51,449 nucleotides of DNA from Chloroflexota bacterium (GTDB lineage Bacteria > Chloroflexota > UBA6077 > FW602-bin22). Below, piece after piece: positions 1 to 51,449 of the stretch. The notes under the pieces were generated by a model. That model was not told where the DNA came from. It saw nothing but the letters and a program-made list of their open reading frames with translations, and ran no database searches. A program made the position numbers and the translations under genes. Every line of letters starts with the position of its first letter. Position 1 is the first letter of the stretch. The stretch is taken from the NCBI GenBank assembly GCA_016875715.1, contig VGOZ01000014.1, forward strand, positions 1 through 51,449, written 5' to 3'.

Positions 1-132
1 GGAAGGCTGATTCTCGGTCGCACCTGCCGCTCCGCCACTGCGTCGATCCAGGGTCGACGCGGTCGCACCCGGAGCCATCAGTCGGTCGTCGCGGAAGTCA
101 AGTGGACGTCACGGCCAGGGCCCTGCGTGCCG

Positions 133-168
133 GAGGACCGAGGATGCGTCGACGCATCCTCGGTCCTC
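133..168. terminator. 36-bp perfect palindrome, probable terminator
   Basis: Bases 133-150 are the exact reverse complement of 151-168. As RNA this folds into a 16-bp stem closed by a TCGA loop. On the + strand it is followed by TTAGCG, a weak U-tract at best. It could end a gene entering from the left; a protein-binding palindrome is the alternative. Confidence 0.4.
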
Positions 169-324
169 TTAGCGTATCGTGATTACTGTACTCGTGATAA
201 TGTTGAACGTGACCGTCGCCTCATAACTCCTGGCGCGGTCTCGCGCGGCGGCAGGGAGCAGCGTCGCCTGTGCACGGTCAACTGTCGCTGCGGTGTCTCC
301 CGTCGCCGCCCAGCACAGAACCGG

Positions 325-360
325 CCCGGGGAGATCGGCCTCCACGCCGGTCTCCCCGGG
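325..360 (-). terminator. Hairpin downstream of the AOR operon
   Basis: Bases 325-338 pair with 347-360 (CCCGGGGAGA/TCTCCCCGGG plus four more pairs, one of them G-U) around an 8-nt loop. It lies about 60 bp past the stop of the leftward oxidoreductase operon. There is no T-tract, so termination is inferred from position and stem strength only. Confidence 0.4.
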
Positions 361-418
361 TAGGCCGCGCCCCCCCCCGATTGCCGGCGCTTTGCCGGCG
401 ACACGGACAGGAGGTGGT

Positions 419-2245
419 CTACTCCTCGACGTGCTCGGGGCCGGTACCGCGCGCGCCGACGAGTACGCGCCTACCGGTCGGGATCTTCGCGCCCAGGAAC
501 CCGGCGTAGGCGCGCAGGTCGTGGCTATCGAGCGTTTCGGCCAGCGGGATTCCGGTCGTCTTCTCCCAGCCGTGCTTCTCGTAGTACGCCTCCGTCTCGG
601 CCGCGATCTGCTCGCGGGTCAGGACCTTGTTCGAGAGGGGCCCCTTCCGGATCGGCTCGTGGATTCGTGGCGGGAAGACGTCGTCCTTGCGTGAGAGGCC
701 CTCGCGCAGATTGAACAGCCGCGCCATCGTCAGGCCGCGACTCGACTGCTCTTCGAGCTCTGCCTGACTCGTCTCCCACCCTGTGGCGCCATTGAGAAGG
801 CGCGCAACCCGCTGCTCGTCGTACTGGAGGAACTGGCACAGGCCCACCGTGTTCCGGTTGCTCGTGCGATGGTGCGCTGCGCCGGTGTGGTCGCCTCCCG
901 TCGGCGTGACCGGATAGTTGAGGCGCATGGCCTCCATGGCCCGCGGATCGTGCATCGCCATCTCGAGGCCTTTGATGTGCACGACGTAGTTCTCGGTGTC
1001 GCGGCCGATCTTGCGCGCGGCCCGAAGCGCGCCCTCGGCGAGGACATCGCCGAACCCTTCGCGCCGGGCAACGAGCGGGATGAGATCATTGAGAAGGATC
1101 CCATCACCCCACTTGAATTCCAGACCGCCCGTGTCCTCCGGTGTGAGGAGTCCGAGTTCAAAACACTCCATCGCCCACGCGACCGTGCAGCCGAAACTGA
1201 TGGAATCCATCCCGACCAGATTGAGCCACTGGTTCGCCTTGCAGACCTGAACGAGATCGTCGACGCCGACGTTCGTGCCAATTGCCCCGATCGTCTCGTA
1301 CTCTGGCCCGCCGAACTCGGGGCGTACCTCGTGAGAATCGATCTTCACGCGCTTCTTGCAGCGGACGCTACAGGCGTAGCACCCGTCCATCTTCACGCGG
1401 ACGGTGCTCGCGATCGTCTTGGCGTCGATCTTCTGAACCCGCTCGACCGAATCCCACTGCCCATCACGGAAGTTGAAGGCGATCAGGTGCCCTTCCATCT
1501 GCTTCGCGGCCAAAGCGGCGCCGGTGCCGAAGTGGTGGAAGTTGTAGTGGACCTCATCCATCGTCGAAGAGACCCATTTGGCGGTCTCTTTGTGTGCCTC
1601 GCTGTTCGCCATAGGCACCATGCGCTTGCCGCGCACCGCGATCGCCTTGAGGTTCTTCGACCCCATCACGGCGCCGAGCCCGGTACGCCCGGCGATCTCG
1701 TTCAGGTCGTTGGCGATGCACGCGTAGCGGACGAGATTCTCCCCGGCAATGCCGCACTGCGCGATGCGAATCCACCGGTCGCCGTGATCCTCGCGGATTC
1801 GCGTCTCGACATCGTCGGTCAGACGGCCCCACAGATGGCCGGCATCCCGGATCTCCACGCTCTGGTCGTTGATCCAGAGGTACACCGGGTGGCTCGCCTT
1901 TCCCTTGACGACGATGCCATCCCAGCCCGCCTTCTTGAGTTCGGCACCCCAGAATCCGCCCGCCTCCGATTCGCCGAACCCACCCGTGATCGGCGACTTC
2001 GCGCCCACCGAGTGGCGCCCCGCGCCGGGCACCGGAGTCCCCGTGAGAGGACCGAGCGCAAAGATCAGGCGGTTCTGTGCGTCGAACGCGTCGATCCCAG
2101 CGGGCGTCTCGTCCAGCAGGTAGTGCGCGATCATGGCGCGGCCGCCCATGTGCTTCCGGTAGAAGCCCTCACCCGGCTCCTCGACCCGGGTCGTCCCATT
2201 CGTCAGGTCGACGTGCAGCACGCGATTCCAGTATCCCGTCGGCAT
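419..2245 (-). CDS. Aldehyde:ferredoxin oxidoreductase family protein (W/Mo-bis-pterin)
   Basis: 608 aa, full length for the AOR family, whose members oxidise aldehydes to acids with a bis-pterin tungsten (or Mo) centre and one [4Fe-4S] cluster, passing electrons to ferredoxin. The N-terminal beta-rich cofactor domain (about 1-210) ends with the family block GRTGLGAVMGSKNLK (187-200). The cluster ligands are visible as CYACSVRC (C289, C292, C296) and a distal Cys at 470 in TVGLC. ATG at 2245 overlaps the stop of the upstream carrier gene (TGATG) behind a GGAGGGGGG Shine-Dalgarno. It is last in a three-gene operon with a sugar isomerase-like and a ThiS/MoaD-like gene. The substrate cannot be read from sequence. 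Confidence 0.9.
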   Translation of the reverse strand: MPTGYWNRVLHVDLTNGTTRVEEPGEGFYRKHMGGRAMIAHYLLDETPAGIDAFDAQNRLIFALGPLTGTPVPGAGRHSVGAKSPITGGFGESEAGGFWGAELKKAGWDGIVVKGKASHPVYLWINDQSVEIRDAGHLWGRLTDDVETRIREDHGDRWIRIAQCGIAGENLVRYACIANDLNEIAGRTGLGAVMGSKNLKAIAVRGKRMVPMANSEAHKETAKWVSSTMDEVHYNFHHFGTGAALAAKQMEGHLIAFNFRDGQWDSVERVQKIDAKTIASTVRVKMDGCYACSVRCKKRVKIDSHEVRPEFGGPEYETIGAIGTNVGVDDLVQVCKANQWLNLVGMDSISFGCTVAWAMECFELGLLTPEDTGGLEFKWGDGILLNDLIPLVARREGFGDVLAEGALRAARKIGRDTENYVVHIKGLEMAMHDPRAMEAMRLNYPVTPTGGDHTGAAHHRTSNRNTVGLCQFLQYDEQRVARLLNGATGWETSQAELEEQSSRGLTMARLFNLREGLSRKDDVFPPRIHEPIRKGPLSNKVLTREQIAAETEAYYEKHGWEKTTGIPLAETLDSHDLRAYAGFLGAKIPTGRRVLVGARGTGPEHVEE

Positions 2246-2484
2246 CAGGCTCCCCCCTCCATCGGTGTGAGAATAAGGACTTCATCACCATCGCGCAGCA
2301 CGGCGCCTTCGCTGGCGAGTTCGCCGTTGACGCCGAACGTCACCTTCATCGCAGGATCGATACCGATCTCCCGTACGAGATCCGCGATCGAAGTTCCCTC
2401 GAGCAACTCCGCCTCGAAGGGGTCCGGTCGCCCGCGCCGGTAGCGATGGACGTCGCCGTGCAGACTGACCCGCACGCGGATCAC
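2245..2484 (-). CDS. ThiS/MoaD-like beta-grasp sulfur carrier
   Basis: 79 aa. A ubiquitin-like beta-grasp carrier, probably supplying sulfur for the pterin dithiolene of the neighbouring AOR. The pattern is a beta-hairpin N-terminus, a central GTSIADLVREIGI helix, then the NGELA and LRDGDEVLILTP blocks typical of MoaD/ThiS. I chose GTG 2484 because it overlaps the preceding stop by 4 nt (GTGA) and leaves a family-sized protein; the open frame extends further upstream but that part is not conserved. Oddity: the C-terminus is MEGGA, one residue past the Gly-Gly that must be free for activation. Removal of the extra Ala, or a non-classical use, would be needed. Confidence 0.75.
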   Translation of the reverse strand: MIRVRVSLHGDVHRYRRGRPDPFEAELLEGTSIADLVREIGIDPAMKVTFGVNGELASEGAVLRDGDEVLILTPMEGGA

Positions 2485-3326
2485 GGTGGCCACCACGAGT
2501 AGTCGCGCTCCGGCTCCGGTGGAGGATCCGGCTCGGCGGCGACGCGAGCGCTCACGGCGCGGAGGTACGCGGCCGCGTCGGCGGCATCGCGTTCGTAGGT
2601 CGACCCCTCGCGCACGGTCCAGGACTCGACGGACACTCGCCCGTCGTAGCCGGCACGACGGAGCGCGCGAAAGAAAGCCACCTGAGTCCACGCTTGATCG
2701 GGCATCGGAAAGAGTCGGCGCGGCCCGGATGTGTGGGTGTGACCGAGAAGCGCCCCGGCCCGGTCAAGATGGCTCAGCGGTTCGGACTGGAGCGACATAT
2801 GGAAGAAGTCGGCCAGGCAGAGGATCTCGGACCTCCCCGTGGAGCGGGCGAGAAGCGCCGCATCGGTCACGTAGGAGAGGACGTTGCATTCTCCCGGATT
2901 GATCGGTTCGATCACGCACCGCGCCGCGACCTGCGCGACGGTGTCCGCGATCAGGTGCGCCGCCCGTTCGATCTGCTCGTAGGCGCGCGAGAGCGGCCAT
3001 CCTTCGGGGACGCTCTTCGACATCGGGCTTCCCCAGTTGAAGGTATCGACACCGATCTCCGCGCCCCGCTCCACCATCGTCTCGATGTACGCGCGCGTGC
3101 GCTCCCAGTCGACGTTCGGACCGACGAACCGCGCCTCGCCGCCGATGAAGCCGGCCAGGTTGGTGATGCGCGCGCCGGTCTCGGCGATCTCACGGCGGCG
3201 CGCACCCCACGCCGCTTGACCCTCCAGCGGAAGGAGCAGAGCGCCCATGATCTCGACGTAGTCGTATCCCCACGTCGCGGCACGAGCGATGCCCTCCAGA
3301 TGGCCGGTGACGAGGCCGATACGCAC
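2481..3326 (-). CDS. Sugar phosphate isomerase/epimerase-like TIM-barrel protein
   Basis: 281 aa, AP-endonuclease-2/xylose-isomerase-like TIM barrel. Candidate metal-binding residues sit at the ends of strands: Glu in VIEPIN, Asp/His in ADFFHM, His in GHTHTSG and Glu in VSVESW. Such proteins isomerise or epimerise sugars, inositols or hydroxy-acids; the substrate is unknown. It is first in the operon with the ThiS-like and AOR genes, so it may make or remove an aldehyde handled by the AOR (inference). The GTG start at 3326 lies 6 nt after a TAAAGT -10 element, so the operon mRNA may be leaderless. Confidence 0.8.
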   Translation of the reverse strand: MRIGLVTGHLEGIARAATWGYDYVEIMGALLLPLEGQAAWGARRREIAETGARITNLAGFIGGEARFVGPNVDWERTRAYIETMVERGAEIGVDTFNWGSPMSKSVPEGWPLSRAYEQIERAAHLIADTVAQVAARCVIEPINPGECNVLSYVTDAALLARSTGRSEILCLADFFHMSLQSEPLSHLDRAGALLGHTHTSGPRRLFPMPDQAWTQVAFFRALRRAGYDGRVSVESWTVREGSTYERDAADAAAYLRAVSARVAAEPDPPPEPERDYSWWPP

Positions 3327-3332
3327 CGAATC

Positions 3333-3338
3333 ACTTTA
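3333..3338 (-). promoter_or_regulatory. -10 element of the isomerase-AOR operon (leaderless type)
   Basis: TAAAGT on the minus strand ends 6 nt before the GTG at 3326, which puts the expected transcription start on or next to the start codon. No convincing -35 hexamer was found. Confidence 0.5.
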
Positions 3339-3386
3339 GTGAGGCGTGCGCCGGCGTCGGAAGGTGGTGACGCCGCCGATCATAGA

Positions 3387-3415
3387 GAGACAAGATCAGG
3401 TCACAGCGGTAGAAT
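3387..3415 (+). promoter_or_regulatory. Promoter of the SCO1664-family gene (leaderless type)
   Basis: GAGACA (3387-3392), a 17-bp spacer and TAGAAT (3410-3415). The ATG at 3424 follows after 8 nt, so transcription should begin at or just before the start codon. Confidence 0.65.
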
Positions 3416-3423
3416 CCGGGTTC

Positions 3424-4260
3424 ATGGCGCGCCGCCGCCAGCGCCGGCACTCTGACGACGATGAGCCATCGGACGCCGTGGACGATTCGCCCCCGCCGGG
3501 GGCGCGCCTCCACCCTGAGGAACTGCCCCTGACCGCGCGAGAGGCCGACGATCCCTCCGTGCTTCCCCTCCTGGCAGAAGGGGAGATCGTTGCTATTCGG
3601 CCCATCCCTTCCGGATCGAACTACAGCTTCTACCTCTATCTGGACGTCGGACGCGGGCGCGCGCTGAAGACGGTCTATAAGCCGCGCCGCGGAGAAGCAC
3701 CGCTGTGGGACTTCCCCAGCGGAACGCTCTACCAGCGCGAATACGCGGCGTTCCTGGTGGCCGGGGCGCTCGGCATGGGGTTCATCCCCCCCACGGTCAT
3801 ACGCGATGGTCCGCACGGGCCGGGCACCGTTCAACTCCACGTCGAGGCGGACGAGCGCGCGGAGTATTTCGCGTTCCGTGGCGCCCATCTGGCCGCCCTG
3901 AGGCCGATCGCGCTGTTCGACGTCATCACGAACAATGCCGACCGCAAGGCCACCCACTGCATCCTCGATCGGCGGGGTCGTGTCTGGGGAATCGATCACG
4001 GCCTATGTTTTAACGTCGTCCCAAAGTTGCGAACGGTCATCTGGGAGTTCTGCGGGGAGCTCATCCCGGACGCGCTCCTCGAGTGCCTCAGCGCGATTGT
4101 GGGCGAAGCGGGTGCCCGCCGACGGCTCGCCCGCACGCTCGAACCCCATCTTCACCCGGCCGAGATCGAGGCGTTCTTCGTGCGCGTCGAGCGGGTCGCG
4201 GCACGCGGGGAGTTCCCTACGCTCGATCCTTACCGAAACATCCCGCGAGGATTCTGGTGA
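3424..4260 (+). CDS. SCO1664-family (TIGR03843) kinase-fold protein
   Basis: 278 aa from ATG 3424. Resembles the SCO1664/TIGR03843 family, which has a reduced PI3/4-kinase-like fold and no settled function. Visible: a Lys in the ALKTVYKPRRGE strand (candidate nucleotide-binding Lys), a catalytic-loop-like segment FDVITNNADRKATHC, and a metal-binding Asp in WGIDHGLCF. The N-terminal about 50 residues are Arg/Asp-rich and probably disordered. I chose ATG 3424 over the in-frame GTG 3346 because a good promoter ends 8 nt before it. It is a single gene, divergent from the AOR operon. Confidence 0.75.
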   Translation: MARRRQRRHSDDDEPSDAVDDSPPPGARLHPEELPLTAREADDPSVLPLLAEGEIVAIRPIPSGSNYSFYLYLDVGRGRALKTVYKPRRGEAPLWDFPSGTLYQREYAAFLVAGALGMGFIPPTVIRDGPHGPGTVQLHVEADERAEYFAFRGAHLAALRPIALFDVITNNADRKATHCILDRRGRVWGIDHGLCFNVVPKLRTVIWEFCGELIPDALLECLSAIVGEAGARRRLARTLEPHLHPAEIEAFFVRVERVAARGEFPTLDPYRNIPRGFW

Positions 4261-4291
4261 CGCCGCGGGCGCGAAAAGGCTGCCACCCCGT

Positions 4292-4543
4292 TCAACGCGA
4301 GGCGGCACCCGCCTCTCCCGCCACGTCTCCTCGGCGGGTGACCCGGTTGCAGGTCGCACAGTAGCGCGCATCGGGGTGCCACGGTTCGACCGGCGCGGTA
4401 TCGCGCCGATCTCCGCAGACGGGGCAGATCTGATCGTCATCCTTGCGCGCGGCGGCGATGAGGAGCACGTAGACCAGAACGATCACGAGGACGGCCGCGA
4501 GCGCAGTAGGGATGCGGATGTCTTCCATGCCAATTGGCGGCAT
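4292..4543 (-). CDS. Small membrane-anchored zinc-ribbon protein
   Basis: 83 aa. One transmembrane helix (about 12-32, TALAAVLVIVLVYVLLIAAA) is followed by a cytoplasmic or exported zinc ribbon: CPVC (residues 40-43) and CATC 22 residues on. Function unknown; such ribbons often mediate protein contacts. GGAGG stands 7 nt before the ATG at 4543, supporting that start. The gene has its own TAGAAT promoter upstream, is convergent with the SCO1664-family gene (31-bp gap) and lies downstream of the peptidase gene on the same strand. Confidence 0.7.
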   Translation of the reverse strand: MPPIGMEDIRIPTALAAVLVIVLVYVLLIAAARKDDDQICPVCGDRRDTAPVEPWHPDARYCATCNRVTRRGDVAGEAGAASR

Positions 4544-4577
4544 CGACGAACCTCCGGGGTTGCGCGTGAGTCCGGGG

Positions 4578-4583
4578 ATTCTA
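4578..4583 (-). promoter_or_regulatory. -10 element upstream of the zinc-ribbon gene
   Basis: TAGAAT on the minus strand, 34 nt before ATG 4543. Unlike many neighbours this unit has a leader with a GGAGG site. Confidence 0.45.
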
Positions 4584-4611
4584 CGCGGTTGCCGGCGGCG
4601 ACGGGGACCCG

Positions 4612-6576
4612 TCAGGCCGCCTCAGGTGGGGGATCCTTCTCGGTGAGCAGGCCGGCCTCGCGCGCGAGGTCGCCCGCGTTGGCGATCGTGATCTCGCCCG
4701 CACGCGCCCACGGAACGTCGACCTTCCACAGTTGAAGTACCGCTCGCTGACAGCGGACGACGATCGCGTGTTCTGTCTGCGCGGTCGCCACCGGCAGGCC
4801 GTACCGATCGATATGGTCTGCGACGGAGAAATAGCGCGCTCGTAGGCGTGCATCCACGTCCAGGAACGCGATCCGCCGTGCGACGACGTCCGCCCACGAC
4901 AAGCCGGTATCGGGCGAAGGATCGGTCGGCCGCGGCGTCATACGATGCACGAGGAGCCAGTCATCCCGACCTGCCTCCGAGAGCCGATCGAGGACGTTGA
5001 CGAACGCGACTCGGCCATGTTCGGGACGCCACTGGAGGATCGCTTTCTGGAACGCCTGCACGGTGAAGCCGTCCAGGATGAATCGGCCACTGATCGGATA
5101 TCCTAGGGCCTCGATGCCTCCTAGGCGTTCGAATTCTGAGAGGAGGCTCACGCCATCGCGGTTGCTGACCGTGAAGCGTCCCGCCGCGGTGAAGATTCGA
5201 TCGTCCGGACTGCCGCGGGCCGCGTCACGGAAGAAGCCCTGGCGCAGGTGGATGGTCTCTGGCCCGCCGTATCGCTCGAGAGTCGCAAGCAAGGTGGCGC
5301 CAGTGGCCAGGCCGTTCTGGTGGGTGCGGGTATAGGAGCTCAGAGCCGCCCAGAAGACATCATCGCCGAGGTGCTGGCGAACGCGATCGAGATAAAGGGC
5401 GCCGCGCCGGTACACCGTCGCAAAGTAGGGGCTCCCATCGGCCTCGAAGTCGTAGATGGTGCTGTCGACCGGCCTCGCGCCGAATCGCGTCTCCTCGGCC
5501 TGCACTCGGGCGAGGAATGCGCGCCAGCGCGCCGCACCCACCAACGGGTGCCGCTCGATGAAGAACCGCTCGGCCAGAAAGGTGGCGAGGGCCTCATCGA
5601 CCCAGGGTTCCCGCACCTGATCGCTGCCGACAAGGCTGTAGTGCCACTCGTGCGCGACCTCGTGCGCTACGAGGTAGTCGAGGCTGGAACCAGGCCCGAC
5701 TCCGATCTGTCCGGCACCGCGTCCGATGAAGACGATTCCGGAGAACTCCTGACCGGACTGCGTCGCGGGTGAGCCGACCTCGGCAATGTGGAGCGGCCCG
5801 CTCGGGGCAATGCCGACGCGACTGTGGAGCCAGTCGGCGAACTCCGTCGCGGTAGCGATGTACGCTCGGCCGCTGGCGGCGTTCTCGGGCAGCGTCCAGG
5901 CCGTGATATCCATCCCGCCGCCACGCCCGTCCACGCGCGTGTAGCGGGTTGCGATGACCGCCGCGATGTCGCGTGCGTATTCCAGCCGCGTCGTGACCCT
6001 GCCGGGCATCCGGGACTGGACCGTGCCAGGTACGACGATCGTCCGATCTGGCGGAGCTTCGACTGTGAGGTCCACACGGGATGCCTCGACTGTCAGCGCA
6101 TCGCCAACGTCGATGAATCTGGCGCGGCGCCACCCGTGTGTATCCAGCGGGTACAGGAGAGCCTGCCAGAACCCCAGCGCCACTAGGCCGTCAGTCGATC
6201 CGAGCCTCAGGCCGCCCCCGCGCGGGATGGCGACCTGATACCTGAGCAACACCTCGGCGCTCGCACCGGGGCTGAGCCGCGGGACCGCGACCGAGAGATG
6301 GCTCCCCTCACGAGTGAAGGGAGCGGGGGAATCGCCCACCCAGGCCGAGAGATCGTAGACACGCGATCGTGCCCCCTGAGGAAGGACAAACTCGGCATTG
6401 GTCAAATCGATCGCCGAGCGGTTCTCGAAACGGACCCGGGTGGTGAGGGCGAGTCGATCGTTCGTAGCATCGAGGACCGCGTGGATGGTGTAGTGGTTGC
6501 GCTCCGCTGCGGCGACGGCGGCCGTGCCAACCGTCGCGATCGCGCACGCCAGAACGAACGCGACGCCGACTTTCAT
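4612..6576 (-). CDS. Secreted M1-like zinc metallopeptidase with duplicated C-terminal domain
   Basis: 654 aa. Signal peptide or anchor at 1-23, a beta-rich N-terminal domain (about 25-190), then a gluzincin catalytic domain with HEVAHEW (H305, E306, H309) and a third ligand E328 in WVDEALATF, i.e. HExxH-18-E as in M1 aminopeptidase relatives. The region from about 450 holds two related modules: one around GGIEALGYPISGRF / FQKAILQWRPE, the other around RYFSVADHIDRYGLPV / QRAVLQLWKVDVPWA. I recall this tail from secreted Chloroflexota proteins. Likely an extracytoplasmic peptidase; substrate unknown. The ATG at 6576 follows TAGAAT by 6 nt (leaderless). Divergent from the PAP2 gene. Confidence 0.8.
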   Translation of the reverse strand: MKVGVAFVLACAIATVGTAAVAAAERNHYTIHAVLDATNDRLALTTRVRFENRSAIDLTNAEFVLPQGARSRVYDLSAWVGDSPAPFTREGSHLSVAVPRLSPGASAEVLLRYQVAIPRGGGLRLGSTDGLVALGFWQALLYPLDTHGWRRARFIDVGDALTVEASRVDLTVEAPPDRTIVVPGTVQSRMPGRVTTRLEYARDIAAVIATRYTRVDGRGGGMDITAWTLPENAASGRAYIATATEFADWLHSRVGIAPSGPLHIAEVGSPATQSGQEFSGIVFIGRGAGQIGVGPGSSLDYLVAHEVAHEWHYSLVGSDQVREPWVDEALATFLAERFFIERHPLVGAARWRAFLARVQAEETRFGARPVDSTIYDFEADGSPYFATVYRRGALYLDRVRQHLGDDVFWAALSSYTRTHQNGLATGATLLATLERYGGPETIHLRQGFFRDAARGSPDDRIFTAAGRFTVSNRDGVSLLSEFERLGGIEALGYPISGRFILDGFTVQAFQKAILQWRPEHGRVAFVNVLDRLSEAGRDDWLLVHRMTPRPTDPSPDTGLSWADVVARRIAFLDVDARLRARYFSVADHIDRYGLPVATAQTEHAIVVRCQRAVLQLWKVDVPWARAGEITIANAGDLAREAGLLTEKDPPPEAA

Positions 6577-6582
6577 CCGTCG

Positions 6583-6588
6583 ATTCTA
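6583..6588 (-). promoter_or_regulatory. -10 element of the peptidase gene (leaderless type)
   Basis: TAGAAT on the minus strand, 6 nt before ATG 6576. No clear -35. Confidence 0.55.
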
Positions 6589-6611
6589 AGAACGGGTTGG
6601 CGGCGGGCTGT

Positions 6612-6617
6612 TATACC
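6612..6617 (+). promoter_or_regulatory. -10 element of the PAP2 gene (leaderless type)
   Basis: TATACC, 7 nt before GTG 6625. Only 23 bp separate it from the opposing peptidase -10, so the two promoters are back to back. Confidence 0.5.
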
Positions 6618-6624
6618 CGCTCCT

Positions 6625-7341
6625 GTGCGACGGGCGGGGGTTGCCTTTCTCCTGTTCTTCGCGCTCGGGACCGGGCTCGTGCACATTCGCGCGCTCGGGC
6701 CCTTCGATGCGTGGCTGATGGGGCTCATCCGGCAGTGGGTTTCACCTCAACTTGACCTCGTCGCGGGCATCCTCAACTACGTCGCCGCGGCGGAGACCAC
6801 CTTCGCGCTGGCCATAGTCTCCGCGCTGGCGCTCTGGCGCCTCGGAGTCCCGGCGATTACGGCCGCGGCGCCCCTCTTGTTCCTCGCGTCCGCGCCCGTC
6901 GAGTTCATCCTGAAGTTCACGGTCGATCAGCCGGTGCCCTCCGCTGACCTCTACCGACCCACGCTTCGCTATCTGCTGATCGGAGTCCCGACCATGCAGT
7001 CGTTTCCCAGCGGCCACTCGATCCGCATGGTGTTCATCGCGGTCACCGCGGTGGGAGCGATGGGATGGATCTCCGGACGGTGGGCGGGTGTCGGTCTGGC
7101 GTGTCTGCTGGTGCCCCTTGTCGCGCTGGCGGGTTGGACCCGTGCGTATCAGGGCCACCACTGGCCGACCGATGTCCTCGGGGGGTGGTTGCTGGGCGCG
7201 GGCCTGGCGCTCCTAGCCCTATCGGTTCTGCAGTCCTCTGGCCGCCGACGCCGGTCGACGCTCAGCCTTCCGCGTCGAGGAGGCGTGCCACGAGCGCCTC
7301 GGCCGGAATCTCATACTCACCCGCATCGATCCGTGCCTTGA
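6625..7341 (+). CDS. PAP2-family membrane phosphatase
   Basis: 238 aa from GTG 6625. Integral membrane lipid-phosphatase family (type 2 phosphatidic acid phosphatase, possibly undecaprenyl-pyrophosphate phosphatase). The acid-phosphatase signature is complete: KFTVDQPVP (motif 1 Lys), PSGHSIR (motif 2), and RAYQGHHWPTDVLGG (motif 3, Arg and catalytic His). About five to six hydrophobic helices. The open frame starts at 6298, but that part overlaps the peptidase antisense; GTG 6625 is preceded by a -10. The last 80 bp overlap the 3' end of the convergent FlgM-like gene, and the final about 30 residues (Arg/Pro-rich) look like read-through into antisense sequence. Confidence 0.85.
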   Translation: MRRAGVAFLLFFALGTGLVHIRALGPFDAWLMGLIRQWVSPQLDLVAGILNYVAAAETTFALAIVSALALWRLGVPAITAAAPLLFLASAPVEFILKFTVDQPVPSADLYRPTLRYLLIGVPTMQSFPSGHSIRMVFIAVTAVGAMGWISGRWAGVGLACLLVPLVALAGWTRAYQGHHWPTDVLGGWLLGAGLALLALSVLQSSGRRRRSTLSLPRRGGVPRAPRPESHTHPHRSVP

Positions 7342-7579
7342 TCGCGCTGACCAGTTGCTCGCGCAAGTCGGGGGAAGACCGGACGCTCGCCATTGCTCGG
7401 CCGAGGACGGCCGCGCGATCGGAGAGAACGACGTCATCCGCGCGTGGCGCGGGGCTCTCCTCGCTGGTCCCCGTGCCTTCAGACGCCCCGGTCGGAACCG
7501 CGACGCCCGCTTCACCTGCTCCACGCGTGCGGTTCCCATAGAGCCGGAGCAGGTCGCGCTGAATGGGATTCAAATTCAT
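7262..7579 (-). CDS. FlgM-like anti-sigma factor
   Basis: 105 aa from ATG 7579. The C-terminal half matches the FlgM family: VVLSDRAAVLGRAM, then SPDLREQLVSAIKARID and a final GEYEIPAEALVARLL, the two helices that bind sigma-28. The N-terminal half is Gly/Thr/Ala-rich and probably disordered, as in FlgM. An ATG at 7612 is possible, but the -10 TACAAT lies between the two ATGs, 6 nt before 7579, favouring the shorter form. No other flagellar gene is in the window, so it may act on another sigma factor or belong to a distant flagellar regulon. Its 3' end overlaps the PAP2 gene by 80 bp. Confidence 0.7.
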   Translation of the reverse strand: MNLNPIQRDLLRLYGNRTRGAGEAGVAVPTGASEGTGTSEESPAPRADDVVLSDRAAVLGRAMASVRSSPDLREQLVSAIKARIDAGEYEIPAEALVARLLDAEG

Positions 7580-7585
7580 CGTCGC

Positions 7586-7591
7586 ATTGTA
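7586..7591 (-). promoter_or_regulatory. -10 element of the FlgM-like gene (leaderless type)
   Basis: TACAAT on the minus strand, 6 nt before ATG 7579. Confidence 0.55.
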
Positions 7592-7667
7592 CCCTCGAGA
7601 GGTCTCTGACATTATCGGCCGTGCCCTGTTGGACCATTAGGGGAAATCGCTCCGTGCTCTGCGTTCT

Positions 7668-7673
7668 TATACT
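7668..7673 (+). promoter_or_regulatory. -10 element of the ABM-like gene
   Basis: TATACT, 15 nt before ATG 7689. No -35 or Shine-Dalgarno is evident. Confidence 0.4.
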
Positions 7674-7688
7674 TCTCGCTCGCCCGCT

Positions 7689-7976
7689 ATGCCGGAAGTC
7701 GTGATCGTCCGCCGGATCTTCCTCCTGCCTGGGCGCGAGAGCGATGCACTGGCCTGGCTCCACGCGACCGAATCAGCCCGCCGCGCAGCCGGTCAGGTGC
7801 GCCAGTTCGTCGTCCGCGGTCAGATCGATCCGCGCGAGCACCAGTGGATTCAGGTGTGGGCGAGTGCAGGGGCCTACGAGGGTTGGCGTCGGACGCCGCT
7901 GCGAGCCGAACTCGCGGACCAGCGGCGGAGGTTCATGACCGAAGAACCCGGGCGCGCCTTTGAGGTTCTGGCTTGA
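7689..7976 (+). CDS. Small ABM-like (dimeric alpha/beta barrel) protein
   Basis: 95 aa. The strand-helix order and the central WIQVWASAGAYEGWRR block resemble antibiotic-biosynthesis-monooxygenase/ferredoxin-like dimeric barrels. No catalytic residue can be assigned, so function is open. Its last 44 bp overlap the 3' end of the convergent mpg gene. Confidence 0.5.
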   Translation: MPEVVIVRRIFLLPGRESDALAWLHATESARRAAGQVRQFVVRGQIDPREHQWIQVWASAGAYEGWRRTPLRAELADQRRRFMTEEPGRAFEVLA

Positions 7977-8460
7977 TCGTCCCATCGATCCAGAAGCGCC
8001 ACGGTCGGTAGGCCCACTCGCCGGCATAGGCGACACCCACACGTGGTCCGCGACGAATCAACGGCGCGGGCTCACATCGCCCCTCAATCGACAGCGGAGG
8101 ACGGGTGAGCGCGTGCCCGTAGAGGGGCCTATCGATCGAAAGGAACCGGCCGACCCGGCCCGGACCACTGATGACCGAGCCGGTGTCCTCGTCGCGAATG
8201 CCACGGATCAGGATCGCGGAGGGGAACCCCACACCCTCGGTCACGACGTTGAGGCACCAGTGCTGACCGTAGATGAGGTAGAGATACGCCGCGCCGGCGG
8301 GACCGTACATTGCGCGCGTCCGACCATCCGGACGCCCACGCGCGGCGTGACAGGCGCGATCGGCCTGACCCACGTACGCCTCGGTCTCGACGATGGTCGC
8401 CTGCGTGATGCCTGCGTCGGTAGTCCGGACGATCCGGCAGCCGAGCAGATCGCGTGCCAC
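7933..8460 (-). CDS. mpg: DNA-3-methyladenine glycosylase (AAG/Mpg family)
   Basis: 175 aa from GTG 8460. Base-excision repair glycosylase removing alkylated purines. Family motifs: ARDLLG near the start, catalytic VETEAY (Glu activates water, Tyr stacks on the flipped base), YLIYGQHWCLNVV, AILIRG (Arg) and GPGRVGRFLSID. Oddity: the family's N-terminal block continues upstream in frame (LPAAFYARDTTR just before residue 1), but no ATG, GTG or TTG occurs between the in-frame TGA at 8545-8547 and GTG 8460. Either translation starts at 8460 and loses conserved residues, or it starts at a non-canonical codon or by coupling to the overlapping DUF1992 remnant. Confidence 0.85.
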   Translation of the reverse strand: MARDLLGCRIVRTTDAGITQATIVETEAYVGQADRACHAARGRPDGRTRAMYGPAGAAYLYLIYGQHWCLNVVTEGVGFPSAILIRGIRDEDTGSVISGPGRVGRFLSIDRPLYGHALTRPPLSIEGRCEPAPLIRRGPRVGVAYAGEWAYRPWRFWIDGTIKPEPQRRARVLRS

Positions 8461-8500
8461 GCGTGTCGTATCGCGGGCGTAGAACGCCGCGGGGAGCGGC

Positions 8501-8970
8501 TCAGGCGAAACTGCCGATCTCCTGAAAGACTGGCGCGGCGAGGCTCAACCGCGCGCGATGAAGTTGGCCGACCGGACAGGCGACGTTGTAGCGGGCGATC
8601 AGTCCGTTGATGTGTGCGATGCGGCGCGCCACGTCCTCACGCTGCCGCTGCTCCTCAGCACGGTCCGTCGGATCGATCCGGCACGGTCCGCCGCGAATCG
8701 CCACCGCCGCATCGCCTCGCGGGCATCACTCGTCTCGGTCTCGATCTCTTTGCCAAGTACCACCCAGTCCGGCGCAAACCCGGAGCGTTCCAGGATGTCG
8801 CATGCCATCCGGAGTTCGAGCGGCACGAAGGGCCGTTCCTCGATACGGATCGCGCCGCGTCTCGGCAGTCGGTCCAGTCCACCACGATCGATCCATTCCT
8901 GGATCTTGCGCTCGGCGATGATGTGCCAGGGAGGTGGACTCGCGCCCGGTTCCGTTGCCGGGGCGACCAC
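8501..8970 (-). pseudogene. DUF1992 (DnaJC28-like) protein, frameshifted
   Basis: The two halves of a DUF1992 domain lie in different frames. Frame 1 (GTG 8970 onward) gives AERKIQEWIDRGGLDRLPRRG and FVPLELRMACDILERSGFAPDWV. Frame 2 (open from 8725 down to the stop at 8501) gives the C-terminal block INGLIARYNVACPV and LHRARLSL. A shift equivalent to loss of one base must fall between about 8725 and 8660; frame 2 has a TGA at 8726-8728 and frame 1 stops at 8599. No slippery heptamer is visible, so a mutation or a read error is likelier than programmed shifting. GTG 8970 follows the yggT stop directly (TGAGTG). Function of intact relatives is poorly known. Confidence 0.7.
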
Positions 8971-9246
8971 TCAGAAACCGGCGCCGCGCAGGCTGTTGGC
9001 GAGCATCTGGCCCGCGAAGTTGAGGACCAGCATGGCGACGAGTGGGGAGAGGTCCATCATGCCCACCATCGGGATCACACGACGGAAGGGCATCAGCACC
9101 GGTTCCGTGATGTCGGAGAGGAACCGTGCGATCGGGTGATCTGGCGGCATCGCAGGGATCCAGGAGAGGATGGCGCGTGCGAAGATCGCCATCGCCAGCA
9201 CCTGAGTCAGAATAGAGACGAAATTGGACAGCCAGTAGTTCGGCAC
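8971..9246 (-). CDS. yggT: YggT family membrane protein (YlmG)
   Basis: 91 aa from GTG 9246; an in-frame start at 9282 would add 12 residues but overlaps yggS. Two hydrophobic helices (about 5-25 and 65-85) flank the family core ARAILSWIP ... ITEPVLMPFRRVIP ... DLSPLVAMLVL. YggT/YlmG proteins lie near ftsZ in many Gram-positive-type genomes and have been linked to cell shape and division. A TACAAT -10 inside the yggS 3' end, 6 nt before GTG 9246, suggests an additional leaderless transcript. Confidence 0.8.
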   Translation of the reverse strand: MPNYWLSNFVSILTQVLAMAIFARAILSWIPAMPPDHPIARFLSDITEPVLMPFRRVIPMVGMMDLSPLVAMLVLNFAGQMLANSLRGAGF

Positions 9247-9252
9247 GCCGAG

Positions 9253-9258
9253 ATTGTA
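9253..9258 (-). promoter_or_regulatory. Internal -10 element for yggT (leaderless type)
   Basis: TACAAT on the minus strand, just upstream of the yggS stop, 6 nt before GTG 9246. TTGGGG stands 18 bp upstream as a weak -35. Confidence 0.5.
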
Positions 9259-9262
9259 CGCG

Positions 9263-9967
9263 TTAAGCCGTCCGCTCCCCAAAGATCGCGCGGCCGATCC
9301 GCACGATCGTGGCGCCCTCTTGGATCGCCACCTCCACGTCGTGGCTCATGCCCATCGACAGGTGCCATGTGTCCGGATCAGCGCCGTGTCGGCGGGTGCG
9401 CTCGCTAAGATCGCGGAGGGCGCGGAACACGGGACGACAGTCCTCGGGATCGGCGAATAGCGGCGCAACCGTCATCAGGCCGCGAAGGCGGAGACACGGG
9501 AGAGCTGCGATCGACGGGATCGTCGCGGCGGCCTCAGCCGGCGTCAGGCCAAACTTGCTCGCCTCGCCGCCCATGTTCACCTCGATGAGGATATCGAGAT
9601 CCCGCCCGGCCGCTGCAGCCTCTCTCGACAGCGCCTGCGCGACGCGATGGCTGTCGACCGATTCGACGATCCCGAAGGAGCGGACCGCTGGCCGTGCCTT
9701 GTTCGTCTGAAGATGGCCGATCAGGTGCCAGGTCACGTCCGGCGGGTGAAAGGCATCGACCTTGGCGACCCCCTCCTGGACGCGATTCTCACCGAAGTGG
9801 CGCAGCCCGGCCTCATAGGCGGCCACGACCGCCGCCACGGGCATCGTCTTCGAGACTGCGACCAGCGTCAGAGAGGTGCGATCGCGGTTTGATCGCTCGA
9901 GCGCGCGCGCGAGCCGGGCTTCGACCGTCGCGACCCGCTCCCGGATCGTGTCGCAGGGGACGTTCAC
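9263..9967 (-). CDS. yggS: PLP homeostasis protein, YggS/YlmE/PROSC family
   Basis: 234 aa. Single-domain alanine-racemase-like TIM barrel that binds pyridoxal phosphate and keeps its free level in check. The PLP Lys is in LVAVSKTMP; other blocks are FGENRVQEG, WHLIGHLQTNKA, NMGGEASKFG and LSMGMSHDVEVAI with the terminal RIGRAIFG. I chose GTG 9967 because it overlaps the pgeF stop (GTGA) and leaves the usual N-terminus; upstream in-frame starts lie inside pgeF. Confidence 0.88.
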   Translation of the reverse strand: MNVPCDTIRERVATVEARLARALERSNRDRTSLTLVAVSKTMPVAAVVAAYEAGLRHFGENRVQEGVAKVDAFHPPDVTWHLIGHLQTNKARPAVRSFGIVESVDSHRVAQALSREAAAAGRDLDILIEVNMGGEASKFGLTPAEAAATIPSIAALPCLRLRGLMTVAPLFADPEDCRPVFRALRDLSERTRRHGADPDTWHLSMGMSHDVEVAIQEGATIVRIGRAIFGERTA

Positions 9968-10665
9968 AGACCGATTATCGCCCCGAATCGACCCGCGTTG
10001 CCGCGCTCGGCGCGATGTGAGAACCAGGTGTCCACGCGGCAGGCCGTGCACAGTCCGGTTCCGTGGATCGCCGAGGCGAGCACGCCACGCCGTTGAAGGA
10101 GCGACCGGTTCGCCGCCACCAGATCCACGTGGTCGCGCGGCGACTGTTCCGCGACTGCCGCCGGATCGATGGCGCGGAATCGTTCCGCGACTTCTGGGCC
10201 AACCTCGTAGCAGCAGCCGCCGATCGCGGGGCCCAGATCGACGCGGAGATCCGCCGGGTCGGTCCCGAATGCCTCGGCCATCGCCCGGACCGTATTCCCG
10301 GCGACATCGGCGATGGTTCCTCTCCAGCCGGCATGGGCGAGACCGATCGCGCGATGGGGCTCGTCGATGAGCATGATCGGCAGGCAGTCGGCGAAGAACA
10401 TCACCAGCGCGATCCCCGGCGTGTCGGTGATGAGAGCGTCAACGCCCGGGATTGCGTCGCCGCGCCCGAGCGCACCGCGACCGCCGTCCTTGGCCGCGAC
10501 CCGCGCGACGCCGGCGCCGTGGACCTGTTTGGCACCGACCACCTGCTCGGGCGCGTATCCGAACGAGGCGTAGAAGGCGCGGCGATGCTCCGTCCCGACC
10601 GCACCGGCACCTGCGGATAGGTCGACGCGGGGCGCACTGAAGCCCCGGCGCAACCACGTCACCAA
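9964..10665 (-). CDS. pgeF: Peptidoglycan editing factor PgeF (YlmD/YfiH, DUF152)
   Basis: 233 aa. Cu/Zn-binding laccase-like fold; the family hydrolyses wrongly incorporated residues from murein precursors and also has purine-nucleoside activities. Metal-site blocks: KQVHGAGV, FADCLPIML, GLAHAGWRGT, and the C-terminal CTACRVDTWFSHR. The start is TTG 10665 or GTG 10662; both are in frame and no Shine-Dalgarno separates them. First gene of the ylmD-ylmE-ylmG-like set (the SepF gene ylmF is missing). Confidence 0.88.
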   Translation of the reverse strand: MVTWLRRGFSAPRVDLSAGAGAVGTEHRRAFYASFGYAPEQVVGAKQVHGAGVARVAAKDGGRGALGRGDAIPGVDALITDTPGIALVMFFADCLPIMLIDEPHRAIGLAHAGWRGTIADVAGNTVRAMAEAFGTDPADLRVDLGPAIGGCCYEVGPEVAERFRAIDPAAVAEQSPRDHVDLVAANRSLLQRRGVLASAIHGTGLCTACRVDTWFSHRAERGNAGRFGAIIGL

Positions 10666-10713
10666 TCTGGAAGGGTCGAAAACGATCGGACTCAGCGGTT
10701 CAGGCCCGACGCT

Positions 10714-13023
10714 TCAGCACTCCGAGTGACCGCATGAGTAGCACTTCTTGCAGCCCTCCTCGAACACGAGCGAGGCGGAACCACAGCCCGGGCAGAGGTT
10801 GGCGCGGACGGCCTCGGCCGCGCCAACATCCTTCACGATCGGGAGGGTGAGTTGCTGCTCGCCGTTCCGGCTCATCATCGGCCCGGACCCATCCTCGAGG
10901 TGGCGGAGCATCGCCACCGCGATCGCGTCGGGCAGCGAGCGTACCTGGAGCGCGCCGAAACCGATCGAACGGCTGCCGCCGATGCCGCGCAACTGGCGGG
11001 CGATCTCCCGCGCCCGCTCTTCCGGGGTGAGCGTCGAAGGGATCTGCAGTGCGTAGGAGATCATGCGACCCACCGCCTCGGCCATCGCCATCAGGTCGGA
11101 TCCCGACCGGCCGACCGAGACGAAGACCTCATAGAGGCCAGAGTCATCGGAGTTGAGGGTCAGATTGACCTTCCCCTCCGGGGCGAGGACCTGGCGCGTG
11201 TAGCCGCGCAAAAGTTCGGGGCGGCTCTTGCTCCGGTCCGCGGTCATCGGCATGGGCGGCGGGGCTTCCGGAGCAGCGGGCTTCTCCTCGATGTGGGAGA
11301 GGACACCCGCCCGGCAGCCATCGCGGAAGTAGGTCACTCCCTTGCAGCCGAGCGCATACGCCTTCGTGTAGAGCCGCTTCACCTCGTCGACGGTGTGGTC
11401 GTTCGGGGCGTTGACGGTCTTTGAGATCGAGGAATCGGTGTACCGCTGCACGATCGCCTGAATGGTGACGTGCTCCTCGGGCGTGAGGTCGTTGGCGGCG
11501 ACGAAATAGCCGGGTCGTTCCTCGGGGGTCGGTTCCCGGCCGTTCTCCCGTGCGAACGCATCGCGCCACTCCTTGAAGAGAGGGTGGTACAGAACGTGCT
11601 CGCCCGTACGGTCCCGACGGATCATGGCGAAGTCGTACACCGGCTCGATACCGGAGGAGACGCCGGCCAGGAGCGAGGTCGTGCCGGTTGGCGCCTGGGT
11701 GAGGAGAACCGCGTTCCGAATCCCCGTCTGGCGGATCTTCGCCTGCGTGCTCTCGGGCAGCCGCCGGATGAAGAGACCTTGGCCGTACTTCTCGGCATCG
11801 AAGAAGGGGAAGGCGCCCTTCTCCGCGGCGATGTCCGCTGAGGCGTCGTACGCCGAGTCGCGGATGGTGCGGTAGATGCGTTCCACGAAGGCGACCGACT
11901 CCTCCGAGCCGTAGCGGACGCCGAGCTTGATGAGCGCATCGCCCAGCCCCATCGTGCCGAGACCGGTGCGTCGCGTGCCCATCTGGGCCCGCTCGTTCTC
12001 GGGGATGAAGTAGAGGTTGGCGTCAACAACGTTATCCAGGAACCGCATCGCGATCGCGGCGTGCTCGGCGAGGCCGGCCCAGTCCATCTCGCCCCGCTCG
12101 ACGAACCCGGCCAGATTGAGCGCACCGAGGTTGCAGACACCCCAAGCGGGCAGACCCTGCTCGCCGCACGGATTGACGCATCGGATGTTCTCGTAGTACC
12201 AGGTGTTCGACTGCTTGTTGTACCGATCCATGAAGACAACGCCCGGCTCGCCGCTCTTCCAGGCCGCGGTGCAGATGAGATCCCAGAGATCGCGCGCGCG
12301 CACGGTCTTGCGGACCTCATCCTTCCATTTGAGGTCCCAGTCCGCGTCCCGCTCTACCGCCTGCATGAAGGAGTCCGAGACGCAGACGGACAGATTGGCG
12401 TGATTGATCCGGCTGAGGTCCTGCTTGACGGTGATGAACTCCTCGATGTCCGGGTGGTCGTCGTCGAGCATGAGCATGAGCGCGCCGCGACGGCTGCCGC
12501 CCTGCTGGATCACGTCGCCGGTCGCGACCGAGTACAGCTCGGCCCAGGAACAGGGGCCCGAGGCCGTGCCGTTGACGGTGCGGATGTAGGAACCCCGGGG
12601 ACGCAGGCTGGAGAGGTTGATCCCCACGCCGCCGCCGCGGGCCATGATCTCCGTCATCACCTTCAGGTTGTCGAGGATGCCGGCACGGCTGTCCTCGGGC
12701 GATGGGATGACGTAGCAGTTGTAGTAGGTCACCGCGTGCCCGGTTCCCGCGCCGGCGAGGATGCGCCCGCCGGGGACGAACTTGAAGTCCCGCAGCGCGG
12801 CGTAGAACCGCTCCGCCCAGTACTGCCGCTTCTCTTCGGTCGGCTCCACCGCAGCGATGCCGTGGGCGACGCGCCACCACATCTCCTCGGGATGCGCCTC
12901 AGTCGAGCTTCCGTTGCGATCCTTCAGGCTGTACCGATCGGCGAAGACTTTGGCGCGGATGCCATCGAGTTCAGTGCGATTCTGGTCGGTCATCGAGGGA
13001 ATGGGGCTATCGATCGCGGTCAC
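10714..13023 (-). CDS. nrdJ: Coenzyme-B12-dependent (class II) ribonucleoside-diphosphate reductase
   Basis: 769 aa. Makes deoxynucleotides with adenosylcobalamin, with or without oxygen. Blocks seen: FVPGGRILAGAGTG, YYNCYVIPSPEDSRAGI, ARGGGVGINLSSLRPRGS, CVNPCGEQGLPAWGVCNLGALNL, and TQAPTGTTSLLAGVSSGIEPV. The C-terminal tail is a cysteine-rich zinc-ribbon-like segment (CPGCGSAS ... CKKCYSCGHSEC) carrying the redox Cys for re-reduction. GTG 13023 has GGAGGAG 9 nt upstream; an in-frame ATG lies at 12993. It follows nrdR by 96 bp on the same strand and should be under the NrdR-box promoter. Confidence 0.93.
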   Translation of the reverse strand: MTAIDSPIPSMTDQNRTELDGIRAKVFADRYSLKDRNGSSTEAHPEEMWWRVAHGIAAVEPTEEKRQYWAERFYAALRDFKFVPGGRILAGAGTGHAVTYYNCYVIPSPEDSRAGILDNLKVMTEIMARGGGVGINLSSLRPRGSYIRTVNGTASGPCSWAELYSVATGDVIQQGGSRRGALMLMLDDDHPDIEEFITVKQDLSRINHANLSVCVSDSFMQAVERDADWDLKWKDEVRKTVRARDLWDLICTAAWKSGEPGVVFMDRYNKQSNTWYYENIRCVNPCGEQGLPAWGVCNLGALNLAGFVERGEMDWAGLAEHAAIAMRFLDNVVDANLYFIPENERAQMGTRRTGLGTMGLGDALIKLGVRYGSEESVAFVERIYRTIRDSAYDASADIAAEKGAFPFFDAEKYGQGLFIRRLPESTQAKIRQTGIRNAVLLTQAPTGTTSLLAGVSSGIEPVYDFAMIRRDRTGEHVLYHPLFKEWRDAFARENGREPTPEERPGYFVAANDLTPEEHVTIQAIVQRYTDSSISKTVNAPNDHTVDEVKRLYTKAYALGCKGVTYFRDGCRAGVLSHIEEKPAAPEAPPPMPMTADRSKSRPELLRGYTRQVLAPEGKVNLTLNSDDSGLYEVFVSVGRSGSDLMAMAEAVGRMISYALQIPSTLTPEERAREIARQLRGIGGSRSIGFGALQVRSLPDAIAVAMLRHLEDGSGPMMSRNGEQQLTLPIVKDVGAAEAVRANLCPGCGSASLVFEEGCKKCYSCGHSEC

Positions 13024-13119
13024 AGCGGTTGCTCCTCCTCGGTACGGTCAACGATGGGGCGATAACTCGTGACTCCCGCGCCTCATCGAAGTCGGTTTGG
13101 TCGGATCGGGTCTGCATCA

Positions 13120-13647
13120 TCAACTCCAGCACGGCTGCTCCTCTTCAAAGCGCAGGCGCAGCTGATTGCGCTCTGACGCGGCGCGACGCCGTCGCGCCAT
13201 CAATCCCTCGATCTCCTCGGCGAGCGATTCGACATCGCGAAACTCGCGACATACGCTGGCGAAGCGCACGTAGGCGACCTCGTCGAAATCCCGCAGGGCG
13301 CGCATGGCGTGATCGCCCACCACCTCGCTGGGGATCTCGTGCAGGCCGAGGCCCAGGATGGTGGCCTCGATGTCGCGCACAATCGCGTCGATTGCTTCGG
13401 CCGGCACCGGTCGCTTGAAGCAGGCGAGGCGCACGCCGCGGGCGAGTTTGGCGCGAGAGAACTGCTCGCGCCGGCCATCCTTCTTCACGACCAGTGCCGC
13501 GCCGCACTCGGCCCGCTCGTAGGTCGTAAACCGGACTCCGCAAGCGCCGCACTCGCGCCGGCGCCGCACGCCATCGGCCGATTCACGCGAGTCCACCACC
13601 CGTGTTCCTGGTGTCTCTGACCCACACTGCAGACAGCGCAATGACAC
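13120..13647 (-). CDS. nrdR: Transcriptional repressor NrdR
   Basis: 175 aa, slightly longer than the usual 150-160 because of a charged C-terminal tail. N-terminal zinc ribbon with CLQC (5-8) and CGACGVRF, then an ATP-cone domain (KKDGRREQFSRAKL onward). NrdR senses dATP/ATP and represses ribonucleotide reductase genes. GTG 13647 is the likely start, with TTG 13641 as an alternative. Two NrdR boxes upstream imply autoregulation together with nrdJ. Confidence 0.92.
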   Translation of the reverse strand: MSLRCLQCGSETPGTRVVDSRESADGVRRRRECGACGVRFTTYERAECGAALVVKKDGRREQFSRAKLARGVRLACFKRPVPAEAIDAIVRDIEATILGLGLHEIPSEVVGDHAMRALRDFDEVAYVRFASVCREFRDVESLAEEIEGLMARRRRAASERNQLRLRFEEEQPCWS

Positions 13648-13712
13648 CCCCGCTTCTCGGCCCCGGCTGTCGCGACCCCGTTAGCGACTGCTCCGTCGCG
13701 CGTCCCGTGGCC

Positions 13713-13760
13713 CCACTACATCTGGTAGCGCGGCGCTAAGTGTACCACCACATCTGGGGT
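13713..13760 (-). promoter_or_regulatory. Tandem NrdR boxes
   Basis: Two related 16-mers, in gene orientation ACCCCAGATGTGGTGG (13745-13760) and CTACCAGATGTAGTGG (13713-13728), 32 bp apart, i.e. three helical turns. Each matches about 10 of 16 positions of the remembered NrdR consensus ACACWATATNTTGTGT. Tandem boxes at this phasing are typical for NrdR. Confidence 0.8.
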
Positions 13761-13766
13761 TTTCAA
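13739..13766 (-). promoter_or_regulatory. nrdR-nrdJ promoter
   Basis: TTGAAA (13761-13766), a 16-bp spacer and TACACT (13739-13744) on the minus strand. The spacer is exactly the distal NrdR box; the proximal box lies just past the expected start site. The leader is about 85 nt. Confidence 0.75.
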
Positions 13767-13970
13767 GGGTGCGAATTGACGTAACAACGATCAATTCCAG
13801 TTTGTGTGAGCGCGGACCTCGAGTTCTGGAGGATTGGAGTTTCCTAAGAACTCGACATAAACCGCCGATAAAGGAGGAGCATCGGGGCCGACCCCGAGGT
13901 GGCTATCGCGGCCGCGCCATGGAGACGGCCGGCAGACGGCCGTGGCCCGTCCGCACCGATTTGCGGCCGT

Positions 13971-15209
13971 CTAGCCGCGCCGTCGGCTGATGAACTCCGG
14001 CGGCGGAGGCATCTCTGATCCCGCGCTCGCCCCACTGCGCAATGGGGGAGCGGGCGAAGCCTCGACGCGCCCCACCTCCTGCCCGCCAAACGCCGCGCGC
14101 GGATTACGCACGAACGGGGGCACATCTGCATCCCCTCCGCTCGCCGAACCCGCCGGCGACGTACGCGGGGATTGCTCGCGCGGTGGCGGTCGAAGTGGCT
14201 GCTGAGAGAGACCGTTCAGGAAGGAGGAAGATGCACGGAGACTGCCCTGCGTCTGAGCGGTGGGGACGAATCCTGTCGCGACCGCGGTGATGCGGATCTC
14301 CCCATCGAGGTTTGGATCGATGACGGCACCAAAGATGATGTTCGCGTCCGCATCTGCTGAGTCGGTGATGGTCCGTGCCGCCTCCGTCACCTCGCTCAGG
14401 GCGAGGTCATTCCCACCCGTGATATTGAAGAGGATGCCGCGCGCGCCTTCGATGCCGGACTCGAGCAGGGGACTGGTGATGGCGGCCCGCGCCGCCTCGA
14501 CGGCGCGCTGCTCGCCCGAAGCGCGACCGATCGCCAGAAGCGCGGAACCCGCCTCCCTCATCACCGACTTCACGTCGGCGAAGTCGACGTTGATGAGGCC
14601 GGGTACGGTGATGATCTCGGCGATGCCCTGAATCCCGTGCTGCAGGACCTCATCGACCACGCGTAGCGCTTGATCGAACGGCATTTTCTTATCGACGATC
14701 GACGAGATCCGGTCGTTCGAGATCGCGATGATGGTGTCGACCTTGCTCGTCAACTGGAGGATTGCCTCATCGGCTATCCGGGCCCGACGCTGGCCCTCGA
14801 AGGTGAACGGACGCGTCACGACCGCGACGGTGAGTGCGCCCATCTCTTGGGCGATCTGCGCAATGACCGGTGCGGCGCCGGAGCCGGTCCCACCGCCCAT
14901 TCCGGCGGCGATGAAAACCATATCCGAGTCCTTTAGGGCATCGTAAATCTGATCGCTCGTCTCTTCCGCAGCCTTCAGCCCCTTCTGTGGATCACCTCCC
15001 GCGCCGAGCCCCCTGGTCAACTTGTCGCCGATATGGATCTTCCGATCGGCATCGCAGCGCATCAGCGCCTGCGCGTCCGTATTGACTGCGATGAACTCGA
15101 TACCCCGTACTTCGGCCCGGATCATCCGGGTGACCGCGTTCGAACCACCACCACCGACGCCGATCACCTTGATCCGCGCGTACGATTCAGCTCCCGATAG
15201 CGGTATCAT
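13971..15209 (-). CDS. ftsZ: Cell division protein FtsZ
   Basis: 412 aa. Tubulin-like GTPase forming the division ring. GTP site: GVGGGGSNAV (18-26), tubulin signature GGGTGSG (105-111), and NVDFADVKSVM for the T7 loop. The GTPase core ends near 320 and is followed by a Pro/Ser-rich linker. DVPPFVRNPR inside the tail resembles the usual C-terminal anchor peptide, but about 45 more residues follow, ending PPEFISRRRG. The promoter at 15350-15378 and an AAAGGA about 14 nt before ATG 15209 support the start. ftsA and ftsQ, normally just upstream, are absent; ddl is the direct neighbour. Confidence 0.95.
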   Translation of the reverse strand: MIPLSGAESYARIKVIGVGGGGSNAVTRMIRAEVRGIEFIAVNTDAQALMRCDADRKIHIGDKLTRGLGAGGDPQKGLKAAEETSDQIYDALKDSDMVFIAAGMGGGTGSGAAPVIAQIAQEMGALTVAVVTRPFTFEGQRRARIADEAILQLTSKVDTIIAISNDRISSIVDKKMPFDQALRVVDEVLQHGIQGIAEIITVPGLINVDFADVKSVMREAGSALLAIGRASGEQRAVEAARAAITSPLLESGIEGARGILFNITGGNDLALSEVTEAARTITDSADADANIIFGAVIDPNLDGEIRITAVATGFVPTAQTQGSLRASSSFLNGLSQQPLRPPPREQSPRTSPAGSASGGDADVPPFVRNPRAAFGGQEVGRVEASPAPPLRSGASAGSEMPPPPEFISRRRG

Positions 15210-15427
15210 CTTGAACTCGATCCTTTCTGCCGGGCACTAGGGCGGCGAGCGAGCTTTCCACCCCCAAGGATACGCCACCCGGACGCCGGGCGCACCACCT
15301 CGAGGAATCCAACAACTAGGTGCCAGCCAAACCAGCGTCCGGCGCCACGATTATACCGGCGTGTCAGAGACATAACAACGATGCGCGCAACCCGTTCGGA
15401 TTGCCCTAATCGGGCCGCGTGCGGACT
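15210..15427 (-). other. Intergenic region and leader upstream of ftsZ
   Basis: 218 bp between the ddl stop and the ftsZ start, where ftsQ and ftsA usually lie. It contains a promoter and a leader of about 130 nt. No coding remnant of ftsQ or ftsA is visible. Confidence 0.6.
15350..15378 (-). promoter_or_regulatory. ftsZ promoter
   Basis: TTGTTA (15373-15378), a 17-bp spacer and a perfect TATAAT (15350-15355) on the minus strand, the best promoter match in the window. ftsZ can thus be transcribed independently of the murein genes. Confidence 0.75.
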
Positions 15428-16540
15428 TCAGCGATCGGTGCGAAGTCGCGAACGCCCGTCGTGTCGTTCGATCGCCAGTTCGATCAGTCGGTCGAGCAGG
15501 CGCCCGTACGGCAGTCCGCTGGCTTCCCAGAGCTTCGGGTACATCGAGATACTCGTGAACCCCGGAATCGTGTTCAGCTCGTTGACGAGCACGATCGATT
15601 CATCGCGGCTGATGAAGAAGTCCACCCGGGCCATCCCCGCGCACTCGATGGCGCGAAAGGCGGTCACCGCCAGTGCGCGGGTGCGGTCCGATGCCTCGGC
15701 GCTGAGGGGCGCGGGGATCAGCAGTTGGGTCGACGAATTTGCGTACTTAGCTTCGTAGTCGTACCACTCGCGGTCCGGGATCACCTCGCCGATGACCGAT
15801 GCGATCGGCGCATCGTTGCCGAGCACGCTGCATTCGACCTCGCGCGCATCGATCGCAGCCCGCTCGACGATCACTTTTCGGTCGTACGTCAGCGCAAGAC
15901 CGACAGCCTGGCGGAGAGTGGACTCATCGGTCGCCCGGGTGATCCCCACGGAGGACCCGAGATTGGCCGGCTTGACGAAACACGGATACCCGAGGCGCGC
16001 CTCGATCTCAACGATCGTTTGCTCCACGGCGCCGTGCCACTGGGGTTCGATGAAGGCGACCCAGTCGAGAACCGGCAGACCGGCCGCGCGCAGGACAGTC
16101 TTCATCATCGCCTTATCCATGCCCAGCGCCGAACCCAGGACGCCCGCGCCGACGTACGGTACGTTCGCCATCTCCAGCAGACCCTGGATCGTGCCATCCT
16201 CGCCATAGGGCCCGTGGAGCACCGGGAAGACGACGTCGATCGGTTCCAGCGCCGTGCGGGCCTCCAGTCCGCGCGAGACCGACACTGTGACCAGCCCCCC
16301 GCCGCGCGGATTCGTGACGATCGCCGTCTCGTCCAGCGCTTCGGCGCCTGCCTTCAGCGCGCGCATTGGATCACCGGAGGAGAGCCATCCCCCCTGCCGC
16401 GTCAGGCCGATGGGCACGACCTCGTACTTCTCCGCATCCAGCGCCGCCATAACCGACTCGGCGGAGCGCAGCGACACCTCGTGCTCGCCAGATCGCCCTC
16501 CGAACACGACGCCGACGCGGATCCTGCGGCCCTCATTCAT
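15428..16540 (-). CDS. ddl: D-alanine--D-alanine ligase
   Basis: 370 aa, ATP-grasp ligase making the D-Ala-D-Ala dipeptide for MurF. N-terminal [20 protein letters not shown] with the Glu that binds the first D-Ala; ATP-grasp blocks [15 protein letters not shown] and [19 protein letters not shown]-terminal [11 protein letters not shown], then [13 protein letters not shown] with the Mg ligands. ATG 16540 overlaps the murB stop by 4 nt (ATGA). Confidence 0.94.
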
Positions 16541-17466
16541 GCCGGAAATTCACTCCAGTCACCGAGAAACTCCACCTCGGGCACCAGCGCGATCCCGAAG
16601 CGCCGCTCCACCTCCGAACGCGCGAGGCAGATGAGGGAGGCGACATCCTCGGCCGAGGCACCTCCTTGATTGACAATGAAGTTCGCGTGGCGCGTCGAGA
16701 TCGCTGCGCCGCCGATCGCTCGCCCTTTGAGTCCAGCGCGCTCGATGAGCCGGCCGGCGAACTCTCCCGGCGGGTTGGTGAACGTGGATCCGGCGCTCAT
16801 CTCGGTGGGCTGATGCTCGCGCCGCCAGTGGCGAATCTCGTCGATTCGCGCAAGCGCCTCGGCCGCCGGCGATGGCTTCAAAACGAACGTCGCCTCGACT
16901 ACCACCGGTCGCGGTGAGGCGCGTTTGAGGGCGCTGTCCCGATAGGAGAGGTCTAGAGCCGACAAAGGCAGGTCGTCGACGCTGCCATCGTCGCGCAGGA
17001 CTCGTGCAGAACGGAGTACGCCGCGCATATCGCCGGCGTGCGCCCCAGCGTTCTGGACCACGGCGCCACCCAATGTGCCGGGGATCGCCGCCGCGAATTC
17101 GAAGCCGGTCCATCCCCGGGCGGCGGTCTCCCGTGCGAGATGCGCGAGCGATGTCCCGGCGGACGCGGTGACGAGAGCACCGGCATCCTCCTCGACGATC
17201 GTGAGGCGCGTGGACTCCATGCGGATGATGAGACCGCGGAATCCCCGATCGGCGATCACGAGGTTCGAGCCGCGCCCGATCACCCGCCACGGAATCCCCT
17301 GGCCGGCGGCCCAGCCGACCAGTTCCCGCAGGCCTTCGACCTCTTCGGTGATCGCGAAGAGGTCGGCGCGCCCACCCACGCGCAGGCTCGTATAAGGCGC
17401 GAGCGCCACGTTGCGGTCGACGCGGGTGCCCGACGAGAGTCGTCCGAGATGGAGCGCGGTCGTCAC
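16537..17466 (-). CDS. murB: UDP-N-acetylenolpyruvoylglucosamine reductase
   Basis: 309 aa. FAD enzyme reducing the enolpyruvyl group to make UDP-MurNAc. Blocks: [19 protein letters not shown]-site [34 protein letters not shown] with the catalytic Ser, and C-terminal VPEVEFLG with the conserved Glu. I chose GTG 17466 because it overlaps the murC stop (GTGA); the open frame extends into murC but that part is not MurB-like. Confidence 0.93.
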
Positions 17467-18848
17467 GACACCTCGAGCGCGGCGACCACCCAGCTCGCGA
17501 GCCGGGTGACGTCTCCTGCTCCCATAGTCACGATGATGTCGCCCGGCCGCGCCGTGGATGACGCGCGGCTCACCGCCTCCGCCGCGCCCGGGCAATAGAT
17601 CACGTCAGACCGCCCGATTGCCGCCACCAGTCGCGCGGCGTCACCCTCGGGTGTCGCGTCCTCGCGGCCGGGTGGGGAGTACGGCGCAAGCATCAGGACC
17701 ACGTCGGCGTCGTCGAACGAAGCGCTGAAGTCCTTGAACAGCGCGGCGGTGCGATGGTACGTGTGCGGCTGGAAGATGCAGATGATGCGACCGCGCGCGA
17801 CCTGTCGTGCCGTGGCGAGCGCTGCGCGTAGCTTCATGGGATGGTGGGCGTAATCGTCGTAGACGACTACGCCACGGACGCTTCCTCGCCGCTCGAACCG
17901 TCGACCGACACCGGGGAACTCGCGCAGCGCCTCCACACTGGCAGTGGTCTCTACTCCAACCAGTGCCGCCGCCGCGATCGCGCCCACCGCGTTATGGACG
18001 TTGTGCCTGCCCGGCAGGGGGAGCGTGAGGACGTGGGAGAGCCCCTTGTGGCGCACGACCGCTGTCGTGGTCGGGCCTGCGGTATCGATCCGTCCGATCT
18101 GCCAGTCGGCGTCCGGCCGAGTGCCGAAGGTCACTGACCCCCCATCGGCCAGGCGCGCCGCGCCCGGGTCATCGCCGTTCACGATCAGGCCTCCGCGCGG
18201 TGTGCTCGTCGCGAAGGCCCGGAAGGCCTCCTCCATCGCGTCGACCGAACCATAGTAGTCGAGATGGTCCGCCTCGACATTGGTGACGACCGCGATCGCT
18301 GGTGTCAGGTGGAGGAACGATCGATCGAACTCGTCGGCTTCCACGACCAGAAAGCGCGACCCTCCAGCCCGACCACCGACGCCCAGCCCGGGCACCTCAC
18401 CCCCCACCAGAGCGCTCGGATCGTGTCCCGCGCGCAGCAGGATCCACGCCGCCATCGCCGTCGTCGTCGTCTTTCCCGCCGTTCCGGCGATGCAGATCGC
18501 CGTGCGCTGTCGCGACCACGCCCCAACCACTTCGGCGCGCTTCGCGATCGCCACACCGCGTTCGCGTGCCTCGACCAGGCAGGGGACGTCCGGTGCTGCG
18601 GCCGAAGTCGCGACGACCAGATCGCGCCCGATCGCGTGTTCGCGAGCATGGCCGGTCCGCGCGATGACACCGAATTCACCCAGTGCTCCCAGCACCCGGG
18701 AGTCCGTCGCATCGCAGCCATCGACCGTCCAGCCAGAGCGCGCCGACAACGCCGCGAGGGGCGCCATCCCGGCACCGCCGATTCCCACGAAGTGCGCCCG
18801 GACCGCTCTCCGCCGGACGAGATCAGCGAGCGCCGATGGCGCGATCAC
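17463..18848 (-). CDS. murC: UDP-N-acetylmuramate--L-alanine ligase
   Basis: 461 aa. Mur ligase adding L-Ala to UDP-MurNAc. Rossmann start HFVGIGGAGMAPLAAL, P-loop AGTAGKTTTTAMAAW, VEADEFDRSFLHL, VTNVEADHLDYYGS, and YDDYAHHPMKLRAALA of the C-terminal domain. GTG 18848 overlaps the end of the cvpA-like gene by 4 nt. Confidence 0.94.
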   Translation of the reverse strand: MIAPSALADLVRRRAVRAHFVGIGGAGMAPLAALSARSGWTVDGCDATDSRVLGALGEFGVIARTGHAREHAIGRDLVVATSAAAPDVPCLVEARERGVAIAKRAEVVGAWSRQRTAICIAGTAGKTTTTAMAAWILLRAGHDPSALVGGEVPGLGVGGRAGGSRFLVVEADEFDRSFLHLTPAIAVVTNVEADHLDYYGSVDAMEEAFRAFATSTPRGGLIVNGDDPGAARLADGGSVTFGTRPDADWQIGRIDTAGPTTTAVVRHKGLSHVLTLPLPGRHNVHNAVGAIAAAALVGVETTASVEALREFPGVGRRFERRGSVRGVVVYDDYAHHPMKLRAALATARQVARGRIICIFQPHTYHRTAALFKDFSASFDDADVVLMLAPYSPPGREDATPEGDAARLVAAIGRSDVIYCPGAAEAVSRASSTARPGDIIVTMGAGDVTRLASWVVAALEVS

Positions 18849-19471
18849 AGGGCCTCATCCAGATCGTGGACGTTGCCGCCACGCCGGACGAAGCGCGAGT
18901 TCGCGATGATGGCGATCGCCACGATTAGGACGATCGCGACCGTGGCGAGGATGATGGTCGAACGACTTGCGAGCCCGGGGAGCGCCAGCGCCTCCGCAAA
19001 GAATCCCGTACCGACGTAGGCCACTATGTAGCCTGTGATGGCTCCCGCGAGCGCGCCGAGCAGCGCATCGCCTCCTGAGGACCCGCGCGGCCCGAGGCTG
19101 TTGGCGGCGAGGTAGCTGAGCCCGACACCCAGTGCGAATGTCACGCCGAGAAACGTCCGAGGAGCGAACAGGTCGATCGCGGGGGTCGCGCGGAGGCTTG
19201 CCAGCAGAGGCGTGGGATCGCTCAGGTCGAAACCTCCCATCCAGACGAATCTCACGATCAGCCAGACCCGATTCGCGCTCTCGACGAGGGGGATTCCGAG
19301 GAACCCCACGACCGTCCACAGGAGGAGAAGAAGCACGAGGCCGCCAAGTTCACGGACCCACCCGCGGCGCGCGCCGACCACCGCGCCGATGACGATCAGC
19401 GCCAGGTATGGCCACATCGTCCCGATCTGCAGCGCACCTGGGATTGGAAGCGGCGGCGCTGGGATCGCCAT
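18845..19471 (-). CDS. CvpA-like membrane protein
   Basis: 208 aa from ATG 19471, which overlaps the murG stop (TGATG). Four to five hydrophobic segments: YLALIVIGAVVGARRGWV, LVLLLLLWTVVGFLGIPL, TFLGVTFALGVGLSYLAA, a Gly-rich re-entrant-looking stretch, and a last helix rich in Ile/Val. The short helix-RRGWVRE pattern resembles the CvpA/colicin-V-production family. It stands where ftsW often lies in dcw clusters but is too small to be FtsW/RodA. Confidence 0.55.
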   Translation of the reverse strand: MAIPAPPLPIPGALQIGTMWPYLALIVIGAVVGARRGWVRELGGLVLLLLLWTVVGFLGIPLVESANRVWLIVRFVWMGGFDLSDPTPLLASLRATPAIDLFAPRTFLGVTFALGVGLSYLAANSLGPRGSSGGDALLGALAGAITGYIVAYVGTGFFAEALALPGLASRSTIILATVAIVLIVAIAIIANSRFVRRGGNVHDLDEAL

Positions 19472-20604
19472 CAGCGAGCGTCCTCGAATGCGAATCGCGC
19501 GATCGTCGCGCGGATCGCATCGATCGAGCCCGGTCGGTCCAGCAGGCCCATCGCGGTGCGACGCTGCTCTTGGCCGGCGCGGTCGTAGAGCAGGGCTAGC
19601 GCTTCTTGGGCGAGCGCCGCTGCGCTTTCGGGCAGAGGGCTTGTGTAGATGTGCGCTGCACCCTGCCGCGCAAGATAGGCGGCGTTCGCTCGTTGGTGTC
19701 CGCCAGCGAACGATCCCGGAATCAGAAGCGCGGGCAGCGAGAAGGCCGGAAGCTCCCCGAGTGTCGAGGCTCCCGCGCGCCCCACGAAGAGATCCGCCGC
19801 TGCGAGCCACATTCCCAATTCCAGGCTAACGAAGGGCGTCGGCCGGTAACGGTCCTGAAGCCACTCCGGCAGGGATCGGCGCGCCCGGAGGGAGTCGTCG
19901 GCCCCGGCCAGACCGGTCTGGTGCAGGACGGTGGCTCCGCCGACGAGACGGGGAAGGGCAGTCCAGACCGCCTCGTTGATGGCGCGCGCACCCTGGCTTC
20001 CACCCATCACCAGGATCACGGGATCCTCGCCGATCCCGAGTTCGGACCGCGCAGCGGCCCGGCGATCGGGCCGCCCGCTCCAGGCGCGTAGCTCCGGCCG
20101 AACCGGATACCCGGTCGGCACCACTGATGCACCCCGCAAGTACCGCGCCGACTCGGCCGCGGTGCACACGATGGCGCTGGCGAAGCGGGCCAGGAAGCGG
20201 ATTGCCAGGCCCGGCTCGATATCTGGCAGGAAGAGGATGACGGGAATCGAAAGCGAGCGTGCGGCCAGCACGGGCGGGACAGAGACGTAGCCACCTGTCG
20301 CGAAGAGTGCGTATGGGTGACGCTCGCTGAGGATGTGCCGCGCGGAAAGAAAGCCGCGCAGGTTTGCCAGGGCCGATTGAAGGAGTTGCAGCGCATTGCG
20401 GCCCGCAACCGCGCCAGCTCCCGTGGCGGCGAACGGAATGCCAAGATCTCTCGCGAGGTGGCGCTCCATGCCGGCCTCTCGACCGAGCCAGATCGCTGTG
20501 CCACCCATGCCGGCGACCACTGCTCCGGCCGGATAGACATGGCCGGCCGTGCCGCCCCCGGCTAGGGCGATCGGCGAGATGTCGGCACGACTCATCGCAA
20601 CCAT
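19471..20604 (-). CDS. murG: Lipid II synthase MurG (UDP-GlcNAc transferase)
   Basis: 377 aa, GT28 glycosyltransferase converting lipid I to lipid II at the cytoplasmic membrane face. N-terminal AGGGTAGHVYPA acceptor loop, VSVPPVLAARSLSIPVILFLPDIEPGLA, VMGGSQGARAINEA, and the donor-site block FVGRAGASTLGELPAFSLPALLIP. The usual H of H-EQN is replaced by LPDIEPG. ATG 20604 shares one base with the murD stop; GTG 20607 is an equal alternative. Confidence 0.93.
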   Translation of the reverse strand: MVAMSRADISPIALAGGGTAGHVYPAGAVVAGMGGTAIWLGREAGMERHLARDLGIPFAATGAGAVAGRNALQLLQSALANLRGFLSARHILSERHPYALFATGGYVSVPPVLAARSLSIPVILFLPDIEPGLAIRFLARFASAIVCTAAESARYLRGASVVPTGYPVRPELRAWSGRPDRRAAARSELGIGEDPVILVMGGSQGARAINEAVWTALPRLVGGATVLHQTGLAGADDSLRARRSLPEWLQDRYRPTPFVSLELGMWLAAADLFVGRAGASTLGELPAFSLPALLIPGSFAGGHQRANAAYLARQGAAHIYTSPLPESAAALAQEALALLYDRAGQEQRRTAMGLLDRPGSIDAIRATIARFAFEDAR

Positions 20605-21965
20605 CACCGCTCGGTGGCCGCCAGCGTACCGACCATCTCTTTGAAGGCCCGGCCCCTCGCCTCGTAGTCCCGAAATTCGTCGAAGCTCGAACCGCTCGGA
20701 GAGAGCAGGACGATATCGCCTGGCCGGGCGAGGCCGTACGCCGCGTCAACTGCCTCGCGCAGGGATCCTACCGACGCGGCGGGAGCGGGCGCCCCGGCCT
20801 GCGCGATCGCGTCGTGCAACTCGCACCGCAACTCACCGAAGAGCACAACGGAGCGGGCGCGTGCCTGGATCTCCCGGGCGAGATCGTCCAGCGGAACTCG
20901 CTTGCTCCGGCCACCGGCGAGGAGGATGACCCCCGGATCGAACGAGCGAAGCGCGGCGATCGTCTCCGCGGGCGACGTCGCCTTCGAATCGTTGTACCAG
21001 AGGGCACCGCCGACGCGGCCCACCTCTTCGATGCGGTGCTCCACCCCGCCAAACGTGCGCGCAATCGCCGAGATGGCCTCCATGCTCGCGCCGAGATGCG
21101 CCGCGGTCGTCGCCGCGGCCAGCACGTTCGCGATATTGTGGTCGCCGCGCAGGCGGAGATCCGCCCGGCGGCAGATGACACCTCCGCGCGACGCGGTACC
21201 CAGAAGGAGGCGGTCTCCGTCGAACCACGCGCCGTTTTGCACGTGTCGCTGGAGAGAGAAATGGTCCCGGCGTCCCTCACCGAGCGATGAAAGGGGGACG
21301 AGGGTCTCGTCGTCGGCATTGAGGATGGCGACATCGCCGGATTTCTGATACCGGAGCAGGTTCGCCTTCGCGTCGCGGTATGCATCGAGGTCGAGGTGGC
21401 GATCGAGATGATTCGGCGTCAGGTTGAGAATCGCGCCGATACCTGGGCTGCGCCGGAGGTTCTCGAGCTGAAAACTGGAAAGTTCGAGGACGACCTCACC
21501 GGCAAATCCGCCAGCGATGTAGTCGATCGCGGGGCGGCCGATGTTGCCTCCGACGAACGTGTCCACCCCCGAAGCCTCGAGCATCCGACCAACGAGCGTT
21601 GTCGTGGTCGTCTTGCCAGCACTGCCCGTGATCGCCGCGATCCGCCGATCGCAGAGGTCGAAGAAGAGCTCGATCTCGGAGCTCACCGCGATGCCGTCCC
21701 GACGTGCCGCCGCCACGAGCGCGTGCGATCGCGGCACGCCGGGACTGACATAGAGCGTGCCGATCCCGTGGAGGAGCGATGGATCGGTCCCACCGAGCGC
21801 GAGACGGAGTCCGAGTTGTTCCGCTGCGGCCACCACATCACCGAGCGCCTCGAGCGAACGATCGTCGGCGACGGTGACCTCGGCGCCGCTCTGGCGGAGG
21901 AAGCGACCCAGCGCAAGATGCGTGCGCGCTAGGCCGAGGAGCAGCGCGCTTCTGGGGAGTCTCAC
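20604..21965 (-). CDS. murD: UDP-N-acetylmuramoylalanine--D-glutamate ligase
   Basis: 453 aa Mur ligase adding D-Glu. N-terminal LLLGLARTHLALGRFL, P-loop AITGSAGKTTTTTLVGRML, GGNIGRPAI, LELSSFQLENL, ILNLTPNHLDRH, and C-terminal YNDSKATSPAETIAAL. It ends with LLSPSGSSFDEFRDYEARG, normally LSPACASFD; here the PACASFD Cys position is occupied by Gly-Ser. GTG start at 21965 overlaps the mraY stop by 4 nt. Confidence 0.94.
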   Translation of the reverse strand: MRLPRSALLLGLARTHLALGRFLRQSGAEVTVADDRSLEALGDVVAAAEQLGLRLALGGTDPSLLHGIGTLYVSPGVPRSHALVAAARRDGIAVSSEIELFFDLCDRRIAAITGSAGKTTTTTLVGRMLEASGVDTFVGGNIGRPAIDYIAGGFAGEVVLELSSFQLENLRRSPGIGAILNLTPNHLDRHLDLDAYRDAKANLLRYQKSGDVAILNADDETLVPLSSLGEGRRDHFSLQRHVQNGAWFDGDRLLLGTASRGGVICRRADLRLRGDHNIANVLAAATTAAHLGASMEAISAIARTFGGVEHRIEEVGRVGGALWYNDSKATSPAETIAALRSFDPGVILLAGGRSKRVPLDDLAREIQARARSVVLFGELRCELHDAIAQAGAPAPAASVGSLREAVDAAYGLARPGDIVLLSPSGSSFDEFRDYEARGRAFKEMVGTLAATER

Positions 21966-22915
21966 AGGCGGACCAGGAGAAGCCCGCAGGCGCCGGCGAC
22001 CGTGGCGGCGATCCAGAACCGGCCGACGATCTGCGTCTCAGGCCAGCCGATCAGCTCGAGATGGTGGTGGAGCGGCGCCCGGCGGAAGAGACGCCGCCCG
22101 CCGGTGAGGCGGAAGTACCCAACCTGGAGCATCACCGAGACGAGAACGAGGACGAGCGGCGCTGCGACCACCGGCAGGAGCAGGGCGTCCCCGGTGCCAA
22201 GCGCGAGGACGGCCAGAGCGGCGCCGAGGCCGAGCGACCCCGTGCCACCCATGAAAACCCGGGCAGGGTGGACATTGAACCAAAGAAAGGCGAGCAGGGA
22301 CCCGACCAGTGCCGCCGCCGCCACTGCGAGGACGACCTGACCGCGACCGAGGGCGAGCACGCCGAACGTCGCGATCGCGATGCCGATCGTTCCTCCCGCC
22401 AGACCGTCCAGGCCGTCGATCACATTCGCAGCCGAGGTCGTGGCGTAGATAACGAGCATTGCGAACGGCACGAACGCGAGCCTGAGGTCGGTCGCGCCAA
22501 CGAAGGGGATGCGGAGCGCGCCTCCCGAAGGACCGAGATAGAGGAGCAGCGCGACGACCGCGGCGAAGATCAATTGCCACAACAGTTGGGCGCGAATCTT
22601 GAAGCCGATTCCCTCGTGACTGCGGATGTTCGCCACATCGTCGAGGGCGCCGAAGAGCGCGTAGAGTCCAATCGCCAGGAAGTACGGCACCAGGCTGGCG
22701 AGGTCTGGCGCGAGGATCAGCGTCACGACGGCTGCAATCGACACGAAAAGCATGCCGCCCATCGTCGGCGTCCCCTGCTTGGCCAGATGGTGCTCCTGCC
22801 CCTCCAGCCGGATCTGTTTGCCGAGGCGAAATCGAATGAGCAGTCGGATGAACGGGGGGCCGGTGACGATGCCCAACGCGAACGCCACCAGGAGCGCGAC
22901 GAACGCCGATGTCAT
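21962..22915 (-). CDS. mraY: Phospho-N-acetylmuramoyl-pentapeptide transferase
   Basis: 317 aa, about ten transmembrane helices. Links phospho-MurNAc-pentapeptide to undecaprenyl phosphate to make lipid I. Blocks: KQGTPTMGGML, the DD loop FGALDDVANIR, NVIDGLDGLAGG, FMGGTGSLGLGAALA and PLHHHLELIGWPE. Start ATG 22915 overlaps the murF stop. Confidence 0.94.
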   Translation of the reverse strand: MTSAFVALLVAFALGIVTGPPFIRLLIRFRLGKQIRLEGQEHHLAKQGTPTMGGMLFVSIAAVVTLILAPDLASLVPYFLAIGLYALFGALDDVANIRSHEGIGFKIRAQLLWQLIFAAVVALLLYLGPSGGALRIPFVGATDLRLAFVPFAMLVIYATTSAANVIDGLDGLAGGTIGIAIATFGVLALGRGQVVLAVAAAALVGSLLAFLWFNVHPARVFMGGTGSLGLGAALAVLALGTGDALLLPVVAAPLVLVLVSVMLQVGYFRLTGGRRLFRRAPLHHHLELIGWPETQIVGRFWIAATVAGACGLLLVRL

Positions 22916-24291
22916 CGTGGTATCGAGGTCAGGCGCTGCACCAATCGCTCCATCCGCTGGCCACGGGACCCTTTCACCAGAATGAGGTCACCTGGCTGAG
23001 GTTTGATCGTCACCTCGGTGACGTCGTCCGCGAAGCGAACGTCGAGGAGACCGGCGAGGCGCGCCTCTCGCCCCAACGCGCGCGCGCGGATTCCCACCGC
23101 CCAGACAATGTCAGCCGCACTTGCTGCGCGCCTCCCTGCCGCCCGGTGCGCCTCCTCCGCGATTTCGCCGAGTTCCAGCATATCGCCCAGGATGGCGATC
23201 CGGCGGCCCGAATACTCGGCCAGCACATCGAGCGCAGCGTTCATCGAGATCGGGGCGGCGTTATAGGTGTCGTCGAGGAGGGTGGCGCCACCGGCCAGTG
23301 GGATGGGCCGCAGACGGGCGAGGTCGGGCGGACTGACGAGTGCCGCCGCGATCTCCTCCACTGCGATGTCCTCGGCGAGCGCCAGAGCGGCCGCGGCGAG
23401 GCATGGATACACGGAGTGGCGCCCGATCATCGACGTGTCGATCGCGATCTCGCCGCCCGGGTACAGCAGGCGGAACGACGTTCCTGCCAGCCCGCGCGAT
23501 TGGATATCGACGGCGCGCACGACATTGTGCTCGCCCGTTCCGTACCAGGCGACTGGGCAGCTAGCGCGCACCGCCATCCGGCGCAAGCGCTGGTCATCAC
23601 CGTTGAGGACCGCCAGGCCAGACTCGGGAAGCGCGTCGAGGATCTCGCCTTTCGCCTGCTCGATCGCCTGCATCGATCCAAAGCTCTCGAGGTGGGTTGG
23701 TCCGATGGTGGTCAGGATCGCTGCGCTGGGACGCGCGATCTCGCACAGCGTTGCGATCTCGCCTACCCGATAGGCGCCCATCTCCAGGACCGCACGGTCC
23801 ACGTCGGGTCCGACTTCCAGGAGAGAAATTGGGAGTCCGATCTCGCTGTTGAAGTTGGCCGGGCTCTCGTAGACGCGGAAACGTCTGGCCAGGACATGGG
23901 CGATCGTCTGCTTCGCGGTGGTCTTCCCGACCGAGCCCACAACACCAATGATGCCTGCGTCGATGCGCTCGCGGTGCGCCGAAGCGAGTCTCTGGAGGGC
24001 GGTGAGCGGATCATCGACGCGCACGTACGCGGTCTCTGCACGCTGTGCATTGGAGAGGGAAGAGAGCTCGACCTTCCGACGGGCGAGCACGCCGCGCGCT
24101 CCCTGTTGGATCGCGTGCACGATGAAGTCGTGGCCATCGCGCTCGGCTTCGAGCGCCACGAAGAGGGCCCCGGACCGCGCCGTCCGGGAGTCGTTCGTCA
24201 CCGAGGTGAGCGTGAGTTCTCCCTCCGGTGCGCTCTCGAGGATCGCGCCGGGAAGATCCTCCAGAATCTGTCGCAGCGGCAGCGCCGTCAT
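22912..24291 (-). CDS. murF: UDP-N-acetylmuramoyl-tripeptide--D-alanyl-D-alanine ligase
   Basis: 459 aa from ATG 24291, which overlaps the rsmH stop (ATGA). Adds the D-Ala-D-Ala made by Ddl. Blocks: SVTNDSRTARSGALFVAL, P-loop VVGSVGKTTAKQTIAHVL, ANFNSEIGLPISLLE, LEMGAYRVGEIATL, TTIGPTHLESFGS, DDTYNAAPISMNAAL and the final ILVKGSRGQRMERLV. The open frame upstream of 24291 lies within rsmH and is not MurF-like. Confidence 0.94.
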   Translation of the reverse strand: MTALPLRQILEDLPGAILESAPEGELTLTSVTNDSRTARSGALFVALEAERDGHDFIVHAIQQGARGVLARRKVELSSLSNAQRAETAYVRVDDPLTALQRLASAHRERIDAGIIGVVGSVGKTTAKQTIAHVLARRFRVYESPANFNSEIGLPISLLEVGPDVDRAVLEMGAYRVGEIATLCEIARPSAAILTTIGPTHLESFGSMQAIEQAKGEILDALPESGLAVLNGDDQRLRRMAVRASCPVAWYGTGEHNVVRAVDIQSRGLAGTSFRLLYPGGEIAIDTSMIGRHSVYPCLAAAALALAEDIAVEEIAAALVSPPDLARLRPIPLAGGATLLDDTYNAAPISMNAALDVLAEYSGRRIAILGDMLELGEIAEEAHRAAGRRAASAADIVWAVGIRARALGREARLAGLLDVRFADDVTEVTIKPQPGDLILVKGSRGQRMERLVQRLTSIPR

Positions 24292-25292
24292 CGCGGCGTA
24301 CCAATCCGGCGGGCGCAGCGCAGGCGGGCGGATCGGGCTCGCGGGTTGCGTGCCAGTTCTTCCGCAGCCGCAACGGCCGACCCCTTGCCCAGGCGTTGCG
24401 CGGCCGGCGCGCGGCCACACGTGCAAACCGGCGCCTGCGGCGGGCAGATGCAGGGCCGTGCCTGGACCTCGATAAACCGCTTGACAGTCCGATCTTCGAG
24501 GGAGTGGAAACTGATGACCGCGAGGACTCCGCCCTCCCGGAGCAGTCCGAACGCGTCGTGGAGTGCGCCCGCGAGGGGCTCGATCTCGTCGTTGACCGCG
24601 ATGCGGAGCGCCTGGAACACGCGGGTGGCCGGGTGGACGCGGCTCGAGCGCGCGTTCCCGCGGTCGATCGCCGTGGCGAGTTGTCCGGTCGTCGTCAGCG
24701 GCCCACGCGACCGCGCCTCCACGATCCTCCTCGCAAGGGAACGCGCACGAGGCTCCTCGCCGTAGCTGCGAATGATCTCGGCGATGCGCGTCTCCGGCAG
24801 TGAGTTGACAAGGTCGGCCGCGGTGGCCCCTACCCGCCGGTCAAACCTCATGTCCAGCGGTCCGTCGCGCTTGAGGCTGAAACCGCGCGCGGCGTCATCG
24901 AATTGCCGTGAGTTCACGCCGAGATCGAAGAGCACGCCATCCGCCATAGTGACCTCGGCTCGGGCGGCGATGCTGAGTAGGTCCAGGTAATGTCCATGAA
25001 CGAGAGTAACGCGATCGCCGAAGCGCGCCAGGCGCTCACGCGCGATCTCCAGGATCTCGGCGTCTCGGTCAATGCCAAGCAGGCGGCCTGTTGGGGCGCT
25101 GGCGGCGAGGATGGCCGCGGCGTGACCGCCGGATCCGACGGTGCAGTCGACGTAGATTCCGCCACCCCGAGGCTCAAGTGAGGCGCACACCTCATTGACG
25201 AGGACGGGCACGTGCCCGTCGGCGTTTTCCAATAACGGGGTCGATTCTACGTTCGCGCCCGCAGGCTCCTCGTTAGAAACCGGTATACTCAT
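24288..25292 (-). CDS. rsmH: 16S rRNA (cytosine-1402-N4) methyltransferase RsmH (MraW)
   Basis: 334 aa if started at ATG 25292. SAM-dependent methyltransferase: [22 protein letters not shown] site [63 protein letters not shown] and [14 protein letters not shown]. The start is uncertain: the family usually begins close to HVPVL, and a TTG at 25232 is preceded by a TAGAAT -10 at 25244-25249, giving a 314-aa form. The 25292 start has no Shine-Dalgarno and sits opposite the sodA promoter. First gene of the dcw block; mraZ is absent, and ftsL/ftsI are missing between rsmH and murF. Confidence 0.9.
25244..25249 (-). promoter_or_regulatory. Candidate dcw-cluster -10 element
   Basis: TAGAAT on the minus strand, 11 nt before an in-frame TTG (25232) of rsmH. 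If used, the murein operon mRNA starts inside the longest rsmH frame. Confidence 0.4.
25284..25289 (+). promoter_or_regulatory. sodA -10 element
   Basis: TATACT, 24 nt before ATG 25314, which has a GGAGG site 8 nt upstream. The -35 is poor. Confidence 0.5.
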
Positions 25293-25313
25293 TTGCCCGA
25301 GGGAGGTTTTTCC

Positions 25314-25922
25314 ATGGCATTTTCCGTTCCACCGCTGCCGTACGCGTTCGACGCGCTTGAGCCGCACATCGACGCTCAGACGATGCAGATCCATCACGAT
25401 CGGCATCACGCTGCGTACGTGAACAACCTGAACGCCGCGATCGAGAAGCATCCGTCGCAGGCTGGGAAGTCGATCGAGGAGTTGATCGCGAATCTGTCCG
25501 CCGTGCCAGAGGACATCCGGACCGCCGTGCGGAACAATGGTGGTGGGCACTACAACCACACCCTGTTCTGGGAGACTATGGGGCCGAACGGCGGGTCTCC
25601 TTCCGGATCTCTCGCCGCGGCGATCGATCGGCTCGGTGGCCTCGACGAGGTCAAGAAGCAGGTCAATCAGGCGGGCACCACGCGCTTCGGCAGCGGGTGG
25701 GCGTGGCTGAGCGTAGACAATGGCGCGCTGAAGGTGGAGAGTTCACCAAATCAGGATTCGCCGTTGATGGAAGGTCGTCGCCCGATCCTCGGGGTCGACG
25801 TCTGGGAGCACGCCTACTATCTCAAGTACCAGAACCGCCGCCCTGACTACCTGGCGGCGTGGTGGAACACCGTCAACTGGGCGAAGGTCGGCGCGCTGTA
25901 CGTAGCCGCAGGCGGTAAGTAG
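25314..25922 (+). CDS. sodA: Superoxide dismutase (Fe/Mn)
   Basis: 202 aa cytoplasmic enzyme converting superoxide to peroxide and oxygen. Metal ligands: His in MQIHHDRHH, His in [10 protein letters not shown], and Asp and His in [10 protein letters not shown]. The [13 protein letters not shown] and GSGWAWLS blocks are closer to Mn-type enzymes, but metal choice cannot be settled by eye. ATG 25314 has GGAGG 8 nt upstream. Divergent from rsmH. Confidence 0.95.
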
Positions 25923-25962
25923 GCGCGCTGGGTCACGCTTCGCGCGCGGCTGCGCGCTGACG

Positions 25963-25997
25963 GGCGGGTTGGCGCCGGCATAGTGCGCCAGCCCGCC
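25963..25997 (+). terminator. 13-bp-stem hairpin abutting the sigma-factor Shine-Dalgarno
   Basis: 25963-25975 pairs with 25985-25997 (one G-U pair) around the loop CGGCATAGT. The stem ends one or two bases before the AAGGAG at 25999-26004. It could terminate sodA transcription or shape the sigma-factor leader. No T-tract follows. Confidence 0.45.
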
Positions 25998-26011
25998 GAA
26001 GGAGCGGTAGT

Positions 26012-27634
26012 GTGGACGAGACGGTTACCGATGGCGACCTGATCGATTCGACCGCGCCCGAGGCTGACGAGAGCGCAGCCGAGGACTTGGACGCGCCCAC
26101 CGTCGTCGATGATCTGGCGCCCGACCCGGCGGCACTCGCCGATGTCGAGGCCGAGACCATCCTCGATGAGCCGGTCGCAACTCCGGACGAAGACCTGGAG
26201 CGCGTCAGCGATCCCGTCCGCCAGTACCTTCGGGAGATCCATCGCGTCGCGCTGCTCACGGCGGAGTCCGAGCGTCACCTGGCCGCCCGTATGGAGGAGC
26301 AGGTAGCGCTCGCCGCGCTGGCGACGGAGCACGCTTCGGACGGTCACCTCGCCAGCGATGCCGACGTGGCGCTGCGACTCTACGAGCGTCTGAGCGGGCG
26401 CATCGACCTCATTCAAGCACTGTTCGCCGAGGTTGGAGTCACCGATGAACGGCCGCTCTTCGTCCGTCTCCACAATCGCAAGGTCCGTATCCAGATCGAT
26501 GCGCTCCTCGATCTCGATCTGGTGGCGAGGCTTGCGACCCGGCTTGGCCGTTCTGCCGCCGAGATCGAGACCGACCTCGTGCAACTCTCACTCGAGTCTC
26601 GCCTCCTTCTGCCGAGCCTGCTCGAGTTCCCGCGGTTTGCCGCGGCGCAGTCGACGCCCTCTGCCGCGACCGCCGCCCGCGTCATTCGCGAGCGGGAGAA
26701 GGATGTCCACCGCTCGTTCGAGCGCTTCCGTCACGTGGCGGAGGCTGCCGAGCAGCACCTGATCGAGGCAAACCTGCGACTGGTCGTCAGCATCGCGAAG
26801 AGGTACGCCAACCGCGGGATGGAACTGCTCGATCTGATTCAAGAGGGAAACCAGGGGCTCATGCGGGCGGTCGGCAAGTTCGACTATCGGCGAGGATTCA
26901 AGTTCTCGACCTACGCCACCTGGTGGATCCGACAATCGATCAGCCGGGCGCTCGCCTATCAGTCGCGCACGATCCGTGTCCCCGTGCACATGGTGGAGAT
27001 CATCAATCGGCTCGGACATGTGACCCGTGAACTCACTCAGCAACTCGATCGCGATCCCCTCGCGGTCGAGATCGCGCTGATGCTCGGGCTCTTCGAACCA
27101 GGATTGGAAGAGGAGTTGGTCGCTATCGCGGCGCGTCGAGATTCGACGATCGTCGTGCCGGTCGACGCGGGAGAGGACATGCGTCGCGGGGCGATCCTGC
27201 GCTCGGGCATCCTCCAGACGCCTCGGTTGATCCCTCCCCTGATGTGGGACGAGATCAATCAGGCCGCTGGGCGCGTTGACCAGGCCATCCTCGTTTCCCG
27301 CCAGCCGGTGTCTCTGGAAACGCCGGTTGGCACGGAGCAGGATAATCACCTCGGCGATCTGATCGAAGACATCACCTCGCCCGAACCGTCCGAGGTGGCG
27401 ACAGCGGCGCTGCTGCGAAGTCAGGTTGACTCGATTCTGGAATCGATGAACGTGCGGGAGCGGCGCGTTATTGAACTGCGATTCGGTCTCGAGGATGGAA
27501 GGAGTCGAACCCTCGAGGAGGTCGGCAAGGAGTTCGGGGTGACGCGGGAGCGGGTGCGGCAGATCGAGGCAAAGGCGCTACGCAAGCTCCGGCACCCACA
27601 GCGCAGTCGGCGTCTGAGGGACTACCTCGAATAA
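26012..27634 (+). CDS. sigA: RNA polymerase sigma-70 factor, primary type (RpoD/SigA)
   Basis: 540 aa. An acidic N-terminal tail (1-65) is followed by region 1.2 ([10 protein letters not shown]), a non-conserved region of about 140 residues, region 2 from about 247 ([53 protein letters not shown]), region 3 starting [10 protein letters not shown], and region 4.2 [24 protein letters not shown] near 500-527. Oddity: between the region-3 helices and [10 protein letters not shown] there is a stretch about 45 residues longer than in standard SigA (roughly 360-420). GTG 26012 has AAGGAG 7 nt upstream. The 3' end overlaps the convergent DUF192 gene by 57 bp. Confidence 0.9.
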
Positions 27635-27976
27635 CGGCATCGACGCCGGCGTGGTGCGATGAGCGGCCACGAATCCAGCCGGTAGCTCCACTGCGCTCCT
27701 GGCGGCCCGGCAGATGAGGCCGAAACGCCACGGCGAAACTCTCTCCACGATGCGGACGACGATGCCACGATCGTCCAAGAAGAGCACATCCAGGGGCCGA
27801 CCCATGAAACAGGTATGGATCGCGCTGCAGCCGACGAGAACGAACGCGTCGATTGTGGAGAAGCCCGACCGTCCGATTATTCCGCGCGCGCGGTCGAACG
27901 GGTTGGTCGCGATCAGTGCCGCCAGGGCGATGGATCGCGCCGAGAACCCACGGGGGGTGATCTCTCTCGCCTTCAC
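27578..27976 (-). CDS. DUF192 family protein
   Basis: 132 aa. DUF192 core: [11 protein letters not shown], then [29 protein letters not shown], and [13 protein letters not shown]. Function of the family is not established; some members are exported but no signal peptide is seen here. GTG 27976 overlaps by 4 nt the stop that would end an intact tadC, so it was once the last gene of the Tad operon. Its 3' end overlaps the sigma-factor gene. Confidence 0.75.
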
Positions 27977-28686
27977 GAAGGCGGCCCGAGACTCCGGAAG
28001 ATGCCCGGCAGCGCTGGGCCGAGGATCACGACGAAGAGCGACGGGAAGATCAGGAAGACCAGCGGAAACAGCATCTTGATTGGCGCCTTCTGGGCGAGTT
28101 CCTGCACGCGCTAACGTCGCCAGACGCGGATCTGCGCCGACTGGGCACTGAGGACTCGTCCGACCGACGTGCCCAGCTGATCAGGCTGGACGATCGCGAA
28201 CTCCTGGCCCAGAGCGTCCGGCCTCTTCTCTGCGACTCTGGCAAGGGCAGCATCGAAGCCAAGCCCGGCCTCAACCGAAACGGTCAGAAGGTTGAGGCCA
28301 TCGGGGATGGCACGCTCTATCTCCCGGCGTCGTCCCCTGATCGCCCGTTCGAGCGCCAGGCCCGGCGCGATCAGACCGATCCCACCCCCGATCGCCAGCG
28401 CCCAGAGCGTATTGCGTCCACCGCTCAGGCTCGCGACCACGGCTCCTATCGCGCATCCGCCGATTGCGGCGAGAGCCTTCAGAGCGAGGAAACGAGGTAG
28501 ATCGAGCGCGCGGGGGCCAGCCAGAGCGAGGCGCCGCCTGTAGTCCGCCAGGACGCGAGCGGGCAGGAGTGCGCGCACCACCGCGGCGAGCGGCAGCGCC
28601 AGTGCCGCGACCTGATTCCGCAGTTGGGCACTCTCCGCCACGTGAGCCGCGGCGGCCGGAGCGACACCCAGCCGCCGCATCACCAA
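27973..28686 (-). pseudogene. TadC-like pilus membrane protein, disrupted
   Basis: Type II secretion F-domain protein of Tad/Flp pili. Intact parts: ERAIPDGLNLLTVSVEAGLGFDAALARVAEK, then a jump from GQEFA to IVQPDQLGTSVGRVL where relatives have roughly 40-50 more residues, indicating an in-frame deletion. A TAG at 28111-28113 follows QIRVWRR, where relatives have Gln; the same frame then continues RVQELAQKAPIKMLFPLVF and on to GPALPGIF and a TGA at 27973-27975. The TAG is one C-to-T change away from CAG. The N-terminal frame runs directly out of the cpaE remnant. Non-functional as read. Confidence 0.8.
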
Positions 28687-28749
28687 CCCCGGCGCGGTCA
28701 GATGCTGAACGCCGGCAGCGAGGAGAATGATCGCGAGCGCCGCGAGCGT

Positions 28750-29559
28750 TTACTCGCTGAAGTTGGGGCCGGTGTCGACGAGGACTAATCGATAGCTGCG
28801 GCGCAGAGTTTCCAGGGCGCGGCGCATCAGATCGGCGCTGACTCTCTCCGCGCCATCCGGGCGGCCCGGTGCCGGCAGGACGTCGATGCCGGAGCGGTGA
28901 CGCACCAGGGTCTCCCGTATGAGTCCGAGGTCCAGATCATCGGCATGGACGGCAAGGTCAGAAACGTCCTTGCTTGGCTGGCGACCGAGCAGCATTCCGG
29001 CGTCGCCGAAAGTCAGATCGGCGTCGACGAGAGCGACCGGCACACGATGGCGAACGTGGGCCGCGACGGCGAGGTTCGAAGCGAGTGTCGTCCGACCGAC
29101 GCCGCCTTTGGGACCGAAGACGGTCACCACACGCCCCGGTTGGCCTTCGTCGTGTTCAGAGGCACCCTGGCCGAACGCGCGCAGACCTGCGACCCTTCGT
29201 ACCATGTGGCCGAGTTTCACGGCGTCGAACGGTTTTGTGAGGAACTCACGCGCGCCGGCACGCATTCCGCGGCGGAGCGCCTCGGGATCGCCATCGACCG
29301 ACATGAGAGTCACCCGCGTGGAGGGTCTCTCGGCGAGGATCTGCTCCGAGGCGGCGACGCCGTCGCACCGTGGCATCGCGACATTGAGGATGGCGATGTC
29401 GGGCTGCGTCGATCGGACGAGTTCGATCGCGCGCTGACCGTCCGCGGCCAGTCCCACGATCTCGAGGCTGGACTCCAAAGAAAACAAACGCTCCAGGCTC
29501 CCGCAGATCTCCTGGCTGTCATCCGCGATCAGAATCCGAACGGGCGCATGGGCGCTCAC
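28750..29559 (-). pseudogene. cpaE: CpaE-like receiver-ATPase, truncated
   Basis: 269 aa; relatives are roughly 400. N-terminal receiver-like domain (1-120) in which the phospho-acceptor position reads ILNVAMP (Asn instead of Asp), with the acidic pair ADDS and Lys in TKPFD kept. Then a ParA/MinD ATPase with deviant Walker A FGPKGGVGRTTLA and ALVDADLTFGD. The frame stops (TAA 28750-28752) after VDTGPNFSE, just past Walker B; the same frame continues TLAALA and then runs into TadC-type membrane sequence. The CpaE C-terminus, the tadA ATPase and tadB are missing at this junction. GTG 29559 overlaps the cpaB stop. Confidence 0.75.
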
Positions 29560-30353
29560 GGGGCTGGCCCTGAGGGCTCGGCTTGAACGATGAAGCCGTA
29601 CCGCGAGGCAATGGATTCGAGGGTGACGGCGTCGGTGACGATCTGATCCGCGTCACCCGCCGCGCGAAGGACGATCTCCAGCTTGACGCGAGGGCTATCC
29701 TTCAGCGCCTTCAGAATCAGCGCCTCCTGTGGTTCGACCGCGAAGATTACGGACTGCCCCGGGGTCCGTGCTGCTGCGCTGCCGTTCACCTTCTCGGCCG
29801 GCCCCGTCAGCAGGGGGCCCATCGAGAGGACGACCAGTCGCTGCATCGTCATCTGCGTGGTGGCGCGAGTGACGCCGGTGCGGCTCCCGTCCTCCCGGTA
29901 CCCGCCGGGATCGATCGTTACGAGGAGGTCGACGAAGTCTCCTGCGCGAAGCGGCGCGATCGAAAGGGTGTCGCCAACGGGGACACCAATCGCGACTCTT
30001 CCGGAGGGAATCAACTCCGCGGCGGTGGCCCCGCCGGTAGAGGATCCTGTGAGACGGCGCGGCACGACCACGTCGCCGGTGAGGATCGACTCACGGGTCA
30101 TGCGCCCGATCGCGAGATCCTCGCTGGTGAACGCGTCGGCCGGTGCCGAGCGGGCGAGGACGTGCAGCCGGCCGACCTGAGCGGGCAGAATCACCGTGCG
30201 CGCGGGAATATCGCTGAGCGCAACGACGCTCTCGGAGGTGTCGATCTGCGCCGCGGCTTCGGCCCGGCGTGCCTGCCGAAATACCGCAAGCCCGACCAGC
30301 AGTGCCATCACCAATCCGATGAGCAGCAGGGCGTATCCCGTCGGTCGTCTCAT
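29556..30353 (-). CDS. cpaB: CpaB/RcpC-like Flp pilus assembly protein
   Basis: 265 aa. One N-terminal transmembrane helix (about 7-26), then a SAF domain (VVALSDIPARTVILPAQV ... LTGDVVVPRRL), and a C-terminal RcpC-type beta domain (IAPLRAGDFVDLLVTID ... SVIFAVEPQEALILKALKD). CpaB is thought to shape the periplasmic part of the Tad secretion channel. AGGTGA stands 4-5 nt before ATG 30353. It looks intact although its partners downstream are broken. Confidence 0.85.
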   Translation of the reverse strand: MRRPTGYALLLIGLVMALLVGLAVFRQARRAEAAAQIDTSESVVALSDIPARTVILPAQVGRLHVLARSAPADAFTSEDLAIGRMTRESILTGDVVVPRRLTGSSTGGATAAELIPSGRVAIGVPVGDTLSIAPLRAGDFVDLLVTIDPGGYREDGSRTGVTRATTQMTMQRLVVLSMGPLLTGPAEKVNGSAAARTPGQSVIFAVEPQEALILKALKDSPRVKLEIVLRAAGDADQIVTDAVTLESIASRYGFIVQAEPSGPAP

Positions 30354-30384
30354 CTCGTCACCTCGTGGGCTGGGCGGGCAGCGA

Positions 30385-30561
30385 CTACGCGCCGGCGAGC
30401 GAAACTGTGATGCTCGTGAAGGTGGCGCCGATCTGATCGCCGAGTCCGCCGAGAAGGCCGACGATCGCGACGGCGACTAGGGCGATGATGAGCGCGTACT
30501 CGGTGAGTCCCTGACCGCGCTCATCGCGGGCGATCCGGATCAACTGAGACAGACGTGCCAT
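30385..30561 (-). CDS. flp: Flp/Fap-type pilin precursor
   Basis: 58 aa. A short basic leader MARLSQLIRIARDERG is followed by QGLTEYALIIALVAVAIV: the Flp prepilin site, with cleavage expected after Gly16 so that Glu is residue 5 of the mature pilin, next to Tyr. The rest is one hydrophobic helix and a short tail ending SLAGA. First gene of the Tad locus, 31 bp before cpaB. The start codon lies in the last of three 17-bp tandem repeats; the only good Shine-Dalgarno (GGAGG, 30607-30611) serves the first, out-of-frame ATG. Confidence 0.88.
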   Translation of the reverse strand: MARLSQLIRIARDERGQGLTEYALIIALVAVAIVGLLGGLGDQIGATFTSITVSLAGA

Positions 30562-30601
30562 ACGGGTAGACGTGCCATACGGGTAGACGTGCCATACGGG
30601 T
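30551..30601. repeat. Three 17-bp tandem repeats over the flp start
   Basis: Perfect copies of AGACGTGCCATACGGGT at 30551-30567, 30568-30584 and 30585-30601. On the coding (minus) strand each copy carries an ATG (30595, 30578, 30561). Because 17 is not a multiple of 3, each ATG is in a different frame and only 30561 reads flp. Confidence 0.95.
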
Positions 30602-30880
30602 GTTCGCCTCCAAGTGTGGGCCGCAAGGTGGGTGGTGCAGAGGGGCGTGCAGTACGACGGGTGGCAACCTCCCGACCACCCGTCCGATTCCCATCGGCAT
30701 CTCTCCTCTCAGCGGTGTCTGCTGGTCCTGAAGGAGAGTCTGGCCGGGGCGAACCGGAATGGAAACCGCCCGCACCTCCCAGGAGGAATGGGAGATTGGG
30801 GCCGGGCCAGGCGGGCGGGCAGCGAAAGAGTGAGGTCCCACATTTCACACCGTGGGCGCGCCGCCACGGTGTTCCGACGG
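30562..30880 (-). other. Non-coding region upstream of flp
   Basis: Contains the repeats, a GGAGG site, a 9-bp-stem hairpin (30656-30664 with 30676-30684) and the response-regulator terminator hairpin (30847-30872). No clear -10/-35 for flp was found on the minus strand, and no gene. Transcription of flp may come from an unrecognised promoter or from read-through. Confidence 0.5.
30847..30872 (-). terminator. Hairpin after the response regulator gene
   Basis: ACACCGTGG (30847-30855) and CCACGGTGT (30864-30872) form a 9-bp stem with an 8-nt GC-rich loop, 9 bp past the stop of the response regulator. No T-tract. Confidence 0.5.
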
Positions 30881-31567
30881 CTAGCCGAGCGTCTCCATCT
30901 TGATCCAGCCGCGACGGAGCGCGTAGACGACTGCCTGCGTTCGGTCGTTGACGGCGAGCTTCCGCAGGATCGAAGTGATATGGTTCTTCACCGTCTGATC
31001 GCTGATCTTGAGGGCGCGCGCGATCTCCTTGTTGGAGTTGCCACGCGCGATGTAGTCGAGCACCTCGATCTCTCGCGCCGAGAGCGGCACGAAGAGAGGC
31101 TCCATCTCCTGACCGACCATCGAGAGGTCTCGGAACTGCTTCAGCACACGTGATGCGACGAGCGGCTTCGTAAGGACACTCTCGTTGATGAGGTACTCCC
31201 CCTGGGCCGCTCTCCGAATGCCGTCGAGGAGTTCATCCGGTTGGACGTCCTTGAGGAAGAAGGCGGAGGCTCCGACCTTGATCGCCTGGAAGAGCTGCTC
31301 CTCATCGTCGTAGGCTGTCATAAGGATGATGCCGGCCCGGGGCAGATGCAGTTTCACGCTGCGCGCGACTTCCAGTCCGTCACTCCCCGGCATGTGCACG
31401 TCGACCAGGATCACATCGGGAGCCACGGCGCGCGCCAGGGTGATTGCCTGCTTTCCATCCGCCGCCTCGCCGACTACCTCGATGTCGGGCTCCGATTCGA
31501 GGACGCCGCGGAGGCCCTGGCGAAAGATCGGATGATCGTCGGCGATCAAGACCCGCACTCGTTCCAT
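30881..31567 (-). CDS. NarL/FixJ-family response regulator
   Basis: 228 aa. Receiver domain with acidic pair ADDHP, phospho-acceptor Asp in DVILVDVHMPG and Lys in FFLKDVQP; C-terminal LuxR-type helix-turn-helix LSAREIEVLDYIARG ... NKEIARALKISDQTVKNHI. Partner of the kinase encoded just upstream: the kinase TGA and this ATG are 1 bp apart (TGACATG). DNA target unknown; the decayed Tad locus follows downstream. Confidence 0.93.
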   Translation of the reverse strand: MERVRVLIADDHPIFRQGLRGVLESEPDIEVVGEAADGKQAITLARAVAPDVILVDVHMPGSDGLEVARSVKLHLPRAGIILMTAYDDEEQLFQAIKVGASAFFLKDVQPDELLDGIRRAAQGEYLINESVLTKPLVASRVLKQFRDLSMVGQEMEPLFVPLSAREIEVLDYIARGNSNKEIARALKISDQTVKNHITSILRKLAVNDRTQAVVYALRRGWIKMETLG

Positions 31568-31568
31568 G

Positions 31569-32564
31569 TCAATCCTCCCCCGACCCGCGCTCGGCGGGCG
31601 CTCTCAGATCGATCTGCGTTCCGCTCCCGGGCGAACTAGTAACCCGCAACTCGGCGCCGATGAGCCGGGCGCGCTCGGCCATACTCGACAGCCCGAATCG
31701 ACGCGCACCGGACTCCGCGGTCGCGGCGGAATCGAACCCGACGCCATCATCCATGATCTGAACCACGGTTACGCCGTCGGACCGACTCAAGGTGACTCGC
31801 GCCGACTGGGCGCCGCTGTGCTTGCGCACGTTCTGGAGCGCCTCCTGCACGATGCGGAAGATCGCGACCTCCTTGGTAGGCGAGAGGCGGACGTGCTCGT
31901 AATCGATGTCGGTGGTGATCAAGATGCCGGAGCGTGCCTGGAAGTCCTCCGCGTACTTCTGGAGCGTCGCCGGAAGGCCGAGTTGGGCGAGCGGTCCCGG
32001 CCGGAGATCGAAGATGAAGTAGCGAACCTCCGCCAGACACTCGCGCAGGTCCGTCTTGACCCGCTCCATCTCGCTTTTCAGCCGGCCCGGATCCCTTCCG
32101 ATGAGACGCTGGCAGAACTCCAGTTGAAAGGTCGCGTTGGCGAGAACCTGCGCTGGGCCGTCGTGGATCTCTCGTGCCAGGCGGCGCCGCTCCTCTTCCT
32201 GAGCCTCTAGGGCCCAGACCTGTGTGAGCGAGAGGAGATCGGAATCCGCATCCCCGAACTGCCCGGCCAGGTAGTCCGCCGCCATCTGCGACTGGCCGGT
32301 CACCGCGTGCAGTTTTCGCGTGGCGAGTTGCAGCTGACTCAGCCTCTCGCCAATCGCGCCATGGCGGGCCCGCAGCGCCTCGATCTCATCCTGGCCCGTT
32401 CCCGCGCGCGCCGTCGCCTCGCTCAGACGCCGTTCGGCCGCGCGTAGTTGCCCCAGCCACTCTGCCTGCTCGCGCCGAACCCGGGCGAGCATCTCGTGGA
32501 GCCGCGCCTCCGCGGAACGCACGATTGCCGCAGCGTCATCCAGCGCGCCGACCCAATCTGTCAC
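31569..32564 (-). CDS. DegS-like soluble sensor histidine kinase
   Basis: 331 aa without transmembrane segments. N-terminal coiled coil (about 10-110, Glu/Arg/Ala-rich), HisKA_3 dimer domain with the phospho-acceptor in LAREIHDGPAQVLANA, and HATPase_c with EALQNVRKHS (N box), DDGVGFD (G1) and FGLSSMAERARLIGA. DegS-type kinases read intracellular or protein-protein signals. GTG 32564 follows TATCAT by 6 nt, so the kinase-regulator pair can be transcribed as a leaderless mRNA apart from hisS-nfeD-slipin. Confidence 0.9.
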   Translation of the reverse strand: MTDWVGALDDAAAIVRSAEARLHEMLARVRREQAEWLGQLRAAERRLSEATARAGTGQDEIEALRARHGAIGERLSQLQLATRKLHAVTGQSQMAADYLAGQFGDADSDLLSLTQVWALEAQEEERRRLAREIHDGPAQVLANATFQLEFCQRLIGRDPGRLKSEMERVKTDLRECLAEVRYFIFDLRPGPLAQLGLPATLQKYAEDFQARSGILITTDIDYEHVRLSPTKEVAIFRIVQEALQNVRKHSGAQSARVTLSRSDGVTVVQIMDDGVGFDSAATAESGARRFGLSSMAERARLIGAELRVTSSPGSGTQIDLRAPAERGSGED

Positions 32565-32570
32565 CAGCCG

Positions 32571-32576
32571 ATGATA
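32571..32576 (-). promoter_or_regulatory. -10 element of the kinase-regulator pair (leaderless type)
   Basis: TATCAT on the minus strand in the 20-bp gap after the slipin stop, 6 nt before GTG 32564. Confidence 0.55.
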
Positions 32577-32584
32577 ACCGAGCC

Positions 32585-33385
32585 CTATCGAGCCTCAGTT
32601 CCGGGTCTGGCGGCGCGTCGCGAGAGGGCCTCCTCGAAGAACGGCGCGAGCAGGTCGATCGGCACGGGGAAAATGATCGTCGAGTTGCGTTCCGTCGAGA
32701 TCTCCGTCAGTGTCTGCAAATAGCGCAGTTGGAGCGTCTGAGGTTCAGAGGCGATCACTCGGGCCGCATTGGCCAGGGTCTGCGCGGCCTGAAACTCACC
32801 CTCGGCATGGATAATCTTCGCTCGCTTCTCCCGCTCGGCCTCGGCCTGGCGCGCCATGGCCCGCTGCATGATGTCGGGCAGCTCAACGTCCTTGACCTCG
32901 ACCGTAGCGACCTTGATGCCCCACGGCCCAGTCTGCGTGTCGATGATCTCCTGGAGCCGATCGTTGATCTGGTCCCGATTGGCGAGAAGTTCGTCCAGTT
33001 CCGACTGACCGAGCACGCTGCGGAGAGTCGTCTGAGCGATCTGGAAGGTCGCCCGAACGTAGTCGGACACGCGCGTGACCGCTTCGTCCGGGGCGATCAC
33101 TCGGAAGTAGACGACTGCGCTCACCCGGATGGAGACGTTGTCGCGGGTGATGATCTCCTGCGGCGGGATCTCCATCGTCACCACACGGAGATCGATCTTC
33201 ACCATCCTATCCACGAACGGGACGATAAAGAAGAGGCCCGGCCCCCGGGGGCCGACTAACCGCCCCAGGCGAAAGATCACGCCCCGCTCGTACTCCTGCA
33301 CGACCCGAACCGCCGCCCCGATCAGCGGCACGATCACGAAGACGATGATCGCGATGATGATGCCCAGATTGATGAACCGCTCCAT
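32585..33385 (-). CDS. Slipin (SPFH/band-7 membrane scaffold)
   Basis: 266 aa. N-terminal hydrophobic segment (about 5-25), then an SPFH domain: [43 protein letters not shown], and an Ala/Glu-rich helix [18 protein letters not shown]. Slipins form oligomers with NfeD at lipid microdomains. The ATG at 33385 directly follows the nfeD stop, which supports a functional pair. Confidence 0.92.
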
Positions 33386-34708
33386 CTACCCCTCCGATTT
33401 CGCGACGGGCCGCACAACCAGTTCCTGCCCGTGCACGGTGACGATGTCGACGAGCGCACCTGGTTCGAGGCGCACGCCATCGGCTCCTACCGCACACCAG
33501 ATCTCCCCTCCGCAATCGACGGTGCCAGTCGGATCGAGGCGACGGCGGACGATCGCGCGTGCCCCGAACGGGCCCCCGACCGCGAAAGTCGGCGGGCGAC
33601 GTGACGATCGGTACACCGCCGCCACGACCAGGGTGAAGAACGCGGTCGTGCTCAGGATCACTGTGGTAATCGCCTCTGGCGCAACCGCGATGCCCGCCGG
33701 CGCTCCCGCGAAGAGCAGGACCGATCCCAGAAGCAGGACGACGATCCCGGCCGCGGTGAGTCCGCCGTGCCCGGAAGTCACCAGAATGTCCGCGGCGAAG
33801 AGGGCGAAGGCGATCGCGATGAGCACAACGCCTGCCCAGTTGACCGGCAGGGTGCCGAGCGCGAAAAGCGCGAGGACGACCGCAACCAGTCCCGCAACGC
33901 CAGCGAACCATCCGCCGGGGTTCGCCAGTTCGTAGATCAGCCCGTACATACCGATCGTGAGCAGCAGGTAGGCGAGGTTCGGATCGCTGAGGACCTGCGC
34001 AATGCGTTCGAAGGGCGACATTTCGGTGCGAGCGACCGTGAGGCCGGCGGAGCGGAGCGTCAAAATCTCGCCATCGGCCAGAGTGACGACTCTGCCGTGG
34101 ACTTGACGGATGAGATCATCCAGGTCGGTTGCCACCAGGTCGATCACGCGCATCTCCAGCGCATCGCGTGCCGAGACGTTCACGCTCTCGCGGACCGCGC
34201 GCTCCACCCAGTCCGCGTTGCGGCTGCGCGTGACGGCGAGGGTGCGTGCGAACGCTGCGGCGTCGTTCTCCATCTTCGCCCCCAGCACCGCGTCGGTCAC
34301 ACCGCCGGCACCGAGCTGGACCGGGTGGGCCGATCCAATGTTGGTGTCCGGCGCCATCGTCGCCAGATGCGCGGCCTGGGTGATGAACAATCCCGCGGAG
34401 GAGGCCCGCGCTCCGCCTGGCGAGACGTAGACGATCACCGGCACCTGGCTGGCCAGAATACGCTGGACTATCCGGCGCGTGGAGTCGTCCAGTCCGCCTG
34501 GCGTGTCCAGCGTGATCACGACGAACGCGGCGTCGCCGCGCTCCGCGTCACCGATCGCTCTACCGACGTACTCGGCGACCGCGGGGGTGATCGGGCCACG
34601 CACATCCACCTGCGAAAACGATTCCCCGGCCGCGGAGCCGCGCAGGACGATCATTGCGAGCAGCGCCCCGCCGATCGCGACGGAGCGGAGGATCCGTGCG
34701 ATCGTCAT
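33386..34708 (-). CDS. nfeD: NfeD long form: ClpP-class membrane serine protease
   Basis: 440 aa. Signal or anchor segment (about 8-26), ClpP/crotonase-type protease domain with DTPGGLDDSTR, SPGGARASSAGLFI (nucleophile Ser) and the downstream GLITQA-like region with Lys at NDAAAFARTL, then four to five transmembrane helices (about 245-360), and a C-terminal OB-fold NfeD domain ending QELVVRPVA. In archaea, relatives cleave the slipin C-terminus. GGAG stands 4 nt before ATG 34708. 12 bp after hisS. Confidence 0.9.
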   Translation of the reverse strand: MTIARILRSVAIGGALLAMIVLRGSAAGESFSQVDVRGPITPAVAEYVGRAIGDAERGDAAFVVITLDTPGGLDDSTRRIVQRILASQVPVIVYVSPGGARASSAGLFITQAAHLATMAPDTNIGSAHPVQLGAGGVTDAVLGAKMENDAAAFARTLAVTRSRNADWVERAVRESVNVSARDALEMRVIDLVATDLDDLIRQVHGRVVTLADGEILTLRSAGLTVARTEMSPFERIAQVLSDPNLAYLLLTIGMYGLIYELANPGGWFAGVAGLVAVVLALFALGTLPVNWAGVVLIAIAFALFAADILVTSGHGGLTAAGIVVLLLGSVLLFAGAPAGIAVAPEAITTVILSTTAFFTLVVAAVYRSSRRPPTFAVGGPFGARAIVRRRLDPTGTVDCGGEIWCAVGADGVRLEPGALVDIVTVHGQELVVRPVAKSEG

Positions 34709-34720
34709 TGAGCTCCTGTT

Positions 34721-36034
34721 CTACAACTGCCCGCGAAGAAACTCGCCCGCGTCGGCCTCGCTCAGGGCAGTCTGCTCGCCGGACACCATATCCCGCACCA
34801 GCAGTTTCCCCTGCTCGATCTCATCCGGTCCCGCGATCACCGACCATCGTACCCCTCGACGGGCAGCATCGCGCAACTGGTTTGAAAGTCTTCCCCCGGC
34901 AATCGCCAGATCGCACGCGATTCCGGCGCGGCGGAGGTTGCCCGCCACCCGCAGCGACGTGGCGAGAGTCTCCTCCGAGAAGATGGTCATCTGGACTGGC
35001 GCGACCGGTCCTTGCATCCCCGCCGGAGCCAGGCCGAGCGCCTCGATCACGTCGATGATGCGGTCCAGTCCCAGAGCGCCGCCAGTTGCCGGTGTCGGTC
35101 GCCCGGTGAAGATGCCGATGAGATCGTCGTATCGCCCGCCGCCTACGAGCGAGCCGATCGCTGGTTCGACGACGGTGACTTCGTAGATGCAGCCGGTGTA
35201 GTAGTCGAGTCCGCGGACGAGCGTGGGGTCCACCTGCAGTCTGTCCGAGGCGATCCCCAGTCCGGCGAGTGCTGATACCAGGCGGCCGAGGCTAGCGATC
35301 GCCGCGGCGGCGTCCTCGCGACCGCCCAGGGTCCGGCCGAGCTCTGGCAGGATGATCGACGGGTCGCCCCGCGGGATTAGAAATCCGAACAGTCCGTCGA
35401 TTTCCGCGCCGGAGAAGCCCCGTTCCATTAGTTCGGCCCGAACCCCCGCAGTGCCGATCTTGTCAAGCTTGTCCAGGGCGCGGAAGAGGCCCAGCGCCCG
35501 GTTCGGCGCGATTCCGAGTCGGGCGACGATCGCCTGGAGCAAACGCCGGTCGTTGAGGCGGACGACGAATCCTGGCAGCCCCAGATCGACAAGGCATGCC
35601 ATCACGGTGAAGAGCACGTCGGCGTCGGCGAGTTCTCCCGGAACCCCAACGACGTCGATGTCGCACTGGGTGAACTCGCGGTATCTGCCGCGCTGGGGGC
35701 GCTCGGCACGCCACACCGGCGCGATGTGGTACCGCTTAAATGGACGAGAGAGATCGGGGTGTGATGCGACCACTCGGGCCAGGGGAACGGTCAGATCGTA
35801 CCGTAGACCGACTTCGCGCCCGCCGCGATCGGTGAAGGCGTAGATCAGTTTGTCCGCCTCCTCGCCGTACTTGCCCTTCAGCGTCTCTGCGTATTCGAGC
35901 GCGGGAGTCTCCACTGGTTCGAAGCCGGACCTCTCGAAGTTCTCCCGGATGCGGGAGATGATCCAGGCGCGCAGCCGGCTTCGCCCGGGCAGCCAGTCAC
36001 GCATTCCCTGGAGCGTCTGAACGGGGTTCGCCAT
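34721..36034 (-). CDS. hisS: Histidyl-tRNA synthetase
   Basis: 437 aa class II synthetase. Motif 2 region YHIAPVWRAERPQRGRYREFTQCDID, histidine-binding blocks LRYDLTVPLAR and VRGLDYYTGCIYEV, motif 3 GGALGLDRII, and an anticodon-binding C-terminal domain. ATG 36034 has GGAGG 8 nt upstream. The 5' leader holds a His-rich leader peptide and an intrinsic terminator, so expression is probably controlled by attenuation on charged tRNA-His. Confidence 0.95.
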   Translation of the reverse strand: MANPVQTLQGMRDWLPGRSRLRAWIISRIRENFERSGFEPVETPALEYAETLKGKYGEEADKLIYAFTDRGGREVGLRYDLTVPLARVVASHPDLSRPFKRYHIAPVWRAERPQRGRYREFTQCDIDVVGVPGELADADVLFTVMACLVDLGLPGFVVRLNDRRLLQAIVARLGIAPNRALGLFRALDKLDKIGTAGVRAELMERGFSGAEIDGLFGFLIPRGDPSIILPELGRTLGGREDAAAAIASLGRLVSALAGLGIASDRLQVDPTLVRGLDYYTGCIYEVTVVEPAIGSLVGGGRYDDLIGIFTGRPTPATGGALGLDRIIDVIEALGLAPAGMQGPVAPVQMTIFSEETLATSLRVAGNLRRAGIACDLAIAGGRLSNQLRDAARRGVRWSVIAGPDEIEQGKLLVRDMVSGEQTALSEADAGEFLRGQL

Positions 36035-36067
36035 TGCTGCCTCCTGCGCCGCCGGAAAATCCTCGGG

Positions 36068-36098
36068 ACAAACAAAAACGGGGCGGCCGAGCCGCCCC
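36068..36098 (-). terminator. Attenuator terminator in the hisS leader
   Basis: GGGGCGGC-TCG-GCCGCCCC (36080-36098) followed on the minus strand by GTTTTTGTTTGT: a textbook intrinsic terminator 33 bp before hisS. Its upstream arm GCGGCT can instead pair with AGCCGC just after the leader-peptide stop, a candidate antiterminator. Confidence 0.85.
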
Positions 36099-36121
36099 TG
36101 GGATCGTTGCGCAGAGCGCGG

Positions 36122-36169
36122 CTAGCTGTCCGGTACGTCGTGGTGATGATGCAGGGTGCGCTCGAACAT
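36122..36169 (-). CDS. His-rich leader peptide of hisS
   Basis: 15 codons: MFERTLHHHHDVPDS, with four successive His codons (CAT CAT CAC CAC). Stalling there when charged tRNA-His is scarce should favour the antiterminator and let transcription reach hisS. The ATG lies 7 nt after TATACT, so the leader peptide probably begins at the 5' end of the RNA. Too short for routine gene calling. Confidence 0.85.
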   Translation of the reverse strand: MFERTLHHHHDVPDS

Positions 36170-36176
36170 CGACGCG

Positions 36177-36182
36177 AGTATA
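36177..36182 (-). promoter_or_regulatory. hisS leader -10 element (leaderless type)
   Basis: TATACT on the minus strand, 7 nt before the leader-peptide ATG. Confidence 0.65.
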
Positions 36183-36196
36183 GAGCGGTGCCCTGC

Positions 36197-36202
36197 TACG
36201 AT
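36197..36202 (+). promoter_or_regulatory. hisD -10 element (leaderless type)
   Basis: TACGAT, 8 nt before GTG 36211. Only 14 bp separate it from the opposing hisS -10, so the two promoters share DNA and could interfere or be co-regulated. Confidence 0.5.
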
Positions 36203-36210
36203 GCCGGCGG

Positions 36211-37563
36211 GTGAAGATGCGGATCATCGCCGACCTCGATGTCGCACGATCGACCATCCTACGGCGCGGCGGGCAACCCGAGGACTCGGAGGGAGGCCAG
36301 GCTGCGCGGGAGGCGAACCGGCGCGTCTGGCGCGAACCGCTCACCATCGCCGAGGTGGTCGACCGCATCCTGCGGGATGTCGCGTCCGAGGGCGACACTG
36401 CGCTCCGCCGGATCGCCGCGCGAGTCGATGGGTTTCAGGCCGAAGAGTTCGCTGTCCCCGTCGATATCGTGGGTGCCGCGAGGGCGGCGGTTCCCCGGAA
36501 GACCGTACACGCCCTCGAGCTGGCGGCGGAGAGGATCCGCTGGTTTCACGAGCGACATGTGCCGCGTGGCTGGGAGATCCGCGATGAGACGGGCGTCTAC
36601 GGCCAGGTCGTCACGCCGATCGAGCGTGTCGGACTTCTCGTGCCGGGAGGGCGCGCGACCTATCCGTCGACGGTGCTGATGCTCGCCATCCCCGCCCGCG
36701 TGTGCGGATGTCGTGAGGTGGTGGTGTGCTCGCCGCCGGGGCCAGAGGGTCGTCCGTCACCGGTCATTCTCGCCGCCGCGGCGATCGCGGGTGTCGATCG
36801 CGTATTCGCGCTGGGTGGCGCCCAGGCCGTGGCGGCCCTGGCGTATGGCACCGCATCGGTTCCTCGGGTCGACAAGATTCTCGGGCCTGGGAACGCCTAC
36901 GTCGCGGAGGCGAAGCGTCGGGTGTTCGGCACGGTCGGCATCGATCAGATCGCCGGGCCGACCGAGACGCTGATCATCGCGGATGATTCCCCCGACCCGT
37001 CGATCGTCGCGGCGGACGTGCTCGCTCAGGCCGAACACGATCCCATGGCGGCGGCCATCGTCATCGCCCTCGGCGAGAATGCCGCGGCCGCCATCGCCGC
37101 CGCCATCGCCACTGCCATCGAAAGCGCACCGCGTCGATCCATCCTGGAAGCCTCGCTGGCGCACAACGGTGGGGTCATCGTCGCTCCGTCGATCGACGTG
37201 GCGATGGATCTGGCGAACGCGTACGCGCCGGAGCATCTCGCTCTGCTCGTCCGCGATCCTTGGAGGTACGTTCCTCTCGTCCGTCACGCGGGTGGCGTGT
37301 TCGTTGGCGAACCATCCATCGAGGCAATCGGAGACTACGTCGCGGGGCCGAGCCACGTGATGCCGACGGGAGGCACGGCCCGCTTCTCCTCGCCCATCAC
37401 CTGCCACGATTTCGTGAAGATCACGAGCCTGTTTGCGATCGCGGAGACGGGCGTGGCGCGGTTGGGACCGGCGGCGGCCGATCTCGCTCGGGCCGAGGGT
37501 CTCGAGAACCATGCACGCGCGATCGAGGCGCGCGACAGGGAGAAGGAGCATGTCGGTGTCTAG
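36211..37563 (+). CDS. hisD: Histidinol dehydrogenase
   Basis: 450 aa. Oxidises histidinol to histidine in two NAD-dependent steps with Zn. Blocks: [63 protein letters not shown], and the Zn/substrate region [21 protein letters not shown] 36211 follows a -10 by 8 nt; ATG 36217 is an alternative. A short Ala/Ile repeat ([13 protein letters not shown]) sits near residue 290. Confidence 0.95.
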
Positions 37564-38152
37564 CGGGCGGAGCGCGACGGTCGAGCGTGCAACCCGGGAA
37601 ACCACGGTACGGGTCGAGGTCACCATCGACGGTTCGGGGAAGGTCCGCGCCGAGACCGGAATCCCGTTCTTCGACCACATGCTGGATGCGCTGGGTCGTC
37701 ACGGTCTTTTCGACTTCGACATCCGCTGCCAGGGCGATCTCGCGGTTGAGGCGCATCACACGATCGAAGACGTCGCGATCTCTCTTGGTCGCGCCTTCGA
37801 TCGTGCGCTGGGTGAACGGCGCGGCATCGTTCGGATGGCCCACGCCTACGCACCGCTCGACGAAGCCCTCGCGCTGGTCGTCGTCGACTGCGGTGGTCGA
37901 GGCTATCCTGTGCTCGACACGGGCCTCAGCGGCGCGGTCGTCGGCGGCGTCGACGCCGACATGTTCCGCCACTTCTTCGAGTCATTCGCCATCGAAGCGC
38001 GCATGAACATCCATGCCCGCGCGCTCGCCGGAGCGAACGTACACCACCGCGTCGAAGCGCTCTTCAAGGCGCTCGCGCGGGCGCTCGATGGTGCGACCCG
38101 CCTTGACCCTCGCCTGGGCGATGCCGTCCCCTCCACGAAGGGAGCGCTGTAG
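37550..38152 (+). CDS. hisB: Imidazoleglycerol-phosphate dehydratase
   Basis: 200 aa, monofunctional (no phosphatase domain). Mn-binding His blocks: [39 protein letters not shown] and [19 protein letters not shown] 37550 overlaps the hisD 3' end by 14 bp and has AAGGAG just upstream. No other his gene follows; the operon here is only hisD-hisB and ends convergent with purS. Confidence 0.95.
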
Positions 38153-38153
38153 G

Positions 38154-38167
38154 TCGGAGGCCTCCGA
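38154..38167. terminator. 14-bp palindrome between hisB and purS
   Basis: TCGGAGG/CCTCCGA, a perfect palindrome filling most of the 19-bp gap between the convergent hisB and purS stops. It may work as a weak bidirectional terminator. Confidence 0.35.
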
Positions 38168-38171
38168 ATGG

Positions 38172-38429
38172 TCAGCCCGCCGCCACTTCGACGTCCACCT
38201 GGAACTGCTCGACCACCGGGTTCGCGAGTAGTCCGCGGCACATCGATTCAGCCGCCTCACGCGCGGCCGCGGCGTCGGGAGCATCGAGATCCACTTCCAG
38301 GAACTTGCCCATCCGGACGCGCGTAACCGCATTGAAGCCGAGTTGATGCAGTCCCCCCTGGATCGCCAGTCCCTGGGGATCGTTCACCGTCGGCTTCAGC
38401 GAGACATAGATGCGGGCGTGCCACTTCAC
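38172..38429 (-). CDS. purS: Phosphoribosylformylglycinamidine synthase subunit PurS
   Basis: 85 aa small subunit that bridges PurL and PurQ. Pattern ARIYVSLKPTVNDPQGLAIQGGLHQLGF, then VRMGKFLEVDLDA and MCRGLLANPVVEQF. GTG 38429 overlaps the purC stop (GTGA). purQ and purL are not in the window, although in many genomes they follow purS directly. Confidence 0.92.
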   Translation of the reverse strand: MKWHARIYVSLKPTVNDPQGLAIQGGLHQLGFNAVTRVRMGKFLEVDLDAPDAAAAREAAESMCRGLLANPVVEQFQVDVEVAAG

Positions 38430-39301
38430 GTGATCAACTCCCTGTCGGTGATGCGCCGGAATGCCTCACGGTAGCGATGCATCGTCCCAACGACGATCGC
38501 ATCGGGCATCTCCGGCGCCGGAGGTCTCTTGTTCCAACTGATGGATTCCAGATAGTCGCGCACGAACTGCTTGTCGAAACTCGCCTGAGGTCCGCCCGGG
38601 GCATAGGTCGTCGCATCCCAGAAGCGCGAAGAGTCCGGAGTCAGCATCTCGTCGATGACGACGAGGCGATCGTCGATGAAGCCGAACTCGAACTTCGTGT
38701 CGGCCAGAAGGATCCCCCTCGCCCGGGCATGGTCCCGGGCAAACGTGTAGAGGGTGAGGGAGAGGTGCTCCAGTTCTCTCGCCAGTTCGGTCCCCACGAT
38801 GTGTACAAATTGGCTCCGGGTCAATGGTTCATCGTGACCGGCATCGGATTTTGTCGTGTGGGTGAAGAGGGGCGTGGCGAGCGCGTCGCTCTCGCGCAGA
38901 TCGGGTTCCGCGGGCGCACCGAAGATGGCACCGTTTCGCCGATAGTCGGCCCACGCGGAGCCGGCGAGGTAGCCGCGTGCGACACACTCAACGTCGATGC
39001 GCCGCGCGCGACGAACGAGCATCACGCGCCCGCGGAGGGCGTCGTCCCGCCGAACCTCGGGCGGCATCTGGGTAAAGTCCGCCGAGATCAGGTGGTTCGG
39101 ACAGAGTGAACGGGTAGCGTCGAACCAGAAGGCGCTCAACTGCGTGAGGACTGCGCCCTTCCCCGGGAACGGGGTGGGCAGGATGACATCGAACGCCGAT
39201 AGGCGGTCGGACGCGACCATCAGCAGGCTGTCGCCAAGGTCGTAGATGTCGCGGACCTTGCCACGTCGAAATAGCGGCAGGCCGATCTCGGTGGTCGTCA
39301 T
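38426..39301 (-). CDS. purC: SAICAR synthetase
   Basis: 291 aa. Joins CAIR with aspartate in purine synthesis. Blocks: FRRGKVRDIYDLGDSLLMVASDRLSAFDV, VRRARRIDVECVARGYLAGSAW, LADTKFEFGF, IDEMLTPDSSRFW and FDKQFVRDYLES. I chose ATG 39301 because it overlaps the purD stop (ATGA); upstream in-frame sequence lies in purD. Confidence 0.95.
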   Translation of the reverse strand: MTTTEIGLPLFRRGKVRDIYDLGDSLLMVASDRLSAFDVILPTPFPGKGAVLTQLSAFWFDATRSLCPNHLISADFTQMPPEVRRDDALRGRVMLVRRARRIDVECVARGYLAGSAWADYRRNGAIFGAPAEPDLRESDALATPLFTHTTKSDAGHDEPLTRSQFVHIVGTELARELEHLSLTLYTFARDHARARGILLADTKFEFGFIDDRLVVIDEMLTPDSSRFWDATTYAPGGPQASFDKQFVRDYLESISWNKRPPAPEMPDAIVVGTMHRYREAFRRITDRELIT

Positions 39302-40569
39302 CGCTGACCGATATCCCTGCGGAACTGCATTCCGGCGAATCCCACGGCGGCGACGCCTGCGTACGCGCGATCGCGAGCTGCCGCCAGATCGGTTCCCAGG
39401 CCGGTGACGCCCAGCACCCGGCCACCGCCGGTGGCCAGCCCGTCCCCTGCCGCGCGCGTACCCGCGTGAAAATGGAGGAGCGAAGGTCTGTCGGTCAGGT
39501 CCCCGGAGATCGGGATTCCGCTCTGAGCGCTTTCGGGATAACCTGCCGACGCGAGCACAACGCAGCACGCGGCTCCGTCGCTCAGCGGCAATACCGGGGA
39601 CACGCGCGCGAGATTCCCATCGGTCGCGACACCCATCAGTTCGAGGAGATCACCATCCAGGCGCGGTAAAATGACCTGCGCCTCCGGGTCCCCCAGGCGG
39701 GCGTTGATCTCGAAGACCTTCACCCCGGACGGGGTCACGAAGACTCCCGGGTAGAGAAAGCCGCGAAATGGGCGGCCGATACGAGCCATCGCCCGGACCA
39801 GCGGCGCCACAACGCGCAGTTCTATCTCCCGCTCCGACGCGGGCGCGAGCCCGGCGGGGGGAGAGTGCGTTCCCATGCCACCGGTATTCGGGCCCCTGTC
39901 CCCGTCGCACAGGGCCTTATGGTCGCACGCATATGGAAGCATCCGGTAGGTGGAACCATCGCAGATTGCGCTCACGGACACCTCGAACCCGCTCAGCATC
40001 TCCTCAATGACGATCACGGCGCCGGCGGCGCCGAAGGCCCTCCCGCGCATCGCGCGATCGATGGCCGCGTGCGCCTCCATCTGTGTGCGGCAGACGGTCG
40101 TGCCCTTGCCGGCGGCCAGACCATCGGCCTTCACCACCAGGCCGGGAGGACGGGAATCGACATAACGATGAGCCGCCGACTGATCGTCGAATGAGCCGGA
40201 GTCCGGCACAGGAACGTCGGCCTCGATGCAGAGTCGCCGCGCCCAACTCTTGCTCCACTCGATCTGCGCTGCCGCTCGCGTCGGACCGAAAACACGGACT
40301 CCTCGGGCCTCGAGTTCGTCCACAATGCCCAGGGCGAGCGGATCGTCCGGCCCGACGACGACGAGATCGATCCGGCGCTCGTCCGCCCAGTCTGCGATGC
40401 GCCCAACCTCGCGGGCGGGGATGTCGACGATCTCAGCGAGTGGCGCCATGCCCGGGTTGCCCGGCGCTGCGTACAGAGCGCCGCAGCGCGGACTCTGCCG
40501 GATCTTCCAGCACAGCGCGTGCTCGCGGCCGCCCGAACCGACTACGAGGACCCGCAGGCCTACTCCCAT
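39298..40569 (-). CDS. purD: Phosphoribosylamine--glycine ligase
   Basis: 423 aa ATP-grasp enzyme making [65 protein letters not shown] and [22 protein letters not shown] 40569 overlaps the guaA 3' end by 10 bp. Confidence 0.95.
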
Positions 40570-42101
40570 TCGATCGTGGCCGGCGGTTTCGACGAGATGT
40601 CGTACACGACGCGCGTGACCCCTTGCACCTCGTTGACGACGCGACTCGCCATCCTCGCGAGCAGGTCGTGCGGCAAACGGGCCCAGTCCGCTGTCATGAA
40701 GTCATCGGTGGTCACAGCCCGGATGGCGAGCACATTGCCATAGGTGCGCCCGTCTCCCATCACTCCTACCGTGCGGATTGGCGTCAAGACTGCGAGCGCC
40801 TGGGAACACTGTCGGTACCAACCACTGGCACGCAACTCCTCCGTCACGATGGCGTCCGCCGTGCGAAGCGTCTCCAGGCGGTCCGGCGTGACCTCACCGA
40901 TGATGCGGATCGCCAGACCTGGGCCCGGGAAAGGGTGACGCCAGACGATCTCCTCTGGTATGCCGAGCGCCTCGCCGACTCTGCGTACCTCATCCTTGAA
41001 CAGATCCCGCAGCGGTTCGATGATGTCGAACTCCATGTGGTCCGGGAGTCCGCCGACGTTGTGATGCGTCTTGATCGTCTGCGCGTGCCCGGAACCGGCG
41101 CTCTCGATGACATCGGGATAGAGTGTGCCCTGCACCAGGTAGTCGTACTGTCCGCGCGTGGCGGAAAGCCGGGATGCCTCGTGCTCGAACACCCGGACGA
41201 ACTCGTGCCCGATCCGGCGCCGCTTCTCCTCCGGATCGATCACGCCCCGAAGGCGGTCGAGGAACCGCTCGCTCGCGTCAGCGATCACCAGATCGACCTT
41301 CCGGGAGGCGGCGAACGCCGCGCGAACCTCGTCGACCTCACCGCGTCGCATCAGTCCGTGGTCGACCAGCACGCAGGTGAGACGGTCTCCGATCGCGCGG
41401 TGAGTCAGACTCGCGGCCACCGCGGAATCGACGCCGCCAGACAGGCCGCAGATCGCTCGCCCCGCACCGACCTGTTCGCGTATCCGCGCCACCGCGCCAT
41501 CGATCACGTGCTCGATCGTCCAATCGCCAGCGGCACCCGCAAAAAAAAACAGGAAATTGCGCAGGATGTGACCGCCATCGGGCGTGTGCACGACCTCGGG
41601 ATGGAACTGCAGCCCGAAGATGTTGCCGCGACCGATTGCCGCGGGCACGCCGTTCTCGCTGCGTGCCAGCACGGAGAATCCTGGCGGGATCTCTGCGATG
41701 TGATCGCCGTGGCTCATCCAGACGGGCAGACGCCGGGGTAGTCCTGCTGTAAGGGGGTTCTCCGTGGTGAGTTCAATCGCCGCCTGCCCGTATTCGCGGC
41801 GTGAGCCCGCGCCCATCCGCCCCCCGAGCTGGTGGGCGAGGAGATGCATGCCGTAGCAGATCGCCAGGATCGGCTTTCCTGACTCGAGGACCGCGCGCGG
41901 CGCGACTGGTGCTCCCGGCTCGTAGACACTGTTCGGACCGCCCGAGAGGACGTAGGCGATCGTCGCCGGGCCCGCGCACTCGGCTGCTCGCTCCGGCGCA
42001 AGGATCTCCGTAAAGACGCCGCACTCACGTACCCGTCGCGCGATGAGTTGGGTGTACTGTGACCCGAAGTCGAGGATCGCGACGACCTGCCGTGGGCTCA
42101 C
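40560..42101 (-). CDS. guaA: GMP synthase (glutamine-hydrolysing)
   Basis: 513 aa. Class I glutaminase domain: [28 protein letters not shown], nucleophile Cys in [16 protein letters not shown], and [17 protein letters not shown]-pyrophosphatase domain: [15 protein letters not shown]; dimer domain ending PPATIEWE. The linker holds a run of nine T (41541-41549) coding Phe-Phe-Phe, unusual in GC-rich coding DNA. GTG 42101 lies 19 bp after the NYN gene. Confidence 0.95.
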
Positions 42102-42120
42102 AGCGAGTGACGCTAGCAGG

Positions 42121-43941
42121 TCAGCCCGCGGCGGACTCTTCGGTGAGTGGCAGACCGACTCGCGTCGCCGCGCCGGCGGACATCACCCGGACTCGTCCCA
42201 GTGCCTCGGCCGCCAGCAAGAAGTCCTTGAACTTCCCGTAGCCGAACTCCGACTCATCGAAGGTCCCGCGCGCCTTGATTAGACGGCTCTTGACTCCAGC
42301 GGCCCCGGCCGAATCGCGATCGGGCGGAAGGCTCTCGCGCACGGCCACGACGAGTTGGTCGAGCAGGTCGGGCGGGATCTCGGCGCCGAATCGTGCCGCT
42401 CGGGTCTCGCCGCGCCGGCCGGATCGTGGACGTACGCCATCGCTACTCGCGCTGCCCGCCAGACTCGGAGCGGACTCGTCCGCGGTGAGGAGTTCGACCA
42501 GTCGGACGCGATGCGTCACGCCATTCACCGTCAGTTCGCGCGGCTCGCGATCGACACGGATGCTGCCCGTGGCAGAGAGGCGATCGAGCAGACGCTCGGC
42601 CTCCGTCCGCGCCTGGAGGTCGGGAAGCGCCTTCATCAACCGGGAGGCGAGAGTGCTGACGACCAGGCCGTAGGTGGCTGGTCGTCCGCTCTCGGCCACA
42701 TCACGGATCATCTGCCGCGCCGCCTCGTCATCTAGTGGCGCGAATTCGACGGGCGCGGCGCCATCGGCCGGGCTGGGTAGGGCATCCGCTCTGGGAGGTG
42801 GCGCCGAGGCCGCGCCGATGCTGCGGGGAACCGCGAGGGGCGCCCGTGTCGCACCCTCGGCGGACGGGGCGGAGAGCCAGTCGACCGCTCCTTCCGAGAC
42901 CAGTTGCAGCGCCCCGGCCTCGACGCCGGCCGCGATCAGGTCGCGGATCGTGGCGAATCCGTAGCGGCGTTCGCTGAAGGAAGCATCTTCGGCGATCAGA
43001 TAGTCCTTGAGATTGGTCGACCGAAGTCTGCCGCGACCCTGCCGGCGGCGCGTCTCCAGCAACTCTCGTATGCGTGCGAAGAGATCGGACCGGCTGACCT
43101 CTGGGGTTGGTGGAGCCGGCGCGACCGGTTCGGGCGCCGCCGTCGCGTGTTCCTCCGGCCCACCCTCGGCCGTCTCCGGTGCGGTCGGTCGCATCACCCC
43201 GGCGCGATCGACGAACGGGCGCCGCTCTCGCCGATCGCGGCGCAGCGGGCGGCGGTTTCCCCCGTCCGTGCCGGACTCACGCGGGGTTGCCACGTCGTTC
43301 GCCGGCGGCAAAGCCTCATCGGACGCAGCCGGCGACGGCGCGGTCGAAGCCGAGGTCTCAGTTGTCGTCTCCGCCGTGGAACGGCCCCGGCGCCTTCGGC
43401 GCCGAGCCAGTTCGGAGACCTCGGCACGGACCGCTGTCGATCGCGCCTCGGCGGATCCGAGGATCTGGCGGTAGGATATGAACTCGTCCGCCATCTCTCG
43501 GAGCACTACCGCGGCCATATCCTGGGCGATCACCACGACGCGCTTGCCTCGTGTCTGCGCGAGGCGAACGATCGGGATCAGGTCCTTGTCACCGGAGACG
43601 AGTACGAGCGTCTCCACCTGGGGCAGGAGATGGAGGGCGTCGACGCAATCCGCGACCAGGCACGGATCGGCCAGGCTTTTTCCCCGCGGTCCACCGGGCT
43701 GTTCAGCCTCGAAACGGAAGGTTGGCGCGTAGACCGGGTCTACGCCCGCTCGGTAGACGGCCAGACGATCGCTGGTCTGGCCCCACTCCGCGTACGCGCG
43801 CGCCAGAACTACCTGCCCATAGCTCTGCGCGGCGCGCACGATCCGCCTTACGTCGGGCATGGTGCCGCCCGTCTCTGCGGAGGTCGAGATCGCGAGGTTA
43901 TCCCAATCGATGTAGAGGGCGACTTGCCCGGTGCCTGCCAT
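42121..43941 (-). CDS. NYN-domain putative RNase with LOTUS/OST-HTH domains
   Basis: 606 aa from ATG 43941 (AAAGGAA about 10 nt upstream). N-terminal NYN/LabA-type PIN fold with acidic residues in [25 protein letters not shown] and [12 protein letters not shown], the pattern of Mg-dependent RNases. A long Arg/Glu/Pro-rich linker follows (about 180-305). Then an OST-HTH/LOTUS domain ([13 protein letters not shown] ... [16 protein letters not shown]), a middle winged-helix-like segment ([16 protein letters not shown]), and a second OST-HTH at the end ([19 protein letters not shown]). OST-HTH domains bind RNA, so an RNA-degrading or RNA-surveillance role is likely (inference). Upstream of guaA on the same strand. 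Confidence 0.8.
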
Positions 43942-44248
43942 AGTGGTGTCGTTCCTTTCTCGTGCGGCGGCGGTTCGCGCGGCATCCCATCCGTTTGTGG
44001 GCGGCGCGAGCAGTCGACGAGCGAGCGGGTTGCGTTCCCCTCGGAAGCGCACCGATATGCGGGTGCGGGTTCATTCCAGGAGACCGATCATCGCGGCGAC
44101 CGGCACGCGCGGGCTGTTGCCACTTCCGCCGTACGTGCGCCGCATTCTCTCCAAATGCCGGACTCGCTCTGTCCAAGCCGATTGGATCATAGAGTACGCC
44201 CAGAGGATGGGCAATCTGATGGTGTGGCGCATCACTTTGGAGGCACCC
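43942..44248. other. Intergenic region between NYN gene and atpI
   Basis: About 300 bp separating divergent units. A TATGAT on the minus strand near 44192-44197 could be the NYN -10, giving a leader of about 240 nt. A 92-codon minus-strand frame here overlaps the NYN gene and has no motif. No known structured RNA was recognised. Confidence 0.4.
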
Positions 44249-44254
44249 TATACT
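44249..44254 (+). promoter_or_regulatory. ATP synthase operon -10 element
   Basis: TATACT, 11 nt before GTG 44266 of atpI. No clear -35 or Shine-Dalgarno, so the operon mRNA likely has a very short leader. Confidence 0.5.
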
Positions 44255-44265
44255 CGGCCCGCGTC

Positions 44266-44550
44266 GTGGGTCCCGGGGGTGCCCCTGTCCGTCGACCGGT
44301 CAGCCGCGGAGTGGCGGTCTGGCTGGGTACAGCGGTCATGGCGGTTCTCGGAGTCGGCCTGGGTGTTGGCCTCTGGTTCGATCTTTCTTTCGGGACGCGC
44401 CCGTTCGGCACACTGGTCGGATCGGGAATCGCGATGCACGGGGCGTTATTCATCGTCTACTGGTGTGTGGTGAGAGCGATCGGACGCGTGGATGAAGGCG
44501 GAAACGCTCGCGTGGTAGAGGCGGTTCAGGGAGCGGATACGAACGGATGA
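44266..44550 (+). CDS. atpI: AtpI/AtpZ-like small membrane protein
   Basis: 94 aa from GTG 44266. Two transmembrane helices (AVWLGTAVMAVLGVGLGVGL and GIAMHGALFIVYWCVV) separated by a short WFDLSFGTRPF loop, the usual AtpI/AtpZ layout; these help assemble the c-ring or admit Mg. The open frame extends far upstream opposite the NYN gene, but only this end is plausible. Its stop overlaps the atpB start (ATGA). Confidence 0.7.
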   Translation: MGPGGAPVRRPVSRGVAVWLGTAVMAVLGVGLGVGLWFDLSFGTRPFGTLVGSGIAMHGALFIVYWCVVRAIGRVDEGGNARVVEAVQGADTNG

Positions 44551-45512
44551 GGATCTTCGGGATCGCGATCCTGGTCCTTGCGGTGGTGATCGTCGGTGCG
44601 ACCCAGGCCCGGGTCAAGCTGCCCCACATTCAAATTCCGGCCGAGGCAATCGCCGGCGTGGGGAGCTTCCCGATCACGAACACCATGCTGGCGGGCTGGA
44701 TCTCGGTGGTTGTGATCCTTGCGATTACCCTTCGGGCGGTGGGCCAGTCCCGCGACGTCCCCGGGCGCCTCCAGGGGTTTATCGAGGTCGTGATCGGGTT
44801 CTTTCTCAACCTCTGCGAGAGCGTCGCGGGTCCCGAGCGCGGCCGGCGATTCTTCCCAATCGTGGGCTCGATCTTCCTGTTCCTGGTCGTTTCGAACTGG
44901 ATGGGGCTCCTCCCCGGTTACACGACCATCGAAGTCAAGGAGTGGCGTGCGCCTGCCTCGGCCGAGACAGTAGCTGTCAAGAAGGATGTCCACCTCGCCA
45001 AAGATGACCACGCCGGAAAGGATGATCACGGGAAGTCGGCGGGGATCCCCCTGCTTCGCGCGGTGAGCTCGGACTTGAACACCACGCTCGCGCTCGGCCT
45101 CCTCTCGGTTCTCCTCACGCAGGTCTACGGTCTTCGGTATCTGAAAGGTGAGTACGTTCAGCGATTCTTCAACTTCCGCGAGGGTCCCATCGGGTTCTAC
45201 GTCGGAGTTCTCGAACTGATCGGGGAGTTCGCCAAGATCATCTCCTTCACCTTCCGACTCTTTGGGAACATCTTCGCCGGAGAGGTTCTCCTCGCCGTGA
45301 TCGTGTTCCTTCTCCCCTGGGTCGCCGTCCTGCCGTTCCTCGGTCTGGAGTTGTTCGTGGGGCTCATCCAGGCCTTCGTGTTCGCGGTGCTGACGCTGGT
45401 CTTCATGACCCTCGCGACCACGAGCCACGCTCACCACGATGACAGTCACTCAGGTGTTCACGATCCTGCCTCCGGGCACGATCAGGCGCACACGAACCGG
45501 GCTCATTCCTAA
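44547..45512 (+). CDS. atpB: ATP synthase subunit a
   Basis: 321 aa, longer than the usual 230-270. Conserved proton-path Arg in FRLFGNIFAGEVLL and the C-terminal FVGLIQAFVFAVLTLVF helix. Extra features are a Lys/Asp/His-rich loop (about 145-170) between early helices and a His-rich tail with eight His in the last 29 residues. Membrane stator part of Fo; works with the c-ring. Confidence 0.95.
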   Translation: MRIFGIAILVLAVVIVGATQARVKLPHIQIPAEAIAGVGSFPITNTMLAGWISVVVILAITLRAVGQSRDVPGRLQGFIEVVIGFFLNLCESVAGPERGRRFFPIVGSIFLFLVVSNWMGLLPGYTTIEVKEWRAPASAETVAVKKDVHLAKDDHAGKDDHGKSAGIPLLRAVSSDLNTTLALGLLSVLLTQVYGLRYLKGEYVQRFFNFREGPIGFYVGVLELIGEFAKIISFTFRLFGNIFAGEVLLAVIVFLLPWVAVLPFLGLELFVGLIQAFVFAVLTLVFMTLATTSHAHHDDSHSGVHDPASGHDQAHTNRAHS

Positions 45513-45758
<246 letters not shown>

Positions 45759-45767
45759 GAGCGACTG

Positions 45768-46265
45768 ATGGATCAACTGGGGATCAACGTCCCCGGGCTG
45801 GTCGCCCAGCTCGTCAACTTCCTGCTGCTCTTGTTCCTCCTCACGAAGTTCGTCTTCCCGCGGATCGTTCAGGCACTGGACGCGCGTTCGGAGAAGATTC
45901 GGCTGAGTCTCGATCGAGCCGACGAGGTTAAGGCCGAGGCCGAGCGGATGGAACGCCAGTTCCAGGAGCGCTTGGCGGAGGCGCGTCGCGAGGGGCAGCA
46001 GATCGTCGCCAACGCGAATCAGATCGCGCAGCGCATCCAGGAAGACGCTCACGCCCGCGCGACCCAAGATGCGGAGACATTCCTGAATCGGGCCCGAGAG
46101 CAGGTCCAGCGCGAGACCGAGAGTGCCCGCGCGCAATTGCGTCAGGAGGTCGCCGGGCTGGCGATCCTCGCCGCGAGTCGCGTCATCCAGCAGGCCTTGA
46201 GCGAGAAGGACCACGTGGACCTGATCCACCGGGTGCTGGACGAGGCCGAGGCTGGCAGTCGGTGA
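45768..46265 (+). CDS. atpF: ATP synthase subunit b
   Basis: 165 aa. One N-terminal membrane helix (VNFLLLLFLLTKFVF) followed by a long charged coiled coil to residue 165. Peripheral stalk linking Fo to delta. Starts 9 bp after atpE. Confidence 0.93.
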   Translation: MDQLGINVPGLVAQLVNFLLLLFLLTKFVFPRIVQALDARSEKIRLSLDRADEVKAEAERMERQFQERLAEARREGQQIVANANQIAQRIQEDAHARATQDAETFLNRAREQVQRETESARAQLRQEVAGLAILAASRVIQQALSEKDHVDLIHRVLDEAEAGSR

Positions 46266-46298
46266 GCGTGTGCCAGATGGGAGCGCCGAGGGACCCCG

Positions 46299-46829
46299 AT
46301 GGCCGGTGAGTCGCTGGCTCGCCGTTATGCGCAGGCCGCTTTCGAGCTCGCGCTGGAGGTAGGCGAGGACCCCTCTGAGTGGGTGCGGGATCTGCGCACT
46401 CTCGCGCGCGAGACCGAGGAGCCGGCACTGGCGACGATTCTCCAGTCGCCGCGGATTCCGTTCTCCAGAAAGCGGGAGATCATCGGTCCGGCGATCGAAG
46501 GGTTGCCCCGACTCCGGCAGAACCTGATCCTGGCGATGGTGGAGAATGGGCGCACGGCGTCGATCTCTCGCGTGGCACAGGAATTGCAGCGCCGGGTCAA
46601 CGACCTTCAAGGTGTCGTCGATGCGGAAGTGACTACCGCAATCGCGATCGATGAGGGGACCGCCGAGCAGATCGGTCAACTTCTCGGGAAGATCACCGGC
46701 AAGCGCGTGACGATGCAGCGTCGGGTCGATCCGTCGATCCTCGGTGGCCTCATCGCGCGAGTCGAAGACTCGCTCATCAACGCAAGCGTCGCGGGGCGTC
46801 TGAACGCGCTTCGCGATCAACTCACTTAG
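46299..46829 (+). CDS. atpH: ATP synthase subunit delta
   Basis: 176 aa. N-terminal SLARRYAQAAFELALE helix and C-terminal block ALDEGTAEQIG-like AIDEGTAEQIGQLLGKITGK with RVDPSILGGLIARVEDSLIN, typical of OSCP/delta. 33-bp gap after atpF. Confidence 0.93.
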   Translation: MAGESLARRYAQAAFELALEVGEDPSEWVRDLRTLARETEEPALATILQSPRIPFSRKREIIGPAIEGLPRLRQNLILAMVENGRTASISRVAQELQRRVNDLQGVVDAEVTTAIAIDEGTAEQIGQLLGKITGKRVTMQRRVDPSILGGLIARVEDSLINASVAGRLNALRDQLT

Positions 46830-46841
46830 GGGGTCACCGTC

Positions 46842-48350
46842 ATGGTGGTGCGCGCAGAAGAGATCACCAACATCCTCAAGGATCGCATCCAGCAATTCGG
46901 GATGCAGGTCCAGACGACCAATGTCGGCTCGGTGATCGAGGTCCACGATGGGGTCGCACGGATCTACGGCCTTAGCAACGCCGTATCCGGCGAGATGCTG
47001 GCCTTCTCAAACGGGATCTACGGACTTGCGCTCAACCTCGAGGAGGACACCGTCGGTGCGGTACTCCTGGGCGATGAGGTCGGTATCAAAGAGGGCGACG
47101 AAGTGCGATCGACCGGTCGCGTCGCCGACGTACCGGTGGGGAACGCCCTAGTGGGGCGAGTCGTCAACGCGATCGGCGAGCCGATCGATGGCAAGGGCCC
47201 GATCGACGCGTCGGAGCGGCGTCCGGTCGAGCGGATCGCGCCCAACGTGACAACCCGCAAGTCGGTCGATACGCCGCTCTCCACCGGTATCAAGGCAGTC
47301 GACTCGATGCTCGCTATCGGCCGAGGTCAGCGCGAACTCATCATCGGGGACCGCGGCACCGGCAAGAGTGCGGTGGCAATCGACGCGATCGTCAATCAGA
47401 AGAAGGGCGACGTCGTGTGTGTCTACGTTGCTATCGGCCAGAAGGCGTCCAAGGTGGCTCAAGTCGTCGCGACGCTCGAGCGGTACGGCGTTCTGGAGAA
47501 CACCATCGTCGTCGCCGCGAATGCGACCGAGCCCGCCGCGCTGCAGTACCTGGCGCCGTACGCCGGGTGCGCGATGGGTGAATTCTTCCTCGACCAGGGG
47601 AAGGATGCCCTGATCGTCTATGACGACCTCACCAAGCATGCCTGGGCATACCGGCAGATGTCGCTGTTGTTGCGTCGTCCGCCCGGTCGCGAGGCCTATC
47701 CGGGTGACGTGTTCTACCTCCACTCTCGGCTTCTGGAACGAGCCTGCCGCCTCAATGCGGAGAATGGCGGTGGGTCGCTGACAGCGCTGCCCATCATCGA
47801 GACCCAGGCGAACGACGTCTCGGCCTATATCCCGACGAACGTGATCTCCATCACCGATGGGCAGATCTATCTCGAATCGGATCTCTTCTACGCCGGCGTT
47901 CGACCGGCGATCAACGTGGGCCTTTCGGTGAGCCGTGTCGGTTCGGCGGCACAACGGCGCGCGATGCGCCAGGTGGCGGGGCGTATGCGACTCGAATTCG
48001 CACAGTACCGCGAACTCGCAGCCTTCGCCCAGTTCGGATCCGAGCTCGATGCCGCGACCCGGCGGCAGCTCGATCGCGGCGCTCGCATCACCGAGGTGTT
48101 CAAGCAGCTGCAGTATCGCCCCCTCACGATGCAGAAGGAGGTGGCGATCATCTTTGCGGTGACCAACGGCTTTCTCGACGATGTGCCGGTCGAGAAGGTA
48201 CAGGCGTTCGAGGCTGCCTTCCACACATTCCTCGATACGAACCATCCAGGTTGGCTCGAGGCGCTGGGAACCAAGCTTGCGCTGGACGACGAACTGACCG
48301 CCCAGTTGCGTAGCGCACTGACCGAGTTCAAGGCGAGCGTTCCGTACTGA
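46842..48350 (+). CDS. atpA: ATP synthase subunit alpha
   Basis: 502 aa. Regulatory nucleotide-binding F1 subunit. P-loop reads [11 protein letters not shown] (usually GDRQTGKT), followed by [42 protein letters not shown] and [14 protein letters not shown] 46842 lies 12 bp after atpH. Confidence 0.96.
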
Positions 48351-48351
48351 C

Positions 48352-49221
48352 ATGCCGAGCGCGAGAGAGATTCGGCGGCGCATTCGGTCGGTCCGGAGCA
48401 CGTCGCAGATCACCAAGGCGATGGAGATGGTCTCTGCCGCCAAGTTGCGCCGCGCGCAAAACAGCGCTGTCGCCGGCCGCCCTTATGCCGATCAGTTGCT
48501 CGACGTCGTGAGCGTGCTCCATGCCAGGGCCGGTGAGTCCGAAGAGATCCACCCGTTTCTCCGCACCCGACCGGAGCGCCGGGCGATGCTTATCCTCGTC
48601 ACTCCCGATCGCGGCCTGACGGGCTCGCTAGTCGGGAACCTGCTTCGGGCGGCGCAGAACTTTTTGCTCGATCATCCGGACCCGCAGATCATCGCCGTTG
48701 GGCGCAAGGGGCGAGACTTCTTGGTGCGCCGAGGACGGAACGTCGTCGCCGAGTTCACAGCGTTGGGCGACCGGCCGGGTATCCTCGACCTCGCGCCGAT
48801 CGCGCGCATCGCCGGCGAGGCGTACACCGCGGAGGAGGTCGACCAGGTCAGCGTCCTGTACGGAAGGTTCGTGACCACCACCAACCAGGCCGTCACGACC
48901 ATGCCGCTGCTCCCCATCGCCGCGCCGCGCGATGAGGTCGCAGAGGTCCACTACGCGGATTACCTTTTCGAACCCAGCCCCGCAGAAGTTCTCAACGCGC
49001 TCCTGCCGCGCTACGTGGAGGTCGAGATCTACCACGCGTTGCTGGAGGCGATCGCAAGCGAGCACGCCGCCCGGATGGTGGCGATGCACAACGCGACCGA
49101 GAATGCCAAGGACATCGTCAAATCCCTCACCCTTACATACAACAAGGCCCGCCAGGCTGGCATTACCAAAGAGATTCTGGAGATCGCGGGCGGCGCCGAA
49201 GCGCTGCGCGCCGCGAGTTAG
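48352..49221 (+). CDS. atpG: ATP synthase subunit gamma
   Basis: 289 aa rotor shaft. N-terminal EIRRRIRSVRSTSQITKAMEMVSAAKLRRAQ and C-terminal MHNATENAKDIVKSLTLTYNKARQAGITKEILEI helices form the coiled coil. ATG one base after the atpA stop. Confidence 0.96.
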   Translation: MPSAREIRRRIRSVRSTSQITKAMEMVSAAKLRRAQNSAVAGRPYADQLLDVVSVLHARAGESEEIHPFLRTRPERRAMLILVTPDRGLTGSLVGNLLRAAQNFLLDHPDPQIIAVGRKGRDFLVRRGRNVVAEFTALGDRPGILDLAPIARIAGEAYTAEEVDQVSVLYGRFVTTTNQAVTTMPLLPIAAPRDEVAEVHYADYLFEPSPAEVLNALLPRYVEVEIYHALLEAIASEHAARMVAMHNATENAKDIVKSLTLTYNKARQAGITKEILEIAGGAEALRAAS

Positions 49222-50667
<1,446 letters not shown>

Positions 50668-51093
50668 GTGCCGGGCCTATCGCTCGATATCGTCACAGCC
50701 GAACGGGAGGTATTTCCACTCGAGGATGTGGACGCGGTCACGCTCCCGGCCGCGGGTGGCGAATTGACGATCCTGCCGCATCACGCGTCGCTGCTCACGC
50801 TGTTGCAGGCCGGGGTGATGCGGGTCACCCGGCGTGGCGGCGTGGTCGAACTGGCGATCACCGGTGGGTTTGCTGAGATCCACGGGTCGAAATTGCGCGT
50901 TCTCGCCGACGCGGCCGAGCGCAGCGAGGAGATCGATCTCGCGCGGGCGCAGGCGGCCGAGGCGCGGGCGAAAGCGCTGCTGGCGGATCCGAGTCAGATT
51001 CGCGAAGGCCCGGCCGCTGCGGAGATGCTGCGGAGATCACAGGTTCGTTTGAAAGTTGCGCGCCGCCGCCGCGCGGACGGTTCGAGCGGCTAG
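50668..51093 (+). CDS. atpC: ATP synthase subunit epsilon
   Basis: 141 aa. N-terminal beta-sandwich (VTAEREVF, LTILPHHASLLTLLQAG) and C-terminal helical pair rich in Ala/Glu/Arg that can inhibit rotation. GTG immediately follows the atpD TGA. Confidence 0.93.
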   Translation: MPGLSLDIVTAEREVFPLEDVDAVTLPAAGGELTILPHHASLLTLLQAGVMRVTRRGGVVELAITGGFAEIHGSKLRVLADAAERSEEIDLARAQAAEARAKALLADPSQIREGPAAAEMLRRSQVRLKVARRRRADGSSG

Positions 51094-51127
51094 ACTGAGC
51101 GCCGACCAGAAGAGGGAGGCGACCGGA

Positions 51128-51449
51128 TTGGGTGACTGCCTCGTCGTGCGGGGAGGGACTCCGCTGCGCGGCGATGTCTGGGCGTCCGGCTCGAAGAATG
51201 CCGCGCTGCCCATGCTGGCGGCGACGCTGCTGACGCGTGATGAGGTGGTCGTCGATAACCTCCCGGTGATCGACGATATCCGCCGGATGCTCGCGCTCCT
51301 GGAGCGCCTGGGAGCAGACGTCGACCTCGACGAAGAGAACCACAGCGTGCGTATCCGCGCTCGCGATCTGACCTCGAGCGAGATCGACGCCGCGCACGCC
51401 ACGGCAATGCGGGCGTCCTTCCTCCTCATCGGCCCGCTTCTGGCCCGCA
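51128..51449 (+). CDS. murA: UDP-N-acetylglucosamine 1-carboxyvinyltransferase, 5' part
   Basis: About 107 codons before the window ends. Adds enolpyruvate to UDP-GlcNAc, the committed murein step. VRGGTPLRGDVWASGSKNAALPMLAATLLT holds the substrate-binding Lys-Asn pair; then VVDNLPVIDDIRRMLALLERLGADV. TTG 51128 has GAGGGAGG about 7 nt upstream; GTG 51146 is an alternative. It follows atpC by 34 bp, so it may be co-transcribed with the ATP synthase genes. Confidence 0.88.
   Translation, partial: MGDCLVVRGGTPLRGDVWASGSKNAALPMLAATLLTRDEVVVDNLPVIDDIRRMLALLERLGADVDLDEENHSVRIRARDLTSSEIDAAHATAMRASFLLIGPLLAR

Follow-up and report, generated by a model that had tools for sequence, protein, structure and literature searches.

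Attenuators with runs of histidine codons in their leader peptides are known for the his operon of several Firmicutes (PMC9413887). His leader peptides have also been published for bacilli, at hisS* and at hisZ (Naville and Gautheret, 2010, PMC2965389). In Streptomyces, leaderless leader peptides occur at leuS, leuA, trpE and other genes (PMC8079986). Leaderless polycysteine small ORFs are described as attenuators in mycobacteria (Canestrari, 2020, as cited in PMC9094748 and PMC13236596), and candidates for them had first been put forward in PMC4633059. The window, that is, the whole stretch of 51,449 nucleotides analysed here, from a Chloroflexota bacterium, carries upstream of hisS on the minus strand a short element that, judged from its sequence, is very likely (probability of about 85%) a ribosome-mediated transcription attenuator of hisS responding to the supply of histidyl-tRNA. 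A histidine attenuator of hisS had been proposed in an earlier note made from the letters of this DNA, and the proposal is supported by the finding that the leader and the terminator are kept in a relative of the same family and are otherwise unique in the sequence scanned.

The presumed regulated gene, hisS (34721..36034, minus strand), encodes a histidine–tRNA ligase of 437 aa, which scores 367 bits against NCBIfam TIGR00442 (cut-off 286.75). Assignment of this gene to hisZ was rejected, since the product lies above the cut-off of TIGR00442 and below that of the hisZ model. The residue repeated in the leader and the gene that it would control concern the same amino acid. The divergent gene hisD (36211..37563, plus strand), which is followed by hisB, is apparently leaderless, with TACGAT at 36197-36202 lying 8 nt ahead of its GTG at 36211, and the hisD-hisB operon is outside the control of the hisS leader. 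Two promoters of leaderless appearance, one for the hisS leader and the other for hisD, thus lie back to back. The leaderless appearance of hisD is shared by the family relative and by some order-mates of family f6. A second hisS, with aspS behind it, is present in the same assembly on a 3-kb contig (G000:C155:1-2541). It is 34% identical to the window hisS, and its best match in the class is about 50%. It may be a contamination or a true second copy, and the window copy would then perhaps not be the sole hisS.

All parts of the element lie on the minus strand. As to the promoter claimed upstream of hisS, a -10 hexamer, TATACT, is present at 36177..36182, but a -35 hexamer is not recognisable and no -10/-35 pair of the full sigma-70 type ahead of the leader passes the promoter scan. 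The ATG of the leader ORF (36169-36167) follows TATACT by 7 nt, as the earlier note had stated, and this gap is within the 6 to 9 nt used as the criterion for a leaderless mRNA. The ORF (36122..36169) encodes a peptide of 15 residues, MFERTLHHHHDVPDS, ends with TAG at 36124-36122 and contains four consecutive His codons, CAT CAT CAC CAC (36140..36151), which are the proposed stall site; all this is read directly from the letters. Shortly 5' of the His codons is candidate region 1, GAGCGC (36158..36163), which was assigned from the sequence and the centroid fold and is complementary to GCGCTC at 36119-36114. Candidate region 2, AGCCGCGCTC (36114..36123), which was assigned from the folds, overlaps the stop codon; its AGCCGC could pair with the 5' arm of the terminator and its GCGCTC with region 1. 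At a distance of 23 nt from the stop codon, the terminator scan finds the strong intrinsic terminator that had been claimed ahead of hisS, a GC hairpin of 8 bp, GGGGCGGC-TCG-GCCGCCCC (36080..36098), which would comprise regions 3 and 4, with the T-tract GTTTTTGTTT (36070..36079) behind it. The leader RNA of about 100 nt is mainly taken up by the ORF and the terminator. A Shine-Dalgarno sequence of hisS, AGGAGG (36040..36045), lies 5 nt ahead of its ATG at 36034.

The element would act as follows. RNA polymerase presumably starts at or beside the A of the leader ATG, and a ribosome would load on the bare 5' end of the RNA and translate the leader peptide with its four His codons. When His-tRNA is ample, the ribosome would reach the stop codon and cover region 2. 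With region 2 thus withheld from the terminator 5' arm, the hairpin would form and transcription would end ahead of hisS. When charged His-tRNA is scarce, because histidine is low or HisRS insufficient, the ribosome would stall on the His codons, over or near region 1, which would leave region 2 to pair with the terminator 5' arm, and in the absence of the terminator hisS would be transcribed.

The earlier note had regarded a leaderless start as an unusual set-up for attenuation. This no longer holds, since a -10 hexamer at leaderless spacing is common in the genome. In a survey of TANNNT hexamers with at least four matches to TATAAT in 451 kb of the window genome, 41 were located 6 to 9 nt ahead of the 733 candidate starts, as compared with about 2 per position elsewhere. 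About a tenth of the genes of the window genome thus look leaderless by this measure; leaderless genes have been put at about 5% in some Chloroflexi (Zheng et al., 2011, PMC3160421). As -10 hexamers pile up at this distance genome-wide, a leaderless leader ORF can be taken as normal for the organism, and there are precedents for leaderless leaders in attenuation (PMC8079986, PMC7298713). Leaderless initiation, in which the ribosome loads at the first base, would be compatible with attenuation and may even suit it, because translation can begin once the RNA emerges.

The family was represented in the comparison by one relative genome, Chloroflexi bacterium FW602_bin.22 (G001, loci L007 and L037), which belongs to a second genus and whose hisS product is 57% identical to that of the window. 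Upstream of this hisS, TAGAAT is followed after 8 nt by ATG, a leader peptide MNSRARRAHCHTHSRHEEPAG with 4 His in 21 residues, a stop codon, a terminator and a T-tract, and hisD is again divergent. The hairpin is GGGGCGGC-TCG-GCCGCCC; the hairpin sequence GGGCGGCTCGGCCGCCC is identical in the two genomes and occurs once in each, only at hisS. The last His codon is separated from the stop codon by 5 codons in both, and the stop codon from the terminator by 23 nt in the window vs 21 nt in the relative. The earlier expectation that related genomes have the same leader is thus realised in the sole family relative compared, where the His codons and the terminator are kept, but not in the order-mates (families f2-f8), which have no such leader upstream of hisS. 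In some of these, f6 for example, hisS follows TATAAT with a short untranslated stretch between them. In the class, 28 hisS loci were compared, among them a second view of the family relative as well as the order-mates, and the leader is found in the relative only; 27 further hisS loci of the phylum have no His leader. The absence from the order-mates points to a local invention, and on the sequences compared the hisS leader is confined to this lineage, where it is conserved between two genera. In two Armatimonadetes MAGs (L041 and L095), long GC-rich hairpins with no His leader lie between TATAAT and hisS, and these possibly represent another type of leader control.

Similar leaders came up in Patescibacteria when named genomes were scanned with the hisS family; ahead of hisS, these bacteria have a small ORF encoding HHH and a terminator. 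In one order of Microgenomates, 71 distinct regions upstream of hisS were collected (loci L098-L134 and L135-L174), and 22 of them (e.g. L098, L101, L103, L110 and L120) contain a leaderless small ORF and a terminator, defined as an ATG small ORF 5 to 10 nt after a -10 hexamer and a terminator behind it; six of the 22 are seeds picked for having the leader, so that the fair count is 16/65. All 22 leaders have at least 2 His residues, which are adjacent in 20 and mostly form runs of HH to HHHH, as in MSNNSTQPVAAHHHHA, MQKTIAQLLVAHHHPD and MLLSNATTQVHHHTLL. The 5' arm of the terminator is complementary to sequence that surrounds or follows the leader stop codon, and this putative antiterminator pairing exceeds that of shuffled sequences (Fisher p 2.5e-16 over the 22, with kinship ignored). 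The complementarity is kept in differing sequences, such as AGTGTGGGT/ACCCGCACT and AAGGGGATG/AATCCCC. Two other synthetase genes of the same order serve as a test of specificity. FF or FFFF leaders with a terminator, such as MKTNSVTSRFFFFTQQ, MKNITKMTNNNFFKFTQR and MTIKKNSANSSFFSHC, are found upstream of pheS (L227, L228, L241, L243 and L248), and WW leaders with a terminator, MDMTNTYQQIKFSWWRHSK and MTFLNNYDQILLWWHYFKCKGSAWLH, in 2 of 30 regions upstream of trpS (L338 and L342). The leader residue follows the synthetase gene, as attenuation predicts. In L104 (G070), whose hisS is 83% identical to that of its close relative L098, the promoter and the terminator are kept and the leader ORF is lost, which is possibly a recent decay of the attenuator.

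Leaderless leader-peptide attenuation of synthetase genes (His-hisS, Phe-pheS and Trp-trpS) is thus probably a mode of regulation common to the present Chloroflexota family and to many Patescibacteria (Microgenomates). A transfer of the leader from Patescibacteria was considered and seems unlikely, because the closest matches of the window hisS lie in its own order (46-57% identity, as compared with about 38-42% to Patescibacteria).

One objection to the attenuator is that the His-rich ORF is coincidental and that the hairpin does no more than terminate transcription in the ordinary way or dampen it constitutively. Terminators do occur elsewhere in this genome. A scan of both strands of 1.22 Mb (36%) of it for terminators with a small ORF 8-80 nt upstream yielded 100 terminators and 92 small-ORF cases, 25 of them with ATG, and the fold of the whole leader is no better than that of shuffled sequences. 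On the other hand, the combination of a -10 hexamer at leaderless spacing, an ATG small ORF and a terminator occurs once in the 1.22 Mb, at the hisS leader. In 216 kb scanned of the family relative, with 31 terminators, it also occurs once, again upstream of hisS, so that the element recurs in another genus with its position and geometry kept. A run of four His among 14 codons is expected by chance at about 7e-7 to 7e-6, given His codon frequencies of 1.6-2.8%. Furthermore, no other gene lies between the promoter and the hairpin that would need termination. A coincidence is therefore highly improbable. Slightly less probable still is control of hisS by a T-box, in which the leader binds tRNA, or by HisRS itself through binding to its own leader. 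For hisS, T-boxes are the form of control known best, as described for bacilli (PMC2965389), but Rfam covariance models, including those for the T-box and the His operon leader, give no match in the window at gathering thresholds and none in the leader at a relaxed threshold, and most of the leader of about 100 nt is ORF and terminator.

A more serious question concerns the helix between regions 2 and 3. The earlier note had named AGCCGC and GCGGCT as a candidate antiterminator. AGCCGC (36123-36118) is indeed complementary to GCGGCT (36095-36090), and the pairing of 6 bp can be extended to about 11 bp, but its strength is within the range of dinucleotide shuffles when the spacer and the terminator arm are compared for best pairing (p 0.40 in the window and 0.71 in the family relative), since the whole region is GC-rich in both, and the pairing segments are not the same in the two genomes. 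Folding of the stalled and unstalled states had been suggested as a check. In a constrained fold with the ribosome on the His codons, AGCCGC.GCUCUG is available to CAGGG.GCGGCU until the 3' arm has been made, and with the ribosome at the stop codon the AGCCGC pairing is blocked; the whole leader, however, resembles its shuffles (z -0.03). Neither the pairing, as a proof of the antiterminator at the window locus, nor the global fold, as evidence, was accepted. The His leader might then control hisS in another manner, with the stalled or coupled ribosome itself hindering the terminator or pushing the polymerase through it, or with the leader acting through translation coupling or Rho. Such control would agree with the conservation of the leader, the His codons and the terminator beside a pairing that exceeds chance in neither genome, and with several published leaderless leaders that have no clear terminator (PMC8079986). 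However, the strong terminator lies 21-23 nt past the stop codon, out of reach of a ribosome that has stalled at the His codons, and pairing of region 2 with region 3 is strong in the independent leaders of Patescibacteria. Control without this helix is hence unlikely, and attenuation through alternative pairing is preferred, the antiterminator step at the window hisS being plausible.

The attenuator, as read here, would extend leader-peptide attenuation of aminoacyl-tRNA synthetase genes to Chloroflexota. The pattern across Patescibacteria is a more surprising result than the window locus. These bacteria form a large group that is hardly culturable and whose regulation is almost unknown, and the same logic there gives testable predictions of which codon goes with which gene; if true, it would be the first control of the leaderless leader-peptide type described in them. 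In the open-access literature, searches for attenuation in Patescibacteria and for a leader of hisS in Chloroflexi yielded no publication.

Among the known systems, the attenuator of the enterobacterial and B. cereus group his operon likewise has consecutive His codons, a terminator and an antiterminator, of which the window has a candidate, but it controls biosynthesis genes and not hisS (PMC9413887). The Bacillus hisS* and hisZ leaders resemble the window element in that a hisS paralogue is preceded by a terminator and by a small ORF with consecutive His codons, whereas they belong to Firmicutes, have no sequence relation shown to the present element, and are described without mention of a leaderless start in the accessible part of that report (PMC2965389). 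At LeuL2/leuS of Streptomyces lividans, the RNA starts at the leader start codon and a Rho-independent terminator precedes a synthetase gene, as proposed here, although the amino acid is leucine, the gene is different and the organism is an actinobacterium (PMC8079986). The attenuator RNA of Sinorhizobium meliloti trpL similarly begins with the ATG of a leader ORF of 14 aa, but it belongs to a tryptophan biosynthesis operon in Alphaproteobacteria (PMC7298713). The mycobacterial polycysteine ORFs are also leaderless and are reported to sense the supply of an amino acid through a run of its codon, the amino acid being cysteine. Collectively, the principle is already known; what is new is the combination of a leaderless start, His codons and hisS, its occurrence in Chloroflexota, and the Patescibacteria set.
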